From Phyllobacterium sp. YR531 (GTDB lineage Bacteria; Pseudomonadota; Alphaproteobacteria; Rhizobiales; Rhizobiaceae): a stretch of DNA of 64,000 nt. Under the pieces are notes generated by a model, which was not told the origin of the DNA, made no database searches, and saw only the letters and a list, made by a program, of their open reading frames with translations. The stretch is taken from positions 62,001 to 126,000 of the forward strand of contig NZ_AKIZ01000016.1 of NCBI RefSeq assembly GCF_000282595.1. Reading direction: 5' to 3'. Positions 1-64,000 of the stretch are shown here, one piece after another. Both the position numbers and the translations under genes were made by a program. The stretch's first letter is position 1. Every line of letters starts with the position of its first letter.

Positions 1-160
1 CCGCAGAGTGATGAACTGGATAGAGTCTCATCCTCATTGCAGCTTTGAATTTCCTCTGACAGAGACGCAAACGGGCCAGCCAACTGACCCGTTCTTCAAC
101 ATAAATACTCAGGACGATATTTTGGAAGCACGGGAACAATGGACCGGTTCATATGACTAA
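1..160 (+). CDS. mobA: MobA, molybdenum cofactor guanylyltransferase (3' end only)
   Basis: Only the last 52 codons are visible, reading in frame from base 2 to the stop at 158-160; the rest lies before the window. MobA transfers GMP from GTP to molybdopterin in the cytoplasm to make the guanine-dinucleotide cofactor. The assignment rests on the tail motif DPFFNINTQDD, typical of the MobA C-terminus, and on the next gene being mobB. The stop overlaps the mobB start by 8 bases, which suggests coupled translation. The molybdoenzyme SoeA at 42.9-45.8 kb would be one user of the product. Confidence 0.8.
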   Translation, partial: RRVMNWIESHPHCSFEFPLTETQTGQPTDPFFNINTQDDILEAREQWTGSYD

Positions 161-662
161 TCGCGTTTTTGGAATAACCGGCTGGAAAAATTCCGGAAAA
201 ACGACGCTGGCGGTCAAGCTTGTTGCTGAACTTGTGCAACGCGGGTGGAATGTCTCGACGATCAAGCATGCTCATCATGATTTCGATATCGACAAGGAAG
301 GTACGGATTCTTATCGCCACCGCAAGGCTGGAGCTGGCGAAGTCGCAATTGTATCTGATCGCCGATGGGCTCTGATGCATGAACTCAAGGCAGAACAGGA
401 ACCCGCCTTAAGCGACATACTAAAACGGTTCTCACCCTGCGATCTCATATTGGTCGAGGGATACAAACGCGAAGCACATAAGAAAATCGAGACACGTCGG
501 CTTGAAGGCCGTAGCGCCGAGCGCCTGACGGTGAACGATCCGACTATAGTTGCTGTTGCCAGCGATCATGCTCTTGCTGACGAAACAGTCCCGGTTTTTG
601 ATCTTGATGATGTCGCCGGACTAGCTGACTTGATTGAACATGAAACGGGCCTTCGCGCGTAA
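153..662 (+). CDS. mobB: MobB, molybdopterin-guanine dinucleotide biosynthesis adapter
   Basis: A 169-residue P-loop GTP-binding protein that works with MobA in making the guanine-dinucleotide form of molybdenum cofactor. A Walker A loop is visible at residues 10-18 (GWKNSGKTT). It is followed by the family's His/Asp-rich stretch (HAHHDFDIDKEGTDSYRHR) and the motif VEGYKREAHKKIE. Length fits the family (about 165-175). The start at 153 lies inside the end of mobA (8-base overlap). The exact biochemical role of MobB is not settled; it is dispensable but stimulatory in E. coli. A stem-loop terminator follows at 711-735. Confidence 0.93.
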   Translation: MTNRVFGITGWKNSGKTTLAVKLVAELVQRGWNVSTIKHAHHDFDIDKEGTDSYRHRKAGAGEVAIVSDRRWALMHELKAEQEPALSDILKRFSPCDLILVEGYKREAHKKIETRRLEGRSAERLTVNDPTIVAVASDHALADETVPVFDLDDVAGLADLIEHETGLRA

Positions 663-710
663 GGTGTTCGAAAATGCCCTTTCAACTCATGAGGGCGAAA
701 CAAAAGTAAA

Positions 711-735
711 AACGCCGAAACATTCGGCATTTTTT
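711..735 (+). terminator. Rho-independent terminator after mobB
   Basis: GCCGAA (714-719), loop ACA, then TTCGGC (723-728), with outer A-T pairs across one mismatch and a run of T at 730-735. It lies 49 bases after the mobB stop and before the next transcription unit. The rest of the gap (663-896, 234 bases) holds the presumed promoter of the binding-protein gene. I see no other gene in it. Confidence 0.7.
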
Positions 736-896
736 ACAGTTAAATTCGTTAAACGGCACACGATTCCCGGTTGCTTTTCATTGAAAACTAGTGGGAATAT
801 CCGTGTCAGGAGCAGTAACGTAAACTGCGACCTTGCCCGGAAGGCTGTCCAGAAAAACAGGGGAACAGCCGGGCCATAAAAGAGAGGTTCAAATAA

Positions 897-1688
897 ATGC
901 GTACAACCAAGCGTCTCGCAATCGCGATTTCTGCTGCAGCCCTCGCCTTAACAATGGGCGCAGCTCATGCACAGGACGCACTGAAGATTAAGATTGCTTC
1001 CGAGGGTGCCTATCCGCCCTTCAACAATTTGACGCCGGATGGCAAACTTGAAGGCTTCGATATCGATATCGGCAAGGCACTTTGCGAACAGATGAAAGCA
1101 GAATGCACCTTCGTCACGCAGGATTGGGACGGGATGATCCCCGCGCTGCAGGCTGACAAGTTCGACGCGGTCATCGCTTCCATGTCGATTACACCGGAAC
1201 GCCTGAAGCAGGTCGACTTCTCCAAGAAGTATTACAACACGCCTCCGGCAATCGCTGTACCAAAGGATTCGGACATCAAAGATGTTACTCCCGAGTCACT
1301 CAAGGGTAAATCGCTTGGCGTTCAAGGCTCGACCAGCCACTCCAATTTCGCCGAAGCCAAATATAGCGGCTCGGACATCAAGATGTATCCGACTGCTGAT
1401 GAGTACAAACTCGATGTGTCCAATGGCCGTATCGATGCTGTAATGGACGACGTTGTGGTGCTCAGCCAGTGGGTGGACAGCGATGCTGGTGCATGCTGCA
1501 AAATCCTCGGCACAATTACACCTGATGTTGCCATTCATGGTCCTGGCGCTGGTGTAACTGTCAAAAAGGGCAATACAGCTCTGGCAGACAAGTTCAGCGA
1601 AGCCATCGTCGCAATCCGCAAAAACGGAAAGTACAAGGAAATCAACGACAAGTACTTCAAGTTCGACGTATATGGTGCAGAAAACTAA
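897..1688 (+). CDS. Periplasmic polar amino-acid-binding protein (SBP family 3)
   Basis: A 263-residue substrate-binding protein of the HisJ/ArgT/OccT group (lysine, arginine, ornithine, histidine, opines). A Sec signal peptide covers residues 1-25 (positive start, hydrophobic core, GAAHA before Q26). The family 3 signature GFDIDIGKALCEQM follows the EGAYPPFNN substrate-site segment. A cysteine pair lies in the ALCEQMKAEC region, like the disulfide of cationic amino-acid binders. A good ribosome site (GAGAGG) precedes the ATG. It heads an operon with two permeases; no ATPase gene follows. The ligand cannot be fixed from sequence; a basic amino acid or opine is most likely. Confidence 0.88.
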   Translation: MRTTKRLAIAISAAALALTMGAAHAQDALKIKIASEGAYPPFNNLTPDGKLEGFDIDIGKALCEQMKAECTFVTQDWDGMIPALQADKFDAVIASMSITPERLKQVDFSKKYYNTPPAIAVPKDSDIKDVTPESLKGKSLGVQGSTSHSNFAEAKYSGSDIKMYPTADEYKLDVSNGRIDAVMDDVVVLSQWVDSDAGACCKILGTITPDVAIHGPGAGVTVKKGNTALADKFSEAIVAIRKNGKYKEINDKYFKFDVYGAEN

Positions 1689-1709
1689 GATTAAAAGTTG
1701 ATCTGAAAT

Positions 1710-1737
1710 GCAGATGGCGGTTTAAACTGCCATCTGC
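1710..1737 (+). other. Intercistronic stem-loop between binding protein and permease
   Basis: GCAGATGGC (1710-1718) pairs with GCCATCTGC (1729-1737). The intervening 10 bases can extend the stem almost completely. No T run follows, so it is probably not a full terminator. Hairpins here usually protect the upstream message or partly stop transcription, so that binding protein outnumbers permease. Confidence 0.6.
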
Positions 1738-1791
1738 GAACTTACAAAAATGACGGGTTGGGGAATTGCCCGCAAGATATGAAAGTTGCCT

Positions 1792-2505
1792 ATGGACGGC
1801 TCAATAGCGCTCTTGGGTTTTGGCGAAGGCGGATGGGGCTGGAGCATAGCCAGCGGAATTCTTGTCACGGTTACACTGGCGCTTGCCACGCTGCCATTGG
1901 GCTTGGCGATCGGTTTCTTCGTTGCTCTTGGCAAACAATCCGAAGAACCATCGGTCAGACTCGCCTCGAATATGTACACGACTATCTTCCGTGGCCTGCC
2001 GGAACTGCTTACCTTGTTTCTGGTTTATTACGGCGGCCAGATCGGCATTCAGCAATTGGGAAAATTGCTCGGCTATACCGGCGCCATAGAGATCAACTCC
2101 TTCATTGCCGGAATGTTTGCACTGGGTACAGTCTTCTCATCCTATGCCAGTGAAGTTTTCCTTTCTGCTTTTCGCGTTATCCCCAAAGGTCAATATGAAG
2201 GCGGCTATGCCATTGGACTTTCCTACGGGCAAACAATGCGCAAAATAATCCTGCCGCAACTGGTCCGCATTGCGCTGCCGGGTTTAGGGAATCTTTGGCT
2301 TATACTGCTCAAGGACACCGCGCTTGTCTCGGCCATTGGCCTTGCGGATATTCTGCGCCAGACTGCCGTGGCAGCACGTGTGACGAAGCACGCTTTCATG
2401 TTCTATGGAACAGCATGTCTCATTTTCCTCGTACTCGGCATTCTGTCTTCTTTCGCAATCAACGGGATTGATCGTTGGGCTGCAAAGAGTGGAGCAAAGC
2501 GATGA
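1792..2505 (+). CDS. Polar amino-acid ABC transporter permease (HisQ/OccQ type)
   Basis: An inner-membrane permease subunit of about 237 residues with several hydrophobic segments. The ABC-permease EAA loop is seen as EGGYAIGLSYGQTMRKIILPQ, which contacts the ATPase. I take ATG 1792 as the start: GAAAG at 1781-1785 gives a normally spaced ribosome site, while an in-frame TTG at 1786 has none. It overlaps the next permease gene by four bases (ATGA at 2502), so the two are translated together and probably form a heterodimer. Similarity is to octopine/nopaline and arginine/histidine uptake permeases. Confidence 0.88.
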   Translation: MDGSIALLGFGEGGWGWSIASGILVTVTLALATLPLGLAIGFFVALGKQSEEPSVRLASNMYTTIFRGLPELLTLFLVYYGGQIGIQQLGKLLGYTGAIEINSFIAGMFALGTVFSSYASEVFLSAFRVIPKGQYEGGYAIGLSYGQTMRKIILPQLVRIALPGLGNLWLILLKDTALVSAIGLADILRQTAVAARVTKHAFMFYGTACLIFLVLGILSSFAINGIDRWAAKSGAKR

Positions 2506-3338
2506 CCGATAATGTGATCTCCCCCTCTGTGGCAGCCGTTCGCCGCCCGCCTTCGCCGCCAAAGCCTTGGACGAAAACACGCATCACCGGCCATGTGCTG
2601 GTTGGGCTTTGGACCGCGTTGATCATAGGCCTGCTGTATTTTCTCTATAGCGCTTGGGACCGTGAACTTGTCGACAAATATGCTCCGACTTACCTTTCCG
2701 GACTTTGGACAACGATAAGCCTTGTATTTGCTTCGATCATCATCGGGGCAGTCCTCTCCATCCCTATCGCCCTCGGGCGTATGACCAAGAACCGTATCAT
2801 CTCGTCTATCGCTTATTTCTACGTCTACTTCTTCCGAGGAACACCGCTTATTGCTCAGGTTTTCCTGATTTATTACGGCCTTGGATCATTCAGCAAGGAG
2901 CTTCAGGCCATTGGACTATGGGGATTCTTTCGGGAAGCATGGTATTGCGCGCTGCTTGCTTTTGCACTCAACACGGCCGCTTATCAGGCGGAAATCCTGC
3001 GCGGGGCCATTCGCAGCGTGTCACCTGGGCAATGGGAAGGCGCGGCCTCGCTGGGCATCTCCAAGTTTGTGACCTTCCGTAAAATCATTCTGCCTCAAGC
3101 GCTGATCGTGGCTCTGCGCCCCTACGGCAACGAAGTGATCCTCATGATCAAAGGTTCGGCAATTGTCGCACTGATATCGGTCTATGACCTCATGGGCTAT
3201 ACGAAGCTTGCTTACTCACGCACCTTTGACTTCCAAACCTATCTCTGGACTGCAATCATCTATCTGTTGCTGGTTGAAGTTTTGCGTCACCTGTGGGACT
3301 GGATGGAACGTCGTATTACCCGCCATTTGATCCGCTGA
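2502..3338 (+). CDS. Polar amino-acid ABC transporter permease (HisM/OccM type)
   Basis: The second permease, 278 residues from ATG 2502, which overlaps the stop of the first permease (ATGA). It begins with a proline-rich cytoplasmic tail (residues 8-25, PSVAAVRRPPSPPKP region), followed by transmembrane segments. The EAA loop reads EGAASLGISKFVTFRKIIL. The HisM-type end includes the stretch RPYGNEVILMIKGSAIV. With the 897-1688 binding protein it makes a nearly complete importer; the ATP-binding subunit must come from elsewhere. A glutathione transferase gene starts 23 bases downstream and may be co-transcribed. Confidence 0.88.
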   Translation: MTDNVISPSVAAVRRPPSPPKPWTKTRITGHVLVGLWTALIIGLLYFLYSAWDRELVDKYAPTYLSGLWTTISLVFASIIIGAVLSIPIALGRMTKNRIISSIAYFYVYFFRGTPLIAQVFLIYYGLGSFSKELQAIGLWGFFREAWYCALLAFALNTAAYQAEILRGAIRSVSPGQWEGAASLGISKFVTFRKIILPQALIVALRPYGNEVILMIKGSAIVALISVYDLMGYTKLAYSRTFDFQTYLWTAIIYLLLVEVLRHLWDWMERRITRHLIR

Positions 3339-3361
3339 AAACCAATCGCAAAGAGAATCTC

Positions 3362-3982
3362 ATGCTCAAAATCTGGGGTCGCACAAACTCGACCAACGTC
3401 AAGAAGGTGCTATGGGCTGCCGAGGAGACGGGCGTTGCCTATGAGAATATCGCAGCGGGTGGCGCTTTTGGCATAGTCAGCAATCCAGAATATCGCGCTA
3501 AAAACCCGAATGGCCTTGTTCCTACGCTGGAAGATGGCGATCTTGTTCTGTGGGAAAGCAACACGATCGTCCGCTATATCGCCGCGAAGTACGGTGACTC
3601 GAGGCTTTTTATCGCAGATGCTGGGCAACGTGCTCAAGCCGAGCGCTGGATGGACTGGGCAACATCATCACTGGCTTTACCGTTCCGTGATGTTTTCTGG
3701 AATGTTGTGCGTCTTACACCGGACAAGCAGGATCATGCAGCCAAGGAAAAAGGGTTACAGACCTGCTGCAAACTCTTCGCCATGGTGGACGAAACATTGG
3801 CGCTACAACCTTATTTGTCCGGAGAGCAATTCGGCATTGGCGATATTCCTGTCGGCTGTTTTGCCTATGCGTGGTTTGAGATGGCTATTGATCGTCCCGA
3901 CCTGCCGCATCTCAAAAACTGGTATGAACAACTTAAAACACGCCCCGCCTATCAGAAGGCAGTGATGATTCCCCTCACCTGA
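3362..3982 (+). CDS. Glutathione S-transferase family protein
   Basis: About 206 residues from ATG 3362, chosen because upstream in-frame codons overlap the permease gene and AAAGAGAA lies just before it. The N-terminal thioredoxin-fold domain shows GRTNSTNVKKVLW and the cis-proline segment NGLVPTLEDGD. WESNTIVRYIA occupies the glutathione-contact site where most members have ESxAI. The C-terminal helical domain holds the FGIGDIPVGCF segment (usual form F-S-x-A-D). Probably a cytosolic conjugating or thiol-transfer enzyme; substrate unknown. It ends 7 bases before the convergent stop of the acylase gene, leaving no room for a separate terminator. Confidence 0.85.
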   Translation: MLKIWGRTNSTNVKKVLWAAEETGVAYENIAAGGAFGIVSNPEYRAKNPNGLVPTLEDGDLVLWESNTIVRYIAAKYGDSRLFIADAGQRAQAERWMDWATSSLALPFRDVFWNVVRLTPDKQDHAAKEKGLQTCCKLFAMVDETLALQPYLSGEQFGIGDIPVGCFAYAWFEMAIDRPDLPHLKNWYEQLKTRPAYQKAVMIPLT

Positions 3983-3989
3983 GAAATCA

Positions 3990-6443
3990 TCACGGTTTCA
4001 AACGCCAGATGCCTTGCAGACCGTCCTGATAGACAGCTTCCTCAGTGGAAATTGTGATTGCTTCGATGTTCGACCATTTTTCGGCAAAATCGCGATAGTT
4101 CGACGAAAACACGTTCCCTGACTGGCCAGTTGTCTGAATGTAGGTCGAGCGATTGAGATCAGCGAGATCGAACAGACCGCGATAGCTTGAACCATGTGTT
4201 GCACGGTATGGATTGCTCTCATCGGTAAACGTCGATTTGCCTCTATCGAGCGTATAGGCACCACCCGACGCGGGAACCGTAACATTGAATAACCTGTCGA
4301 GCGGGCTGACCTGAGCGAAAGGACGGTGTGCGCTATAGGCGTAGTGCAACGCTCCCCAACTCCATTTTGAGCGATCGCTACCGAGCCTCGTTTCGATATC
4401 TTTGAGCGCATCGGCGAGCGAAAGTGCCAGCACATCGCCGCAACTTTCCTTCTCAGGTGTTCTGCCATCATCGCACCAGTTGCGCCCCGGATTTGGACCA
4501 AGCCAGCGCAACATTGCATCCACCCTACCCTGCCAATAGGACGGGAAGGCATCACCCAAATCATCTTCAAGAATGCGCTTCATGGCAAAGCGCAGCCACG
4601 CATTGAACAAAAGCGGCTCGGTGCGCGCACGATCCTCGATAAAGTCCCATTCCTTCAACTGCTTGACGGCGGCAAGATCAACATCGCTGCGCCCTTCCAG
4701 AGCCTTCAGCATGATTGGTGCCAGTGCTGCATATGCACCAGCATACACATCACCCTGGACCACCCTGTTGGTTTCAAGTGTTTGCTGGTTGGCATTGTAG
4801 ATCAGTGACTTGATCCGTTCGAACCGCCATGGCTCATCCCAATCGAATGTCAGGAAGTGCGGGTAACCGGCTTCAACCATCTTGGTATTGGCAGTGGCAA
4901 AGACATTTTCAGCAGGATTATAAACGCGTGGCAACTCCTCGTAAGGAATATAGCCTTTCCAGTCATAGGTCGCATCCCAGCCCGGAGATGGAGTGCGGCC
5001 CATTATCTGGTTTGCAGGATCGCGGACGGGAATCCGGCCCGGTGCAATCATACCAATATTGCCATCAACATCAGCAATGACCATCGATTGCATAGGCGTT
5101 ACATAATCGCCCATGCCGTTCTGGAAATCTGTAACACTGGCGAAATCCCAAAGTTTGAATCCCGCGGAAATCGTCTTGTCGTCACCACCGAGCACAGTCC
5201 ACGATAGCGACGCAAGTGTATCATCAGCAAGATAGTGATCGAGCCCGCGATAATCAGCGGGAAGCACTGGACCGTGACGGGTTATACGGCGGTCAAAACT
5301 GACTGTTTCACTGCCTTTGACACGAATTTCCACCCGCTTTTTCTCAAATGGACGAAAACCTTCGGGTGTCTGATATTCATCCGGATTGGCAGGATTGATT
5401 TTCTCAATGAAAATATCCTGAACGTCCGAGCCAGTATTGGTAAAGCCCCAAGCAATCCTGTCATTACGGCCAAGCAGGACCAGCGGAGCACCAGGAAGCG
5501 TCACGCCCACAAGATTTTTGGAAGTCCCATCCGTCTGTTTGACCTGAAGATGTGCGAGATACCAGATGGCGGGTGCGGTCATTCCCAGATGTGGGTCATT
5601 GGCGAGGATTGGCTTACCCGTTGCAGTACGAGCTCCGCCAACAACCCAATTGTTGGATGCACCTGTCGACATGATTTCATCAAGCGCGGCGAATTGTTTC
5701 TCGGCCTCAATGGAACCTGTCTTGATGGTTCCTGTCGGCAATCCCAGCAATTGCTGCAAATTCGGTAATGGTGGCGGCGTATCGCCAGCAACTGGAGGCA
5801 GCAGATCTACAATCTCCTGCTCATTCATACCAAGACGGGCAAATTTCAGTCGCAGCACTTCGTCATCAATATTTGCCGCGAGCGTAACGGACATAAGCTT
5901 CAATGTCACAATGACGTCGGCAGCAGTCCATTGCTCCGGGAAATGTTGCAGAATTACGAATTCGGGCGAGTACTTCGAACCAAACGACGGACCCTTGCCA
6001 TCTATAAAGGCATTGATACCGCGAACATAGGCATCGACTTTGGCACGATCATCCGGAGCCAGCGAATCTGCCGAACTTTGAGCTGCTTCATACAGACCAA
6101 GTGTGCGGATGAAAGTATCAGTAGATATGGTTTTATCGCCAAAAAGCTCCGACAGGCGGCCACGACCGGCCATGCGGGTAACTTCCATCTGCCAGAGGCG
6201 CTCCTGCGCATGGACAAAGCCGAGTGCGCTGAAAACGTCTTCAACAGACGTACCACTGATGTGGGGCACTGCGTTCTTGTCGCGCGTAATTGTTACTGGC
6301 GCCGATAGGCCTGCAATGTTCGTTTCGCCCGTTGCCGGTGCAACAGAGCCTGCCAGCCAGACATATGCGACGATGAATGCGAGAAGAGCGAGAGGTATAA
6401 GAGAAAAAACAATCCAAAGCAGGCCTTTGATGATGCGCCGCAA
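3990..6443 (-). CDS. Penicillin acylase family N-terminal nucleophile hydrolase
   Basis: An 817-residue amide hydrolase precursor. Residues 7-32 form a strongly hydrophobic signal or anchor segment, so the enzyme is exported or tethered to the inner membrane facing the periplasm. Family members cut themselves into alpha and beta chains just before a nucleophile serine. Here this is S263 in TGASNNWVVGG, which matches the family's G/A-S-N-N-W site. Downstream NDPHLG and SGGAYTLDRG-type motifs also fit. Known members act on beta-lactams, acyl-homoserine lactones or other N-acyl compounds, and sequence alone does not tell which. It is divergent from the dehydrogenase gene at 6503 with 59 bases between. 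Confidence 0.9.
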   Translation of the reverse strand: MRRIIKGLLWIVFSLIPLALLAFIVAYVWLAGSVAPATGETNIAGLSAPVTITRDKNAVPHISGTSVEDVFSALGFVHAQERLWQMEVTRMAGRGRLSELFGDKTISTDTFIRTLGLYEAAQSSADSLAPDDRAKVDAYVRGINAFIDGKGPSFGSKYSPEFVILQHFPEQWTAADVIVTLKLMSVTLAANIDDEVLRLKFARLGMNEQEIVDLLPPVAGDTPPPLPNLQQLLGLPTGTIKTGSIEAEKQFAALDEIMSTGASNNWVVGGARTATGKPILANDPHLGMTAPAIWYLAHLQVKQTDGTSKNLVGVTLPGAPLVLLGRNDRIAWGFTNTGSDVQDIFIEKINPANPDEYQTPEGFRPFEKKRVEIRVKGSETVSFDRRITRHGPVLPADYRGLDHYLADDTLASLSWTVLGGDDKTISAGFKLWDFASVTDFQNGMGDYVTPMQSMVIADVDGNIGMIAPGRIPVRDPANQIMGRTPSPGWDATYDWKGYIPYEELPRVYNPAENVFATANTKMVEAGYPHFLTFDWDEPWRFERIKSLIYNANQQTLETNRVVQGDVYAGAYAALAPIMLKALEGRSDVDLAAVKQLKEWDFIEDRARTEPLLFNAWLRFAMKRILEDDLGDAFPSYWQGRVDAMLRWLGPNPGRNWCDDGRTPEKESCGDVLALSLADALKDIETRLGSDRSKWSWGALHYAYSAHRPFAQVSPLDRLFNVTVPASGGAYTLDRGKSTFTDESNPYRATHGSSYRGLFDLADLNRSTYIQTTGQSGNVFSSNYRDFAEKWSNIEAITISTEEAVYQDGLQGIWRLKP

Positions 6444-6502
6444 TATTCTAACCTCCGCAAATCGACCTGATTAAAGGCCCATAAGACAGAGGAAATTACG
6501 GA

Positions 6503-7372
6503 ATGGCAAGTGTTGCATTTATTGGTCTCGGCGTCATGGGTTATCCTATGGCAGGGCATTTGAAGACGCGTGGTGGCCATGAAGTGACTGTCTTCAACCG
6601 CAGTGGAGAAAAGGCAAGCAAGTGGGCAGAACAGTTTTCCGGATCGCATGCCGCAACACCTGAAAAAGCGGCAGAAGGCAAGGATTTCGTCTTTTGCTGC
6701 GTCGGAAATGACGATGATCTGCGTTCGGTGACTATAGGCGAGAACGGCGCTTTTCACTCAATGAAGAAGGGTTCGATCTTCATCGACAATACGACTGCAT
6801 CCGCAGAAGTTGCACGAGAACTGAGCGCAGAAGCTACAAAACGTGGCTTTCATTTTCTGGATGCCCCGGTCTCCGGCGGTCAGGCTGGTGCTGAAAATGG
6901 CGCTCTGACTGTCATGGTGGGCGGCGAATCGGCAGCTTTCGACAAAGCCAAGCCGGTCATTGAAGCCTTCGCAAAGATGGTAGGCTTGATGGGGGACGTA
7001 GGCGCCGGTCAATTGACCAAGATGATCAACCAGATTTGCATCGCCGGTATTGTTCAAGGTCTGGCGGAAGGCATCCACTTTGGCAAAAGAGCCGGGCTCG
7101 ATATCGAGAAAGTCATTGAGGTCATTTCCAAAGGCGCAGCGGGTTCTTGGCAGATGGAAAACCGGCATAAGACGATGAATGTCGGCAAGTATGATTTTGG
7201 CTTTGCCGTTGACTGGATGCGCAAAGACCTTGGAATCTGCCTTGCGGAAGCTGACCGCAACAATGCGAAACTGCCGGTTACGGCGCTTGTGGATCAATTC
7301 TACAAGGATGTTCAGGTCATGGGTGGCAAGCGCTGGGACACTTCATCCCTGCTTGCGCGGCTGGAAAAGTAA
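6503..7372 (+). CDS. 3-hydroxyisobutyrate dehydrogenase family oxidoreductase
   Basis: 289 residues with an N-terminal Rossmann fold (GLGVMGYPMAGHL, residues 8-20). The substrate motif FLDAPVSGGQAGAENG follows, with the catalytic lysine in GAGQLTKMINQ. This family reduces or oxidises beta-hydroxyacids with NAD(P): 3-hydroxyisobutyrate in valine breakdown, tartronate semialdehyde, or succinic semialdehyde/glyoxylate. The exact substrate is not clear. It converges with an Lrp-type regulator 19 bases away, which fits, but does not prove, amino-acid-linked control. Confidence 0.87.
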   Translation: MASVAFIGLGVMGYPMAGHLKTRGGHEVTVFNRSGEKASKWAEQFSGSHAATPEKAAEGKDFVFCCVGNDDDLRSVTIGENGAFHSMKKGSIFIDNTTASAEVARELSAEATKRGFHFLDAPVSGGQAGAENGALTVMVGGESAAFDKAKPVIEAFAKMVGLMGDVGAGQLTKMINQICIAGIVQGLAEGIHFGKRAGLDIEKVIEVISKGAAGSWQMENRHKTMNVGKYDFGFAVDWMRKDLGICLAEADRNNAKLPVTALVDQFYKDVQVMGGKRWDTSSLLARLEK

Positions 7373-7391
7373 CCAGCCGCACCAGAGGAAA

Positions 7392-7871
7392 TCAGTTCGA
7401 TTCCTTGTCGATATTCATATAATCCAGCGGCAATTCGGTGGTGTATTTAATCTGCTCCATAGCAAAAGCAGATGATACATCCCGAATGTCGATCTTGCTT
7501 ATGAGACGCTTATAAACGGCGTCGTAAGCTGCAATATCCGGCACGACAACCCGCAGCAGATAGTCGACATCGCCGCTCATGCGGTAAAACTCGACCACTT
7601 CGGGAAACTCCTGCACAACTTCTGAAAAGCGCTTGAGCCATTCATTGTTATGCGCGCCCGTGCGGATGGAGACAAAGACCGTAACCCGTGTATTGACGCG
7701 AACGGGGTCGAGAATGGCCACCCGGCGCTGGATCACGCCATCTTCCTCAAGCTTCTGGATACGGCGCCAGCATGGCGTCGTTGAAAGTCCCACTTTCTTG
7801 GCAACATCAGCTACAGCAAGCGTGGCGTCTTCTTGAAGAAGGCGAAGAATTTTACGATCGAGTCTGTCCAT
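7392..7871 (-). CDS. Lrp/AsnC family transcriptional regulator
   Basis: 159 residues, the usual size. The N-terminal winged helix-turn-helix starts LDRKILRLLQED and contains VADVAKKVGLSTTPCWRRIQKLEEDG. The C-terminal ligand-binding RAM domain includes FYRMSGDVDYLLRVVVPDI. Such proteins bind DNA as dimers to octamers and sense amino acids. The neighbouring convergent dehydrogenase may be a target, as may the gene itself; the upstream 107-base gap is very AT-rich. Confidence 0.93.
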   Translation of the reverse strand: MDRLDRKILRLLQEDATLAVADVAKKVGLSTTPCWRRIQKLEEDGVIQRRVAILDPVRVNTRVTVFVSIRTGAHNNEWLKRFSEVVQEFPEVVEFYRMSGDVDYLLRVVVPDIAAYDAVYKRLISKIDIRDVSSAFAMEQIKYTTELPLDYMNIDKESN

Positions 7872-7954
7872 TTGTCATCCCCTTGGAATGGGATACTTTA
7901 TGAGCTGATAAACTACCAGCGTACAAGAAAATTATTCCAATCTTTTGCAATTGT

Positions 7955-7965
7955 GAAAAATTTTC
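7955..7965. promoter_or_regulatory. AT-rich palindrome upstream of the Lrp gene
   Basis: GAAAA-A-TTTTC is an 11-base palindrome about 85 bases upstream of the Lrp-type gene (start at 7871). It sits in an AT-rich stretch that would hold that gene's promoter. Lrp family proteins often bind AT-rich palindromes of this kind at their own promoters. The link is inference only. Confidence 0.25.
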
Positions 7966-7978
7966 ATCCGAAAACTGA

Positions 7979-8611
7979 TCAAATTAGATTTTCAACCGTC
8001 TGCCGGAGCAAAGGTAGAACGTCTTCCGCGAACCATGGATTCTTTTTCAGCCACCCGCTGTTTCGCCAAGATGGATGAGGCAAGGGCAGAATTGCGGGTC
8101 CTGATTGATCGTTGAAATACTCGCGCCAGTTACGCACGGTTTCGGTCATGCCGGATTTGCGCCGCGCGCCAAGATGGTAGGCTTGAGCATATTGTCCGAT
8201 AGTGAGGATCAGTTCGATTTGTGGCATCGACGCAAAGAGCTGATCGTGCCAAGTCTCCCGGCATTCGCGGCGCGGCGGCAAATCCCCGCCATGTGCATCG
8301 TAACCCGGAAAGCAAAAGCCCATCGGCACAATGGCGAATTTGTCGGGATTGTAGAAAGTGTCAGGATCAACACCCAGCCACTCACGCAATCGCACTCCGG
8401 ATGGATCGTTGAACGGAATGCCGGTGTTATGAACCCGAATACCGGGCGCCTGCCCGCAGATCAATATGCGCGCGATGGATGATGACACACAGACCGGGTT
8501 TGGTTCATGTGGCAATGGCAAGCCATATTTCGGATCATCACGGCAGATCCGGCAATTTTTTATAGCCGCGCCTAAATTCTCCAGCTCCAATTGATCGCCG
8601 GATAAACTCAC
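7979..8611 (-). CDS. Uracil-DNA glycosylase family protein
   Basis: 210 residues. Motif A of the uracil-DNA glycosylase superfamily appears as GQAPGIRVHNTGIPFNDPSG, close to the G-E/Q-A-P-G...G-x-P-F form of families 4 and 5. The C-terminal loop appears as LPLPHPSWRN (H-P-S). A CRIC pair near the N-terminus and nearby cysteines could help bind an iron-sulfur cluster as in family 4, but I cannot confirm four ligands. The likely role is excision of uracil or other damaged bases. Last gene of a coupled group with a glutathione transferase (2-base gap) and a nuclease. Confidence 0.82.
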   Translation of the reverse strand: MSLSGDQLELENLGAAIKNCRICRDDPKYGLPLPHEPNPVCVSSSIARILICGQAPGIRVHNTGIPFNDPSGVRLREWLGVDPDTFYNPDKFAIVPMGFCFPGYDAHGGDLPPRRECRETWHDQLFASMPQIELILTIGQYAQAYHLGARRKSGMTETVRNWREYFNDQSGPAILPLPHPSWRNSGWLKKNPWFAEDVLPLLRQTVENLI

Positions 8612-8613
8612 TG

Positions 8614-9225
8614 TCAGGCCTTGGCGCTGGGACGGCTGGAAACCGCCTCATGCCAACGCCTCAAATTGATGAGTTCATCGGGCATAGTTATCCTAGCAGG
8701 TTTTAGAAAGTCGACACTAACGAGCAAGGTTATGTCGGCAATGGAAAACCTGTTTCCGGCAATGAATGTGTTTGTTGCCAGTTGCTGATCCAGCAACGAC
8801 ATAAACTCTACCGCTTTGGGTCGATTGGCCTCGCCCCATTCCGGGATTTGCGGAACTTCCCATTGTTTCATGGCAGGATGAGTGTGCCGGAATGCAGTGG
8901 AAACAGGTCCCAGAAAGTGGAATTCCACACGACGGTTCCACATTTCTACCAGCGCTTTGCCCAGCGGCCCTTCTCCGAAGAGTGGCGGCTCCGGGTGAAG
9001 CTCTTCGAAGTAGCGGCAGATTGCGACGGATTCTGTAATTACGGTGCCATCGTCAAGTTCCAGCACTGGCAGCCGTTGTAGTGGATTAAGCGATTGTATT
9101 TCGTCTGAACGATGCCCCAGCGCTCCCATATCTATGGGTACAAGAGGTATGTTAAGCTCTTTTTCGGCCAAAAATATGCGTGCGCGCCGTGGGTTGGGTG
9201 CGCGGCCACCATCGAACAATCTCAC
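8614..9225 (-). CDS. Glutathione S-transferase family protein
   Basis: About 203 residues from GTG at 9225. I prefer this start because GGGAGG lies just upstream and the GTG overlaps the upstream nuclease stop as GTGA. An ATG at 9255 would overlap that gene by 34 bases and has no ribosome site. The first domain has RLFDGGRAPNPRRARIFLAE, cis-Pro LQRLPVLELDDG and the glutathione site TESVAICRYFEEL. The second has the helix cap FSIADITLL. Presumably a cytosolic detoxification enzyme; substrate unknown. Confidence 0.87.
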   Translation of the reverse strand: MRLFDGGRAPNPRRARIFLAEKELNIPLVPIDMGALGHRSDEIQSLNPLQRLPVLELDDGTVITESVAICRYFEELHPEPPLFGEGPLGKALVEMWNRRVEFHFLGPVSTAFRHTHPAMKQWEVPQIPEWGEANRPKAVEFMSLLDQQLATNTFIAGNRFSIADITLLVSVDFLKPARITMPDELINLRRWHEAVSSRPSAKA

Positions 9226-9941
9226 CAGATACCTCCCAGTAATCGAGTAATCCAATCCACAAACCGATCCATAACCTCCGCCACGGGATCGCGGTCCGGT
9301 TGTGATGTTTCGGTCTCTTGATGATGTGTTCTACGCCATTCTTGAGGCGTTTCAAATGCTTCAGCCCATATGCCGAGCTTGCGCCCACGAGCAATCATCT
9401 CCGCGTCACGATAATCGCCATATGCTATGGCCTGCCCGGTTTCGACCATCATCCGGTTGAGATCGTTTTGGCCAGAAAAACAAGTGCCGAGAATGCGGTT
9501 GAACTTATCGCGCCCCTGCTCTTCACATCGCACTTCTGTTTTTGTGACAAGTTTTTGCAGAGCTTCCCGGGCCTGTTGCCCACAATCGCGCAACAATGGG
9601 GGTTTACCGCAAGTTTGAGCAAGCTCCGGCGCATCAATACCTTGGAGACGAATGTGCTGCTTCGAAATGACCAGCGTATCTCCGTCAATAACATAGGCAT
9701 TACCTGACAAGCTGACCGCAGCGGGTTTTTGATTGATCCGGGCAATGAGGAGCGCCACCAATCCGAAAAAAATAAGCATAAGACAGACATCAGCCAGCTT
9801 GCGGATAGCAGAACGCGGAGCTGGTCGATTTGCCACCCGTCTTCGCGAAGGCTGAAACCGTCCCCTCACCATCCGCCCGATTGATAAAGTTGTTTCATAA
9901 TTACCTTTATCGCCAAGAATAGATTCGCTTTTTGCCCGCAA
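9222..9941 (-). CDS. Membrane-anchored thermonuclease-like (SNase) protein
   Basis: Up to 239 residues. A basic N-terminal region is followed by one hydrophobic segment (LMLIFFGLVALLIA, around residues 54-68) and then a staphylococcal-nuclease domain. Visible SNase motifs are YVIDGDTLVI (calcium-site Asp), HIRLQGIDAPEL (Arg, Asp and Glu of the active site) and RDKFNRILGTCF (second Arg). The domain would face the periplasm or outside. The start is uncertain: a later Met at 9872 is also possible. It heads the nuclease / glutathione transferase / glycosylase operon and is divergent from the kinase gene by 72 bases. Confidence 0.82.
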   Translation of the reverse strand: MRAKSESILGDKGNYETTLSIGRMVRGRFQPSRRRVANRPAPRSAIRKLADVCLMLIFFGLVALLIARINQKPAAVSLSGNAYVIDGDTLVISKQHIRLQGIDAPELAQTCGKPPLLRDCGQQAREALQKLVTKTEVRCEEQGRDKFNRILGTCFSGQNDLNRMMVETGQAIAYGDYRDAEMIARGRKLGIWAEAFETPQEWRRTHHQETETSQPDRDPVAEVMDRFVDWITRLLGGIW

Positions 9942-10013
9942 TCACGGGCACTTTAATCATTTATGAACGGGCTTGCGGTGCAATGCGGCTACTTGCCGTT
10001 TTAATCCACCGGA

Positions 10014-11546
10014 ATGAGGCCTATGGCACTACTCGACGCAAGCCATGCAGACAAGAACATAGTTGACCGGCGCAAACAGTCGCGCAACCGGGATATGTCT
10101 GTTGTCGTTCGCAGCGCGCGGGATCGCCTGATGCAGCATACAAAGACCGAGCGTTTCGACCGCGAATTGCTTTTCATGCATACGCGCGCTCTGATCGTCA
10201 ACGCTGCAACCATTCCCCTGCTCATTGCAATTGTCACTGTGACCAGCATTTTTGCTGGATTCGGCCAGCAAATGATTGCGTGGGCATGTTTTGGTATTGG
10301 GCTTTATGCTCTGCTTGGGCTGTTGGCACGGCAAATTGATCGAAGCGGCATCCGAGATGACCAGATTCGCCAATGGCAACTAGTGTATTTGTCCGGTCAC
10401 TTTCTGACCGGTATCGGCTGGACCTATTTCATTCTTATCGACTGTGCTCAGTGTGGTGTCAGTCAGTTTTCGATCATCAAGGCTGTTGTGCTCATTCTCG
10501 CAATGGCAATCACCGCAGTATTCACCTCTGCGTTGCGCACAACTGTACCTGTAGCCTTCCTGCTGCCGGTGGTGGCCTATATCAGTACGGCTTGGGATAG
10601 TCTCGCCAACCCGGTGCAGGCGACCATGGTTGTCATGCTGCTTGCCGGCCTGACGTTTTTCTACCTTGTTGCCACACGCCTCAACTACTCTGTGGTGCTG
10701 ACTTTGGCGCTTCAGGCTGAAAAGGACGCTCTGATTGCCGAACTTGAAACCGCAAACGCCATGTCCGACGAAGGCAGACGAAGGGCGGAGGAAGCCAATC
10801 TGGCAAAATCACGTTTTCTCGCTTCGATGAGCCACGAACTCCGCACGCCACTGAACGCAATTCTCGGTTTTTCGGAAGTCATGGCCAAGGAAGTACTCGG
10901 ACCGATTGAGAATGGCACGTACCGCGAATATGCGGGTGATATTCATGCTTCGGGCGAGCACCTTCTCAACCTGATCAATGAGATTCTCGACTTGAGCCGT
11001 ATTGAGGCTGGCCGCCATTCATTGAGTGAAGAACCATTGATGTTGACCGACGTAGCCAATGAGTGCATCCGCATGATGACTCTGAAGGCACGCAATAAGA
11101 ACATAACAATCATTTCGCAGTTTGAGTACGGCATGCTTCCGATGATGGCGGATGAGCGTTCATTGCGGCAGATATTGCTTAACCTGATGGCCAATGCCGT
11201 AAAATTCACACCAGCGAATGGTAAAATGCACGTAAAAATTGGTTGGACTGCTGGTGGTGGCCAATATTTGTCGGTCCGTGACACCGGACCTGGCATACCC
11301 GCCGACGAAATTCCCGTCGTATTGTCAGCTTTTGGTCAAGGATCGATTGCAATCAAATCCGCTGAACAGGGTACTGGCCTTGGATTACCCATCGTCCAGG
11401 CGCTGGTTCATGTTCATGATGGGGAGTTTCATCTCTTCTCAAAGCTTCGCGAAGGCACCGAGGCGCTGGCCACTTTTCCACGAAGCCGTGTCGTATCAGG
11501 CAGCCCTAAGAGCAGATTGGCTGCACAAAAGCAAAAAGTATCCTAA
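10014..11546 (+). CDS. Membrane sensor histidine kinase, PleC/DivJ/PdhS type
   Basis: 510 residues. Roughly residues 60-235 contain about six transmembrane segments. A coiled-coil-like linker (EKDALIAELETANAM...RRRAEEANLAKS) follows. The dimerisation/phosphoacceptor box is MSHELRTPLNAILGFSEVM, with phospho-accepting His at residue 274. The ATPase domain shows the N box (LLNLMANAVKFTP), G1 (DTGPGIP) and G2 (GTGLGLP). This H-box and the SRIEAGR motif are typical of the alphaproteobacterial cell-cycle kinases acting on DivK/PleD. No response regulator gene is nearby. No PAS domain is evident, which is more like DivJ than PleC. Confidence 0.88.
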   Translation: MRPMALLDASHADKNIVDRRKQSRNRDMSVVVRSARDRLMQHTKTERFDRELLFMHTRALIVNAATIPLLIAIVTVTSIFAGFGQQMIAWACFGIGLYALLGLLARQIDRSGIRDDQIRQWQLVYLSGHFLTGIGWTYFILIDCAQCGVSQFSIIKAVVLILAMAITAVFTSALRTTVPVAFLLPVVAYISTAWDSLANPVQATMVVMLLAGLTFFYLVATRLNYSVVLTLALQAEKDALIAELETANAMSDEGRRRAEEANLAKSRFLASMSHELRTPLNAILGFSEVMAKEVLGPIENGTYREYAGDIHASGEHLLNLINEILDLSRIEAGRHSLSEEPLMLTDVANECIRMMTLKARNKNITIISQFEYGMLPMMADERSLRQILLNLMANAVKFTPANGKMHVKIGWTAGGGQYLSVRDTGPGIPADEIPVVLSAFGQGSIAIKSAEQGTGLGLPIVQALVHVHDGEFHLFSKLREGTEALATFPRSRVVSGSPKSRLAAQKQKVS

Positions 11547-11636
11547 AAAAGTCAAGTTCAACTTATTGTTATTTGATAGTGGCTTAGCAGGTCTGCATTG
11601 CTTATTGCATTGCAACAATTCGGGGACCCGAAACCT

Positions 11637-12077
11637 ATGGCTGTCAATAACCGCCCTCTTTTCATACCAGCGCTTGGCGCGATCTATTCAAACTTCGGCA
11701 CGTTAGCCGAAACCCTTTTGCGCGTAGCGGCAGGCGCTTTGCTCGTCGTTCATGGTTCCGGCAAAATCACGGATCCATTCGGCTCAATCGAAATGGTCGA
11801 GAGTCTTGGTTTTTATCCCGGCGCTTTCTGGTCGCCCCTATTGGCCGTTACGGAATTCTTCGGCGGCATTTTGCTGGTGCTCGGATTGTTTACCCGTCCC
11901 GCAGCTTTCGCAACAACGATTGTCCTGATCGTAACGATCTATTTCCATTGGGTTACAGCCGGACAGGGTTATTTCGGCGCTGAGAAATCAATCCTTTGGA
12001 CCTTTGTTCTTCTGTTCTTCCTTTTCCGCGGTGCCAATGCACATTCAGTTGACGCAAAAATCGGCAAAGAATTCTAA
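11637..12077 (+). CDS. DoxX family integral membrane protein
   Basis: About 146 residues with four hydrophobic helices: RVAAGALLVVHGSGKI, the region around LLAVTEFFGGILLVLGLFTRP, the AAFATTIVLIVTIYFHW helix, and a C-terminal helix ending FLFRGANAHSVD. The ATG at 11637 has GGGGAC upstream. The family includes DoxX/DoxD-type subunits and small redox membrane proteins; the function here is unknown. It follows the kinase gene by 90 bases, probably as its own unit, and ends at a clear terminator. Confidence 0.83.
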   Translation: MAVNNRPLFIPALGAIYSNFGTLAETLLRVAAGALLVVHGSGKITDPFGSIEMVESLGFYPGAFWSPLLAVTEFFGGILLVLGLFTRPAAFATTIVLIVTIYFHWVTAGQGYFGAEKSILWTFVLLFFLFRGANAHSVDAKIGKEF

Positions 12078-12081
12078 TCCG

Positions 12082-12110
12082 AAAGGCCCGTTTCGGCGGG
12101 CCTTTTCTTT
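12082..12110 (+). terminator. Rho-independent terminator after the DoxX gene
   Basis: AAAGGCCCG (12082-12090) pairs perfectly with CGGGCCTTT (12097-12105) across a 6-base loop, followed by TCTTTTTT. It lies between the convergent DoxX gene and cobT. Because the stem is flanked by A and T runs it may stop transcription in both directions. Confidence 0.88.
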
Positions 12111-12118
12111 TTTCATAG

Positions 12119-13135
12119 TCAGTCGCGATTGCTCACGCCTGCCTGCTCAAAGGTAGCCATGCCGCTATGGCAAAGCGCTGCGGCCTTGACTATACCGGCG
12201 GCAAGTGCAGCACCGGTGCCCTCGCCCAACCGCATTCCCAGATCAAGCAGAGGTTTTTTTCCAAGCCGCTCAAGCACTTTACGATGGCCCGGTTCCGCCG
12301 ATACGTGCCCGACCAAGCAGTGATCAATCGCTTCAGGATTGGCGGCGTGAAGGATCGCGGCAGCAGCAGTCGCGACATAGCCGTCGATGATAACGGGGAT
12401 TTTCTCCACACGCGTTGCCAGTATCGCACCGGCCATTGCTGCCACTTCACGACCACCGAGCCGACGCAATACTTCCAGCGGGTCCTGCAGATGTGATCCG
12501 TGCAAAGCAACAGCCGCCCGCACAGCATCGGCTTTGCGTCTCAAGCCTTCGCTATTGGACCCGGTACCTGGCCCCACCCAATCTTCGGCGGTTCCGCCAT
12601 AGAGCGCATTGAAAATCGCAGCTGCAATCGTTGTATTGCCGATTCCCATCTCACCGATGCAAAGCAGATCGGTGCCACCCGCAATCGATTCCATACCAAA
12701 TGCCATGGTTGCAGCGCAGGTCTTTTCGTCCATCGCAGCGTCTTCTGTGATATCCGCAGTCGGATATTCCAGCGCCAGATCAAAAATTTTCAACCCAAGA
12801 TCATTAGCGATACAGATCTGGTTGATGGCAGCACCACCGGCCGCAAAATTCTCTACCATTTGCGCAGTCACCGAGGAAGGATATGGCGAAACACCCTTGG
12901 CAGTCACTCCGTGATTACCGGCAAAAACAGCGACAAGTGGACGCGTAACCTGCGGCAGCGACCTTCCAGTCCAAGCTGCAAGCCATTCGACGATTTCTTC
13001 CATACGGCCCAGTGCCCCCGGAGGCTTGGTCAACATGGAATCGCGTTTGCGAACAGCCGCTACAGCTGCATTGTCCGGTCCGGGCAAAGTTTCGATAAGG
13101 GTACGGAAATCGTCAAAAGGCAGGCCAGTGGTCAT
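12119..13135 (-). CDS. cobT: CobT, nicotinate-nucleotide:dimethylbenzimidazole phosphoribosyltransferase
   Basis: 338 residues from ATG 13135, preceded by AAGGAA. Reading from further upstream would add 37 residues of non-family sequence. The enzyme moves phosphoribose from nicotinate mononucleotide to dimethylbenzimidazole, making alpha-ribazole phosphate for the lower ligand of cobalamin. Family motifs are TKPPGALGRMEE near the N-terminus, FAGNHGV, GIGNTTIAAAI, and the C-terminal GMRLGEGTGAAL with the catalytic glutamate. Length matches the family (about 340-350). It is divergent from cobS, whose product uses alpha-ribazole, and lies about 37 kb from the main cob cluster. Confidence 0.96.
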   Translation of the reverse strand: MTTGLPFDDFRTLIETLPGPDNAAVAAVRKRDSMLTKPPGALGRMEEIVEWLAAWTGRSLPQVTRPLVAVFAGNHGVTAKGVSPYPSSVTAQMVENFAAGGAAINQICIANDLGLKIFDLALEYPTADITEDAAMDEKTCAATMAFGMESIAGGTDLLCIGEMGIGNTTIAAAIFNALYGGTAEDWVGPGTGSNSEGLRRKADAVRAAVALHGSHLQDPLEVLRRLGGREVAAMAGAILATRVEKIPVIIDGYVATAAAAILHAANPEAIDHCLVGHVSAEPGHRKVLERLGKKPLLDLGMRLGEGTGAALAAGIVKAAALCHSGMATFEQAGVSNRD

Positions 13136-13260
13136 GATGTTCCTTGCGGTCAACTCTTCATGGCAAATCAGAACTACCCGTCCTATAAGCGCTGTATGGG
13201 AAAACGCAAAGGTCAACATTCTGCGCAGAGTGTCGCGACCTGCCAACCAGGGTATGCTGC

Positions 13261-14034
13261 ATGGACCTGATTACCGACACGATGCGCTCATTGGCATTTC
13301 TTTCCCGCATAAGCGTCCTTCCTGCGTGGTTTGAAGGGTATGACGGGAGGCTTGCAGATAGCGTACGCGGATTCCCGTTTGCCGGTGTGCTCCTGTCTTT
13401 ACCCGCGGCTGCCATTCTCATTCTCTGCAGGATTGTTGACCTTGGAGACATTGCTACTGCAATTCTCGTTGTAGCGACGCTGATCATGACTACTGGTGCA
13501 TTGCATGAGGACGGTCTTGCGGATGTAGCGGACGGGTTTTTCGGCGGACGTACAACAGAACGGCGCCTTGAGATCATGAAAGATTCGCATATTGGTTCCT
13601 ACGGCACATTGGCCTTGATCCTGATCGTCCTCCTACGGGTTATTTTGCTTGGAGACATCCTCGACGAGGCCAATTTATTGCAGGCTTTGCTTGTCCTGAT
13701 CGCAACGGAGGCGGTCAGTCGGGGACTGTTGGCCAAGTTCTGGCAGGTCCTGCCTTCAGCCCGCCAAGGCGGAGTCGCCGATACTGCCGGTTCACCACAA
13801 GAGTCAGCAGCGAATTTTGCACTACTTTCCGCCATCATCGCAGGCGCGATTGCATTCGGTTTCGCGGGTGGATTGCTCGCAATCGTCCTTGCAACTGTAC
13901 TGACCGCACTCATGTTTTTCGGCTTCAGCAGACTATGTCAGCAAAAAATAGGCGGATATACGGGCGATACATTGGGAGCCGCACAACAATTGGCAACAAT
14001 TACACTGCAACTTGGTCTTGTCATTGCCCTCTAA
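13261..14034 (+). CDS. cobS: CobS (CobV), adenosylcobinamide-GDP ribazoletransferase
   Basis: 257 residues, an integral membrane enzyme joining adenosylcobinamide-GDP to alpha-ribazole in the last steps of cobalamin synthesis. Typical motifs are the N-terminal FLSRISVLP, the metal-binding TGALHEDGLADVADGFFGG, the DSHIGSYGTLAL stretch and the C-terminal GGYTGDTLGA. It is divergent from cobT, sharing a 125-base regulatory gap in which I could not recognise a cobalamin riboswitch. A DUF1289 gene follows 18 bases later and is probably co-transcribed. Confidence 0.95.
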   Translation: MDLITDTMRSLAFLSRISVLPAWFEGYDGRLADSVRGFPFAGVLLSLPAAAILILCRIVDLGDIATAILVVATLIMTTGALHEDGLADVADGFFGGRTTERRLEIMKDSHIGSYGTLALILIVLLRVILLGDILDEANLLQALLVLIATEAVSRGLLAKFWQVLPSARQGGVADTAGSPQESAANFALLSAIIAGAIAFGFAGGLLAIVLATVLTALMFFGFSRLCQQKIGGYTGDTLGAAQQLATITLQLGLVIAL

Positions 14035-14052
14035 CCATACCAGATTTGCCGT

Positions 14053-14280
14053 ATGAGCATTGAATCGCCCTGCATCCTCGTATGCGCCATAGACATTAAA
14101 ACCGGCTATTGTTTCGGCTGCGGCCGCACGCGCGATGAGATTGCAGGATGGATAATGATGACCGCAGAAGGCCGCCGCTCGATTATGACATCGCTCCCTG
14201 CCCGGCTCGCAACATTAGAGCGTCGTCCGCGCCGCGAAACGCGTCGTAATCGCATGGCACGGGAAAAGCAGGAGCAATAG
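14053..14280 (+). CDS. DUF1289 family small cysteine protein
   Basis: 75 residues. The DUF1289 core is clear: SPCILVC then [16 protein letters not shown], with four cysteines at 7, 11, 20 and 23 that could hold zinc or an iron-sulfur cluster. The basic, arginine-rich C-terminus (residues 50-75) suggests nucleic-acid or acidic-partner contact. Function unknown. It sits between cobS and a protease gene (2-base gap), so it is likely part of that operon. Confidence 0.87.
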
Positions 14281-14282
14281 CA

Positions 14283-14984
14283 ATGCGCTTATTCTGGATC
14301 GCCATCGCTCTTATCGGCATTGTCCTGCTGTTACTGGTTACAAACAATGATGCCGGTTCAACATTCGGCATGGCCAATGACTCGTTCGCGCGCCTGGCTT
14401 ATTTCGGCATATTGGGCGTTGTCGTCGGTTCAGCCCTGTTGGGTTCGGGAATTCCACTAAGCCATTCATTGCGTAATCTTGCCGTATGGCTTGTCATCAT
14501 TCTTGCCCTCGTGACCGGATATCAATATCGCTATGAACTGCAGGATGTGGGGCACCGGATTACAGCAGGCCTGATACCGGGCAGTCCTATCTCCACGCGC
14601 GACAATGCGGGGTTGATCTCAGTCACACTGGCCAAGGCGGAAAACGGGCATTTTGAAGTGCGCGGGCAGGTCAACGGGGAAACCGTGCCCTTCATGATCG
14701 ACACTGGCGCATCATCCATCGTGCTTTCCGCCGATGATGCGCGCAGAGCAGGCATCAACCCGGATAAACTCACCTACAGTACGCCGGTGATGACAGCCAA
14801 TGGCCTTGCAAATGCAGCAAACATTACACTCGATAGTATCAGGATCGGCGAGATTGAACGGCGCAACATACGCGCCATGGTTACTCAAGACGGCCGTATG
14901 GACGGTAGCCTGCTCGGCATGAATTTCTTGAATACGCTCAGTGGATTTTCAGTGCGTGGTGACCGGCTGATCCTGACCGATTAA
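14283..14984 (+). CDS. Membrane-anchored retropepsin-like aspartic protease (TIGR02281 type)
   Basis: 233 residues. Three hydrophobic segments in the first 85 residues (near 1-19, 40-58 and 66-80) anchor it in the inner membrane. A soluble clan AA aspartic protease domain follows, with the active-site motif FMIDTGASSIVLS; the catalytic Asp is residue 140. A second typical patch is DGSLLGMNFLNTLSGF. Retropepsin-like proteins carry one Asp per chain and dimerise. Substrate unknown. Its stop shares four bases (TTAA, 14981-14984) with the convergent dusA stop. Confidence 0.88.
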   Translation: MRLFWIAIALIGIVLLLLVTNNDAGSTFGMANDSFARLAYFGILGVVVGSALLGSGIPLSHSLRNLAVWLVIILALVTGYQYRYELQDVGHRITAGLIPGSPISTRDNAGLISVTLAKAENGHFEVRGQVNGETVPFMIDTGASSIVLSADDARRAGINPDKLTYSTPVMTANGLANAANITLDSIRIGEIERRNIRAMVTQDGRMDGSLLGMNFLNTLSGFSVRGDRLILTD

Positions 14985-15994
14985 GCAGCTTTGTCAATCG
15001 CAGCAGTCTGCACAGCCTCGTAGGCACGGCGGATAACATCGCTCGTCGCGCCGGTCTGGTTCGCTTCATTTGACAGGCTTTGCCTCCAGCGACGCGCTCC
15101 CGCAGCGCCATGAAACATTCCCACCATGTGACGCGCCACATGCGACACGCGTCCCCCAGCGGCCAAGTGAGCATCGGCATAGAGGCACATGTGATCGATA
15201 ATTGCGTCGATTGAAGGTGGGTTGCGCTCCGAACCGTATATCGCCTGATCGACACCAGAAAGCATCATCGGATTGTGATAAACGGCGCGGCCAAGCATCA
15301 CACCATCAACGTGATTCAAATGCTGAAGGCCTTCGTCAATGGTCTGAATACCACCATTTATCCCAATGAATTGACTCGGATATTGCCGCTTAAGCCGATA
15401 GACGCGATCGTAATCCAATGGCGGGATATCGCGATTTTCTTTTGGCGAAAGGCCTTTCAGCCAAGCTTTGCGGGCATGTACCCATAAAGCATCTGCACCC
15501 GCGTCAAACACGCCTTTCGCAAGTTCATCCAGCGCTATGTCGGTGTCCTGATCATCGACGCCTATCCGGCACTTGACCGTGACCGGAACAGAAACCGCCC
15601 GCTTCATGGCAGAGACAGCTTCTGTAACAACATCCGGCGTTTTCATCAGACACGCACCGAACGTTCCAGATTGCACACGGTCTGACGGACATCCTACATT
15701 GAGGTTGATTTCAACATATCCCATTGCCTCGCCGATGCGCGCAGCTTCCGCCAACTTGGTAGCATCCGACCCACCCAACTGCAGAGCTACAGGATGTTCA
15801 GCATCAGCGAACCCCAATATACGCTCGCGATCTCCATGGATGGCCGCATCCGCTACGACCATTTCGGTGTAAAGCAGAGCATGGCGCGTGAATTGACGAT
15901 GCAGAGTCCGGCAATGCCTGTCTGTCCAATCAATCATCGGTGCTACAGCAAAGCGGTGAGCACCATATGCGCCGCTGATCGGCATTTTCGCCAT
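14981..15994 (-). CDS. dusA: DusA, tRNA-dihydrouridine(20/20a) synthase
   Basis: About 337 residues from ATG 15994, chosen for the CAGGAC ribosome site and the family's usual length; ATG 16048 would add 18 residues. This flavoenzyme reduces U20/U20a in tRNA D-loops. Motifs are the FMN-barrel start FAVAPMIDWTDRHCR, the EINLNVGCPSDRVQSGTFGACLM segment with the catalytic cysteine, VTVKCRIGVDD, and the GINGGIQTIDEGLQHL and DGVMLGRAVYHNP phosphate-site motifs. These match DusA rather than DusB or DusC. Confidence 0.94.
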   Translation of the reverse strand: MAKMPISGAYGAHRFAVAPMIDWTDRHCRTLHRQFTRHALLYTEMVVADAAIHGDRERILGFADAEHPVALQLGGSDATKLAEAARIGEAMGYVEINLNVGCPSDRVQSGTFGACLMKTPDVVTEAVSAMKRAVSVPVTVKCRIGVDDQDTDIALDELAKGVFDAGADALWVHARKAWLKGLSPKENRDIPPLDYDRVYRLKRQYPSQFIGINGGIQTIDEGLQHLNHVDGVMLGRAVYHNPMMLSGVDQAIYGSERNPPSIDAIIDHMCLYADAHLAAGGRVSHVARHMVGMFHGAAGARRWRQSLSNEANQTGATSDVIRRAYEAVQTAAIDKAA

Positions 15995-16105
15995 TGTCCT
16001 GTTTGAGGTTCCTGGCTTCACATAATGTCCCGCGACGAGATTGTCCACTCCGGCAAATTTGCAACCTGAGATGTGGTTGCGTGTTAAAACCGCAACACCA
16101 AACAG

Positions 16106-16120
16106 CGAACCGTCGGTTCG
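16106..16120. promoter_or_regulatory. Perfect interrupted palindrome upstream of the porin gene
   Basis: CGAACCG-T-CGGTTCG is a 15-base palindrome about 90 bases before the porin start, within the 213-base gap between dusA and the porin. It could be an operator or a small hairpin in the leader RNA. A second, weaker stem (GTTGCG 16076-16081 with CGCAAC 16091-16096) lies just before it. No regulator is known to me for this site. Confidence 0.35.
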
Positions 16121-16207
16121 ATGGAAGATGGCTTTTGCACGTCACGCCGAACCAGACTAAAGATTCAACGGAGGATTTGAATTTTGCAACCGTTACTGGA
16201 GCTCAAA

Positions 16208-17302
16208 ATGACCATCAAAGGCCTTCTTCTTGGTTCAGCCGCTGCCTTTATCGTATCAACTGGCGCTCAGGCTGCTGATGCAGTTGTCATTGCCGAGCCC
16301 GAACCAGTTGAATATGTCCGTGTTTGCGACACTTACGGCGAAGGTTTCTTTTACATTCCTGGTACTGAAACCTGCTTGAAAATCGGTGGCTATGTCCGCT
16401 TCGAAGCCGCAGGTGGCGACGACGTTTATACTGGGGGGCACGTCGGCGGAGATAATGACACATGGTACAGCCGGTCGCGTGCAGAAGTTCGCTTCGATGC
16501 ACGGTCAGAGACAGAACTTGGAACTCTTCGTTCTTACATTGACAGCCGCATCCAGTTCACAAATGGATCGAATGATAATGCAACCATACATCAGGCCTAT
16601 ATCGAACTGGGCGGATTTCAGGTCGGCTTGAACGATCCCGTGTTTGGTTCCTGGCTTGGCGACGCCGGTGACATCATCAATGACGACGTCATTCAGTATG
16701 GTAGCGACAGCTTCTCGACCAATGAAATTCGATATACCTTCACAGGCAGCAACGGATTTTCGGCAATCATTGCAGCGGAACAGGGTCACAGTGACAGCGA
16801 TTATGACTACGTAATTGAAGACTATCTGCCTCACCTCGTTGCTGGCGCCAAGTTCGAGCAGGCTTGGGGCGGCATTGCCGGTGTCGTGGGATACGATTCA
16901 ATTGAGGAGTCGGTGGGTGTCAAGGCGCGTCTGGACGTCAAGTTCAACGACGTATTCTCTGTCTGGGCGATGGGGGGCTATCAGTCTGACTATGATGCTG
17001 ACGCATTCGGTACGAACGACAACCGCAGCTGGTATGGTCAGTGGGAAGGTGATTGGGCAGCATGGGCCGGATTTGCCGCTAAGGTTTCTGACAAGGCAAC
17101 CATCAATGGCCAAGGTGCGTATGAGTCTGAAGGGACTTATGCCTTTGCACTCAACGTAGGTTATGAACTCGTTCCGGGCTTCATGATCACGCCTGAAGTG
17201 AACTACACCAAGTTTGACGGTGGCCGGAAAGACAAGGCGTTGGCAGAAGGTGGAGATGATGAGGCATTTGGCGGCGTCATACGCTTCCAGCGTAATTTCT
17301 GA
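16208..17302 (+). CDS. Omp2-type outer membrane porin
   Basis: 364 residues from ATG 16208, with GGAG six bases before it. The signal peptide runs MTIKGLLLGSAAA... to GAQA (residue 22), very like Brucella Omp2a/Omp2b leaders. The mature start includes YVRVCDTYGEGFFYIPGTET followed by CLKIGGYVRFE, a hallmark of the alphaproteobacterial porin family. A sequence rich in alternating beta-strand residues ends in phenylalanine (RFQRNF), as outer-membrane barrels do. It would form a trimeric 16-strand general diffusion channel. It is a single copy here, whereas Brucella carries two inverted omp2 genes. A strong terminator follows. Confidence 0.92.
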   Translation: MTIKGLLLGSAAAFIVSTGAQAADAVVIAEPEPVEYVRVCDTYGEGFFYIPGTETCLKIGGYVRFEAAGGDDVYTGGHVGGDNDTWYSRSRAEVRFDARSETELGTLRSYIDSRIQFTNGSNDNATIHQAYIELGGFQVGLNDPVFGSWLGDAGDIINDDVIQYGSDSFSTNEIRYTFTGSNGFSAIIAAEQGHSDSDYDYVIEDYLPHLVAGAKFEQAWGGIAGVVGYDSIEESVGVKARLDVKFNDVFSVWAMGGYQSDYDADAFGTNDNRSWYGQWEGDWAAWAGFAAKVSDKATINGQGAYESEGTYAFALNVGYELVPGFMITPEVNYTKFDGGRKDKALAEGGDDEAFGGVIRFQRNF

Positions 17303-17331
17303 TACCCTGATAGTGTACAGTCGAACATAAC

Positions 17332-17364
17332 AAGAAAGCCCGGCAGATCCTGCCGGGCTTTCTT
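17332..17364. terminator. Bidirectional Rho-independent terminator (porin / phn operon)
   Basis: A perfect 14-base-pair stem, AAGAAAGCCCGGCA (17332-17345) with TGCCGGGCTTTCTT (17351-17364), around the loop GATCC. The A/T-rich ends provide T runs on both strands. It ends the porin transcript on the plus strand and the 12-kb phn transcript on the minus strand. Confidence 0.92.
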
Positions 17365-17384
17365 CATTTATACTCCATGTCCGA

Positions 17385-18011
17385 CTAAATCTGCTCTGAG
17401 ATAGCGGCCTTCATCGCGATTTTCTTCAAAAGCGTAACGAATTCATCTCCAGCGCGCGACATATGCCCTGAATTATCGATCATAATGGCATCAGAAGGAT
17501 CGCAGGGATTTGTACCTGCACGCAAAAGGCGATATTCAATCTCCTTGGCGCTCTCCCGGCCGCGTGCAGCGAGCCGTTGTGCGAGAACTTCGTGAGACGC
17601 GGTGATGTGCACGACAACGAATTGCCCATAGGTCGCGCGCAACGCCGGAATAATCCCGCGCGACACATTTGCTATTGCAACTGCTCCACGCCTGATTTCA
17701 TCGTGAATGGATACCGGCAAACCATAGCACAAGCCATGTGCCTGCCATTGGTGGGCAAAAGCCCCTGACTGCAACGCGATGGCGAACTCTTCCCTACTTA
17801 ATGTATCGTGATCCTCCGCGTCTACTGACGATGGACGGGTTACGACACGACGTACAAAATGAAATCCGGCCTGATCTTTGAGGGCAACTCGCGCATAGTC
17901 GAGAATCGTGTCTTTGCCAGCGCCACTTGGGCCAACAACGGCAACGAACACACCATTCCCTACGAAGCCAGCGGGTTCCAACAGGCGCTCTATTGAAGCC
18001 GAAGCCGTCAT
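17385..18011 (-). CDS. phnN: PhnN, ribose 1,5-bisphosphokinase
   Basis: 208 residues, guanylate-kinase-like. It phosphorylates ribose 1,5-bisphosphate to phosphoribosyl pyrophosphate, returning the sugar from phosphonate breakdown to nucleotide synthesis. The P-loop is VVGPSGAGKDTILDYAR (about residues 24-40). The RRVVTRPSSVDAEDHDTL and SREEF segments match the family. Last gene of the phn operon; its ATG overlaps the phnM stop by one base (TGATG), indicating coupled translation. Confidence 0.93.
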   Translation of the reverse strand: MTASASIERLLEPAGFVGNGVFVAVVGPSGAGKDTILDYARVALKDQAGFHFVRRVVTRPSSVDAEDHDTLSREEFAIALQSGAFAHQWQAHGLCYGLPVSIHDEIRRGAVAIANVSRGIIPALRATYGQFVVVHITASHEVLAQRLAARGRESAKEIEYRLLRAGTNPCDPSDAIMIDNSGHMSRAGDEFVTLLKKIAMKAAISEQI

Positions 18012-19153
18012 CAGACTACCCTTCGCCCCTCACGCCAAACTGTACGCACAACCGGAATATGTTCGTCGACACGAACACGTACGAGATCCGCACGCTTCCC
18101 AATTTCAATAACACCGCGATCATCAAAACCGACAGCTTCTGCTGGGTTCTTGGTAACAAGCCGGATAGCTTCCGGAAGCGTTATTTTGTCAACAGCCTCA
18201 CTTAAAAAGAACGTCGATTGAATCAGACTGAATGGAATATAATCGGAAGACAGGATATCGAGATGCCCATGCTCGGCAAGTTCGCGCGCCGACACATTGC
18301 CGGAATGCGACCCGCCGCGAACCACGTTGGGCGCTCCCATCAACACCGACAGTCCTGCACGTTTGGATGCAGCTGCAGCCTCAAGAGTTGTCGGAAACTC
18401 CGCAACCTGAATGCCCTGCTCTACCGCCTCATCCACATGGGCGGTCGTCGCATCATCATGGCTGGCCAAGACAATCCCGTGAGTTCGGCAAAAATCCGCA
18501 ATCGCCTTGCGGTGCGGACCTGAGTTTTCCGCAGATTGGGCCATTCGCTTTTCGCAGAAAGCATTAAACTCGACGTCCGACAATTTCAGCTTACGTTGGT
18601 AGTAAGTTGCATAAGTTTCAAGGTTGACGAACTGCCGCTGACCCGGCGCATGATCCATAAGGGAGGCAAGGCGGACGCGGTTGTCATTCTCAAAGAATGC
18701 AAATCCATCAAGGCAATCGGCGGCCGAAACCTCGCACCGCAAGTGGAAATAGTGGTCAGCACGCAAACGATCCTGCTGAACGCTATCTTCTATCGCATCG
18801 GCAAGCTTGCGGATTTCCTGCGGCGTCATTTCAGCATCTTCATCCATACCGACGCGCAAGGCATCAAGCACAGTCGTGATGCCCGATGTAGCAATCTGCG
18901 CATCATGGGCAAGTACGGAAGCGATCGGATTCCAGCGGACTTTCGGGCGAGGCATATAATGCCCTTCGAGATGATCCGTGTGGAGTTCAATCAAACCGGG
19001 GATAAGATAATCACCCTCGAAATTTTCCCCCGCAACAGAAGCGGAGCCATTGGAGATATCCGCAATCTTACCATCGCGGACGAGCACAGTTCCCGAAACG
19101 ATTTCGTTTTCGAGAACGATTTTAGCATTGTTCAATATAAGTTCGGCGGACAT
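18011..19153 (-). CDS. phnM: PhnM, ribose 1-methylphosphonate 5-triphosphate diphosphatase
   Basis: 380 residues of the amidohydrolase superfamily. It releases pyrophosphate from alkylphosphonate-ribose triphosphate, giving the 5-phosphate that PhnJ cleaves. The metal site shows GLIELHTDHLEGHYMPRP. Later metal ligands lie in LASHDDATTAHV and the LSSDYIPFSL region; PNVVRGGSHSGN is a PhnM signature. It starts one base after the stop of the 2H phosphoesterase gene. Length fits E. coli PhnM (378). Confidence 0.95.
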   Translation of the reverse strand: MSAELILNNAKIVLENEIVSGTVLVRDGKIADISNGSASVAGENFEGDYLIPGLIELHTDHLEGHYMPRPKVRWNPIASVLAHDAQIATSGITTVLDALRVGMDEDAEMTPQEIRKLADAIEDSVQQDRLRADHYFHLRCEVSAADCLDGFAFFENDNRVRLASLMDHAPGQRQFVNLETYATYYQRKLKLSDVEFNAFCEKRMAQSAENSGPHRKAIADFCRTHGIVLASHDDATTAHVDEAVEQGIQVAEFPTTLEAAAASKRAGLSVLMGAPNVVRGGSHSGNVSARELAEHGHLDILSSDYIPFSLIQSTFFLSEAVDKITLPEAIRLVTKNPAEAVGFDDRGVIEIGKRADLVRVRVDEHIPVVRTVWREGRRVV

Positions 19154-19154
19154 C

Positions 19155-19862
19155 TCACGCGGTCTTTCTTATGTTCGTTCCTGCAAGAGGATGCAGGGAG
19201 TGTACCTCGAATGGGGCACCAGGCTCTGCCTCGGTAAATAATGCGATGTTGTTGATTTCAACGGGCTCTTCGAGGACCGGCTCCAGAAATTCGCTGAGCA
19301 TTTGGGAAATTCGCTCCTGCTCAGGTTCGGCAACGGGATTCGTCAAGGTCATGTGGAAGCGGAAATCATCGAATACATATGGATAGCCCCATTGTTCGAG
19401 ATTTCTTCGTTCGGACACACTCATTCTCTCAGGATTGCGCCTTGCAACTTCCTGTGCGCTTGGAGGCGCGCGAAAACGATCGAATGCGACCACGATATCG
19501 TTGGCCAACTGGTTTAGTTTTGCGACGGGCTCATCAGGGATCAGCGCGAAGAATCCATCCAGATTTGCAATCTTGAGTTTCGGAATTTCCACCGGCTTCA
19601 TCGACGAAGCGAAGTGCATCAATGCCGATAGAAGCTCGCGCTCCTCCAACCCATCAGCAAGATGAAATGGTGCTTTAAGCGTTGCATGGAAGCCGTATCG
19701 GCGCGCCGACTCCGTCAGCTTCGTTATTTCCTCATGGGCAAGGTTACGGATTTGGGGTGCGCGTACGGGCTGCCCGGTAAACGCATTACGGCCCAGCCAG
19801 TTAGCCGCAACTTTAAGCAACGGGTCGCTTGAAGGTGGAGTGAAATAGATTGCATAGCGCAT
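19155..19862 (-). CDS. 2H phosphoesterase-like protein of the phn operon (DUF1045)
   Basis: 235 residues, the DUF1045 phosphonate-operon family. Two H-x-T motifs of 2H phosphoesterases are present: H59-A-T in RYGFHATLKAPFHL and H170-M-T in FRFHMTLTNPV. Known 2H enzymes open cyclic phosphates, including ribose 1'',2''-cyclic phosphates. Because no phnP gene is present here, this protein may replace PhnP, opening 5-phosphoribosyl 1,2-cyclic phosphate made by PhnJ. That role is inference. The gene ends one base before phnM and sits between the transporter genes and phnM-phnN. Confidence 0.82.
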   Translation of the reverse strand: MRYAIYFTPPSSDPLLKVAANWLGRNAFTGQPVRAPQIRNLAHEEITKLTESARRYGFHATLKAPFHLADGLEERELLSALMHFASSMKPVEIPKLKIANLDGFFALIPDEPVAKLNQLANDIVVAFDRFRAPPSAQEVARRNPERMSVSERRNLEQWGYPYVFDDFRFHMTLTNPVAEPEQERISQMLSEFLEPVLEEPVEINNIALFTEAEPGAPFEVHSLHPLAGTNIRKTA

Positions 19863-19937
19863 TTTGATTCCTCCGGAGCAGTGTCGCGTTACGCTCCGAT
19901 TATGACAAGCCTTTGAATGTTTCCTATATCACCGCGT

Positions 19938-21269
19938 TCAATGCTGTTTTCCCATCAGGCGTGAACGCAGAGCATTGGATATTCCATCAAAGATAAAGAT
20001 CACAGCGAGGATAAGCACGACCATATAGGCAACATTATGCCAGTTGGTATTGGTGCGCATTGCCTCCCATAGTTTCAGACCGATACCCCCGGCACCTACT
20101 GCGCCGATAATGGTAGCCGAACGCGTATTCGACTCCCAGAAGTAAAGCGCCTGGCTGGCAAATACCGGCAACACCTGCGGCAGAACGCCGTAACGCTGAA
20201 CGTTCACAGGAGCAGCACCGACAGATTTGACGCCTTCGCGCTGCTTGTCGTCAATATTTTCCAGTGTCTCGGAATAGACCTTACCCAGTGTACCCGTATC
20301 GGTGAAAAAGATCGCCGAAATACCTGCGAGTGGTCCCGGACCAAATGCACGCGTGAAAAACAGTGCCCAGATCAACATATCTACCGAGCGCAGGAAGTCG
20401 AAGAAACGCTTAGTTATTTGATTGGCAAAGAAGTTCGGCATGATGTTACGAGCGGCGATAAATGCCAATGGAAATGACACCAGTGTTGCCAGCAAAGTCC
20501 CGACGAATGCCATAACGATTGTCTGTAAAAGCTTTGTCCAGACGTCGCCATGCTGCCACGACGAATTGTACCAGATATTATCGAAAGCCAACGCGGCATT
20601 GGACATTTCCGGCTTGATGCGCTCACCACTAACGATCATGGACGCGACTTCGCTTATTGATTTGTTCCAGAATGGCGAAGCGGTATCGAAAACGAAATTT
20701 GCCCAGCCAAGAAAACGGCGGCTGACAACGACGCGTTCCGGAATAATATCTGCTGTTCCGGCAAAACCAAAATTGACGGTGACCTGATCTTCCTTGAGCG
20801 TTGCCCACTCAGGCAACGATCCTTGAGGTTTAGCGCCATCAGCTTCAATCAAAACGAGAAGCTCCTCGCCGCTCCGCTTTGCAACAACCTGTGTCGGACT
20901 GATCTGCAGTGATTTGCCAGCACCAAATGTTACAGTGACTTCATTGCCCTGCTGTATTGCCCAGTCTGGTTTAGGATTATCGCCAAGCTCGGAAAACCTC
21001 GGATAAGTAATGGTTGTTCCTTCTGGACTCATGCGGACGGTGGTGCGGATTGCGTAGGAAATCCAATCACGTGCATAGATTTCTGCACGCTGCCATTGCC
21101 CGGTTGCGAGCACGGTTCCGATGGAAAAGAACCACCAGCAATAAACCAGATAAAGCACGACCCCTGCCCCAATAATAAGCGGCATGAAGCGCTTAAATAT
21201 TGACGGGTTGAAAACATCCGGATAGCGGGACTCAAAGTCTGCAATGCTCAAAGAGGTCATAGTGCTCAT
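19938..21269 (-). CDS. phnE: PhnE, phosphonate ABC transporter permease (long form)
   Basis: 443 residues, far longer than usual PhnE (about 260-330). After a first membrane segment (about residues 31-55) comes a soluble stretch of roughly 150 residues rich in beta-type sequence (TVRMSPEGTTITYPRF, GNEVTVTFGAGKSLQI, QVTVNFGFAGTADII). This is probably periplasmic. The normal permease core follows, with the EAA-type loop EGVKSVGAAPVNVQRYGVLPQ. The ATG overlaps the stop of the first permease gene (ATGA). It likely pairs with that permease. The extra domain is described under findings. Confidence 0.9.
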   Translation of the reverse strand: MSTMTSLSIADFESRYPDVFNPSIFKRFMPLIIGAGVVLYLVYCWWFFSIGTVLATGQWQRAEIYARDWISYAIRTTVRMSPEGTTITYPRFSELGDNPKPDWAIQQGNEVTVTFGAGKSLQISPTQVVAKRSGEELLVLIEADGAKPQGSLPEWATLKEDQVTVNFGFAGTADIIPERVVVSRRFLGWANFVFDTASPFWNKSISEVASMIVSGERIKPEMSNAALAFDNIWYNSSWQHGDVWTKLLQTIVMAFVGTLLATLVSFPLAFIAARNIMPNFFANQITKRFFDFLRSVDMLIWALFFTRAFGPGPLAGISAIFFTDTGTLGKVYSETLENIDDKQREGVKSVGAAPVNVQRYGVLPQVLPVFASQALYFWESNTRSATIIGAVGAGGIGLKLWEAMRTNTNWHNVAYMVVLILAVIFIFDGISNALRSRLMGKQH

Positions 21270-22234
21270 GACTGTTTACCGCCAAATGCGAAAGCCTGAT
21301 TGCCGATCAGGCGTCGACGTAGCCAAGCGGAAAATTGGTCAACCGCAATTATTGTCGCAAGAAGCAATAGTATTATTGCCAATGTCTTGGCTTGATGGCC
21401 GCGCCCGATTGACAAACGCAGTTCTTCACCAATACCACCGCCACCAACGGCTCCTATGATTGTTGAAGCACGCACATTTATTTCAAGACGCAGCAGAGCA
21501 TAGGACATGAAATTCGGCATTACCTGCGGGACGATGCCGAAGCCGACGCGTTCAAACCAGTTGGCTCCCACCGCACGCAGCCCTTCATCTGCCTTCATAT
21601 CGGCATTCTCGACCACTTCAAAGAATAGTTTGCCAAGCGCGCCAACGGTGTGAATGCCAACCGCAAACATGGCCGGTATAGGCCCAAGCGACAGGATTGC
21701 AGCAAAAAATCCGGCAATGACGATTTCCGGAAACGCGCGTAAAATTTCCATGTAACGGCGCGCAAAAAATCTGATGAGCTTGCTCTTTACGAGATTCTTT
21801 GCGGCCAGGAAGCAAAGCAGAAATCCAAAAAACGCCCCCACCAAAGTGGAAATAATGGCGATATTCAGCGTCTCCAGCATTTTGTAGAAATATTCGGGAA
21901 TGTAGAACGCGCCAAAGACATATACGCGCCCCTCGGGATAGTCGAACTTGAGGCTGCCGTCAAAATAGGGAGATGGTAAATCGAACAGCGCCCGCCAAAC
22001 CTCCCAGCCGTCCCGCGGGATAAGATCACCGGCAAAATCGAAGAAATGCGGAAGCCGGTCAAAAAATTTACCAGCGTTTGACTCGTTCGCAAACCACAGC
22101 GAACCGGAGACAGCAACGAGCAAACCAATCCCGATCAACCAGGAATAAGCACGGCGGCGACCGGCAAGTTCCTGCCAGTGACGCTCGATCTCAATGCCGT
22201 CAGGCGTCAGTTCTGTCGAGTTAGCGCGGCTCAT
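21266..22234 (-). CDS. phnE: PhnE, phosphonate ABC transporter permease
   Basis: About 322 residues from ATG 22234, placed seven bases after GGAAGGA; two earlier in-frame ATGs lie too close to or before that site. It has an N-terminal transmembrane helix (SWLIGIGLLVAVSGSLWFA), a periplasmic segment, then the permease core with the EAA-type loop DEGLRAVGANWFERVGFGIVPQ. It is the first of two permease genes, following phnD. In many rhizobia two PhnE proteins form the channel as a heterodimer, and the overlap with the next gene supports that. Confidence 0.9.
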   Translation of the reverse strand: MSRANSTELTPDGIEIERHWQELAGRRRAYSWLIGIGLLVAVSGSLWFANESNAGKFFDRLPHFFDFAGDLIPRDGWEVWRALFDLPSPYFDGSLKFDYPEGRVYVFGAFYIPEYFYKMLETLNIAIISTLVGAFFGFLLCFLAAKNLVKSKLIRFFARRYMEILRAFPEIVIAGFFAAILSLGPIPAMFAVGIHTVGALGKLFFEVVENADMKADEGLRAVGANWFERVGFGIVPQVMPNFMSYALLRLEINVRASTIIGAVGGGGIGEELRLSIGRGHQAKTLAIILLLLATIIAVDQFSAWLRRRLIGNQAFAFGGKQS

Positions 22235-22260
22235 GGGCATATCCTTCCCGAGCATAAAAA

Positions 22261-22292
22261 ATCACGGCCAGATCATAAGACCCGGCCGTGAT
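22261..22292 (-). other. Intercistronic stem-loop between phnD and phnE
   Basis: ATCACGGCC (22261-22269) pairs with GGCCGTGAT (22284-22292) in the gap between the phnD stop and the first phnE start. No T run follows on the minus strand. Its place after the binding-protein gene mirrors the hairpin at 1710-1737, and it could raise the phnD to phnE ratio. Confidence 0.6.
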
Positions 22293-22304
22293 GGAGTGAT
22301 GGAA

Positions 22305-23219
22305 TTAACCGCCGATCTGCGCCTTGCGAGCGTCGATGATTGGCTGATAGAATTCAGTATTCACTTCGGTATAGCTCTTGAAATCACCGCCCATCGTTGC
22401 AGCAAAGCAGGCCGGATCAGATTTTGGAAGCTCCAGCATAAAGTTCTTGAACTTTGTCTTGGTGTCGCTGTCGAGAGAAGTACGAACAACAATTGGACCG
22501 TTAGGAATAAGTGGCGACTTCCACAATTCGACAAAATCTTTCATGTCGATGATGCCCTTATCGACCATCTTGCGCAGATTGCCGGAAGTATAACCTTCGT
22601 CAAACTTACCAACACCCGAACCGAAAGTGGTACCTGCGTCGAACTTGCCGTCCTTAACTGCGAGAACGAGGTTTTCATGACCGCCACCGAAACCGGTTTC
22701 GCTAAAGTATTCCTTTACCGAGGTTTTGATGTCTTTTGGCAAAGAGGTAACAGGAATGAGGTAGCCTGAGGTTGAATCAGGGTCAGCAAAGCCGAGCTTC
22801 TTGCCCTTCATGTCTGCAAGTGTCTTGATGCCACTGTCCTTGCGGGCAACCATGATGGAATAATATCCCGTTGCGCCATCAGTCTGTACTGTGGTCAGAA
22901 TTGGCTCAACAGCCTTCGGATCAGTCAGATAGATTTTTGCAAAACCCGAGGCACCAAGCTCAGCATAATCAAGGGTACCGCCCAGCAGACCCTGGATAAC
23001 GCCATCATAATCAGTTGCCGGGAAAAGCTTGACGTCCTTGACGCCAAGAACCTTCGGCAGCTGATCGACAATGCACTGGTAGTTGCGCAGGCGATCAGCT
23101 TCGTTTTCTCCACCGATAATGCCAACGCGAAATGTTTCAAGATTTTCTGCGCGAGCCATTGAACCGGCTACCATTGCGCCGATTGCGATAGCGCCAAGAA
23201 GGGCTTTTTTGAGCAACAT
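22305..23219 (-). CDS. phnD: PhnD, periplasmic phosphonate-binding protein
   Basis: 304 residues with a signal peptide ending near SMARA (residue 24). It catches phosphonates in the periplasm and hands them to the PhnE permeases. The family core shows FRVGIIGGENEADRLRNY, followed by LFPATDYDGVIQGLLGGTLD and the ligand-loop stretch KKLGFADPDSTSGYLIP, where Ser/Thr backbones hold the phosphonate. Ligand range cannot be told; E. coli PhnD prefers 2-aminoethylphosphonate. It lies between phnC (77-base gap) and phnE. Confidence 0.95.
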   Translation of the reverse strand: MLLKKALLGAIAIGAMVAGSMARAENLETFRVGIIGGENEADRLRNYQCIVDQLPKVLGVKDVKLFPATDYDGVIQGLLGGTLDYAELGASGFAKIYLTDPKAVEPILTTVQTDGATGYYSIMVARKDSGIKTLADMKGKKLGFADPDSTSGYLIPVTSLPKDIKTSVKEYFSETGFGGGHENLVLAVKDGKFDAGTTFGSGVGKFDEGYTSGNLRKMVDKGIIDMKDFVELWKSPLIPNGPIVVRTSLDSDTKTKFKNFMLELPKSDPACFAATMGGDFKSYTEVNTEFYQPIIDARKAQIGG

Positions 23220-23296
23220 TGGTCTCTCCTGTCAAACTTCTGTTTGAGTTTGTGATCTGTTCATGGTTGCCCGTAACGTGGGCTAGACGATCTCTT

Positions 23297-24130
23297 TCAG
23301 CGAGCGGCCAGAATGGCCTCAAGCTCGGGAATGGGCTTCGGCGCAGTGCGCGAAATGCTTGTCGATGTAATTGCTTCTGAAAATGCGTCCTTCAGGCCAT
23401 CCGCACCGTAAATACGGCGCGCAGCCATTTCTGTCAGATCGTCCGGTCCTCCGTCGAAAACGAGCTTGCCACCCTGCATGCCGATGATCCGCTGGCAAAA
23501 ATGACGCGCGGTATCGAGCGTATGCAGATTGGTTATAACTGTCAGTCCTTCGCGCTCGTTGATGTCGCGCAGCGATTCCATCACAACCTGAGCATTGCGC
23601 GGGTCAAGCGAAGCAATCGGTTCATCTGCGAGAATGACCTTGGGATTTTGCATGAGCGCCCGCGCAATTGCCACTCGCTGCTGTTGACCGCCGGAAAGCG
23701 TACCAGCACGCTGAAGAGCTGTTTTAGCTATATCCAACCGTTCAAGCGCGGCTATCGCCATGGCACGCTCTTCACGGGAAAAGATGCCGAGAAGGCTTTT
23801 AATTGTGGAGCGGTGATTGAGACGGCCAAGCAGCACGTTCGTAAGAACATCAAGGCGTGGCACCAGATTGAACTGCTGGAAGATCATTGCGCAATCGCGC
23901 TGCCAATTGCGCAATGGAGTTCCCCGCAGTCGGGCAACATCCGTACCATCGAAAATTATTGATCCCTCCGAAGGGTCAATCAACCGGTTGATCATGCGCA
24001 GCAAAGTAGATTTGCCTGCACCCGACCGGCCGATAATGCCAACCATCTGACCTTGCGGAATTTCTACATTGACGTTGTCGATGGCAATGTTATTGCCAAA
24101 GCGCCGCGTCACGTTTTCGATTTTCAGCAT
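23297..24130 (-). CDS. phnC: PhnC, phosphonate ABC transporter ATPase
   Basis: 277 residues, the ATPase of the phosphonate importer. Walker A is [13 protein letters not shown], the Q-loop [13 protein letters not shown], the signature [15 protein letters not shown], and Walker [13 protein letters not shown]. PhnC-specific features include the early [12 protein letters not shown] strand and the [16 protein letters not shown] approach to the signature. It starts the transporter half of the operon after a 96-base gap, enough for an internal promoter. Confidence 0.95.
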
Positions 24131-24226
24131 CCAGTTAACCTCTGTTGGCGTCAGCTTGTCGTAGAGGGATTGTGTGAACCTGCGATGGCACTTTTATCTC
24201 AGTTACATGACAACTGTGGGTAGTTG

Positions 24227-24841
24227 TTAAGCGCCATGTTTTTCGAGGAATTCCTGGATGTCCAGTTTGCGAAAATCCTCAAGCGCAGCACGCAACTCTG
24301 CGTGATCCCAATCCCACCAAGCAAGCAACTGCAACCGTTCGGCAGTCTTTGAATCAAACCGGTCGCGGATCTTTTTGGCCGGAACACCACCCACAATTGT
24401 GTAAGGAGCAACTTCCTTCGAGACTACAGCTCCGGCACCGATAACCGCGCCGTCTCCGACATTTACACCAGGAAGGATTGTTGCGCCGTGACCAATCCAT
24501 ACATCGTGGCCGATGGTGACAAGATTTGATCGGCGCCAGTCAAAAAACTCTTCATCAACACCAGCGTCATCCCAGTATTCTGATGAGCGATATGTGAAGT
24601 GGTGGAGCGTTGGCCGCCATGTTGGATGGTTGGTAGCGTTAATCCGAACGCTGGCTGCAATATTGGCAAACTTACCAATTCTCGCACACCAGACGGCGCC
24701 GTCCTGCATAATGTAGGAATAATCCCCAAGGATGGTCTCACTGATGCGGCAACGCTCTGAAACTTCCGTATAAAGTCCGAGCTCAGATGCATGAACCGTG
24801 GCAGTTTCGTGCACCAGAGGTGTTTCTGACAAGCGGCTCAT
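24227..24841 (-). CDS. Hexapeptide-repeat transferase of the phn operon (TIGR03308 type)
   Basis: 204 residues folding as a left-handed beta helix. Hexapeptide repeats run from about residue 20 to 160 (YSYIMQDGAVWCARIGKF, VTIGHDVWIGHGATILPG, VNVGDGAVIGAGAVVSKEV), ending at the PYTIVGGVPAKKIRDRF motif of xenobiotic/Vat-type acetyltransferases. It overlaps the phnL stop (ATGA), so it is an integral part of the operon. A role in acetylating an aminoalkylphosphonate or an intermediate, as PhnO does in E. coli by another fold, is a reasonable guess but unproven. Confidence 0.85.
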   Translation of the reverse strand: MSRLSETPLVHETATVHASELGLYTEVSERCRISETILGDYSYIMQDGAVWCARIGKFANIAASVRINATNHPTWRPTLHHFTYRSSEYWDDAGVDEEFFDWRRSNLVTIGHDVWIGHGATILPGVNVGDGAVIGAGAVVSKEVAPYTIVGGVPAKKIRDRFDSKTAERLQLLAWWDWDHAELRAALEDFRKLDIQEFLEKHGA

Positions 24842-25548
24842 GCTGCTATACCGTTTTGAACAGCAAAAGCCGTCACGTCGATAATCCGATCAGCAACGGC
24901 CTCACGAACATCGTCGTCGTGGAAGATGCCGAGCATTGCGACGCCAGCGTTTTTCTTGTCACGGATCATCGAAACTACAACATCGCGGTTCTTGGCATCC
25001 AGTGATGCAGTTGGCTCATCAAGCAACAGGATCGGATGATCCGTAATGAAGCCCCGCGCAATATTGACGCGTTGCTGCTCGCCGCCCGAAAAAGTTGCTG
25101 GAGGCAATGACCACAAGCGTTCCGGCAGGTTTAGCCCAGCAAGCAGTGCAGCAGCCCTGCCCCGTGCCTCATCCCTGTCAATACCACGTGCGATAAGTGG
25201 TTCTGCAACCACGTCAAGCGCTGAAACACGTGGCACAGTGCGCAGAAACTGACTTACATAGCCAATCAGATCACGACGTATGCCCAACATTGTACGCGGG
25301 TCGGCAGATGCAACATCGACCAGCCGGTCACGGTAAGGCACGATGATCTGTCCGGAATCAACAGCGTAATTGCCATAGATCATTTTGAGGATCGAGCTTT
25401 TGCCAGCGCCTGACGGCCCACCCAGTACTGCACATTCCCCTGCTTTTATGGAGAAAGAGACGTTTGCGACCACAGGCAAGCGGATACTATCCCGCAGATG
25501 CATGGTGAAACTCTTGGCGACATCGGAGACAACGAGAGGTGTCGGCAT
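24838..25548 (-). CDS. phnL: PhnL, C-P lyase complex ABC-type ATPase
   Basis: 236 residues from ATG 25548, two bases after the phnK stop. It is an ABC ATPase of the C-P lyase system, not of a transporter. Walker A GGPSGAGKSSILKM, the long Q-loop region VSQFLRTVPRVSALDVV, signature FSGGEQQRVNIARGF and Walker B ILLLDEPTASLD are all present. PhnL joins phosphonate and ribose nucleotide in the PhnGHI-PhnL step and docks on PhnK in the E. coli complex. Confidence 0.95.
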   Translation of the reverse strand: MPTPLVVSDVAKSFTMHLRDSIRLPVVANVSFSIKAGECAVLGGPSGAGKSSILKMIYGNYAVDSGQIIVPYRDRLVDVASADPRTMLGIRRDLIGYVSQFLRTVPRVSALDVVAEPLIARGIDRDEARGRAAALLAGLNLPERLWSLPPATFSGGEQQRVNIARGFITDHPILLLDEPTASLDAKNRDVVVSMIRDKKNAGVAMLGIFHDDDVREAVADRIIDVTAFAVQNGIAA

Positions 25549-25550
25549 AA

Positions 25551-26327
25551 TCAAACCTGTAGAATGGAGGAAACAAGAAGCTGTGTGTATGGCGCTTGCG
25601 GATCGTCCAGAACGCGGTCGGTAAGACCGGTTTCAATGACGTGACCATCCTTCATAACCATCATGCGATGCGACAGCAGGCGGGCAACAGCAAGATCGTG
25701 GGTCACGACGATTGCCGCCAGGCCAAGATCGCTGACGAGACCGCGCAGCAAATCGAGGAGCCTTGCCTGTACGGAGACATCCAACCCGCCAGTCGGTTCA
25801 TCCATGAAAACAAGGCGCGGATTGGTCACCAGATTACGGGCGATCTGTAGACGTTGACGCATGCCACCGGAAAAGTCGCGCGGTTGATCATCAATGCGAT
25901 CACCGGCGATCTCGACACGGCTAAGCCAATCGGTGGCAGTGGCGCGAATATTGCCATAGTGCCTGTCACCGATGGCCATCAATCTTTCGCCAACATTTGC
26001 GCCTGCAGACACGGTCATTCGCAAGCCGTCCGCCGGGTTTTGGTGGACAAATCCCCAATCCGTGCGCATGAGAAAGCGACGCTCCGCCTCACCCATCCGG
26101 TAAAGATCACGGAAGTTTCCATCACGCGTCCGGTACTCGACTGTTCCTGCTGACGGAGCGAGTCGCGTTGCCAAACAGTTGAGCAATGTGGTCTTGCCAG
26201 AACCAGATTCACCAACGACGGCAAGCACTTCACCGGGAAACAGCTCGAACGAGACGTTCTGGCAACCGATGCGGCTTCCGTAAAACTTGGATAACGCTCC
26301 AACTTTCAAAAGAGGTGTATCGCTCAC
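25551..26327 (-). CDS. phnK: PhnK, C-P lyase complex ABC-type ATPase
   Basis: 258 residues from GTG 26327, preceded at seven bases by GGAGG and overlapping the phnJ stop as GTGA. An upstream in-frame ATG at 26393 would run well into phnJ. Motifs are Walker A GESGSGKTTLLN, signature FSGGMRQRLQIARNL and Walker B LVFMDEPTGGLD; the start SDTPLLKVGALSKFYG is PhnK-like. It resembles peptide-transport ATPases but binds the PhnGHIJ core. Its ATPase cycle gates access to the PhnJ active site. Confidence 0.95.
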   Translation of the reverse strand: MSDTPLLKVGALSKFYGSRIGCQNVSFELFPGEVLAVVGESGSGKTTLLNCLATRLAPSAGTVEYRTRDGNFRDLYRMGEAERRFLMRTDWGFVHQNPADGLRMTVSAGANVGERLMAIGDRHYGNIRATATDWLSRVEIAGDRIDDQPRDFSGGMRQRLQIARNLVTNPRLVFMDEPTGGLDVSVQARLLDLLRGLVSDLGLAAIVVTHDLAVARLLSHRMMVMKDGHVIETGLTDRVLDDPQAPYTQLLVSSILQV

Positions 26328-27205
26328 TCTGCTGCCTCCGCTTGTGCCGGCGATAAATGACCGCGATGTCCCGCAGCCTGCCGCTCTTCGCAAAAATCCG
26401 TATCGGAACAGACAAACATGCTGCCCCCTTTGTCATCCAGTATGACTTCATCGAGATAACTGCCCTTAGCGGCGCACAAAGCGCAGGGCTGGGAAAATGT
26501 CTGGACTTCGAACGGATGATCCTCGAAATCGAGACTGACAACCTGCGTATATGGAGGGATCGCGTAAATGCGTTTTTCCCGCCCTGCTCCGAAAAGCTGC
26601 AGCGCCGGAGAATTGTGCATTTTGGGGTTATCAAATTTTGGCGTGGGAGATGGGTCCATCACATAACGCCCCTCGACCTTCACCGGATAGGCATAGGTGG
26701 TCGCGATATGGCCGTGGCGAGCAATATCCTCGTAGAGTTTCACATGCATGAGCCCGTATTCTTCAAGAGCATGCATCTTGCGCGTCTCAGTCTCACGTGG
26801 TTCGAGAAACCGTAGCGGTTCCGGGATAGGCACCTGATAGACCAATGTCTGTCCCGCCTGCAGCGCAGTTTCGGGAATACGATGGCGTGTTTGTATGATC
26901 GTTGCTTCGGTGGTTTTCGTTGTTACCGGAACATTCGCGACTTTCTGGAAGAACGCACGGATTGAAACAGCGTTGGTCGTATCGTCAGCGCCCTGATCAA
27001 TAACCTTCAGGGTGTCGTTTGGGCCAATAATCGCGGCGGTGACCTGAACACCGCCCGTACCCCACCCATAGGGCATAGGCATCTCACGGCTGGCGAAAGG
27101 CACCTGATACCCCGGGATAGCGATAGCCTTCAGGATAGCCCTGCGGATCATGCGCTTGGTCTGCTCATCAAGATAGGCAAAATTATACGTCGCAAGCTCG
27201 GTCAT
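26324..27205 (-). CDS. phnJ: PhnJ, C-P lyase
   Basis: 293 residues. This radical SAM-type enzyme breaks the carbon-phosphorus bond, giving an alkane and 5-phosphoribosyl 1,2-cyclic phosphate. The cysteines fall at residues 241, 244, 266 and 272 (C-x2-C-x21-C-x5-C), the same numbers as the conserved E. coli PhnJ cysteines used for cluster and catalysis. The N-terminal AYLDEQTKRMIRRAILKAIA-like region and PMPYGWGTGG are also diagnostic. The start overlaps the phnI stop (ATGA). Nothing suggests loss of activity. Confidence 0.97.
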   Translation of the reverse strand: MTELATYNFAYLDEQTKRMIRRAILKAIAIPGYQVPFASREMPMPYGWGTGGVQVTAAIIGPNDTLKVIDQGADDTTNAVSIRAFFQKVANVPVTTKTTEATIIQTRHRIPETALQAGQTLVYQVPIPEPLRFLEPRETETRKMHALEEYGLMHVKLYEDIARHGHIATTYAYPVKVEGRYVMDPSPTPKFDNPKMHNSPALQLFGAGREKRIYAIPPYTQVVSLDFEDHPFEVQTFSQPCALCAAKGSYLDEVILDDKGGSMFVCSDTDFCEERQAAGHRGHLSPAQAEAAE

Positions 27206-28299
27206 TCTGCGGCCTCTTTGATCTGACTTTTTTGATTTTCATGTTCACCGCGCATACGACGCACGAGATCAAGTTCTGCCTGAAAGTCCACATAATGAGG
27301 CAACTTCAAGTGCTCGACGAACCCGGTCGACTGAACATTGTCACTATGTGAAATGACGAATTCCTCGTCTTGTGCAGCCGCAGTGATATCCTCGCCAAGC
27401 TCCCTCGCCCGCAATGCGCGATCACAAAGAGCCATCGACATCGATTTGCGTTCGCTTTGACCAAAAACGAGTCCATATCCGCGCGTAAACTGCGGCGGTT
27501 GCTTCGATGATCCCTTGAACTGATTGACCATCTGGCATTCGGTGAGGCGAATCCGGCCAAGTGTCAGGGGAAAATCGAGTTCAGCGACTTCAAGCTCAAC
27601 TTCAACCTCGCCGATGCGAATTTCACCGGCAAAAGGGTGGCTACGTGCGTATCCACGTTGTGTAGAGTAAGCCAATCCAAGCAGAAAACCCTCATCACCA
27701 CGCGCTAGCGCCTGAAGCCTCAAATCACGCTCCAGCGGGAAAGTCAGCGGCTCGCGCGTCAGATCACCTATTTCGCTGCCGTCCGGCATGTCACCATCGG
27801 CTTCGATCATGCCGTCATGACCAAGAATGTCGGTCACACGTGGCGTATGTTCATGTGCCTCCACACGCTTGTCCGGCATTTCAACGGGCATGTCTTCAGC
27901 AAGCTCAGGATCAAGCAGACGATGGGTATAGTCGAACGTTGGTCCCAACAATTGTCCGCCGGGCAAATCCTTGAATGTCGCAGAAATACGCCGTTCAATC
28001 ATCATTTGCGAGGTTTCGACAGGCTTGGTGTAACCGAAGCGAGGCAAGGTTGTGCGATACGCACGGACAAGGAAAATCGCTTCTATCATATCACCACGCG
28101 CCTGCTTTACGGCAAGCGCGGCAAGTTCAGCATCATAAAGCGAGCCTTCGGCCATAACGCGATCGACAGCCAGTGCCAACTGCTCGACAATCTGATCCAG
28201 TCCTATGGCAGGGACCGAGCGGTCGCCGCGGCGACGATCCGCCAGAAGCTTATGAGCATTGCGGATAGCGGCTTCGCCACCCTTAACAGCTACATACAT
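27202..28299 (-). CDS. phnI: PhnI, C-P lyase core subunit
   Basis: 365 residues, matching E. coli PhnI (354). With PhnG and PhnH it catalyses displacement of adenine from ATP by the phosphonate; PhnI alone acts as a nucleosidase. The start MYVAVKGGEAAI is the family's signature. Other conserved stretches are GFLLGLAYSTQRGYARSHPF, then LTLGRIRLTECQMVNQF and GYGLVFGQSERKSMSMALCD. It is embedded in phnG-H-I-J with a three-base gap after phnH. Confidence 0.97.
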   Translation of the reverse strand: MYVAVKGGEAAIRNAHKLLADRRRGDRSVPAIGLDQIVEQLALAVDRVMAEGSLYDAELAALAVKQARGDMIEAIFLVRAYRTTLPRFGYTKPVETSQMMIERRISATFKDLPGGQLLGPTFDYTHRLLDPELAEDMPVEMPDKRVEAHEHTPRVTDILGHDGMIEADGDMPDGSEIGDLTREPLTFPLERDLRLQALARGDEGFLLGLAYSTQRGYARSHPFAGEIRIGEVEVELEVAELDFPLTLGRIRLTECQMVNQFKGSSKQPPQFTRGYGLVFGQSERKSMSMALCDRALRARELGEDITAAAQDEEFVISHSDNVQSTGFVEHLKLPHYVDFQAELDLVRRMRGEHENQKSQIKEAAE

Positions 28300-28302
28300 G
28301 GC

Positions 28303-28914
28303 TCAAGCCTCCTTATTTAAAATTCGAGTGGTGCGAGGCAAAGCGGCCAGCAAGCCGTTTCCTGCGAAGATCAGATCAATGCCACGAGGGAATGCACCAC
28401 GATTTGCCGCCCATTGCTCAGTAAACATTCTAGGGAGTTGGCTTGGGGAAAACGCTTGCGTGCCCTTTATTCCGGGCCCTTCCAGAGTTAGCGAAGTCTG
28501 CGCCTCAAAACCGGCGACCTGTAAAATGATGGTCGTCGAGCGGTCAGGATACTCGGACGTGCCTTTGGCAAAGGCATCAAACGACGGCATGTTGTCAATA
28601 TCGGTGACCAATGCGAAATCAGCACCCGCAGGGTCATTCGTAAGCTCAAGACCAGTGTGAAACTTCAGCCACCCTAATGCGGCTTCCGATGCTTTAATCG
28701 GTTTGTCACACCAAACTGTAGCATCGTGGTCGAACAATGTAGCAGCTATTGATGCCGCAACCGGCGTCAAAGGTGACGGAGCCTGAGCCAGATCACCCAC
28801 AGAAACGATGCGGCCGGGATTGGCCATTGCATCCATCAACGCACGAAATATTTCCTGCGAACCAAGAACGCTATCAGCGAAACCACCTTCAAAAACCTGA
28901 GTTGCAGCACGCAT
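28303..28914 (-). CDS. phnH: PhnH, C-P lyase core subunit
   Basis: 203 residues from ATG 28914, whose A is the last base of the phnG stop (TGATG). A ribosome site GGAG lies inside phnG. PhnH is a structural subunit of the PhnGHIJ core. Conserved features include VFRALMDAMANPGRIV-like sequence (here EIFRALMDAMANPGR), LTLEGPGIKGTQ and FPRGIDLIFA. Length agrees with E. coli PhnH (194). Confidence 0.95.
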   Translation of the reverse strand: MRAATQVFEGGFADSVLGSQEIFRALMDAMANPGRIVSVGDLAQAPSPLTPVAASIAATLFDHDATVWCDKPIKASEAALGWLKFHTGLELTNDPAGADFALVTDIDNMPSFDAFAKGTSEYPDRSTTIILQVAGFEAQTSLTLEGPGIKGTQAFSPSQLPRMFTEQWAANRGAFPRGIDLIFAGNGLLAALPRTTRILNKEA

Positions 28915-29408
28915 CAATCATCTCCCCGTACCATCGTAAAAAAATCAACCTTGGTCGCAGCGGTCTCAGCCCGCTTTTGCTCAAGACTTTCACCCAAACG
29001 TTTGGCGATGGGAGCAAGCACCTCATCTGCAACGGCCTGGCGATGAACCGGCTCCTGCCAAAGCGCATCAAAGACAGCCGCCAGCCTGACCTTTTCGCTC
29101 GAACGTCCAAGTGCGTAGGCGTGCCCAACAGCACCGTTACCCAGCCGCACAGTCGCCCGTGTCACTGTGGCTTCACCCAGATTAAAAGCAGAACCGCCAC
29201 CACCAATGCGTCCCCGAACCATGACCAGTCCCGTTTCCGGACCACGCAATGTTTCGACTTCAGGCTTGTTTTCCCAGTCGTTCCAGAACTGCCGCAACTC
29301 TTGCGCAGTTGCCTGCGCAAGAAGCGCCATAGACGACTTGCGGCCGAGATCAGTAGCCTCAAGGTTCACGTCCGGATGCGTACCTGTTTCCAAATTTGAA
29401 CTGCTCAT
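28914..29408 (-). CDS. phnG: PhnG, C-P lyase core subunit
   Basis: 164 residues from ATG 29408, six bases after GAGG; an in-frame GTG at 29414 is less likely. It is the first gene of the phn operon and the smallest core subunit. Typical stretches are LEATDLGRKSSMALLAQA, PETGLVMVRGRIGGGG and FNLGEATVTRATVRL. It lies divergently from the regulator phnF across a 90-base gap containing inverted repeats, the probable control region for the whole 12-kb operon. Confidence 0.94.
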   Translation of the reverse strand: MSSSNLETGTHPDVNLEATDLGRKSSMALLAQATAQELRQFWNDWENKPEVETLRGPETGLVMVRGRIGGGGSAFNLGEATVTRATVRLGNGAVGHAYALGRSSEKVRLAAVFDALWQEPVHRQAVADEVLAPIAKRLGESLEQKRAETAATKVDFFTMVRGDD

Positions 29409-29426
29409 TGACACCTCGCAACAATT

Positions 29427-29466
29427 TGTCTATTTATCTACACAACTAGACAATAACCATGGTTAT
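29427..29466. promoter_or_regulatory. Probable PhnF operator region between phnG and phnF
   Basis: Two symmetrical elements lie between the divergent starts. TGTCTA (29427-29432) faces TAGACA (29447-29452); a nearer half TATCTA (29435-29440) can also pair with it across 6 bases. Next to them is a perfect 14-base palindrome, ATAACCATGGTTAT (29453-29466). GntR proteins of the HutC/PhnF group favour GTCTA/TAGAC-type half sites. The assignment to PhnF is inference from position and motif. Confidence 0.6.
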
Positions 29467-29498
29467 AATACCCGTCAATGACAGGAGCATGACAAACT

Positions 29499-30242
29499 AT
29501 GCGCTCAAGCCATTTGATTACGAGAAACAGCGGCGTGGCCGTGTGGCGGCAGATCGCTGATCAAATCAGAGGTGACATTTCTGCCGGCAAAATGGCCAGC
29601 GGTGTGCGTATGCCACCAGAGATTGAATTGGCGACGCGCTTTGCGGTAAACCGCCATACAATCCGTAGTGCGATAGCTGCATTGACCAAGGAAGGTGTTC
29701 TCAGGGCAGAACAGGGACGCGGAACCTTTGTCGCCAATGCAAAAAAACTGACCTACCGCATTGGCGAGCGAACAAGATTTTCGGAAATCCTTTCCACACA
29801 GGTCCGTGAAACAAAAGGTGTCCTTCTTGGTTCGAACGTGGAAGAACCCACAGCGGAGATCGCGGCGGCCCTCGGAATGCAATCTGGCACGGTCATCAAA
29901 ATCGACACAATGCACACGGCAGACGGTAATCCGATATCGTGCGCGACGTCATGGTTTGATGCCTCTCGCGTTCCGAACATAATACAGGATTACAGCGCAT
30001 CGGGCTCTGTCACGGCAGCTTTCAAACAAGCCGGAATTGAAGATTATCTGCGCAAATCCACAATTATTGGAGCTCGCCATGCGGATGCGGAGGATTTACG
30101 ACACCTGCAACTGTCTCCCGGCGCTATTGTCCTGGTCGCTACCGCAATAAATGTCGATATGGATGGGCATCCTGTCGAGTATGCGAAAACACGCTTTGCT
30201 GCCGACCGTATGGAGATTGCGATCGGCAACAATAAGACCTGA
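29499..30242 (+). CDS. phnF: PhnF, GntR/HutC-type regulator of the phn operon
   Basis: 247 residues. The N-terminal winged helix is clear: VAVWRQIADQIRGDISAGK, RMPPEIELATRFAVNRHTIR and AALTKEGVLRAEQGRGTFV. The C-terminal UTRA ligand-binding domain follows from about residue 95. It is divergent from phnG, the standard place for PhnF. In the family it usually represses until a phosphonate-derived or phosphate signal binds. Confidence 0.92.
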   Translation: MRSSHLITRNSGVAVWRQIADQIRGDISAGKMASGVRMPPEIELATRFAVNRHTIRSAIAALTKEGVLRAEQGRGTFVANAKKLTYRIGERTRFSEILSTQVRETKGVLLGSNVEEPTAEIAAALGMQSGTVIKIDTMHTADGNPISCATSWFDASRVPNIIQDYSASGSVTAAFKQAGIEDYLRKSTIIGARHADAEDLRHLQLSPGAIVLVATAINVDMDGHPVEYAKTRFAADRMEIAIGNNKT

Positions 30243-30243
30243 A

Positions 30244-30855
30244 CTACCACATCGTCTTGGCGGCCCGTTCCGGCCATTCGCGATCATAGGTGTCGCCGTC
30301 AAAGCGAGCTTCGCTCAATGCAGCCAAAATCTGACCCGGAGTCGGGAATTCTTTCGGTGAGCGATGTTTTGCAGGATTCCAAAGCTCCGAACGAATAAGC
30401 GCGCGGGCGCACTGGAAATAAGCCTCTTCGACTTCAATGACAGTAACAGAGCGCGGCGGCTTACCATCCACATTGAAGCTCTCAAGTAATGTCTGATCCG
30501 TCTCGATATAAGCGCTGCCGTTGACGCGAAACGTCGTCGTCAATCCGGGGATGAGAAAAAGTAACGCCACGCGCGGGTCACGAACAATATTAAGCAGAGA
30601 ATCAATGCGATTGTTGCCTCGTCTGTCCGGCATTATCAAAGTTTTCTCGTCGTGAACCCGGATGAAACCGGCAAGATCGCCGCGCGGGGAACAATCCAAT
30701 CCCTCCGGACCACTGGTAGCAAAAGCCACGAATGGCGAGCCCTCGATTAGCAAACGATAATCCGGGGTGATTCGATCAGCCACTTTGGCCGTCGAAGCTT
30801 CCGTAACGCCGCTATAAATCGCTTCAAGTTGTTCTATCGAGGTAATTCGGGTCAT
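30244..30855 (-). CDS. PPOX-class FMN-binding protein (pyridoxamine 5'-phosphate oxidase family)
   Basis: About 203 residues from ATG 30855, six bases after AGGAG; upstream in-frame Met codons lack a site. It has the split-barrel flavin fold: SPFVAFATSGPEGLDCSPRG, then DRRGNNRIDSLLNIVRDPRV and LLFLIPGLTTTFRVNGSAYI. This resembles the MSMEG_1061 subfamily of flavin-dependent oxidoreductases. Substrate unknown. It converges with phnF one base after that stop and is divergent from the sugar kinase. I see no direct link to phosphonate use. Confidence 0.85.
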   Translation of the reverse strand: MTRITSIEQLEAIYSGVTEASTAKVADRITPDYRLLIEGSPFVAFATSGPEGLDCSPRGDLAGFIRVHDEKTLIMPDRRGNNRIDSLLNIVRDPRVALLFLIPGLTTTFRVNGSAYIETDQTLLESFNVDGKPPRSVTVIEVEEAYFQCARALIRSELWNPAKHRSPKEFPTPGQILAALSEARFDGDTYDREWPERAAKTMW

Positions 30856-30986
30856 CATTTTCTCCTGCATGCGCGTTCGCCGACTAACATGCCATGGCGA
30901 AACGATTATGACAGCCTTCACTTTCGAAATGACAGAGGAACCGCACTAGTATATCAGTCGCTCGACCATAAATGGGAGAGATAAGT

Positions 30987-31904
30987 ATGAGCGGATTTGC
31001 GGCAATTGGGGAGTGTATGATTGAGCTGTCCGGCGCAAATGGCGACCAATGGCGCATGGGTTTTGCCGGCGACACGCTTAACACCACCTGGTATGTCCGC
31101 GCTCTGACCAAAGCTGATTATCCCGTCGATTACGTCACCGCTTTTGGTGACGATCCTTTTTCCATCAAGCAGCGCTCTTTCTTGAACGACAATGGTATTC
31201 ACACTGCCAATAGTCCCGTGATCGTAGGTGCGCGACCGGGCCTCTACGCGATCAGTCTGACCGGAGCCGAACGTTCATTTACCTATTGGCGCAATGATGC
31301 AGCGGCACGCCAGCTTGCAGACGATACCGACGCATTGGCAAAGAGCCTGGATGGCCGCGAAGTGATTTACTTTTCCGGTATTACGATGGGCATACTTAGC
31401 CCTAAAAATCGCCAGAACGTTTTGAACGCAGTCAGCAATGCTCGCAGGCAAGGCGCTCTTGTCGTGTTTGATGCAAACTACCGCCCTCGCCTATGGGAAA
31501 ACGCTGAAACCGCGCGGCAGGTACTCAGTAATGCGTTCCACGTGGCAGATATCGGATTGCCCACATTTCCAGATGAGAACGCGCTTTTTGGCGACGCCAC
31601 ACCTGACGATACAGCCAACCGCATTGCCAGTTATGGTGTGCGGGAAATCGTCGTCAAAGATGGGACAGAGCCCGCGCTTGTTGTCGTCGAGGGCAGTCGA
31701 ACCAGCGTACCAGCAGCAATCGCAAAAGCTGTCGACACCACTGGTGCAGGCGATAGTTTCAATGGCGGGTATATCGCTGCGCGTCTGGGTGGCCTCAGTC
31801 CTGTGGAAGCAGCCACAAGTGCCCACAAAGTGGCAGCCCGAGTTGTAGAATTCCACGGCGCACTCGCTCCCATGAGCGAGGCGCGCGCAGCCTTCATAGG
31901 CTAG
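30987..31904 (+). CDS. PfkB-family sugar kinase, probably 2-keto-3-deoxygluconate kinase
   Basis: 305 residues from ATG 30987, after GGGAGAGATAAGT. PfkB motifs are present: the N-terminal GECMIELSG and GFAGDTLNTTWYVRAL, a middle FDANYRPRLWE, and the C-terminal anion hole and base VDTTGAGDSFNGGY. The GDTLNTxxY and YFSGITMGIL elements point to KDG kinase, which makes 2-keto-3-deoxy-6-phosphogluconate for the Entner-Doudoroff route. The substrate is not certain. Its stop shares four bases (CTAG) with the convergent epimerase gene. Confidence 0.85.
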   Translation: MSGFAAIGECMIELSGANGDQWRMGFAGDTLNTTWYVRALTKADYPVDYVTAFGDDPFSIKQRSFLNDNGIHTANSPVIVGARPGLYAISLTGAERSFTYWRNDAAARQLADDTDALAKSLDGREVIYFSGITMGILSPKNRQNVLNAVSNARRQGALVVFDANYRPRLWENAETARQVLSNAFHVADIGLPTFPDENALFGDATPDDTANRIASYGVREIVVKDGTEPALVVVEGSRTSVPAAIAKAVDTTGAGDSFNGGYIAARLGGLSPVEAATSAHKVAARVVEFHGALAPMSEARAAFIG

Positions 31905-32920
31905 AGCTTTTTGAAGCTGTATTTGGTCATTTGACTATAAGTCTCGTCGGGACGAAGGATCGCCTGCGGGAAGTATGGAAAATGCGTCGAATCCGGCCAG
32001 ACTTGCGCTTCAAAACATAGCGCCGCATGATTTTCATACGTCTTGCCCGTCAGACCAATTGCGGGTTTTCCGCCAAGCGTGTTGGACGCGTAAAGTTGCA
32101 CACCGGGTTCAGTTGTCGATACAGTCATTTCAACGCCTGAGCTTGCTCCTTTGGCCCAAGCGACCGCGCATAGAGGCCGCCGCTGGCTCGCTAGACAAAA
32201 ATTATTGTCGTAAGTGACCTGCTTGCCGTTTTCCTCGCGCCTCACCGTTCTGAATTCGCGGAAATCATGCGTAGTGCCAGCAACAGGGAGTACCCGTCCA
32301 TCCGGTAAGAGGTCGACATCAGTCGGCAAATATGCATACGCATCAATCCGAACCTGATGGTCCAGTGCGTCGGTTGCTCCGCCATCATCCAGATTGAAGT
32401 AACTGTGATGCGCAAGATTACAGACCGTCGCCTTGTCTGTCACTGCATCCATACGAATGGCCAAAGTGCCCTTGGATTCTAACATATAGGTGCAGGTGAT
32501 ATTCAGATTCCCCGGAAAACCCATCTCGCCATCGGCCAGTTGGATCGTCAGGGTTACGTAATCCGGGCCTACAGCAACAACCTGCCAGAGGCGTTTACCT
32601 GCCCCTTCGCTTCCGCCATGAATATTGTGTAAGCCACGGAAATTCTTCTGCAACTCGTAAATTTTGCCATCGATCGTCAATTCACCATCACGAATACGAT
32701 TGATGGAACGTCCAATCGTCGCTCCCAGATAAGGCGAATAAGCGGGATAATCGGAAAACTCCTGATAGCCGAGCACAAGCGGTTGTTCATGCCCCTTCAG
32801 TCGCAAGTCCTGAATCACCGCGCCCCACGTCAACACTTTGGCCGTAAGCCCGCCACCAGTTATCGTAATGCGATGAACGGGCTCGCCTGAATCAGTATGG
32901 CCAAAAACTTCCGTATCCAT
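31901..32920 (-). CDS. galM: Aldose 1-epimerase
   Basis: About 339 residues from ATG 32920. It interconverts alpha and beta anomers of sugars such as galactose or glucose. Conserved motifs are TWGAVIQDLRL, YLGATIGRSINRI, GLHNIHGGSEG, the catalytic-His segment VCNLAHHSYFNLDDGG, and a late catalytic-Glu region NHAALCFEAQVWPDS. Together with the convergent sugar kinase it suggests hexose or sugar-acid use. It follows a dehydrogenase gene, with a terminator-like stem between. Confidence 0.93.
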   Translation of the reverse strand: MDTEVFGHTDSGEPVHRITITGGGLTAKVLTWGAVIQDLRLKGHEQPLVLGYQEFSDYPAYSPYLGATIGRSINRIRDGELTIDGKIYELQKNFRGLHNIHGGSEGAGKRLWQVVAVGPDYVTLTIQLADGEMGFPGNLNITCTYMLESKGTLAIRMDAVTDKATVCNLAHHSYFNLDDGGATDALDHQVRIDAYAYLPTDVDLLPDGRVLPVAGTTHDFREFRTVRREENGKQVTYDNNFCLASQRRPLCAVAWAKGASSGVEMTVSTTEPGVQLYASNTLGGKPAIGLTGKTYENHAALCFEAQVWPDSTHFPYFPQAILRPDETYSQMTKYSFKKL

Positions 32921-32956
32921 TTGATTTAAAACCTTTTCATATGCGACTGCCCAACA

Positions 32957-32987
32957 AAACACCCGATGCACAGGGCAACGGGTGTTT
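32957..32987 (-). terminator. Terminator-like stem after the dehydrogenase gene
   Basis: AAACACCCG (32957-32965) pairs perfectly with CGGGTGTTT (32979-32987) across 13 bases. Read on the minus strand it lies 23 bases after the dehydrogenase stop and is followed by TTGTTGG, a modest T run. It should limit read-through into the epimerase gene. Confidence 0.65.
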
Positions 32988-33009
32988 CGGGTTTCGAGTT
33001 CTATTCCTT

Positions 33010-34470
33010 TTAAAGTCCAAGGCCGCCAATGCAGACATATTTCGTATCGAGATAATCCTCGATGCCCTGATGTCCGCCTTCTTTGCCAAGCCCCGACTCT
33101 TTAACGCCGCCAAAAGGCGCTTCCACTGTGGTGATCAAGCCCTCATTGACGCCAACCATGCCATACTTCAAGCCTTCAGAGACGCGGAACACGCGTCCAA
33201 GGTCCTGAGTGTAGAAATAGCCAGCGAGCCCGAACTGAGTGTTATTGGCCAGATCGATAGCTTCCTGTTCAGTCTCGAATTTGTAAATCGGTGCAATAGG
33301 GCCAAAGATTTCTTCGGTGGTGAAGAGCATATCCGGCTTCGCATCACCAATGACAGTTGGCTCAAAAAAGCTGCCGCCCAGCGAATGGCGTTTGCCGCCG
33401 GTAATGATCTTGCCACCCTTCTGCTTGGCGTCTGCGATAAATTCCTCGACCTTTTCAACGGCCTTTTCGTCAATCAAAGGCCCCTGCTCGGTTCCGTTCT
33501 CAAGTCCATTACCGATCTTGAGTTTGGCGGTCTTTGCCGCGAACTTCTCGACAAAGCTATCGTAAATGCCTGCCTGAACCAAAAAACGATTGGTGCAGAC
33601 ACATGTCTGACCCGAGTTACGGAACTTTGCCATGATCGCACCATCGACGGCGCGATCTAAATCTGCGTCGTCGAATACGATAAACGGCGCATTTCCGCCA
33701 AGCTCCATCGAGACCTTCTTGACGGTGTCAGCAGCCTGCTTGATCAGAATCTTGCCGATTTCGGTAGATCCCGTAAACGTAATCTTGCGCACAATTGGAT
33801 TGCTGGTGATCTCGCCGCCGATTTCGCTTGCCGAGCCGGTCAGGATATTGACCACACCCTTCGGAATTCCCGCCTGTTCACACAGAATTCCCCAAGCGAG
33901 TCCGGAATATGGGGTCTGGGTTGCAGGCTTGACGACAGCTGTACAGCCGGAAGCCAAAGCAGGCCCAATCTTACGTGCAAGCATGGATGACGGGAAATTC
34001 CAGGGAGTGATCGCACCGATAACGCCTACCGGCTCTTTGGTGATAATGATCCGACGGTCGGCCCATGGAGAAGGAACAGTATCGCCATACGTGCGGCGTG
34101 CCTCCTCAGCGTACCAAAGAATGTAAGCGGCAGACATGCCGACCTCGCCCTTGGATTCTGCAAGGGACTTGCCTTGTTCGAGGGTCAACAATTCGGCAAG
34201 CGCATCCTGATTTTCAAGAATGGCATCGTGAAGCTTTCGCATAAGCTTGGAACGCTCCAGAGCTGAAGTCTTGCGCCAAGTCTTAAAGGCCTCTGCCGCC
34301 GCATCGATGGCGCGCTTGGTTTCAGCCTTGCCGGAATTGGGAACCGTACCGATAGCGAGTCCTGTGGCGGGATTGATGACGTCTATCGTCTTGCCCGAAT
34401 CTGCCGCGACCCATTCGCCATTGATGAGATTCGCCTGCTTCATGAACTGGCTGGATTTCTGCAACATCAT
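33010..34470 (-). CDS. gabD: Succinate-semialdehyde dehydrogenase (NAD(P)+)
   Basis: 486 residues, aldehyde dehydrogenase superfamily. It oxidises succinic semialdehyde to succinate in 4-aminobutyrate breakdown; a glutarate-semialdehyde role is a close alternative. Motifs are GAITPWNFPSSMLARK (coenzyme site), FTGSTEIGK, MELGGNAPFIVFDDAD with the general-base Glu, and NSGQTCVCTNRFLVQ with the nucleophile Cys. C-terminal GLKYGMVGVNEG and PFGGVKESGLGKEGG fit GabD. Two adjacent ATG codons (34470 and 34467) follow GGGAG; either may be used. Confidence 0.92.
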   Translation of the reverse strand: MMLQKSSQFMKQANLINGEWVAADSGKTIDVINPATGLAIGTVPNSGKAETKRAIDAAAEAFKTWRKTSALERSKLMRKLHDAILENQDALAELLTLEQGKSLAESKGEVGMSAAYILWYAEEARRTYGDTVPSPWADRRIIITKEPVGVIGAITPWNFPSSMLARKIGPALASGCTAVVKPATQTPYSGLAWGILCEQAGIPKGVVNILTGSASEIGGEITSNPIVRKITFTGSTEIGKILIKQAADTVKKVSMELGGNAPFIVFDDADLDRAVDGAIMAKFRNSGQTCVCTNRFLVQAGIYDSFVEKFAAKTAKLKIGNGLENGTEQGPLIDEKAVEKVEEFIADAKQKGGKIITGGKRHSLGGSFFEPTVIGDAKPDMLFTTEEIFGPIAPIYKFETEQEAIDLANNTQFGLAGYFYTQDLGRVFRVSEGLKYGMVGVNEGLITTVEAPFGGVKESGLGKEGGHQGIEDYLDTKYVCIGGLGL

Positions 34471-34607
34471 ATTCTCCCTGTGTTCGAAGGGTTATGCTCT
34501 TTTGGTGAGGTCCGTGAAGGATAACCATATTGCGCGTGGCAACTGAGCCTTTGAGTAAGGCCGCGACTATACCCTGCTCCTTTTTGGTAAAAGCTGCAAC
34601 GGTATCG

Positions 34608-35564
34608 CTAACCAAATATATAGGTAACAATGGAAACCCAGAATGCGAGGGTCACTGCAGATAAAGCGGTGGCCATTACCATTGAATTTGACGCCAGCGC
34701 TTGCCCCGTTCCGAAGCGCGTTGCTATGAGGTAGGAGTTCACTCCGGCAGGCAAAGCAGCTGACACAACAGCAATTTTTGCGGTAAACGGCGCCAATCCC
34801 AGCAACCATACCGCTCCAAGGACAATTGCAGGCATCAGCAACAATTTGATGACGGACATGACGAGAGCCGCAGCAATATTGCCTGACACACCAAACTTCT
34901 TCAGTCCCATTCCCATTGCAAATAGCGCAACGGGCCCTGCAACACTTGCCAAGGTTTGTATCAACGCGTCTATAGTCTGTGGCATTGGCAGACCAACCAG
35001 CCGCCAAACCCATCCGGCCAGAATTCCCAAGACAAACGGATTGCGCAGCAGACTTTTGAAGAACGAAAGCACGACCGCAGTCAAATGCCCCTCGCCGTTA
35101 AAAACTCCGTCACGCCGCATTGCGATTTCATGGAGGCTTATGGACGCTGCCATCATGATTGGCATGTGAATGGCAACGATCAAAGAGAGGATTGCAAAGC
35201 CATTTTGCCCAAAAACGCCGAGTACAAGCGGCATTCCCAGAAACACAAGATTGGAAAAGGATCCGGAAACACCCGCAACGACACCAGCTCGGTTGTCTCT
35301 TCCAAACATATACTTGATCACCAGATCTGACGCGGCCCAAGCAACAATGACACCGCTGAAATAGGCAATCCACAAGGTCCACGGAGCTGCGCCATGGAAA
35401 TCGGCGGTAACCATTGTTCTGAACAGCAGCAGTGGCGCGGCGATCATAAATACGAAATCGGAAAGACCGTCACCCACCCGCTCATCGAGCAGTTTGAACT
35501 GGGCTGCTGCATAAGCGATAGCAATGACGCCAAAGACAACAATGATTGTTTGAATAAGACTCAT
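34608..35564 (-). CDS. AEC (auxin efflux carrier) family transporter
   Basis: 318 residues from ATG 35564, directly after GGAAGACC. About ten hydrophobic helices are arranged as two five-helix halves, starting SLIQTIIVVFGVIAIAYAA. Family hallmarks are GSFSNLVFLGMPLVLGVFGQNG in helix 4 and PAGVNSYLIATRFGTG near the end. Members export or import organic acids such as malonate or malate; the substrate here is unknown. It lies upstream of the succinate-semialdehyde dehydrogenase gene on the same strand, with a 137-base gap. Confidence 0.88.
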   Translation of the reverse strand: MSLIQTIIVVFGVIAIAYAAAQFKLLDERVGDGLSDFVFMIAAPLLLFRTMVTADFHGAAPWTLWIAYFSGVIVAWAASDLVIKYMFGRDNRAGVVAGVSGSFSNLVFLGMPLVLGVFGQNGFAILSLIVAIHMPIMMAASISLHEIAMRRDGVFNGEGHLTAVVLSFFKSLLRNPFVLGILAGWVWRLVGLPMPQTIDALIQTLASVAGPVALFAMGMGLKKFGVSGNIAAALVMSVIKLLLMPAIVLGAVWLLGLAPFTAKIAVVSAALPAGVNSYLIATRFGTGQALASNSMVMATALSAVTLAFWVSIVTYIFG

Positions 35565-35664
35565 GGTCTTCCGGAATAAGCCCGGAAGTTTCACGGAGCA
35601 AGTCCGGAACATCATCACTTTATTTTTGCGAGCCGAATCCCCATCTGCCTGCTAAGGAGAATGA

Positions 35665-36249
35665 ATGATATATCGATCAGGTCTATGGCTCATTTTTGCA
35701 TTGGTGCTGACATTTGGCATCACCCCGACGTTACTGCCCGCGCATGCGACAGACGCAGCTTGGGCTCGTGTTCAGCGCGGCGGTTATACAATTCTCATTC
35801 AGGGCGGCGATGCTTCGGGTGCACTTAGCCCTGCATCTGACGTGTCGGCAGATTGCACCACACGCACTTTATCCGATCGCGGACACCAGCTGGCACAGAA
35901 GCTCGGCGCGCGATTTGCCGCTCGCGGTGTGCGAATCGACAGGGTACTAACCAGTTCAACCTGCAATGCCCGTGAGACAGCTCGCCTTTCTTTTGGCTCT
36001 TCCCCAACAGAAATATTCGCGCCACTTGATCAAGCAGACGGTGATGATTCCGCACGCAAAACACAACTCGAACAGATTCGGACGACTATCCTTACTTTTA
36101 AAGGCTCCGGAAATCTCGTTTTACTCACGGATCGTACCAATATAATGGCGCTAACAGGAGTTACGCCCCGACCGACTGAAGCTGTTGTAACGGCACCCGC
36201 TGAAGACGGAGAAACCATTCACGTTGCTGGAAGAATCATATTCGACTAA
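35665..36249 (+). CDS. Exported histidine-phosphatase-fold protein lacking the catalytic histidines
   Basis: 194 residues with a signal peptide (about 1-28, hydrophobic core LWLIFALVLTFGITPTLL then AHA). The rest follows the rhizobial periplasmic histidine-phosphatase pattern: GGYTILIQGG, DCTTRTLSDRGHQLAQKLG, VLTSSTCNARETARLSFG and NIMALTGVTP. The catalytic Arg-His of the usual LMRHA motif is Q46-G47 here, and the second catalytic His of VTHQVN is D156 (LLTDRTN). It is therefore probably not a phosphatase but a binding or scaffolding pseudoenzyme. It sits 106 bases upstream of acpXL on the same strand. Confidence 0.75.
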   Translation: MIYRSGLWLIFALVLTFGITPTLLPAHATDAAWARVQRGGYTILIQGGDASGALSPASDVSADCTTRTLSDRGHQLAQKLGARFAARGVRIDRVLTSSTCNARETARLSFGSSPTEIFAPLDQADGDDSARKTQLEQIRTTILTFKGSGNLVLLTDRTNIMALTGVTPRPTEAVVTAPAEDGETIHVAGRIIFD

Positions 36250-36355
36250 TCACCACTTGCTGTTGGGTCTTTCCCTAGCCTGCGAAAAAAGCTAGATACC
36301 GGCTCATCAGATAGCAGTGTCTTAGACCAGACACCGGAAACCAAAGGAAAATCAA

Positions 36356-36637
36356 TTGTCCGACACATTCGACAAAGTCGCCGATATCATTGCTGAAACC
36401 AGCGAAATCGATCGCGACAGCATTACGCCGGAAAGCCATACAATCGACGATCTTGGCATCGACAGTCTGGATTTCCTGGATATCGTTTTCGCAATCGACA
36501 AGGCATTCGGTATCAAGATTCCTCTTGAGCAGTGGACACAGGAAGTCAATGACGGCAAAGTTCCGACCGAAGAATATTTCGTGTTGAAGAACCTCTGCGC
36601 CAAGATCGACGAACTCGTCGCTGCCAAAAAGGCCTGA
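36356..36637 (+). CDS. acpXL: AcpXL, acyl carrier protein for very-long-chain fatty acid of lipid A
   Basis: 93 residues, longer than housekeeping ACP (about 78). The phosphopantetheine serine is S37 in [10 protein letters not shown]. The extended C-terminal half ([19 protein letters not shown]) is specific to AcpXL of Rhizobiales. It carries the growing C26-C28 chain later transferred to lipid A. The start is TTG at 36356, the codon seven bases after AAGGAA and giving the expected N-terminus [10 protein letters not shown]; no ATG is available. It heads the cluster running to lpxXL. Confidence 0.95.
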
Positions 36638-36708
36638 TCCGCAGACCATCGCGGATAGTGAAACATAGCCATTAACCGGATGCACCGTAACAACGGTGTT
36701 GCGAGACA

Positions 36709-37893
36709 ATGCAAAACAACACCGTCGTTATCACAGGCATCGGACTCATCTCCTCTTTAGGAGAAGGCGTCGATGCACATTGGCAGGCCTTCAACGATGG
36801 AGCAAAACCTCACATCGATGGCGAGCGGTTTCAGCCCTACACAGTGCATCCGCTGGGTGAAGTCGACTGGAATGCCCAAATTCCAAAACGCGGCGATCAG
36901 CGGCAGATGGAAACGTGGCAGCGCATTGGTACCTATACTGCCGGCTTGGCATTGCAGGATGCAGGTATAAAGGACGATGAAGCTTTATGCGCAACCATGG
37001 ATATGGTTGTGGCAGCTGGCGGCGGCGAACGTGACGTAACTGTCGATACGCAAATTCTCGCCGAGGCGCGTGTTCGCAATGATCTTGGAACGATGCTGAA
37101 TGAAAAGCTCTCAACGGAATTGCGCCCAACGCTTTTCCTCGCACAGCTTTCCAATCTTCTCGCAGGCAATATCTCCATTGTACACAAGGTGACGGGATCT
37201 TCGCGCACATTCATGGGTGAGGAAGGTGCCGGTATTTCGGCTATCGATACAGCCGTATCGCGCATTCGTTCGGGCCAGAGCACCCACGCTCTCGTGGGCG
37301 GTTCATACAATGCCGAGCACCCCGATATGCTGCTGGGTTTCGAGTTGAACCAGATGCTGAAGACCGACGGCTGGTCGCCCGTTTGGCAAAGAGCAACCTC
37401 TGCAGGTGGAGGAATTGTTACGGGATCGGGCGGCGCCTTTCTTGTGCTGGAAAGCGCGGATCATGCAAAGAAGCGTGGCGTTCGAGCCTACGCTGCTATT
37501 GACGGTATTTATAGCTCGCAAATCCGCCGCAACCGCGAAAATCTAAGCGAAACAATCGCCAAGCTCCTGGGTGCAGCAAGTGCCGAACAGGCGGCCGATC
37601 TGATTGTTTCGGGTTCGACCGGTGCAAAGGCAGCCACCGCTGCGGAGAAGACGGCGCTTGATGCCTTCTCTAGTGCGACAGTGCGCGGTCTCTCCAGTAA
37701 AACCGGACATTTGCGCGAAGCGCAATTTCCTCTTGCTGTTGCAATCGCAGCATTGAGTGTTTTCAACGGGGCTACCTTTCCTCCGCTCGATAGCGAAAAT
37801 GAGGCAACTGGTCCGGCAAATATCTCCAGTGCACTCGCGACTTCGATTGGCGCGACCCGCAGTGAAGGCGTTGCCCGCCTGAGCAAGGTTTAA
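36709..37893 (+). CDS. Ketosynthase-like protein without active-site cysteine (chain-length-factor-like), VLCFA cluster
   Basis: 394 residues with a FabF-type thiolase fold: TVVITGIGLISSLGEG at the N-terminus and SSKTGHLREAQ late. Aligning MGEEGAGISAIDTAVSRIRSG with the usual TACATGxxAIxxAxxxIRSG places E172 where the nucleophile Cys should be. The first catalytic His (NAHGTS) is replaced by SGSTG (G302); only K331 and H334 of the KTGH motif remain. It cannot condense acyl chains itself and may pair with the next gene's active enzyme. Family naming in rhizobia is FabF2XL/FabF1XL. Confidence 0.85.
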   Translation: MQNNTVVITGIGLISSLGEGVDAHWQAFNDGAKPHIDGERFQPYTVHPLGEVDWNAQIPKRGDQRQMETWQRIGTYTAGLALQDAGIKDDEALCATMDMVVAAGGGERDVTVDTQILAEARVRNDLGTMLNEKLSTELRPTLFLAQLSNLLAGNISIVHKVTGSSRTFMGEEGAGISAIDTAVSRIRSGQSTHALVGGSYNAEHPDMLLGFELNQMLKTDGWSPVWQRATSAGGGIVTGSGGAFLVLESADHAKKRGVRAYAAIDGIYSSQIRRNRENLSETIAKLLGAASAEQAADLIVSGSTGAKAATAAEKTALDAFSSATVRGLSSKTGHLREAQFPLAVAIAALSVFNGATFPPLDSENEATGPANISSALATSIGATRSEGVARLSKV

Positions 37894-37904
37894 AGGATAT
37901 TCAG

Positions 37905-39182
37905 ATGTCCAAATATACTGATCATTTAGGCCGCCCTCTTGTCGCAATTACCGGCCTTGGCGTAGTCTCGTCCCTTGGCCAAGGTAAGGAAGAAAACTGG
38001 GCAGCTCTTACATCCGGTACATCCGGCATTCATACGATTACGCGTTTTGCGCTTGATAATCTACGCACGCAAATTGCCGGAACTGTCGATTTTCTTGAAG
38101 AGAGCAGCCAAGGAGCATCCGCGCTATCACAGAAGCTCGCCTCCCTTGCAGCAGAAGAAGCTATTACCCAGGCCGGTCTACCTGTCGACGATTTTGGCGG
38201 GCCGTTGTTTCTCGCAGCACCACCTGTCGAACTTGAATGGCGCAATCGCTTCATTCTTGATGCGCTTGTAAAGGCCGAAGGAGAGCCAGGTTACGACCTT
38301 TTGCTTGCAGCGTGCCGTCGCGCACCGCAAAATGCCATGTTCAACACGGCTGAGTTTGGATTTATCGCTGAATGCATTGCTGACAAGTTTGGAACGCGCG
38401 GATTGCCGATTACTCTATCAACGGCCTGCGCTTCCGGTGCAACTGCAATTCAGCTTGGGGTAGAAGCAATTCGGCGCGGTGAAAGTGACCGGGTTCTGTC
38501 GATCGGAACCGACGGCTCGGTATCGGCGGAAGCCCTTATCCGTTTTTCGCTGCTGTCGGCACTTTCCACGCACAACGAGCCTGCTCACAAAGCGGCAAAG
38601 CCATTTTCCAAGGACCGTGATGGTTTCGTCATGGCGGAAGGTTCGGGTGCACTTGTCATGGAATCGCTGGAGACTGCGGTTGCTCGTGGTGCAAATATTC
38701 TCGGTATCATGCGTGGGTGCGGCGAAAAGGCCGATGACTTCCATCGTACCCGGTCAAAGCCAGATGGGTCGCCAGCAATCGGGGCTGTTCGCGCAGCTTT
38801 AGATGATGCCGGCATTAAGGAAGACGCCATTGACTACATTAATGCGCACGGTACCTCCACTCCGGAGAACGACAAGATGGAGTATCTCGCTCTCTCGACA
38901 GTGTTTGGCGAGCGCATTTCATCACTGCCCGTTTCTTCGAACAAATCGATGATTGGTCATACTCTGACCGCTGCCGGTGCGATTGAAGCAGTCTTTTCAG
39001 TTCTCACAATTCAGACCGGGACAATTCCACCAACTATCAATTATGATAATCCGGATCCTGCAATCGTGCTTGATGTTGTCCCCAATGTGAAGCGTGAAGC
39101 AAGCGTTTCAGCGGTGCTTTCAAGCTCTTTTGGATTTGGTGGACAAAATACGTGTCTTGTAATGACAGCAGAACCAAACTAA
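37905..39182 (+). CDS. Beta-ketoacyl-ACP synthase (FabF type), VLCFA cluster
   Basis: 425 residues with an intact KAS II active site: nucleophile C175 in LSTACASGATAIQ, His in INAHGTSTPENDK, and Lys/His in NKSMIGHTLTAAGA. It should extend the acyl chain on AcpXL towards C26-C28 by condensation with malonyl-ACP. It starts 11 bases after the cysteine-less ketosynthase and probably forms a pair with it. Both belong to the acpXL-lpxXL cluster typical of Rhizobiales with very-long-chain lipid A. Confidence 0.92.
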   Translation: MSKYTDHLGRPLVAITGLGVVSSLGQGKEENWAALTSGTSGIHTITRFALDNLRTQIAGTVDFLEESSQGASALSQKLASLAAEEAITQAGLPVDDFGGPLFLAAPPVELEWRNRFILDALVKAEGEPGYDLLLAACRRAPQNAMFNTAEFGFIAECIADKFGTRGLPITLSTACASGATAIQLGVEAIRRGESDRVLSIGTDGSVSAEALIRFSLLSALSTHNEPAHKAAKPFSKDRDGFVMAEGSGALVMESLETAVARGANILGIMRGCGEKADDFHRTRSKPDGSPAIGAVRAALDDAGIKEDAIDYINAHGTSTPENDKMEYLALSTVFGERISSLPVSSNKSMIGHTLTAAGAIEAVFSVLTIQTGTIPPTINYDNPDPAIVLDVVPNVKREASVSAVLSSSFGFGGQNTCLVMTAEPN

Positions 39183-39198
39183 TCCGGGACCTGAATTA

Positions 39199-39245
39199 GA
39201 GCAATTCCAATAAAATATGGAAACCAATTTTCCAATTGGAATTGC
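39199..39245. repeat. Palindromic intergenic repeat element
   Basis: GCAATTCCAA (39201-39210) pairs with TTGGAATTGC (39236-39245), enclosing a smaller inverted repeat (GGAAA...TTTTCC). The pattern of GAGCAATTCC, A-rich arm, CC-GGAATTGC looks like a diverged copy of a short palindrome I recall between genes in Brucella and other Rhizobiales. It lies between the ketosynthase and dehydrogenase genes and may fold as a stem-loop in their shared transcript. Confidence 0.5.
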
Positions 39246-39308
39246 ACAAACCAAAAAAACAAGCGTTCGACTGCTTCTTTAACAGCCGAATAGCTCCAGG
39301 AAACGGAC

Positions 39309-40337
39309 ATGCGCGCACTACAGCTGATTGAAGATCGTAAACTCGAAATCGTTGATGTTGCTCCGCCGCCTCCACCAGATGCGGGCGAAGTGACGGTCAA
39401 TATCAAGGCGGTTGCGCTCAATCATATCGACGTATGGGGCTGGCGCGGCATGGCTTTCGCCAAGCGCAAAATGCCTTTGACAATCGGCGCAGAAGCATCC
39501 GGTGTCGTCGATGCTATTGGACCCGGCGTCAGTAATTTGCTCCCGGGGCAATTGGTTTCGATTTACGGCGCACAGACCTGTGGCCTTTGCCGTGCTTGCC
39601 GTGAAGGACGGGACAATCTTTGCGAGCATGTCTCCGGCGTCCATGGCTTCCATCTTGATGGTTTCGCTCAAGAGAAGGTCAATCTGAAGGCACGGCTTCT
39701 GGTTCCTGCACCTCCAGGGGTAGATGAAATCGGTGCAGCGGTCGCCCCCGTTACGTTTGGAACTGTCGAACATATGCTGTTTGACAATGCAAAGCTCGAA
39801 CCCGGTGAAACTATTCTCGTACATGCGGGCGGATCAGGCATCGGTTCAGCAGCGATCCAGCTTGCAAAAAAAATGGGCTGTACGGTCATCACAACTGTCG
39901 GTTCAGATAACAAGATCGAAAAAGCCAAGGAACTTGGAGCGGATCACGTTATCAATTACCGCGAAGATCGCTTTGAAGGCGTTGTCCGCAAGCTTACCAA
40001 GAAAAAGGGGGTCGACGTTGTTTTCGAACATGTTGGCGCTGATACTTGGGCTGGTTCAATGCTATCGCTGCGGCGTGGTGGACGCCTCGTAACCTGCGGA
40101 TCAACTTCGGGTGTTTCCACCAGCATGAATTTGATGATGCTTTTCCAGCAGCAATTGAAGCTGCTCGGTTCGTTTGGCTGCCGTATGGAAAACATGGCCG
40201 ATGCCATGCAGAAGATGGCGCGCGGTCTGATTAAACCCGTCATCGATACCGAGGTCAGTTTCGACGATATCGACACCGCGCTGAAGCGGATGGAAGGGCG
40301 GGACGTTTTCGGCAAGATCATTTTGCGCGTTAACTGA
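39309..40337 (+). CDS. Zinc-type alcohol dehydrogenase/enoyl reductase family protein, VLCFA cluster
   Basis: 342 residues of the medium-chain dehydrogenase family. The N-terminal domain carries a structural-zinc-like cysteine group, CGLCRACREGRDNLCEH. The coenzyme domain shows HAGGSGIGSAAIQLAKKMGC and ELGADHVINYRED. In rhizobia the gene at this place (adh2XL/fabXL) is thought to reduce the enoyl intermediate or otherwise aid very-long-chain synthesis; this is by position. It follows the active ketosynthase after a 126-base gap and ends six bases before lpxXL. Confidence 0.87.
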   Translation: MRALQLIEDRKLEIVDVAPPPPPDAGEVTVNIKAVALNHIDVWGWRGMAFAKRKMPLTIGAEASGVVDAIGPGVSNLLPGQLVSIYGAQTCGLCRACREGRDNLCEHVSGVHGFHLDGFAQEKVNLKARLLVPAPPGVDEIGAAVAPVTFGTVEHMLFDNAKLEPGETILVHAGGSGIGSAAIQLAKKMGCTVITTVGSDNKIEKAKELGADHVINYREDRFEGVVRKLTKKKGVDVVFEHVGADTWAGSMLSLRRGGRLVTCGSTSGVSTSMNLMMLFQQQLKLLGSFGCRMENMADAMQKMARGLIKPVIDTEVSFDDIDTALKRMEGRDVFGKIILRVN

Positions 40338-40343
40338 TCACGG

Positions 40344-41279
40344 ATGAAACTCGATAGAAAGCTAGCTCTGTATCGCTGGAGCCAGAAGGTGAAGTCAGTC
40401 AACTACTGGCTGTCGGCAAACGTTATCTTCGGCATACTCTGGTTATTACGTCAGCTGCCCGCAAGGGCAGCGATGGATTTCATCGACGCGTCTGCCCGCA
40501 AGATTGGCCCGCTGATGGGTCGCCATCGTGTTGCGATGACCAATCTGCGCAAAGCCTATCCGGAAAAACCGGAAGAAGAACTGCAGCAGATCGCCCGTGA
40601 CATGTGGGGCAACATGGCACGGCTGACAGCAGAATATGTCTTCCTGGATGCAATCTTTGACTATGACCCTCACAGCGACAAGCAGGGATTGATCGAAGTA
40701 CAGGGACGGGAAATTTTCGAACGTATCCGCGACGAGAAAGATCGGCCGCATATTTTCTTTACCGGCCATACTGGCAATTTCGAACTGCTTCCGATCTGCG
40801 CCGCCACATTTGAATTGAACGTAACGGCCCTCTTCCGTCCACCGAACAATCCTTACATTGCCAGAAAAATCCTTGGTGCACGCCGCACGAATATGGGCCA
40901 TCTCGTGCCGTCAAAAGCCGGCGCGGCGTGGTCGTTAGCTAGCGTTCTCAACGCTGACGGCAATGTCGGCATGCTCGTCGATCAAAAATTCCATCGGGGA
41001 ATTCCAACGACTTTCTTTAATCGCCCGTGCAAAACCAACCCCCTGTTGGCGAAGCTTGCGCGGCAATATGAGTGCGATGTTTACCCGGCGCGCTGTGTAC
41101 GCTTGCCGGGCGGTCGCTTCCGTCTGGAACTTGAGGAAAAGATGGAACTGCCACGCGATGCTAAGGGCGCTATTGACCTTGCCGCGACAGCACAAGCACT
41201 AAACGACAAGGTTGAGAGCTGGGTCCGTGAATATCCCGGCCAATGGATGTGGTTCCACAAGCGCTGGAATAAATCGTAA
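40344..41279 (+). CDS. lpxXL: LpxXL, very-long-chain acyltransferase of lipid A
   Basis: 311 residues, LpxL/LpxM family. It transfers the C26-C28 chain from AcpXL to the lipid A precursor at the inner membrane. The catalytic H-x4-E motif is in FFTGHTGNFELLP. A hydrophobic N-terminal segment (NVIFGILWLLRQLPA) associates it with the membrane, and FHRGIPTTFFNRPCKTNP matches the family. Its end abuts the convergent soeC gene directly (41279/41280). Last gene of the acpXL cluster. Confidence 0.93.
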   Translation: MKLDRKLALYRWSQKVKSVNYWLSANVIFGILWLLRQLPARAAMDFIDASARKIGPLMGRHRVAMTNLRKAYPEKPEEELQQIARDMWGNMARLTAEYVFLDAIFDYDPHSDKQGLIEVQGREIFERIRDEKDRPHIFFTGHTGNFELLPICAATFELNVTALFRPPNNPYIARKILGARRTNMGHLVPSKAGAAWSLASVLNADGNVGMLVDQKFHRGIPTTFFNRPCKTNPLLAKLARQYECDVYPARCVRLPGGRFRLELEEKMELPRDAKGAIDLAATAQALNDKVESWVREYPGQWMWFHKRWNKS

Positions 41280-42179
41280 TCAATAGTAGTTCATGACCGC
41301 GTGCTTTGCTTCCGCGAAAAACAACCAGCGCTCTACAAAAACACCCAGTGCGTAACCGGCAAGGGCGATGAGCGATACAATTTGTGCCGCTAAGCCAGAT
41401 CCCAGTGCCATAGCCCCCAGCAAGGCAACAATTGGCAAAACTATGCCGCTCAGCAATGTAATCATCCAGAGCTTGGCTGCGTGTTTACGGGCAATACGAA
41501 AGCCCATTTCGCGCGTAAGGTAATTACCAAGCGAATGTGGCCGTTCAAACAGCCGCACCTTCCCTATGAAGCCAAGACCCGTAGCACTTTCAGGTGTTGA
41601 ACGAGGTGCTTGAGTTAACATGCGATTGCGCCACATCATTTTGGTAACCAGCCCCGAAAGCAAGAAGGCTACCGCTAACAATTGGAGTACAAGCTTACCG
41701 GAAAAAACGCTTGCCAATACAAGCCCGCCTGTGAGCGATAGCAGCAGGAAACAAACTGGTGTTAGCCATGTATACCAGGCGTCTATGGTCTTGAGCGAAC
41801 CATAAATCATTGATGTGCAATAGACTGTTAGCAGCGAACCGAATGCGCTTATCAAACCCAAAATCACGTCATGCTTGCTCGTAAAAATAGCCAGGCCAGC
41901 GCTTAACATCAAAGGAATAAATGTTGCAATTGCCATCACGCCCTCGCGAGAAAGCCAGCTGGAACGCCATTGGCTTAAGGCGCGCCAAGCGCGTTGTGGA
42001 TTTCCCAAATGGAAAAGCGAGGCGATCAAACCAGTTCCAATCAGAGCCAGAGAGGCCAGATAGGCAAACTTGGTAGAAATCAGTGCAGGGTCAAGAAACC
42101 CGAGGCCGAGAATAACTGCAAGGCCATAACCTAGTCCCGACAAAGTCGTGAAGATGATCATAGAAAAGGCTGGATGCAT
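41280..42179 (-). CDS. soeC: SoeC, membrane anchor of sulfite dehydrogenase (DmsC-like)
   Basis: 299 residues with about eight transmembrane helices, DmsC/NrfD type. It anchors the SoeAB pair to the inner membrane and passes electrons to quinone. Features are the start PAFSMIIFTTLSGLGYGLAV, then SLFHLGNPQRAWRALSQWRS and WLSREGV, both typical of DmsC. The ATG overlaps the soeB stop by one base (TGATG). Assignment as SoeC rather than a DMSO reductase anchor follows from the SoeA partner. Confidence 0.83.
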   Translation of the reverse strand: MHPAFSMIIFTTLSGLGYGLAVILGLGFLDPALISTKFAYLASLALIGTGLIASLFHLGNPQRAWRALSQWRSSWLSREGVMAIATFIPLMLSAGLAIFTSKHDVILGLISAFGSLLTVYCTSMIYGSLKTIDAWYTWLTPVCFLLLSLTGGLVLASVFSGKLVLQLLAVAFLLSGLVTKMMWRNRMLTQAPRSTPESATGLGFIGKVRLFERPHSLGNYLTREMGFRIARKHAAKLWMITLLSGIVLPIVALLGAMALGSGLAAQIVSLIALAGYALGVFVERWLFFAEAKHAVMNYY

Positions 42180-42946
42180 CAGATTCTATCCAGCGTTTTG
42201 TCAAGCCATGCGAAAAAGCCGCGGGCACCTTCAGTGTTCTCTGCAAGCGGGACTATCGGAGCGACATCGCTCAACGAACTGCGGGGGCGTGGTGGCAGAT
42301 ACTTGTTCGTTGGTCTTGTATCCTGTTCCGGCATGAGATCGAAACCACCCCGCTCGGCAACCATGATCGAAACATCGGAATTCGGATTGCCCAGATCACC
42401 GAAATGGCGCGCATTGACCGGGCAAGTTCTCACGCATGAAGGCACACGATCCTCCTGCTTCAACGTCTCGTTGTAAATCCGATCAACACAAAGCGTGCAT
42501 TTCTTCATCACGCCAGCCGCCAGATCCATCTCACGTGCACCATAGGCGCAAGACCAAGCGCAAAGCCCGCAGCCAATACATTTATCCTCGTCCACGAGAA
42601 CGATACCATCCTCGGAGCGTTTGTAAGACGCCCCTGTCGGACAAACGGTTACGCAAGGGGCATCTTCGCAATGCAAACAAGACTTTGGAAAATGCACGAC
42701 GCGCGCATCACCTGCTTGGCCAATGATCTGGCCGCCTTCTGGAGTAACTTCGAAGCTGTGGATGCGGTTTAGAAATGTGCCGGATACATCTTCGCCATAC
42801 GCGTGCTGGTCCGACAAAGCATTCCCGTAACCACCGGTATTCCATTCCTTACAACTGATGACGCAGGCGTGGCAGCCGACACAAACGTCTAGATCAATGA
42901 CAAGACCAAGCTTTTTTGAGCTGCGGGTTTGTGGCAGGCTGGTCAT
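42179..42946 (-). CDS. soeB: SoeB, four-cluster iron-sulfur subunit
   Basis: 255 residues from ATG 42946, which overlaps the soeA stop (ATGA) and follows GGAG. Sixteen cysteines form four [4Fe-4S] sites: CVGCHACVISCK, CLHCEDAPCVTVCP, CIGCGLCAWSC and CTLCVDR with CVRTCP. It wires electrons between the molybdenum subunit and the membrane anchor. DmsB/PhsB-type proteins share this layout, and the neighbours decide the name. Confidence 0.88.
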   Translation of the reverse strand: MTSLPQTRSSKKLGLVIDLDVCVGCHACVISCKEWNTGGYGNALSDQHAYGEDVSGTFLNRIHSFEVTPEGGQIIGQAGDARVVHFPKSCLHCEDAPCVTVCPTGASYKRSEDGIVLVDEDKCIGCGLCAWSCAYGAREMDLAAGVMKKCTLCVDRIYNETLKQEDRVPSCVRTCPVNARHFGDLGNPNSDVSIMVAERGGFDLMPEQDTRPTNKYLPPRPRSSLSDVAPIVPLAENTEGARGFFAWLDKTLDRI

Positions 42947-45795
42947 TTTGCCCACTCCTGCCCATATCGCACTTCATCAACAGGCTGCTTCTGGCCACCG
43001 GGCTGTTTTATAGCGTTGAAATGGGGTTCAGTTATGCCCTCACCTATTTCCGCTTTCTCGATCCTTACACGCAAATCGTACCAAGCTGCCTGCCCGGTGA
43101 TAGGGTCAGAGTTTGACCAGCGCATGCCATCTGACTTTGGTGGCAATAGTTCATGGATAAGATGATTCAGCAAAAATCCCTTCGTAGCTTCAGGTGCTTT
43201 GGGAGCAAGTGACCAAGCGCCACCACGTTTGCCGATGGCATTCCACGTCCACATGGTATTGCCATTTACCGCATCTGTACGAGCGATTTCACATTTGATC
43301 CGGCCATGGTGGGAAATGACCCATGCCCAATCTCCATCTCGCAAGCCAAGGTCATCGCAGATAACGCCTGGCACATAAAGCGGGTTTTTTGTGTGTATCT
43401 GGCGCAACCAGGCGTTCTGTGAACCCCATGAGTGGTACATGGCCATGGGGCGTTGGGTAATCGCGTGGTATGGAAATTCGGCCGTATTTATACCCTGCTC
43501 TTCAAACGGCCGATACCAATCCGGCAGCGGGTCAAAACAATCAAGCAGGCGTTGTCGATATTGCTGCGGGGCGACAGGCTTACGAACGCCCTGCGCCGAT
43601 AGGCGAAATTTCTGCAGAGTTTCGACATAAAGCTGGATGGTTACAGGCTGTGGCGCGTCGAAAAAGCCCATATCAATGGCAAACTGCTGATACGCAGCAT
43701 TGTGATGTTTAAAGTACAAGGCCTCATGCGGAATATGCTTTTTCCAGAATGCACCATTATCGACATAATCTTTGATTTGATCTTTATTGGGAGCACCCCT
43801 GCCCTCACTCTCGGCCTCGACACCGCGCCAACCCGACAACGGGCCAACTCCAGGCTTGCGCTGGTGGTTCACAATGTAATCCGCATAATCTTTGTAAAGC
43901 GCATTGCCCTGATCATCGACAAAGCCCGGTAATTTCAATCGGGCACCCAAATCGATCAATACAGACTGAAAACCGCGAACATCCCGATCAGGCTTGATGA
44001 CAGGCCAGCGTATTGCATCACATACAGCCTCGGGCTCCGAAATCGGTCTGTCCAGCAATGAGATACAGTCATGACGCTCCAGATAGGTGGTGTCCGGCAA
44101 AACGAGATCGGCATAAGCCACCATCTCCGACGAATAGGCATCGGAGTATATGATTTTTGGGATTTTATATTCGCCTGTTACCTCGTCGCGTTCTTCCAGC
44201 ATTTTGATCGTGCCGCGCGTATTCATTGAGGAATTCCACGCCATATTTGCCATATAGAGGAACAGGACATCGACGGGGTATGGGTCACCGGCGCAAGCAT
44301 TGGCGATAACCATATGCATCATGCCATGAGCAGAAAGGGGCGCCTCCCACGAGAATGCCTTATCAATCCGTTGCGGCCTGCCCTCGGCATCTACCAGCAA
44401 GTCCTCAGGCCCAAGCGGATACCCCAGATGAGGGCCGCCGAGCGGTTTACCCGGCGTTACATGCTCCTTGCGTCCATGAGGACGCGGATGTGCCGTAGCA
44501 GGCTTGGGATATGGTGGCTTGTAGCGATAACCGCCCGGACAGTCGATGGAACCTATAATCGTCTGCAAGACGTGTAGAGCCCGAGCAGACTGGAAACCGT
44601 TGGAGTGGGCAGAGATACCACGCATGGCATGAAAGCTCACAGGGCGTCCGATCATCACCTCGTGCTGCTCACCTTTCATGTCAGTCCAAGGCTGCTCGAC
44701 AATAATCTCTTCTTCGAAGGCAACACGGGCAATTTCCGCCGCAAGCCCACTTATCGTTGCAGCAGAAATACCTGTTTCCGCAGCAACGGACACAGGAGAA
44801 TATTTCGGATCGAGATATTTCTCTGCCATCAGCCGCAAAACGCTGCGCACCTTCAAACCATCGGTTGTGATGAAATCCGCGTTAAGATCAGCGACATGGC
44901 CCGGCTCGTCAAAACGTGCGGTGGCGCCCGTCTTTCGATCTCTTATAAGTGCCTTTCCGAGATCATCGCGCAGGAACAGCCCATGATCCTCATGTCCTTC
45001 GTTATCGATTACCAGCCAAGGCGCGTTGGTATAACGAGCGAGATAATCAAGATCGATCCTGCCTGTCCGGAAAAGTTCATGAATGATGCTGAGGATGAGC
45101 AGTCCATCTGTTCCCGGTCGAATGCCGATCCAGTTATCAGCTATAGCAGAATATCCGGTGCGAACAGGGTTCACTGACACGAAACGCGCGCCGCGCTTTT
45201 TGAGTTTGGAGATACCGATTTTTATCGGGTTGGAATCATGGTCTTCAGCCACCCCGAACAGGATAAAAAGCTTGGTTTTGTCCCAATCAGGCGCACCAAA
45301 TTCCCAGAAAGCACCACCGATCGTATAGATACCTGCTGCGGCCATGTTGACCGAACAAAATCCGCCATGAGCTGCATAATTGGGCGTGCCAAAATTTTGC
45401 GCCCAAAAGCTCGTCAGCGCCTGACTTTGATCACGTCCTGTAAAGAAAGCCAGTTTTTGTGGCGCGCTTTCCCGTATGGGGTGCAGCCAATCAACTGCCA
45501 GCGACAAAGCTTCGTCCCAGCTGATTTCCTTAAACTCGCCAGACCCGCGCGGCCCCGTTCGCAATAATGGTGCGCGCAATCTCGCTGGCGAATAGTGCTG
45601 CATTATGCCCGCAGAACCTTTGGCACAGAGTACGCCTTTATTGATCGGGTGATCGCGATTGCCTTCGATATAGCGAACCTTGCCATCCTTCAGATGGACA
45701 TCAATACCGCAGCGGCAGGCGCACATATAACATGTGGTTTTGGCGATTTCGTCACCGACCGGCAACGACAAGGCAAGGCGTGGTTCGGTGTTCAT
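42943..45795 (-). CDS. soeA: SoeA, molybdopterin subunit of sulfite dehydrogenase (quinone)
   Basis: 950 residues of the bis-MGD oxidoreductase family. An N-terminal [4Fe-4S] site is formed by C22, C25, C29 and C57. The probable molybdenum ligand is C147 in AHGGFCSVNMA. There is no twin-arginine leader, so the enzyme should face the cytoplasm, as described for SoeABC, which oxidises sulfite to sulfate there. The pattern TTCYMCACRCGIDVHLKDG and GKDQ-like FFTGRDQSQALTSFW fit SoeA as I remember it. A cytoplasmic polysulfide or other reductase remains possible. It is divergent from the deacylase gene across 161 bases. Confidence 0.85.
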   Translation of the reverse strand: MNTEPRLALSLPVGDEIAKTTCYMCACRCGIDVHLKDGKVRYIEGNRDHPINKGVLCAKGSAGIMQHYSPARLRAPLLRTGPRGSGEFKEISWDEALSLAVDWLHPIRESAPQKLAFFTGRDQSQALTSFWAQNFGTPNYAAHGGFCSVNMAAAGIYTIGGAFWEFGAPDWDKTKLFILFGVAEDHDSNPIKIGISKLKKRGARFVSVNPVRTGYSAIADNWIGIRPGTDGLLILSIIHELFRTGRIDLDYLARYTNAPWLVIDNEGHEDHGLFLRDDLGKALIRDRKTGATARFDEPGHVADLNADFITTDGLKVRSVLRLMAEKYLDPKYSPVSVAAETGISAATISGLAAEIARVAFEEEIIVEQPWTDMKGEQHEVMIGRPVSFHAMRGISAHSNGFQSARALHVLQTIIGSIDCPGGYRYKPPYPKPATAHPRPHGRKEHVTPGKPLGGPHLGYPLGPEDLLVDAEGRPQRIDKAFSWEAPLSAHGMMHMVIANACAGDPYPVDVLFLYMANMAWNSSMNTRGTIKMLEERDEVTGEYKIPKIIYSDAYSSEMVAYADLVLPDTTYLERHDCISLLDRPISEPEAVCDAIRWPVIKPDRDVRGFQSVLIDLGARLKLPGFVDDQGNALYKDYADYIVNHQRKPGVGPLSGWRGVEAESEGRGAPNKDQIKDYVDNGAFWKKHIPHEALYFKHHNAAYQQFAIDMGFFDAPQPVTIQLYVETLQKFRLSAQGVRKPVAPQQYRQRLLDCFDPLPDWYRPFEEQGINTAEFPYHAITQRPMAMYHSWGSQNAWLRQIHTKNPLYVPGVICDDLGLRDGDWAWVISHHGRIKCEIARTDAVNGNTMWTWNAIGKRGGAWSLAPKAPEATKGFLLNHLIHELLPPKSDGMRWSNSDPITGQAAWYDLRVRIEKAEIGEGITEPHFNAIKQPGGQKQPVDEVRYGQEWAK

Positions 45796-45924
45796 ATCTT
45801 GTCGCCCCGCTTCATATCCGCTTCGACTGCTGTTTTATAAGAACAATTCCAATCTACCAAACACTCAAACGACATCTCAGCAAGAAAGCGGCAATTTGCC
45901 ATCAATCAGAAACTTGCCTCTTGC

Positions 45925-45948
45925 CAAATCAGGATACCGCCTGATTTG
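45925..45948. promoter_or_regulatory. Inverted repeat between soeA and the deacylase operon
   Basis: CAAATCAGG (45925-45933) and CCTGATTTG (45940-45948) form a perfect 9-base inverted repeat with a 6-base centre. It ends three bases before the GGAG next to the deacylase ATG. It could be an operator for the deacylase/peptide-transport operon, for the divergent soeABC, or a leader hairpin hiding the ribosome site. Confidence 0.5.
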
Positions 45949-45956
45949 ATGGAGAA

Positions 45957-47228
45957 ATGGACGAAAAGCTCTCCCGCGCAATTGATAAACGACGTGATGA
46001 TCTCATCGCGTTGACGCAGGATCTCATACGTTTTCCAACAATCAATCCACCTGGCGAAGCCTACACCCCTTGCGCGGAATTTATCGCGCGGCGGTTGCAG
46101 ACAACTGGGTTCGAAACACAACTGATTCGCGCAGAAGGTAGTCCGGGTGATACCGATCAATATCCGCGGACCAATGTGCTCGCGCGTTTCGATGGCCGCA
46201 CTCCTGGCCAGACCGTGCACTTCAATTCGCATATTGATGTCGTAGATACAGGTGAAGGTTGGACTGTTGATCCTTTTGAGGGTGTCGTGAAAGACGGAAA
46301 GGTCTATGGTCGCGGGGCTTGCGACATGAAAGGTGGCTTGGCAGCATCAATCATCGCTGTGGATGCCTTTCTTGAAGTCTATCCGGACTTTGCTGGTGCC
46401 ATCGAGATATCCGGCACTGTAGACGAAGAGTCAGGTGGCTTTGGAGGCGTCGCTTATCTTGCCAGCAAGGGCTTTTTCTCCAAGCCACGTGTAGATCATG
46501 TGATCATTCCCGAGCCGCTGAATAAGGATCGCATTTGTCTGGGTCATCGCGGAGTCTGGTGGGCAGAAATCGAGACTAAAGGCGAGATTGCCCACGGCTC
46601 AATGCCTTTTCTTGGTGATTGCGCGGTTCGGCACATGGGTGCCGTATTAGATGCCTTTGAAAGGGAACTGTTCCCTGCATTGGACCAAAAAGAGACGCGC
46701 ATGCCTGTGGTGCCGGAAGGCGCAAGGCGCTCCACCATGAATATCAATTCCATCCACGGCGGACAGACGGATGATTATTCGGGACTGCCCTCGCCCAACG
46801 TGCCGGATTCATGCCGCCTGACGATAGACCGGCGATTTCTGCTTGAAGAAGATATTGTTGAAGTCAAACGCGAAGTCGTTTCCATTCTCGACCGGCTGCA
46901 GTGGGAGCGACCCAAGTTTCGTTATCAAGTCCGCGACATCATGGAAGTCCAGCCGTTAATGACAGAGCGCGACGCTCCGGTCGTCACAGCGGTTGCACAA
47001 GGCATTCGTTCAATTTTTGGCAAAGAACCCGATTATGTGATTTCACCCGGCACCTATGATCAGAAGCATATTGCTCGCATCGGGCTTCTGCATGACTGCA
47101 TTGCTTACGGCCCGGGGATACTCGATCTTGCTCATCGACCGGACGAGTATGTGGGTATTGACGATATGGTAGAGTCAGCCAAGGTGATGGCGCTTGGTCT
47201 GAAAGTGTTATTATTAGGTTCGATTTAA
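45957..47228 (+). CDS. M20 family metallopeptidase/deacylase (ArgE/DapE type)
   Basis: 423 residues. A two-zinc hydrolase for acyl-amide bonds: first ligand in VHFNSHIDVVDTGEGW, bridging Asp in YGRGACDMKGG, general base and ligand in DEESGGFGG, and a final ligand in DLAHRPDEYVG. It belongs to the acetylornithine deacetylase / succinyl-diaminopimelate desuccinylase-like group, but at 423 residues and with its transport neighbours it is probably a catabolic N-acyl amino acid or peptide hydrolase. GGAG lies only two bases before the ATG, an unusually short spacing. Confidence 0.88.
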   Translation: MDEKLSRAIDKRRDDLIALTQDLIRFPTINPPGEAYTPCAEFIARRLQTTGFETQLIRAEGSPGDTDQYPRTNVLARFDGRTPGQTVHFNSHIDVVDTGEGWTVDPFEGVVKDGKVYGRGACDMKGGLAASIIAVDAFLEVYPDFAGAIEISGTVDEESGGFGGVAYLASKGFFSKPRVDHVIIPEPLNKDRICLGHRGVWWAEIETKGEIAHGSMPFLGDCAVRHMGAVLDAFERELFPALDQKETRMPVVPEGARRSTMNINSIHGGQTDDYSGLPSPNVPDSCRLTIDRRFLLEEDIVEVKREVVSILDRLQWERPKFRYQVRDIMEVQPLMTERDAPVVTAVAQGIRSIFGKEPDYVISPGTYDQKHIARIGLLHDCIAYGPGILDLAHRPDEYVGIDDMVESAKVMALGLKVLLLGSI

Positions 47229-47242
47229 ATGGGGGATGTCGA

Positions 47243-48724
47243 ATGAATATCTGGAAGTCATGTTTATTCGGCGCGGCGCTTGCCTTACTCACGTCAACTG
47301 CATCATTTGCTGCGAAAACCGATCTCGTTCTTGGGATAGTGCTGGAACCCCCGCATCTTGATCCGACAGCCGGGGCGGCAGCCGCTATCGATGAAATTGT
47401 CTACGCCAATATATTTGAGGGACTAACCCGAATTGGACCGAAAGGCGACGTTCTACCTGCTCTGGCTGAGAGTTGGGCGCAATCGGAAGATGGCAAGACC
47501 TATACGTTCAAGCTGCATAAGGATGTAAAATTTCAAGACGGCACGGCATTTGATGCAGAGGATGTGAAATTTTCGCTGGAGCGGCCACGCAGTGATAAAT
47601 CAACCAATGCGCAAAAGGGTCTGTTTGCTGCAATAGATAAAGTCGAGATACTTGATCCGCTGAGTGTCAAGGTGACGTTGAAGCAGCCAAATGGAGACTT
47701 TCTATACAATATGGCTTGGGGTGATGCGGTAATCGTAGCGCCGGAGAGTGCAGATACCAACAAGGATAAACCTGTAGGTACTGGCCCCTTCAAGTTGGAC
47801 AACTGGGCGAAAGGTTCCCAGATCGTCATTACTAAAAACCCGAATTACTGGGGAACACCTGCAACGCTGGAAAAGGCAACTTTTCGTATTATTCCAGACC
47901 CGGCGGCAGCAACCGCGGCTTTACTGGCAGGTGACGTTCAGGCATTTCCAGTGTTTCCCAGTTATGAGACCATAGCCCAATTTCAAGCGGACCCACGCTT
48001 CAAAGTCGTTATTGGTTCGACCGAGGGCGAAACGGTGATGGGTTTGAACAATAAAAAGCCACCGTTCGATAATCCCAAAGTGCGGCAGGCAATCGCTCAT
48101 GCAATCGACCGCAAGACAGTCATCGATGGAGCCATGTTCGGGTTTGGGACGCCTATTGGTTCATTCTTTCCGCCACATCATGCAGCTTATCTGGATTTGA
48201 CGACTCAAACTGCCTACGACCCTGAACTTGCCAAGAAGCTTTTAACGGAAGCAGGTCACCCGGATGGCTTCAAAACCACTCTCAAATTGCCACCTCCCAC
48301 CTACGCACGAAGGGGCGGCGAAATAATCGCGGCGGAATTGAGTGAGATCGGTATTGAGGCAGAGATCATCCCTGTGGAATGGGCGCAATGGCTGGATCAG
48401 GTCTTTAAGAACAAAGACTACGACATGACTATCGTTTCCCATACCGAGCCGAACGACCTGAATATATTTTCCCGCGACGATTACTATTTCAATTATGACA
48501 GTGCACCATTCAAGGAACTGATCAAGCAGATCGAAGCAACGTCCGACGGGCCAAAGCGTACGGAATTGTACCAGCAAGCCCAGAAGCTGCTGGCGACCGA
48601 CGAACCCGCTATATTCCTTTTCCAATTGCCGAAAACCGGAATATGGGACTCAAAGATTGAGGGACTCTGGGAGAACGGCCCCATTCAGGCTAATGATCTG
48701 ACCGCTGTGAAATGGACTGATTGA
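47243..48724 (+). CDS. Peptide/opine ABC transporter binding protein (SBP family 5)
   Basis: 493 residues with a signal peptide (about 1-23, ending TASFA). Family 5 motifs are LDPTAGAAAAIDEIVYANIFEGL, ALAESWAQSEDGKTYTFKL and VGTGPFKLDNW, followed by VRQAIAHAIDRKTVI. Binding proteins of this family take peptides, opines, nickel or glutathione. The gene lies 14 bases after the deacylase gene, suggesting that the imported ligand is an N-acyl amino acid or peptide cut in the cytoplasm. Ligand not determinable. Confidence 0.9.
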   Translation: MNIWKSCLFGAALALLTSTASFAAKTDLVLGIVLEPPHLDPTAGAAAAIDEIVYANIFEGLTRIGPKGDVLPALAESWAQSEDGKTYTFKLHKDVKFQDGTAFDAEDVKFSLERPRSDKSTNAQKGLFAAIDKVEILDPLSVKVTLKQPNGDFLYNMAWGDAVIVAPESADTNKDKPVGTGPFKLDNWAKGSQIVITKNPNYWGTPATLEKATFRIIPDPAAATAALLAGDVQAFPVFPSYETIAQFQADPRFKVVIGSTEGETVMGLNNKKPPFDNPKVRQAIAHAIDRKTVIDGAMFGFGTPIGSFFPPHHAAYLDLTTQTAYDPELAKKLLTEAGHPDGFKTTLKLPPPTYARRGGEIIAAELSEIGIEAEIIPVEWAQWLDQVFKNKDYDMTIVSHTEPNDLNIFSRDDYYFNYDSAPFKELIKQIEATSDGPKRTELYQQAQKLLATDEPAIFLFQLPKTGIWDSKIEGLWENGPIQANDLTAVKWTD

Positions 48725-48754
48725 GGTGTTTGATCGTTTGGGTCGAGCATTCAA

Positions 48755-49702
48755 ATGCTGACTTATGCGTCAAAGCGCGTTTTGATTGGTCTGGTTACTT
48801 TGCTCGCAGCATCGATCATCGTCTTTGCCGTGCTAGAAGTGGTGCCCGGAGATCCTGCCAGATTGATGCTGGGCATGAATGCTACCGAGGACGCTGTACG
48901 AGCCTTGCAAGAGCAGATGGGATTCAACCAACCTCTGCTTACGCGATACTTCAATTGGCTCGGCGGTTTGCTTACAGGCGATTTTGGCAAATCCTACACC
49001 TATTCGGTTCCGGTGCTTGATCTGATTAAAGAGCGCATGGCGGTGTCCTTGCCTTTGGCCATGACTTCCCTGGTTATTTCCACGATAATCGCAATACCGG
49101 TTGGAATATTTGCGGCATCAAGACGCGGCAGTGCCACGGATACAGCGGCAATGGGAATTGCACAAATTGGAGTGGCAATCCCGAACTTCTGGTTTGCTTT
49201 GCTTCTCGTTTATCTGTTCGCGATTGTTCTGCGACTCTTGCCGGCTGGCGGTTTTGCAGGATGGGAAAACGGCTTCTGGCCAAGTATCAAATCACTGATA
49301 TTACCCTCGCTCGCATTGGCGCTACCACAGGCGTCTATTCTTGCCCGTGTAACGCGCTCATCTTTACTGGATGTACTTGGCGAAGATTATATCAGAACTG
49401 CCCGTGCTAAAGGTCTGTCCCGCCGGAAAGTGCTTTATTATCACGCTTTGCGCAATGCGTTGATACCAGTCCTGACCATTCTTGGCATGCAGTTTTCCTT
49501 TCTGCTTGCAGGTACAATCATTATTGAGAACGTTTTCTATCTTCCGGGTTTAGGACGCCTGGTCTTTCAAGCCATAACTCAGCGCGACCTAATCGTCGTA
49601 CAAGGCGTTGTTATTATGCTTGTAGCCATCGTTGTCATTATCAATTTGCTGGTTGATCTTGGATATGCTGTTGTCGATCCACGTTTGTGGAGCCGTTCAT
49701 GA
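48755..49702 (+). CDS. Peptide ABC transporter permease (DppB/OppB type)
   Basis: 315 residues, six transmembrane helices. The family start is MLTYASKRVLIGLVTLLAAS. The periplasmic PGDPARLMLG motif and the EAA loop DYIRTARAKGLSRRKVLYYH are both present. It forms a heterodimer with the next permease, whose ATG overlaps its stop (ATGA at 49699-49702). Confidence 0.92.
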   Translation: MLTYASKRVLIGLVTLLAASIIVFAVLEVVPGDPARLMLGMNATEDAVRALQEQMGFNQPLLTRYFNWLGGLLTGDFGKSYTYSVPVLDLIKERMAVSLPLAMTSLVISTIIAIPVGIFAASRRGSATDTAAMGIAQIGVAIPNFWFALLLVYLFAIVLRLLPAGGFAGWENGFWPSIKSLILPSLALALPQASILARVTRSSLLDVLGEDYIRTARAKGLSRRKVLYYHALRNALIPVLTILGMQFSFLLAGTIIIENVFYLPGLGRLVFQAITQRDLIVVQGVVIMLVAIVVIINLLVDLGYAVVDPRLWSRS

Positions 49703-50532
49703 AGCGTACGAGCAGCCTGTTTACTAACAGATCATTTCTGATCGGTGCGGTCATTACGCTCATCGTGGCACTTACGGCTGGTCTATCGTTCATATGGACG
49801 CCCTACAGCGTCTCCGCATTGGATATAGTGGCAAAACTGAAGCCATCGTCCCCGGCACATTGGATGGGAACAGATCATTTCGGCCGCGATATTCTTTCCA
49901 TGATCATGGTCGGCAGCCGAGCTTCAATCTTCGTAGCACTGGTTTCTGTAGCAATTGGAGCGGGAATTGGCATTCCACTTGGCCTTTGGGCTGCAGCACG
50001 AGGTGGCATTGTCGATGAAATGCTTATGCGTTTTAACGATCTTGTTTTTGCTTTCCCGGCACTTTTATCAGCAGTTATGATAACTGCGATTTTTGGTCCC
50101 GGAGCCATTAACGCCATCATCGCCATCGGAATTTTCAACATACCGGTTTTCGCACGCGTCGCTCGGGGAGCGGCATTGTCATTATGGGTAAGGGAATTTG
50201 TTCTGGCCGCCCGTGCCATCGGCAAAAGCGAAGGCCGCATTACGCTCGATCATATTTTACCGAACATGGCAAACATACTGATTATACAAGGCACGATCCA
50301 ATTCTCACTTGGCATTTTGGCGGAAGCTGGTTTGTCTTACGTGGGGCTTGGTGCGCAGCCTCCAACGCCGAGTTGGGGCCGGATGCTGTTTGAGGCCCAA
50401 ACGATGATCGGCCTTGCACCACATATGGCGCTATTTCCAGGCCTTGCCATCGTAGCAACAGTGCTCGGACTTAACTTGTTGGGCGATGGCTTAAGAGATG
50501 TTCTCGATCCGAAATTGCGGCATATGCGTTAA
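49699..50532 (+). CDS. Peptide ABC transporter permease (DppC/OppC type)
   Basis: 277 residues from ATG 49699. DppC hallmarks are the N-terminal helix, HWMGTDHFGRDILSMIMVGSR, and the EAA loop REFVLAARAIGKSEGRITLDH. The end is LGLNLLGDGLRDVLDPKLR. It completes the membrane part of the importer. The two ATPases expected (DppD/DppF type) are not here; the next gene is cobD on the other strand, sharing a TTAA stop overlap (50529-50532). Confidence 0.92.
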   Translation: MKRTSSLFTNRSFLIGAVITLIVALTAGLSFIWTPYSVSALDIVAKLKPSSPAHWMGTDHFGRDILSMIMVGSRASIFVALVSVAIGAGIGIPLGLWAAARGGIVDEMLMRFNDLVFAFPALLSAVMITAIFGPGAINAIIAIGIFNIPVFARVARGAALSLWVREFVLAARAIGKSEGRITLDHILPNMANILIIQGTIQFSLGILAEAGLSYVGLGAQPPTPSWGRMLFEAQTMIGLAPHMALFPGLAIVATVLGLNLLGDGLRDVLDPKLRHMR

Positions 50533-51509
50533 AGAAACAGACCCAAAATAAAAATGAACACAACCAGAGCTGCAAAAATCGCATTCGTAACCCAAAATAT
50601 GTGGAGAGCATCCTCAATATTCTCTGGCCCTGCATCGCGCCGACCGGCACCATTCAACATTGGTTCATTGGCAACAACACCGCCATAAATGCGTGGCCCA
50701 GCCAATGCCACATCAATTGCACCTGCCATCGCCGACTCAGGCCAACCTGCGTTTGGCGACCGGTGCAAACGCGCATCCCGCATCATGACATCAAACGCCT
50801 GCTTGGCTGCCCCATATCCATAAACAAACCATGCACTGCCAGCGATCAGGAGGCCGGTCAACCGCGCTGGTATCCAATTGGCAGCGTCGTCCAGTTTTGC
50901 AGCAAACCTGCCAAAATCGCGGTGGCGATCATTCAAATGGCCGATCATCGAGTCAGCTGTGTTGAGCATTTTATAAGCAAACAAACCGGGAAGCCCCAAT
51001 AGGGCATACCACAACGCCGGTGCGATGATGCCGTCAGAGGTGTTTTCTGCAAGACTTTCTATTGCAGCACGACTGATCGCAGGCTCATCAAGAACCTCGG
51101 GATCACGTCCGACGATCATCGAAACAACGCGGCGAGCGCCCACCAAACCCTCTTCACGCAAAGCCACTGCTACACGCTCCACATGCTCGCCAAGGCTTTT
51201 TTGTGCCAGCAAAACAGCGACAATGATCGCCTCGACGAGCCCTCCAAAGGGTGGAATCGTTCGCAGTGCAAGATGGAAAAAGAAACCGGCAGCTGCTGAC
51301 AGCAACAACAGCGCAAGAACAGCGAGGAATCCATCGCGGCGGCGCTGCAAGTCAGAATTTCCCGGAATATTAAAGCGTTGATCTACGAAAGAGATGGCCT
51401 TGCCAAACATGACAACCGGATGAGGAATCTTTCGCCACAGCCATTCAGGGTCACCAAAATAACGATCAGCCAACAAGGCAAGAAACAGGATCAAAAGATT
51501 GATTTCCAT
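50529..51509 (-). CDS. cobD: CobD (CbiB), adenosylcobinamide-phosphate synthase
   Basis: 326 residues from ATG 51509, giving the family start LLILFLALLADRYFGDPEWLW; reading from 51569 would overlap cobC. An integral membrane enzyme that attaches (R)-1-amino-2-propanol O-phosphate, or its precursor, to cobyric acid. Conserved stretches are HPVVMFGKAI, SLAENTSDGIIAPALWYALLGLPG and YKMLNTADSMIGH, with RFAAKLDDAANWIPARLTG. It is downstream of cobC, which makes the aminopropanol phosphate partner. Confidence 0.94.
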   Translation of the reverse strand: MEINLLILFLALLADRYFGDPEWLWRKIPHPVVMFGKAISFVDQRFNIPGNSDLQRRRDGFLAVLALLLLSAAAGFFFHLALRTIPPFGGLVEAIIVAVLLAQKSLGEHVERVAVALREEGLVGARRVVSMIVGRDPEVLDEPAISRAAIESLAENTSDGIIAPALWYALLGLPGLFAYKMLNTADSMIGHLNDRHRDFGRFAAKLDDAANWIPARLTGLLIAGSAWFVYGYGAAKQAFDVMMRDARLHRSPNAGWPESAMAGAIDVALAGPRIYGGVVANEPMLNGAGRRDAGPENIEDALHIFWVTNAIFAALVVFIFILGLFL

Positions 51510-51543
51510 ACCAGATTTATCCTGTTGAATCAGAACATCAGCT

Positions 51544-52551
51544 TTAATTAGCGGCAAAGGCCTTGGCAATTCGCTTGCTTAAAACATCAGCGGCTTTCGC
51601 ATCTAATGGCAAACCAAACCGTAACCATTGCGGAGCATAGGCAAATTTTCGGGTCAGAACATGCTGCTCGCACAATTTGTCGTAAAGCGCGGTGGCTTGA
51701 TCAAATTTGACGAGAGAAAACAAACTGGTTCCTCCAATCTCACATAGCTTTGCCTCGACCAGAACATCGGCAAGCATTTTCCGCCGGAAAGTCAGTCGTG
51801 ATCTGTAATCCGCTAAACTACGTGAATCAGAAAAGGCATTCGCAGCTATGAAAAGCGCCGGACCAGAAACTGCCCATGGCCCCAGACGTGTCTTCAATCG
51901 CTCGGCATTCGCGTGAGTTGTCAGTGCAAAACCCAGACGTAATCCGCCAAGTCCAAAAAACTTGCCGAATGATTTGAGGATAATCAGCCCATCCATACCC
52001 GCATGGGAAGCAATACTTGTTTCCGGATGCGGGTCAGAAAAAGCTTCATCGACGATCAGGAAACCGCCTCTTGCATGCAATTCTTCAGCAAGATCAAGCA
52101 AGATTTTCGCTTCGACAATGCGCCCATCCGGATTGTTGGGATTGACGACAACCGCAACCTTTGCAGATTGAGAGATCTCCTTAACATCTTGGCAGTGCGA
52201 AACACTCCACCCTGCCTGTTTGAATGACAGCTCGTGCTCTTGATAGGTCGGGCTGATAATCACAGCCTCACCAACAGCCGCAAGTTGCGGTAGTATTTGG
52301 ATCAAAGCCTGAGTACCGGGAGCGGCAACGATACCCGCATCCCGCTCAACGCCATAATATTGTCTTGCTGCGTTGACGGTTGTGTCCAGAAGCTTCTGGT
52401 CTGGCAATCTGTTCCAGATTTCAGGTGGTATTGCTGATAAAGGAAAAAGTTCTGGATTTATACCCGTCGAAAGATCCATCCAATCTTCAGGCTTACCACC
52501 AAATCGCATCATTGCGCGATCAAGCGCACCACCATGTTCAATCTGCATCAT
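51544..52551 (-). CDS. cobC: CobC, threonine-phosphate decarboxylase
   Basis: 335 residues, PLP-dependent class I/II aminotransferase fold. It makes (R)-1-amino-2-propanol O-2-phosphate for the cobalamin side arm. The PLP lysine is in ILKSFGKFFGLGGLRLG. The NPNNPDGRIV and LIVDEAFSDP motifs are the usual cofactor contacts, and HGGALDRAMMRFGG with DLSTGINP starts the protein. The ATG overlaps the cobB stop (ATGA). Confidence 0.93.
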   Translation of the reverse strand: MMQIEHGGALDRAMMRFGGKPEDWMDLSTGINPELFPLSAIPPEIWNRLPDQKLLDTTVNAARQYYGVERDAGIVAAPGTQALIQILPQLAAVGEAVIISPTYQEHELSFKQAGWSVSHCQDVKEISQSAKVAVVVNPNNPDGRIVEAKILLDLAEELHARGGFLIVDEAFSDPHPETSIASHAGMDGLIILKSFGKFFGLGGLRLGFALTTHANAERLKTRLGPWAVSGPALFIAANAFSDSRSLADYRSRLTFRRKMLADVLVEAKLCEIGGTSLFSLVKFDQATALYDKLCEQHVLTRKFAYAPQWLRFGLPLDAKAADVLSKRIAKAFAAN

Positions 52552-53846
52552 CCAACCAAATCAATTACATGCATGTAGGAGCCGCTGACAGAGCCCACTC
52601 GCAGGCCAGCGTTCCCTAGATTGTCACCCAAAGCATCACGAACGTGAAACAGGCGCTCGGCCTTTCCTTCGCGAACAATGCTTGCGTAGTGAAACTCATG
52701 GCCTCTTAGAGCGCTTTTAAATGGTGATCCCTCAAGAGGCTCCATTCGGCGATAGCCGAGATGCATTTTCCGTTTTGCGAAGCTTGTTTCGACTGGCAAT
52801 AAGCCCAGCATCTCATGCGTCTTGCCTGTTCCATCCTCAATGCTTTGACCAAGCACCATATAGCCTCCGCATTCGCCGTAGATTGGGATGCTTTTATTTG
52901 CGGCCTGTCTTATCCCCTCAGCAAAGTGACCGGCCGCCGCTAATCGCCCTGCATGCAATTCGGGATAGCCACCAGGAAGATATATAGCATCACTATCGGC
53001 AGCAGGAGCTTCATCGGCGAGTGGAGAAAAGAACCTAATCCCAGCTCCTTGTCTTCTCCAGCCTTCAAGCAGGTGAACATAGGAAAATGCAAAAGCATCA
53101 TCCCGAGCAACTGCTATCCTCTGCCCCATAGGCGGAAGGCGACCGACATTGGCCATTGACTCCTTGGCACCATACCGCCCAGCCATTTCACTGACTCTGC
53201 GAATATCTACCCGATCAGAAACGACCGAACCGGCATTCTCAATAAAACCTTCCAAGTCGCGATGTTCGCCAGCCTGCACGAGCCCCAAATGCCGTTCTGG
53301 CAGTTGCAGTTCTTCACTCTTTGGCAAAGACCCAAGTATCGGAATTCCAACAGATTTCAAAGCCGATTTTAACATCGCTTCATGACGTTCGCTGCCAACC
53401 CGATTGAGGATGAGACCGGCAATCATGACATTACGCCGGAAATCACGAAATCCGCTGACCAATGCTGCAATTGAGTGAGATTGACGTGCACAATCAACAA
53501 CCAACACTATCGGCAAGGATAAATGCTGTGCCAGATCAGCCGCTGAGCCTGTACCATCCGAAGCACCATCGAAAAGCCCCATCATCCCTTCGACGATAAG
53601 TGTTCTGCCGCCTTCCATGTGTCGCGACGCAAGCGCGCTGATGAGATCCGGACGCATTGCCCAAGGATCAAGATTGATACAGGGAACACCACTTGCAACG
53701 GCATGATATGCGGGATCAATATAATCGGGTCCAGCTTTTGCTGGTGCAATGTCTTGCCCCGCATTGCGAAGCGCACGCAAGAGGCCGAGCGTGAAAGTCG
53801 TTTTGCCACTACCTGAAGATGGCGCAGCGATTAAAAGCCCTGTCAT
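52548..53846 (-). CDS. cobB: CobB, (hydrogeno)cobyrinic acid a,c-diamide synthase
   Basis: 432 residues. It amidates the a and c side chains of (hydrogeno)cobyrinic acid with glutamine and ATP. The N-terminal ATP-binding domain has APSSGSGKTTFTLGL and KAGPDYIDPAYH. The C-terminal triad-type glutaminase has the nucleophile Cys in IYGECGGYMVLG and a late HEFHYA. Because CobN is present, the aerobic substrate (hydrogenobyrinic acid) is expected. Overlaps with cobA and cobC indicate coupled translation. Confidence 0.94.
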   Translation of the reverse strand: MTGLLIAAPSSGSGKTTFTLGLLRALRNAGQDIAPAKAGPDYIDPAYHAVASGVPCINLDPWAMRPDLISALASRHMEGGRTLIVEGMMGLFDGASDGTGSAADLAQHLSLPIVLVVDCARQSHSIAALVSGFRDFRRNVMIAGLILNRVGSERHEAMLKSALKSVGIPILGSLPKSEELQLPERHLGLVQAGEHRDLEGFIENAGSVVSDRVDIRRVSEMAGRYGAKESMANVGRLPPMGQRIAVARDDAFAFSYVHLLEGWRRQGAGIRFFSPLADEAPAADSDAIYLPGGYPELHAGRLAAAGHFAEGIRQAANKSIPIYGECGGYMVLGQSIEDGTGKTHEMLGLLPVETSFAKRKMHLGYRRMEPLEGSPFKSALRGHEFHYASIVREGKAERLFHVRDALGDNLGNAGLRVGSVSGSYMHVIDLVG

Positions 53847-54682
53847 CCCGCATCCTTTTCGTGGCGCGTACCAAGCGGATCTTTTTCCAGAACGCGACCT
53901 TCTAAGGCGCCCAACCAGTCCAACGCACTACGCAATCGTACAACTTGTCCCACAACAACAATAGCTGGCGGTCTCAGGTTCGCCGCCCCCACATCGAACG
54001 CCGCCCTGCCAAGCGTTGTTTCCAAAACTTTCTGGTCGTATGTGCTGGCGTTGCAAACAAAAGCGACAGGCTCGTCGGGCTCGCGACCGCCCTCAATCAA
54101 ACGGGAAGCAATGATATCAATGTGCTTCATAGCCATATACATGACGATAACGGCAGAACTTTTTGCAATGCTTTGCCAGTCCATAGAATCCGGAACCAGA
54201 CCTGTTGCGTCATGTCCTGTCAGAAAAGTCACGCTTTGGTTCGTTTCCCGGTGGGTAACCGGAATACCAGCATAGGCAAGCCCGCCTATACCCGCCGTGA
54301 TACCAGGCACGATACGAAAAGGAACATTGTGCTCGACGAGCGTTAAAGCTTCCTCGCCGCCCCTACCAAATACAAAAGGATCGCCGCCTTTGAGACGCAA
54401 CACCCGCTTGCCTGAGCGTGCCAGTTCAACCAGTCGAAGAGAGATATCGCGCTGCTGGGGAGATGGTTTGCCGCCACGTTTGCCTGCGTATTCGAGAACG
54501 GCGGCAGGGCCAGCGAACGAAAGGCACTCTTCATTTACCAAAGCGTCGTAGACGATGATATCAGCCTGCTCGAGTGCGTTTATTGCGTGCAACGTCAAAA
54601 GCCCCGGGTCACCTGGCCCTGCTCCAACAAGCCAGACATGTCCCGCTTCGAATTCTGGCAGTTTATTCCGCTTTGCGCGCAT
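53843..54682 (-). CDS. cobA: CobA, uroporphyrinogen-III C-methyltransferase
   Basis: 279 residues. It adds methyl groups from S-adenosylmethionine at C2 and C7 of uroporphyrinogen III, giving precorrin-2. Family signatures are VWLVGAGPGDPGLLT, RLKGGDPFVFGRGGEE and GIPVTHRE. It has no siroheme-synthase (CysG) fusion, so it is the single-domain cobalamin type. It is first in the cobA-B-C-D run and divergent from cbiD by 105 bases. Confidence 0.95.
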   Translation of the reverse strand: MRAKRNKLPEFEAGHVWLVGAGPGDPGLLTLHAINALEQADIIVYDALVNEECLSFAGPAAVLEYAGKRGGKPSPQQRDISLRLVELARSGKRVLRLKGGDPFVFGRGGEEALTLVEHNVPFRIVPGITAGIGGLAYAGIPVTHRETNQSVTFLTGHDATGLVPDSMDWQSIAKSSAVIVMYMAMKHIDIIASRLIEGGREPDEPVAFVCNASTYDQKVLETTLGRAAFDVGAANLRPPAIVVVGQVVRLRSALDWLGALEGRVLEKDPLGTRHEKDAG

Positions 54683-54752
54683 TGATTAACCCCACTTATC
54701 TGCGCATAGCACAAATTTTCTCTCTGCAAGAATGCACCTGTCGGAAAAATCA

Positions 54753-54765
54753 TGCAATGATTGCA
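54753..54765. promoter_or_regulatory. Palindrome in the cobA/cbiD divergent region
   Basis: TGCAAT-G-ATTGCA is a perfect 13-base palindrome in the short gap between divergent cobA and cbiD. It may be an operator or part of a leader stem. The gap is too short (105 bases) for a full cobalamin riboswitch, and I see no B12-box-like core in it. Confidence 0.3.
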
Positions 54766-54787
54766 GAAGCTGGTCTATAAGGTCGAA

Positions 54788-55903
54788 ATGAATGACGAGC
54801 CTGAAGCAGTTTTGCGCAAACCACATGATGCCGGCGGACAATCTTTGCGCCGTGGCTGGACCACTGGCGCATGTGCAACTGCGGCCACGAAAGCAGCATT
54901 GCTCGCACTTATAACGGGCGAATTTCCCGATCCTGTCGCAATCATTCTGCCAAAAGGTGAAGTTCCGCATTTCCAGCTTGCCATCGAATCGATTGGCGTG
55001 GGTTACGCAATGGCGGGTATCGTTAAGGATGCAGGGGACGATCCAGATGTCACTCATGGCGCGACTATAATCTCGACGATATTTCCAGCTCCGCCAGGAA
55101 GCGGCATACAATTTGTCGCTGGCGAAGGTGTCGGTACAGTAACACTGCCCGGATTGCCCATTCCTCCCGGCGAAGCAGCAATAAATCCGGTGCCCCGCGA
55201 AATGATGAAAAAAGTCTGCGAAGAAATTTGCGCTCAGTATGATTTACCTGCGGATTTGCTTATCGCGATATCGGTGCCGGAAGGCGAGGAACTTGCCAAA
55301 CATACTTGGAACCCCCGCCTCGGCATTATCGGCGGTATTTCAATTTTGGGTACGACCGGTATCGTGCATCCGTTTTCCTGCGCGGCTTGGATACATTCGA
55401 TTCATCGAGGCGTCGACGTGTCCCGTGCGGCAGGATTGAAGCACGTAATCGCCGCAACCGGCTCAACATCCGAAGATGCCGCACAAGCGATTTACAATCT
55501 GCCGGAGATCGCACTTTTGGATATGGGTGATTTCGCGGGTGGATTGCTCAAATATATGCGTGTTCATCCAATCGACAAGCTTACAATTGCTGGTGGATTC
55601 GCAAAACTAACCAAACTTGCGCAAGGCGCCCTCGACCTCCATTCCGGTCGCAGTCAAGTCAGCATGACTTTCCTTGCCGATGAAGCAGAAAAACTTGGAT
55701 TTGATACGGTCTTCAGAGACCGGATTCTAAATGCGAACACAGCCCAGGAAGTGCTTGAACTAACTCAGAGTCTTGGCTTTGATCTCGCTGGTTCAATTGC
55801 CTTAAAAGCAAAGAAAGTCGCGAACGACACGCTTAGGGGTACTCCAATTGAGCTAGAAGTGATCGTAACGGATCGCAAAGGGACTGTGCTTGCCCGTGTA
55901 TAA
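54788..55903 (+). CDS. cbiD: CbiD, cobalt-precorrin-5B C1-methyltransferase
   Basis: 371 residues from ATG 54788. It methylates C1 of the corrin ring with S-adenosylmethionine. The hallmark is SLRRGWTTGACATAATKAAL near the N-terminus. VTLPGLPIPPGEAAINP, then LGIIGGISILGTTGIVHPFS and IAGGFAKLTKLAQGALDLHS follow, all typical of CbiD. In the classic aerobic pathway CobF does this step; here CbiD stands beside aerobic-type genes. The end overlaps cobK. Confidence 0.95.
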   Translation: MNDEPEAVLRKPHDAGGQSLRRGWTTGACATAATKAALLALITGEFPDPVAIILPKGEVPHFQLAIESIGVGYAMAGIVKDAGDDPDVTHGATIISTIFPAPPGSGIQFVAGEGVGTVTLPGLPIPPGEAAINPVPREMMKKVCEEICAQYDLPADLLIAISVPEGEELAKHTWNPRLGIIGGISILGTTGIVHPFSCAAWIHSIHRGVDVSRAAGLKHVIAATGSTSEDAAQAIYNLPEIALLDMGDFAGGLLKYMRVHPIDKLTIAGGFAKLTKLAQGALDLHSGRSQVSMTFLADEAEKLGFDTVFRDRILNANTAQEVLELTQSLGFDLAGSIALKAKKVANDTLRGTPIELEVIVTDRKGTVLARV

Positions 55904-56660
55904 AACTACAATTCTTATTCTGGGTGGTACAGCCGAAGCAATAAAGCTCGCATCCCTTCTACAAGCTCCCGATCGCCGTGTAATCTCCTCACTTGCCGGC
56001 AGAACACTTGCCCCCGCACCAATCCAAGGTGAAGTTCGCGTGGGCGGTTTTGGCGGTGCTCAGGGATTGGCCAAATATCTCAAGAACGAAAGCGTCGATC
56101 TGCTGATTGATGCGACACACCCGTTCGCTACACAGATATCGGACAATGCTATTTTTGCGGCGACAGAAATCAGCACAGCTTTCGTAAGATTGGAGCGCCC
56201 TGCATGGGTGAAAAAACCCGGAGATAAATGGATTTCAGTCGACACACTGGCACAAGCAGCCGAAGCTATTCCGCCAAAAGCGCGCGTTCTGCTAGCGCTT
56301 GGCAAACAGCACATTTCTTCATTTTCCAAGCGGAACAGGGTACATTTTGTGGTTCGCATGATTGATCCACCGGAAGTACCGCTCGAGCTTGTCGACTTCG
56401 AACTCGAATTGTCTAAACCGGGAACAACCGAAAGCGAAACCAATTTCCTGATCGCCAAACGGATTAGTCATGTTGTGTGCCGCAACTCCGGCGGCAAAGC
56501 TTCCTATGCCAAGGTAAAGGCTGCTCGCGAGCTTGGCATTCCCGTCATTATGATCGAGCGGCCACATCGCCCCACCATCCGTACATTGCCGGATGTGGAA
56601 AGCATAGTAATCTTTACCGAGAAAACCTTGAGTTATTCTGAACCAGCACGCAATGAGTGA
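55890..56660 (+). CDS. cobK: CobK, precorrin-6A reductase
   Basis: 256 residues. An NADPH-dependent reductase of the corrin ring. The start is TILILGGTAEAIKLASLL; later come DLLIDATHPFATQISDNA and a C-terminal IPVIMIERPHRP, all typical of CobK/CbiJ. The start is TTG 55890 (six bases after AAAGGGA) or GTG 55896; both overlap the end of cbiD. The final 28 bases overlap the convergent cobM gene. Confidence 0.93.
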   Translation: MPVYKTTILILGGTAEAIKLASLLQAPDRRVISSLAGRTLAPAPIQGEVRVGGFGGAQGLAKYLKNESVDLLIDATHPFATQISDNAIFAATEISTAFVRLERPAWVKKPGDKWISVDTLAQAAEAIPPKARVLLALGKQHISSFSKRNRVHFVVRMIDPPEVPLELVDFELELSKPGTTESETNFLIAKRISHVVCRNSGGKASYAKVKAARELGIPVIMIERPHRPTIRTLPDVESIVIFTEKTLSYSEPARNE

Positions 56661-57394
56661 CTATGGCTTTTGTGATATAGCGCTGAATCCCTGAAGCCGT
56701 CTGCAGACAGTCCCCGCCCGATGAAAATCATTGCAGACCGCGTCAAACCAGAAATCGCGACTTTATCGGCAATATTAGCTAGCGTACCGTGAAGAAACTG
56801 CTCATCCGGCCATCCCACACGATAAGCGATGATTACGGGACAGTCTGCGCCATATAAAGGCAGAAGCTCTTCCTCGACGTGTTTCAGATTGCGGATTGAT
56901 AAATGGATCACCAAAGTGGCGCCCGATTTACCTAGCGTAGCAAGCTCTTCGCCCTCCGGCATCGCAGAAGACTTCATCGATGTCCGGGTCAAAATAATGG
57001 TCTGGCATACTTCGGGAACAGTAAGTTCTTTTTTAAGTGCAGCCGCTGCTGCAGCAAAGGCAGGTACGCCGGGTGTAACATCGTACTCGATTCCGAGTGC
57101 ATCAAGTCGCCGCATTTGCTCAGCAACCGCCCCATAAATTGACGGGTCACCGGAATGAACCCGCGCCACGTCTTTGCCCTCGGCATGGGCCATCTCAAAT
57201 TCTGCAATGATTTCTTCGAGATTAAGCGAAGAAGTATCAATGACCCGCGCACCCACCGGAACTTCAGCAACCATTTCCGGTGGAACAAGAGAACCTGCAT
57301 ACAGGCATACCGGGCAGGACTGGATGAGCTTTAACCCGCGGACCGTTATTAAATCCGGAGAACCTGGCCCCGCGCCTATGAAATGAACAACCAT
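56633..57394 (-). CDS. cobM: CobM, precorrin-4 C11-methyltransferase
   Basis: 253 residues of the corrin methyltransferase family. It methylates C11 of precorrin-4. Motifs are VHFIGAGPGSPDLITVRGLKL, the CobM-type CLYAGSLVPPEMV, VARVHSGDPSIYGAVAEQMR and the ILTRTSMKSSAMPEGEEL stretch. It lies in a run with cobE, a TerB-like gene, cobO and cobN on the minus strand, nine bases after the cobE stop. Confidence 0.95.
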   Translation of the reverse strand: MVVHFIGAGPGSPDLITVRGLKLIQSCPVCLYAGSLVPPEMVAEVPVGARVIDTSSLNLEEIIAEFEMAHAEGKDVARVHSGDPSIYGAVAEQMRRLDALGIEYDVTPGVPAFAAAAAALKKELTVPEVCQTIILTRTSMKSSAMPEGEELATLGKSGATLVIHLSIRNLKHVEEELLPLYGADCPVIIAYRVGWPDEQFLHGTLANIADKVAISGLTRSAMIFIGRGLSADGFRDSALYHKSHSHSLRAGSE

Positions 57395-57403
57395 GAAAAC
57401 TCG

Positions 57404-57799
57404 CTATTGGCTTGGATCATAAATTGCAAGTGCTGCAGTGGCGTGCGCAGACTTTGTTTTACCTACAACAAGGCGTGCCTTTGGTCCGCCGCCGGCAAGT
57501 GCTGCAGCTTCTGCTACACCGTGGCATCCAACAAGTTCAAAAACCTGCTTTGAGGGGTTGAGCAAACGCGGTGTTTCCTGCTCCAACGTGTCGGCATCAA
57601 AGGCTTTTAGCGGTAAACCAAGCCATCTGGCCACACTATTAACCGCTGGCTCCATTAGTCGTTGGTCGATGGTGAATACACCAGCTAACAGCAAGCTACT
57701 CTTTGAGACTTCTCCCAAAACTTTCTCTGCAAGAGCTTGTAGTTCAGCGGGGTCGCAGCCTTGCTCACACCCAAGACCAAGGGCGTAACTCGTAACCAT
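57404..57799 (-). CDS. cobE: CobE, cobalamin biosynthesis protein (CbiG C-terminal type)
   Basis: 131 residues from ATG 57799, which shares one base with the TerB-gene stop (TGATG). It corresponds to the C-terminal domain of CbiG: start YALGLGCEQGCDPAEL, then SLLLAGVFTIDQRLMEPAV and SKQVFELVGCHGVAEAAAL. The precise role of CobE is unsettled; it helps corrin ring contraction or binds an intermediate. The N-terminal CbiG domain is absent. Confidence 0.9.
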   Translation of the reverse strand: MVTSYALGLGCEQGCDPAELQALAEKVLGEVSKSSLLLAGVFTIDQRLMEPAVNSVARWLGLPLKAFDADTLEQETPRLLNPSKQVFELVGCHGVAEAAALAGGGPKARLVVGKTKSAHATAALAIYDPSQ

Positions 57800-58227
57800 C
57801 AATGCGGCTTATGCAATTCTTCCGGTGTCACCCCCAACATTTCGGCCGTCTTGCGAATGAGATTGGCTTCTTTGGGATCAAGCTCATTATCTGCATTCGC
57901 AATCGTCAAGAGATGGCGCAACAACTGTACCTTGCGTTCAAAAGGAACATCGGCAAACGCTAAAGCGGCTTGGCTACTTGTCGTCTCATAACCAAAATCT
58001 TTGAGGTATTCGGCAACTTCTCCAAACTCGTCGGGAGAGATGCCAAAATCAGTCGAAGCTATCCGCATGATTGCAGCATATTCGGCTTTCTCGGTTTTCC
58101 CATCAGCCAAAGCCACATGCAAAAGCAAGAGAAGCTCGGCTGTGAGCACCGGATCATCCGCTACCTTTTGCACGGCACTTTTCGTGCCCAGAAACGCCGT
58201 AATGCGATCAAAAATGCTTTCGCTCAT
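57799..58227 (-). CDS. TerB-like acidic helical protein
   Basis: 142 residues from ATG 58227, after GGGGGTACG; earlier codons are not conserved-looking. The TerB-family helical core is seen in LLLHVALADGKTEKAEYAAI, EVAEYLKDFG and LLRHLLTIANADNELDPKEA, with paired acidic loops that bind metal or partners in TerB. Named for tellurite resistance, but most members have no proven role. It is coupled to cobE and lies between cobalamin genes. Confidence 0.83.
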   Translation of the reverse strand: MSESIFDRITAFLGTKSAVQKVADDPVLTAELLLLLHVALADGKTEKAEYAAIMRIASTDFGISPDEFGEVAEYLKDFGYETTSSQAALAFADVPFERKVQLLRHLLTIANADNELDPKEANLIRKTAEMLGVTPEELHKPH

Positions 58228-58402
58228 CGTACCCCCAAAAGTATTCGAAGTGATTGATTGCAGCGCCACCTTGCAAATTCAAGTGCGCAAACAACACAGC
58301 AGCAGGCTAATCGCACTGAAGGGTACAAACCTTGCGCAAATTTGCTCGCCAAACACCAAAATCCAACTATTGTCCGCGGCGTTCCAACGAGTCTCCCCGC
58401 CA

Positions 58403-59194
58403 ATGTCCGCATTCTTCGATAATGTTCATCTTGTTTTGATCGCTGCCGCCTTTGCTGCCGGATTTATCGACTCGATAGCCGGAGGCGGCGGCCTCGTGAC
58501 GGTTCCAGCATTGCTATTGGCGGGCATGTCACCGATAGAATCTCTCGGAACTAACAAGCTGCAGTCCCTCTTCGGATCTGCATCTGCAACTATTGCTTAT
58601 GCGCAAAAAGGCCATGTCAATCTGAAAAAACAACTGCCATCGGCTTTGATGGGCGCAATCGGGGCAGTTGGAGGAGCATTGCTGGCAGGCTTCTTGCCTG
58701 GAGACGTTCTACGCGCCTTCCTGCCGCTGTTGCTTATAGCTATTGCGCTTTATTTTGCTGTAAAGCCCAACATGGATGACATTGATCGTGCAGAGCGTTT
58801 AACGCCGTTTATTTTCGGCCTGACAATTGTTCCTTTGATCGGTTTTTACGATGGGCTTTTTGGGCCGGGCACGGGTTCATTCTTTATGCTCTCATTCGTT
58901 TCACTTGCAGGTTTTGGTCTGCTGAAAGCAACAGCACATACAAAATTGCTCAATTTTTCTTCAAACCTTGGCGGCTTTATAACGTTCGCTTTTCTTGGTG
59001 CGATCAACTGGAAAATCGGCCTTCTGATGGGCATAGCTCAGTTTATCGGTGCCCGTGTCGGCGCCGGTATGGCAATGAAAAACGGAGCGAAAATAATCAA
59101 GCCACTCCTTATAATCGTGTGCCTTGCCCTCGCCTCCAAGCTATTGCTTGATGCTGACAATCCCCTCCGCATCTGGTTGTCCGACATTCTTTAG
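58403..59194 (+). CDS. TSUP family transporter (TauE/SafE, DUF81)
   Basis: 263 residues from ATG 58403, where hydrophobic family sequence begins; the frame is open further upstream but that stretch runs antisense through the TerB gene. About eight transmembrane helices. Family motifs are FAAGFIDSIAGGGGLVTVPALL, ESLGTNKLQSLFGS and FYDGLFGPGTGSFF. TSUP proteins move sulfite, sulfonates or other small acids; a tie to SoeABC cannot be shown. Its stop overlaps the EamA gene's stop by four bases. Confidence 0.9.
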   Translation: MSAFFDNVHLVLIAAAFAAGFIDSIAGGGGLVTVPALLLAGMSPIESLGTNKLQSLFGSASATIAYAQKGHVNLKKQLPSALMGAIGAVGGALLAGFLPGDVLRAFLPLLLIAIALYFAVKPNMDDIDRAERLTPFIFGLTIVPLIGFYDGLFGPGTGSFFMLSFVSLAGFGLLKATAHTKLLNFSSNLGGFITFAFLGAINWKIGLLMGIAQFIGARVGAGMAMKNGAKIIKPLLIIVCLALASKLLLDADNPLRIWLSDIL

Positions 59195-59619
59195 AGCCGG
59201 ATGCTTAATAGAATAACGCCACCGGCAATAAATAAAACTCCGAGCCAATTTATCGCCGATAACCGTTCACCCAGAAACGCTACGCCAAATACTGCAACCA
59301 TTACGATGGATAGTTTGTCGATTGGCGCAACGCGGGCTGCATCACCAATTTTCAATGCCCGAAAATAGGCAAGCCACGACGCTCCCGTCGCCAAACCAGA
59401 CAAGACAAGAAATGTCCACGTCTTGGCAGAAATGGTGGAAAGGCCCTGCCACTGGCCGCTCACCGTGAGAAAGAGACAGAGCGCACCAATAATAACAAAT
59501 GTGCGTATCAGCGTGGCAAAATCAGAGTTGATGTTTTCAATGCCAACCTTGGCAAATATGGCAGTCAAAGCTGCAAAAACTGCTGAAACGACTGCCCAGA
59601 ATTGCCAGCTTTCCGCCAT
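59191..59619 (-). CDS. Small EamA/DMT-family membrane protein (single repeat)
   Basis: 142 residues with five hydrophobic helices, equal to one EamA repeat; full-length drug/metabolite transporters have two. Motifs are AVFAALTAIFAKVGIE, ATGASWLAYFRALKIGDA and APIDKLSIVMVAVFGVAFLGE. Such half-size members are thought to dimerise. The ATG abuts the cobO stop, so it may be expressed with the cob operon. Substrate unknown. Confidence 0.87.
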   Translation of the reverse strand: MAESWQFWAVVSAVFAALTAIFAKVGIENINSDFATLIRTFVIIGALCLFLTVSGQWQGLSTISAKTWTFLVLSGLATGASWLAYFRALKIGDAARVAPIDKLSIVMVAVFGVAFLGERLSAINWLGVLFIAGGVILLSIRL

Positions 59620-60257
59620 TAGAACTCGATGCCCTTTTGCGCTTTAATACCTGCGCGGAACGGATGCTTGATCATTTCCATCTCTGTCACCAAATCTGCA
59701 AACTCGATAAGCTCATCCTTGGCATTACGACCAGTGATAATGACGTGTTTCATATGTGGCTTCTGCTTAAGAACCTCAATGATTTCATCCACCGGAAGAT
59801 AATCGTAACGAAGCGCGATATTTAATTCGTCACAAAGGACCAGTTCAGTTTCATCGTCCAGGATCATGGCTTTCGCTTGTTCCCACGCATCTCGTGCCAT
59901 TGCGATGTCACGTGCCCGGTCTTGTGTTTCCCAAGTAAACCCCTCTCCCATGGCAGAGATCGTCACCTGTTCTGGAAATTTTTCAAGTACCCAGCGCTCA
60001 CCCGTATCCCATGAACCTTTGACAAATTGGATAACACCGATTTTCATGCCATGTCCAAGCGCACGGAAAACAACGCCAAAACCCGCCGTGGATTTGCCTT
60101 TGCCTTTTCCAGTGTTGACGATGATTAGGCCTTTCTCATCAGTCTTCGTTGCTTGAATCTTGTCTCGAACGGCCTTCTTCTTACGCATCTTGTCAGCGTG
60201 CCGCTCGTTAATTTCCTCTTCGGTCAGATTCTGTAATTTTTGTGATTTTTCAGCCAT
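59619..60257 (-). CDS. cobO: CobO, cob(I)yrinic acid a,c-diamide adenosyltransferase
   Basis: 212 residues of the CobA/BtuR-type P-loop family. It attaches the 5'-deoxyadenosyl group of ATP to the reduced cobalt. The P-loop is NTGKGKGKSTAGFG (about residues 49-62); VIQFVKGSWDTGERW, then LVLCDELNIALRYDYL and VIITGRNAKDELIEFADLV follow. The charged N-terminus (HADKMRKKKAVRDKIQATK) is usual for the long form. It starts 26 bases after the cobN stop. Confidence 0.95.
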   Translation of the reverse strand: MAEKSQKLQNLTEEEINERHADKMRKKKAVRDKIQATKTDEKGLIIVNTGKGKGKSTAGFGVVFRALGHGMKIGVIQFVKGSWDTGERWVLEKFPEQVTISAMGEGFTWETQDRARDIAMARDAWEQAKAMILDDETELVLCDELNIALRYDYLPVDEIIEVLKQKPHMKHVIITGRNAKDELIEFADLVTEMEMIKHPFRAGIKAQKGIEF

Positions 60258-60283
60258 TTGGCATGTCCTCCCGAATCATGATC

Positions 60284-63200
60284 TCAAGCTGCGAGCTTGC
60301 TTAATTCAAATCGTGCAGAATTGGACCGTGGCATCCAAAACCCACGCTCAACGGCTGCTTCAAGTTTTTCTGCAATATCCTTCAACGCGTGTAGGTTTTT
60401 TTCTGTCAGAAACGCCCGTACGTCCTCATCAACCAAGAATGCTTGATAAACAGCTTCGAAATGATGGCTCCCCACTGCCCCCGTAGTTGCAGCGAAAGCA
60501 AACAGATAATCAACTGTAGCCGCCATTTCGGAAGCACCCTTATAGCCATGGCGCTTAACACCCGCGATCCATTTCGGGTTGGTCACTCTGCCTCGAACGG
60601 TTCGCGCAATTTCCTCTTCAAGGGTGCGGATAACGGGTTTTTCAGGGCGTGAATGATCATTGTGATAAATTGTTGGCCGATCGCCTGAAACGAGCTCAAT
60701 CGCCGCCGACATTCCGCCCTCAAATTGATAATAGTCGTCTGAGTCGAGGAGATCGTGCTCGCGATTATCCTGATTTTGGACAACTGCATCGACTGTCCGC
60801 AGTCGCTCCTCAAGAAGTCCACGCTCTGGCTTTCCTTCTTCACCTGCCCCGTAAGCATATCCACCCCAGACAAGCCAAGCTTCTGCCAGATCATCCCGCT
60901 TGGCCCAGTCATTCTCATCCATGAGTGCTTGTAGACCAGCGCCATAAGCTCCCGGCATTGAGCCGAAAACACGAAATCCGGCTCGTTGTCTGGCAAGTTT
61001 TTCGCCAATTCCTTCGCTAATCATACGTGCTTGTTCTGCGCGCATGCGAGCCGCGATTGGATTGTCGTGCTGATCTTCCTCCAACGCGCCGACCGCCCGT
61101 ATAGCAGTGTCAAACAAAGCAATCTGATCGGGAAATGCATCACGGAAAAATCCTGATATGCGCAAAGTCACATCGACGCGCGGGCGACCAAGCAAAGCAA
61201 CCGGGATAATTTCATAGCCAGTAACTCGGCGGGACGCCATGTCCCAAATGGGCTTTGCCCCAATCAGCGCCAGCGCTTGCGCGACATCGTCACCTCCTGT
61301 GCGCATATTCGACGTGCCCCACGCAGTAAGGCCAAACGAAGTAGGCCATTCGCCATGATCCTGGGTATAGCGGCGGATCAGAAGTTCGGCTGACTTCTGG
61401 CCCAACTCCCATGCTGCCGGAGTTGGCACGGCTCGCGTATCAATGGAAAAGAAGTTGCGGCCCGTTGGCAAGACGTCCGGTCGCCCACGTGTTGGGGCAC
61501 CAGACGGTCCCGGCGCAACGAAGCGACCGTCGAGTGCTGTTAGCAGCGCATTCATCTCGGCATCTCCACACATGGAGACAGCCGGAAGCAGATTTTTTCG
61601 AATGCCTTCCATAACGTTTGTGGTCGCAATCCAGTTTTCGGGACACGGAGTTTCACCACCAACCAGTTTTGCAGCCAGAATCTCAATCCTCTCCACCGTA
61701 TCGCCGGAAATGCGCCAAGACTCGTCGGAAACTGCTTTAAGGCTATCTGGACGCAAACCATTCCAGGGTTCGGCCATTTGGCAGTCTAGCGGATCAAACC
61801 CACCAAGATTCAGATCGTGCGCGATGGCCCGCTGCAGGCTCTGTTCAGCGTCCCGCCCCGCTCCTCGCGGAACGCGGGCCAATGCTACAACCAGATCAGT
61901 CAAAAGATGACCTTCAGGTGATTTCCCGAAAATGTGTAACCCATCTCTGATCTGCATTTCCTTCAGATCGCAAAGATAAGCATCAAGTTTCTGCAAGGCG
62001 AGATCATCCGTATCGTGATCATGAATACCCGCGTCATTGTCGAGACCGATATCGCGCACCAGATCGAGTATTTGTGCTTTGAGACGTATAAGGCGGCGTG
62101 GATCAACGCCTGACGCTTCGTAATATTCGTCGACCAGCGCTTCGAGGTCTTTTAACGGCCCATAGCTTTCGGCACGCGTCAGCGGCGGTGTCAAATGGTC
62201 GATTATAACTGCAGACGAGCGGCGCTTCGCTTGAGTGCCCTCACCCGGATCGTTCACGATAAAGGGATAGATATGCGGAACCGGCCCCAAGACGGCTTCA
62301 GGGTAACATGTTTCAGATAGCGCAAGTGATTTGCCGGGTAGCCACTCCATATTTCCATGCTTGCCGACATGAACAATGGCATGGGCGCAATAAGAATTCC
62401 GCAGATATGCATAGAAGGCGAGATATCCATGTGGCGGAACGAGATCGGGCGAATGATATGTTTCTTTAGGATCGATATTGTAACCACGCGCCGGTTGAAT
62501 GCCGACAAGAGTCTCACCAAATCTTGCCAGCGGCAAAGCAAAAGCACTGGCGCTAGCAATAAAGTATGGATCAGCTTCTGGCGTGCCCCAACGTTCTGCT
62601 ATTGCCGATTGAATCGTTTGCGGAAGTTGTCCAAAGAACTCGTTGTAATGACTCAGTGAAATCGTTTCACGCACCTCGCGCCCGTCTATGGCCGCATTTG
62701 TTGGACCAGCCATCAAGTGACTTATGAGCGCGTCACCATCGACAGGTACATCTGCAACCGCATATCCCTGTCGGCGCATAGCTTGGAGTATCTGCCACGT
62801 GGCAGCGGGCGTATCCAAACCAACGCCATTGCCAAGACGGCCATCACGGTTAGGGTAATTTGCCATGATCAAAGCGACCGAACGATCAGCACGTTTTGTC
62901 AAGCGGAGCTTTGCCCAATTTGCTGCCAGTTGTGCAACGAAATTAATGCGGTCTGCCAAAGGCTCATGCGTAACGATATTCGCCTGTACAGCCTCGTCAA
63001 AATGGCGGGCAGATTTGAACGACACAGCCCGGGATAAAACTCGTCCGTCTATTTCCGGCAAGGCGACATTCATTGCCAGATCGCGCGCAGACAGACCTTG
63101 GCCCGAATTACGCCACTGTTCCGCACTTGATCCCGAAAAAATCACCTGCAAGACGATAGCACCGTCATGTTCAAGCACGGTAGGCTTGCGAGATACCCCC

Positions 63201-64000
63201 GGCACCGAAACTGCGAAACCGGTTGCGTTCAAAACGACTGCCGGTCCAGCGTCTTCGAAAATTCCTGTCAGCGTCGCCACCGAAACTGGATCTTTCAGGC
63301 TGGAAACAAACACTGGCAGAGGATTGAGGCCCTTGCCCAACAACGCCTGAACCAGAGCATCAACCGGCTGCGTCTGCCCGCTTTGCACAAGTGCGCGATA
63401 GAAGCAGATCGCAACGATAGGTGCCTCTTCTCTCCAATGCGCGCGCAACTCAGATAACGAGGGAGCAGAACTGCCCGACCACCAAAGGCCAGATTTCAAT
63501 AGTGGGGCCGCTTCCTGCGGTTTTTCTCCACCGCCTGTCATTACCGCGCAATAATCGAGGAAGCGTTGTGCGTTTTGCGCTCCGCCCTCCAGCAAATAGT
63601 GCCATAGAGCTTCCCTGTCTTGGCGCGGCACTGTAGAAAATCGATCAAGGCCGGGATCCGGTTTATCGTCACCGGGCAAAACTGCGAGTTGAACCTTGTA
63701 GTTCAGGGCACACGCATGAAGCGCTTCGAGTCCGTAAGGCCAGTAGCTCTCGCCGCCGATGATCCTGACAACGATGAGCTTTGAATGTCGCGCTGTGCGC
63801 TCAATATAGGCATCCACAGACATTGGATGAGCGAGCGCCATCATATTAGCCAAGCGCAACGACATGCCATTCGAAGCTTGCCGTTGAGCCATGCCGAGGC
63901 TGGCGAGCTCGGTATCCGCAGCAGAAAGGAACAGTACGTCTCCCGGCGTCTGGCCGAGGTCAATGGCCTCGCTACCTTCAGCTATCGTGCCTTTTTGGGC
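60284..64000 (-). CDS. cobN: CobN, aerobic cobaltochelatase large subunit (5' end outside window)
   Basis: 1,238 codons are visible, open to the edge. The first in-frame Met (63892) is internal, because the 36 codons before it (AQKGTIAEGSEAIDLGQTPG and onward) are family sequence that normally begins MHLLLAQKGTI, so about five codons are missing. CobN is the Mg-chelatase-H-like subunit inserting cobalt into hydrogenobyrinic diamide with CobS/CobT-type AAA partners, which are not in this window. Conserved stretches include HVGKHGNMEWLPGKSLALS and EGGMSAAIELVSGDRP. This marks the oxygen-dependent cobalamin route. Confidence 0.96.
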   Translation of the reverse strand, partial: AQKGTIAEGSEAIDLGQTPGDVLFLSAADTELASLGMAQRQASNGMSLRLANMMALAHPMSVDAYIERTARHSKLIVVRIIGGESYWPYGLEALHACALNYKVQLAVLPGDDKPDPGLDRFSTVPRQDREALWHYLLEGGAQNAQRFLDYCAVMTGGGEKPQEAAPLLKSGLWWSGSSAPSLSELRAHWREEAPIVAICFYRALVQSGQTQPVDALVQALLGKGLNPLPVFVSSLKDPVSVATLTGIFEDAGPAVVLNATGFAVSVPGVSRKPTVLEHDGAIVLQVIFSGSSAEQWRNSGQGLSARDLAMNVALPEIDGRVLSRAVSFKSARHFDEAVQANIVTHEPLADRINFVAQLAANWAKLRLTKRADRSVALIMANYPNRDGRLGNGVGLDTPAATWQILQAMRRQGYAVADVPVDGDALISHLMAGPTNAAIDGREVRETISLSHYNEFFGQLPQTIQSAIAERWGTPEADPYFIASASAFALPLARFGETLVGIQPARGYNIDPKETYHSPDLVPPHGYLAFYAYLRNSYCAHAIVHVGKHGNMEWLPGKSLALSETCYPEAVLGPVPHIYPFIVNDPGEGTQAKRRSSAVIIDHLTPPLTRAESYGPLKDLEALVDEYYEASGVDPRRLIRLKAQILDLVRDIGLDNDAGIHDHDTDDLALQKLDAYLCDLKEMQIRDGLHIFGKSPEGHLLTDLVVALARVPRGAGRDAEQSLQRAIAHDLNLGGFDPLDCQMAEPWNGLRPDSLKAVSDESWRISGDTVERIEILAAKLVGGETPCPENWIATTNVMEGIRKNLLPAVSMCGDAEMNALLTALDGRFVAPGPSGAPTRGRPDVLPTGRNFFSIDTRAVPTPAAWELGQKSAELLIRRYTQDHGEWPTSFGLTAWGTSNMRTGGDDVAQALALIGAKPIWDMASRRVTGYEIIPVALLGRPRVDVTLRISGFFRDAFPDQIALFDTAIRAVGALEEDQHDNPIAARMRAEQARMISEGIGEKLARQRAGFRVFGSMPGAYGAGLQALMDENDWAKRDDLAEAWLVWGGYAYGAGEEGKPERGLLEERLRTVDAVVQNQDNREHDLLDSDDYYQFEGGMSAAIELVSGDRPTIYHNDHSRPEKPVIRTLEEEIARTVRGRVTNPKWIAGVKRHGYKGASEMAATVDYLFAFAATTGAVGSHHFEAVYQAFLVDEDVRAFLTEKNLHALKDIAEKLEAAVERGFWMPRSNSARFELSKLAA

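Follow-up and report, generated by a model that had tools for sequence, protein, structure and literature searches.

A DUF1045 protein of the 2H phosphoesterase superfamily as the probable replacement for PhnP in the phn operon of Phyllobacterium sp. YR531

PhnP, which opens the ring of 5-phosphoribosyl 1,2-cyclic phosphate (PRcP) in Escherichia coli, has a metallo-beta-lactamase (MBL) fold. PMC3463581 describes its reaction and reports that phnP strains accumulate ribosyl 1,2-cyclic phosphate. PRcP is also the substrate of the PhnPP-type enzyme (NF041661, phosphoribosyl 1,2-cyclic phosphate 1,2-diphosphodiesterase), which has a PHP fold and, according to the excerpt of PMC8774927, leads to ribose 5-phosphate.

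Replacement of PhnP by a 2H protein is an already known proposal, in print in papers of 2013, 2021 and 2023 (PMC3840354, PMC8235418, PMC10574752), cited here from excerpts. A phnP-less Rhodobacteraceae fosmid carrying a 2H gene allows E. coli deleted for phnHIJKLMNOP to grow on methylphosphonate, and its 2H protein, 'RcsF', was proposed in the role of PhnP (PMC3840354). DUF1045 next to phnM is named as a proposed phosphoribosyl cyclic phosphodiesterase in PMC8235418, which cites earlier work for this, and PMC10574752, citing a 2009 paper, reports on 54 phnM operons, with PhnP in 27 and rcsF in 16 that lack PhnP. The 2H/PhnP analogy is repeated in excerpts of PMC6981132 and PMC5649143, and a DUF1045 protein appears in a phosphorus-stress table in that of PMC10132767. 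No biochemical assay of a DUF1045 protein was found in the literature searched; a search on DUF1045 itself led to PMC8235418 and PMC10132767, whose excerpts contain none. That the 2H gene of these papers is DUF1045 is stated in PMC8235418; for 'RcsF' elsewhere, including the fosmid of PMC3840354, we infer the same identity. What is added here is the exclusion of DUF1045 and PhnP at the genome scale, with a phylogenetic caveat, a three-way link to PhnN, a case against an MBL-fold paralogue and a TIM-barrel lead.

The window, a stretch of 64,000 nucleotides of Phyllobacterium sp. YR531, contains a full C-P lyase operon in the order phnGHIJKL, hexapeptide transferase, phnCDEE, DUF1045, phnM, phnN, with phnF divergent. 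The features are as follows:

17385..18011, minus strand: phnN, ribose 1,5-bisphosphokinase (TIGR02322, 216 bits, cut-off 156; NCBIfam equivalog)
18011..19153, minus strand: phnM, ribose 1-methylphosphonate 5-triphosphate diphosphatase (NF011983, 645 bits; TIGR02318, 503 bits; NCBIfam equivalog)
19155..19862, minus strand: 2H phosphoesterase (DUF1045/TIGR03223) with a predicted role as phosphoribosyl 1,2-cyclic phosphate phosphodiesterase (ORF, family matches, predicted fold)
19347..19355, minus strand: predicted catalytic HxT motif 2, H170-M-T172 (coordinates computed from the ORF start)
19680..19688, minus strand: predicted catalytic HxT motif 1, H59-A-T61 (coordinates computed from the ORF start)
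19938..21269, minus strand: phnE, second permease (TIGR01097, 251 bits)
21266..22255, minus strand: phnE, first permease (TIGR01097, 246 bits)
22305..23219, minus strand: phnD (TIGR03431, 328 bits)
23297..24130, minus strand: phnC (TIGR02315, 328 bits)
24227..24841, minus strand: phn-associated hexapeptide-repeat transferase (TIGR03308, 314 bits)
24838..25554, minus strand: phnL (TIGR02324, 325 bits)
25551..26393, minus strand: phnK (TIGR02323, 407 bits)
26324..27205, minus strand: phnJ, C-P lyase making the cyclic phosphate (PF06007, E 3.4e-149)
27202..28299, minus strand: presumed phnI (from its place, flanked by phnH and phnJ; NCBIfam gave no match at 1e-40)
28303..28917, minus strand: phnH (TIGR03292, 187 bits)
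28914..29414, minus strand: phnG (TIGR03293, 162 bits)
29499..30242, plus strand: phnF regulator, divergent (TIGR02325, 312 bits)

The DUF1045 reading frame starts with ATG and encodes 235 amino acids. It lies just before phnM and phnN on the same strand, as an earlier note on this DNA had placed it, with one base between its stop and the phnM start. By their coordinates phnM and phnN share a single base, and this spacing of the three genes suggests coupled translation.

Family searches with the protein (234 of the 235 residues, the first codon being omitted) placed it in TIGR03223, 'Phn_opern_protn', a hypothetical-equivalog family of phosphonate operons (280.6 bits, curated cut-off 248.95), and in Pfam PF06299, DUF1045 (208.5 bits, cut-off 24.3). 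It scored barely above the cut-offs of LigT_PEase (24.9 bits, cut-off 23.3) and 2_5_RNA_ligase2 (27.2 bits, cut-off 27). TIGR03223 was its sole NCBIfam match at E<=1, with none to the PhnP family TIGR03307. Residues 59 and 170 are histidines and residues 61 and 172 threonines, which gives the two HxT motifs of the 2H superfamily; these residues and the TIGR03223 and PF06299 scores bear out the earlier description of the gene product as a DUF1045 protein with two such motifs (H59, H170). The protein agrees with the 'RcsF' 2H proteins of phn operons in family (above cut-off), in its phnM/phnN neighbourhood, in the absence of phnP and in the proposed reaction. Nothing essential separates it from the published DUF1045/'RcsF' proteins, and it is one more member, known from sequence.

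The predicted (not solved) structure of the DUF1045 protein has the 2H fold. The model, for which 46 sequences from the window and the loci were aligned as input (mean pLDDT 94.5, pTM 0.90), gave 28 Foldseek matches in the PDB at E<=0.001, including YjcG, LigT, two Pyrococcus 2'-5' RNA ligase-like proteins, Thermus TT0787, human Usb1, other phosphoesterases and four trypanosomatid mitoribosome chains; no PhnP was among the structural matches listed. TM-scores by query length ranged from 0.40 to 0.54, which indicates a fold in common and no close kinship. The plant member of the superfamily, the Arabidopsis cyclic phosphodiesterase, carries two HxT motifs and opens the ring of ADP-ribose 1'',2''-cyclic phosphate (Appr>p). 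Its structures 1FSI, 1JH6 and 1JH7 were also matched, and their PDB title names Appr>p, a ribose 1,2-cyclic phosphate. Identity to the Arabidopsis enzyme is 9-11% at a TM-score of about 0.5, and the DUF1045 protein differs from it in being longer and in having conserved arginines. When the DUF1045 alignment was used as a profile against solved structures, it gave two matches only (E 0.49 and 0.98).

Conservation was read from a 48-row alignment of the window protein and 47 of 57 DUF1045 matches, omitting six fragments, a copy of the window gene, one identical row and two that were similar. Y56, H59, P65, G159, Y160 and L173 are invariant; H170, T61 and R142 are each conserved in 47 of 48 rows, K63 and R131 in 46, and R141 in 44, the other four having K. 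With HxS counted as HxT, both motifs are intact in 47 of the 48 members. The sole row without them is L187:379-1263 (G403), an off-operon DUF1045 paralogue that lacks T, H and T at positions 61, 170 and 172.

PhnJ (PF06007) was searched in 398 genomes of the phylum and gave a match in 84, above cut-off in 83; the 80-genome set used here omits G040 (match below cut-off), G313, G390 and the window genome G000, which was searched alone. Among these 80 proteobacterial PhnJ-positive genomes, 59 have DUF1045, 19 have PhnP above cut-off, none has both and two have neither. All 55 PhnJ-positive genomes of the window's class in the set carry DUF1045, and the remaining 25 comprise four with DUF1045, 19 with PhnP and two with neither; family f43 contains carriers of either gene. 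In 14 well-known genomes used as controls, DUF1045 was absent and PhnP was above cut-off in E. coli only.

A second sample was drawn from named PhnJ loci, the best 80 of 586 that a diverse PhnJ alignment had picked out in reference genomes. Fifty of these best 80 were hand-chosen, with isolates preferred, and 48 genomes were searched (without L167 and L147). DUF1045 was found in 23 of the 48, PhnP above cut-off in five and below it in one (G444, 186 bits), and the two together in none; PhnP relatives with weak scores (91 and 86 bits) occur in two further genomes, which lack PhnN. The 48 overlap with the 80-genome set in at least one genome, since G410 of L149 equals G265, judged from identical coordinates. 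The survey for mutual exclusion that had been suggested for phnP and DUF1045 therefore turned up both genes in 0 of 80 and 0 of 48 PhnJ-positive genomes, with PhnP counted above its cut-off.

These clean counts rest on few evolutionary events, as the exclusion follows ancestry. In a 139-row PhnJ tree the DUF1045 and PhnP states change only two times, and the independent-pairs test of DUF1045 against PhnP is uninformative; this weakens the exclusion as strong independent evidence. It is a quick tree with long branches flagged, from which L017 and L036 (several PhnJ copies) were omitted and in which L113 was scored as lacking DUF1045. Fisher values were likewise discounted, the rows being related and the pooled rows counting G410/G265 twice. 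The two genomes with neither gene, G377 (L186) and G374 (L185), belong to family f49 and have phnJ and phnN; neither PhnP nor DUF1045 was found genome-wide. The PhnJ tree places them close to a PhnP carrier, and the phnN of one lacks the first 29 profile positions, the other looking whole.

The link to PhnN was followed in 91 loci with home-built profiles at thresholds of 60 bits for DUF1045, 60 for PhnN, 100 for PhnM, 200 for PhnP and 80 for PHP. The loci were the best 80 of 586 named ones and 11 plasmid loci hand-chosen from 60 listed of 215 records, and many end at contig ends. PHP enzymes were sought at the loci, DUF1045, PhnP and PhnN also at the genome level. DUF1045 accompanies PhnN and PhnM in 13 of the 91 loci, PhnP accompanies them in 10, a PHP enzyme occurs with PhnM and without PhnN in 25, PhnM alone in 33 and none of these genes in eight (80 of the 91 being the best 80 of 586). 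One locus has PhnN and PhnM only (L091, which ends with its metagenome contig) and one a DUF1045 fragment only (L113). At the set thresholds no locus combines two of DUF1045, PhnP and PHP, 23 of the 24 PhnN loci have DUF1045 or PhnP, and none of the 25 PHP-type loci has PhnN, again among loci of which 80 are the best 80 of 586. Against NF041661, whose cut-off is 500, the PHP proteins of Rubneribacter and L151 scored 494.2 and 323.1 bits.

Whole-genome searches gave PhnN (E<=1e-20) in 29 of the 29 named genomes with DUF1045 or PhnP, in 27 of them above its own cut-off, and in 0 of the 19 others. It was also found in 78 of the 80 proteobacterial PhnJ genomes. The two without it, G016 and G032, have DUF1045 and count against a strict DUF1045-PhnN rule; G377 and G374 have PhnN without DUF1045 or PhnP. 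These searches scored at most 36 or at most 56 candidates per genome, and some absences may be misses. In independent-pairs tests, DUF1045 or PhnP against PhnN gave four to five pairs for and none against, of seven (median p 0.0625); DUF1045 against PhnN in PhnP-less rows gave three to four for and at most one against, of four. As the PHP enzyme leads to ribose 5-phosphate, PhnN would not be needed after it. PhnN tracks DUF1045 or PhnP and not PHP. In this respect DUF1045 resembles PhnP, the pattern to be expected were ribose 1,5-bisphosphate the product of DUF1045; the earlier argument that PhnN downstream needs this product has gained in strength.

We consider it very probable that the DUF1045 2H protein replaces PhnP as the ring-opening enzyme. 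The replacement had been raised in the earlier note as something that may occur, and it is supported by the exclusion, by the PhnN linkage and by the absence of any PhnP above cut-off, alongside the family, motifs, predicted fold and operon linkage established here. The substrate, the bond broken and the roles of the residues are what we infer from these. By analogy with the 2H superfamily, a metal-independent phosphoesterase would take the place of the metallo-enzyme PhnP. H59 and H170, with T61 and T172, would form an acid/base pair cleaving the bond from phosphorus to the ribose O2, and the phosphate would stay on C1, as with the plant cyclic phosphodiesterase acting on Appr>p. The product, ribose 1,5-bisphosphate, would be the substrate from which the neighbouring PhnN makes PRPP. 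The family-conserved basic residues K63, R131, R141 and R142 are candidates for holding the 5-phosphate.

Linkage was scored as a distance of at most 15 kb from phnJ and at most 3 kb from phnN for 68 of 72 DUF1045 matches; the other four were three additional fragments of the copies that are split in G194, and a match short of the cut-off. Of the 68 places, 33 are near both phnJ and phnN, 14 near phnJ only, seven near phnN only and 14 near neither. The seven phnN-only copies lie 1.26-1.37 kb from phnN, about one phnM length. At least one linked copy is present in 50 of 59 genomes, and in the other nine DUF1045 is found only at a distance from phnJ and from phnN; many of these genomes are drafts, in which contig ends may hide linkage. 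PhnP, whose reaction DUF1045 is proposed to share, adjoins phnN in E. coli and is near both phnJ and phnN in 19 of 19 cases; DUF1045 is often near phnN. In G194 two further DUF1045 copies lie in pieces (L188:4318-4966 and 17406-18121), and an unbroken copy is near phnJ and phnN too.

DUF1045 also occurs in five of 80 PhnJ-negative genomes, all five among the 40 of the window's class. Twenty of these 80 were listed as negative and 60 inferred to be so from their absence among the PhnJ matches; 74 have a completeness of 90% or more and a contamination of 5% or less. Such copies, like the unlinked ones, leave room for a role outside phosphonate use. PRcP can form when PRPP breaks down. Compatible with ring opening by DUF1045 would be a broader main role, the clearing of ribosyl 1,2-cyclic phosphates of any source, which would let the gene persist outside phn operons too. 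A PhnM-like neighbour is found at three of the 13 unlinked places read (of 14) and beside one of the five copies in PhnJ-negative genomes; the genes are L210:4172-5518, L213:6730-7947, L219:6565-7752 and L232:7493-8656, one of them in a PhnJ-less genome. No conserved alternative home emerged, as no neighbour is common to more than three of the 13 loci, which also speaks for breadth. However, DUF1045 is strongly associated with PhnJ and PhnN, and among the matches listed in a search on repair of PRPP-derived cyclic phosphate nothing was on point by title or abstract. A broader main role is possible and, in our judgement, rather doubtful.

A different substrate for DUF1045, e.g., an RNA 2',3'-cyclic phosphate or a side product, with the ring opened by an unrecognised enzyme, seems improbable. 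The 2H fold serves several substrates, with LigT, Usb1 and YjcG among the structures matched, and the nine genomes with DUF1045 only off the operon would fit this alternative. On the other hand, ring opening must precede PhnN, DUF1045 mostly fills the PhnP slot near PhnN, and the published fosmid works without PhnP.

The earlier statement that no PhnP-like gene is present holds as far as the curated PhnP family is concerned: in the window genome (99.91% complete), TIGR03307 gave six matches at E<=10, all below the cut-off of 272.25. It does not hold for distant relatives, since the best match, an MBL-fold paralogue at G000:C41:53629-54402, reaches 53.3 bits (E 4.6e-14) and covers nearly the full length, positions 1-247 of 249. 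The paralogue scores nearer NF038231 and NF002553 than TIGR03307 (218.9 bits against NF038231, cut-off 360, compared with 55 bits against the PhnP model). Its neighbours are, as we take them from their sequences, tatD-, metG- and ybaK-like genes. All 20 PhnJ-negative genomes tried in the window's class have it as well, hence it does not go with the pathway, and we regard it as most probably a housekeeping MBL protein. Weak PhnP relatives (36-86 bits against the cut-off of 272) are found in 34 of the 59 DUF1045 genomes; TIGR03307 at E<=1e-8 has matches in 53 of the 80 PhnJ-positive genomes and none in 25 of the 59. That the paralogue opens the ring, with another role in the operon for DUF1045, is highly improbable despite its being the best and nearly full-length match: given its score, its closeness to other MBL models and its occurrence in PhnJ-negative genomes, we rejected it as the ring opener, and with it the PhnP homologue elsewhere in the genome that would have spoken against DUF1045.

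Xylose-isomerase-like TIM barrels of PF01261 (Pfam; some ORFs taken stop to stop) occur in operons without DUF1045, PhnP, PHP and PhnN:

L082:13685-14464, haloarchaeon: PF01261 TIM barrel at or just after the phnM end
L122:13543-14505: PF01261 TIM barrel at or just after the phnM end
L129:13601-14668: PF01261 TIM barrel at or just after the phnM end
L084:16598-17359, Thermus: PF01261 TIM barrel 2.9 kb after phnM
L144:12444-13295: PF01261 TIM barrel just after phnL

With phmmer, a TIM barrel was found at the phnM end in L108 (217 bits) and perhaps L106 (72 bits, cut by the contig end), with weak matches in L090, L096 and L098 (56-59 bits) and a match of 96 bits in L113, the locus with the DUF1045 fragment. 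No phmmer match fell in the 13 DUF1045+PhnN or the 10 PhnP+PhnN loci. The PF01261 TIM barrel as ring opener was not met in the literature searched, and 'xylose isomerase-like' is not mentioned among the matches listed in a search on phnM and C-P lyase. PF00459 inositol-monophosphatase-like proteins lie by phnM in L093:4096-5385, L107:12748-14445 and L109:18414-19274, loci without known ring-opening enzymes or PhnN. Both PF01261 and PF00459 proteins are candidates for ring opening or the next step, PF00459 being less telling because it also occurs in the PHP loci L112 and L131.

Directly after phnM, the two Ktedono-type operons, in which the known enzymes are missing, have L145:13804-14379 (HD domain PF01966, Pfam) and L146:13819-14388 (alike by eye). 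Mini phn operons on a Labrenzia conjugative plasmid (L081) and a Proteus mobilizable plasmid (L086) consist of phnGHI, PhnJ and two ATPases; they lack phnM, phnN and all three cyclic phosphodiesterases in their vicinity, adjoin an ABC transporter annotated for iron, and their PhnJ rows stand apart on the PhnJ tree.

We tentatively speculate that ring opening is a replacement hot spot served by at least four unrelated folds (the MBL fold of PhnP, the 2H fold of DUF1045, the PHP fold of PhnPP-like enzymes, and the PF01261 TIM barrel in archaeal, Desulfobacterota and other operons with none of these three). A stop at ribose 1,5-bisphosphate would decide whether PhnN is retained, and off-operon DUF1045 by PhnM-like genes, in one case in a PhnJ-less genome, may represent a separate clearance of ribose cyclic phosphates.

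The scores and spread of the paralogue suggest that broad family labels may tag such housekeeping MBL genes 'PhnP'. Seven Marivita genomes are said to contain phnP in the excerpt of PMC8774927. For DUF1045, the PhnN link turns a published guess into a sharp product prediction, ribose 1,5-bisphosphate. With the DUF1045 protein in the place of PhnP, the last gap of the C-P lyase route, which serves glyphosate and methylphosphonate use and methane release, would be filled in those members of the window's class that carry phn genes.
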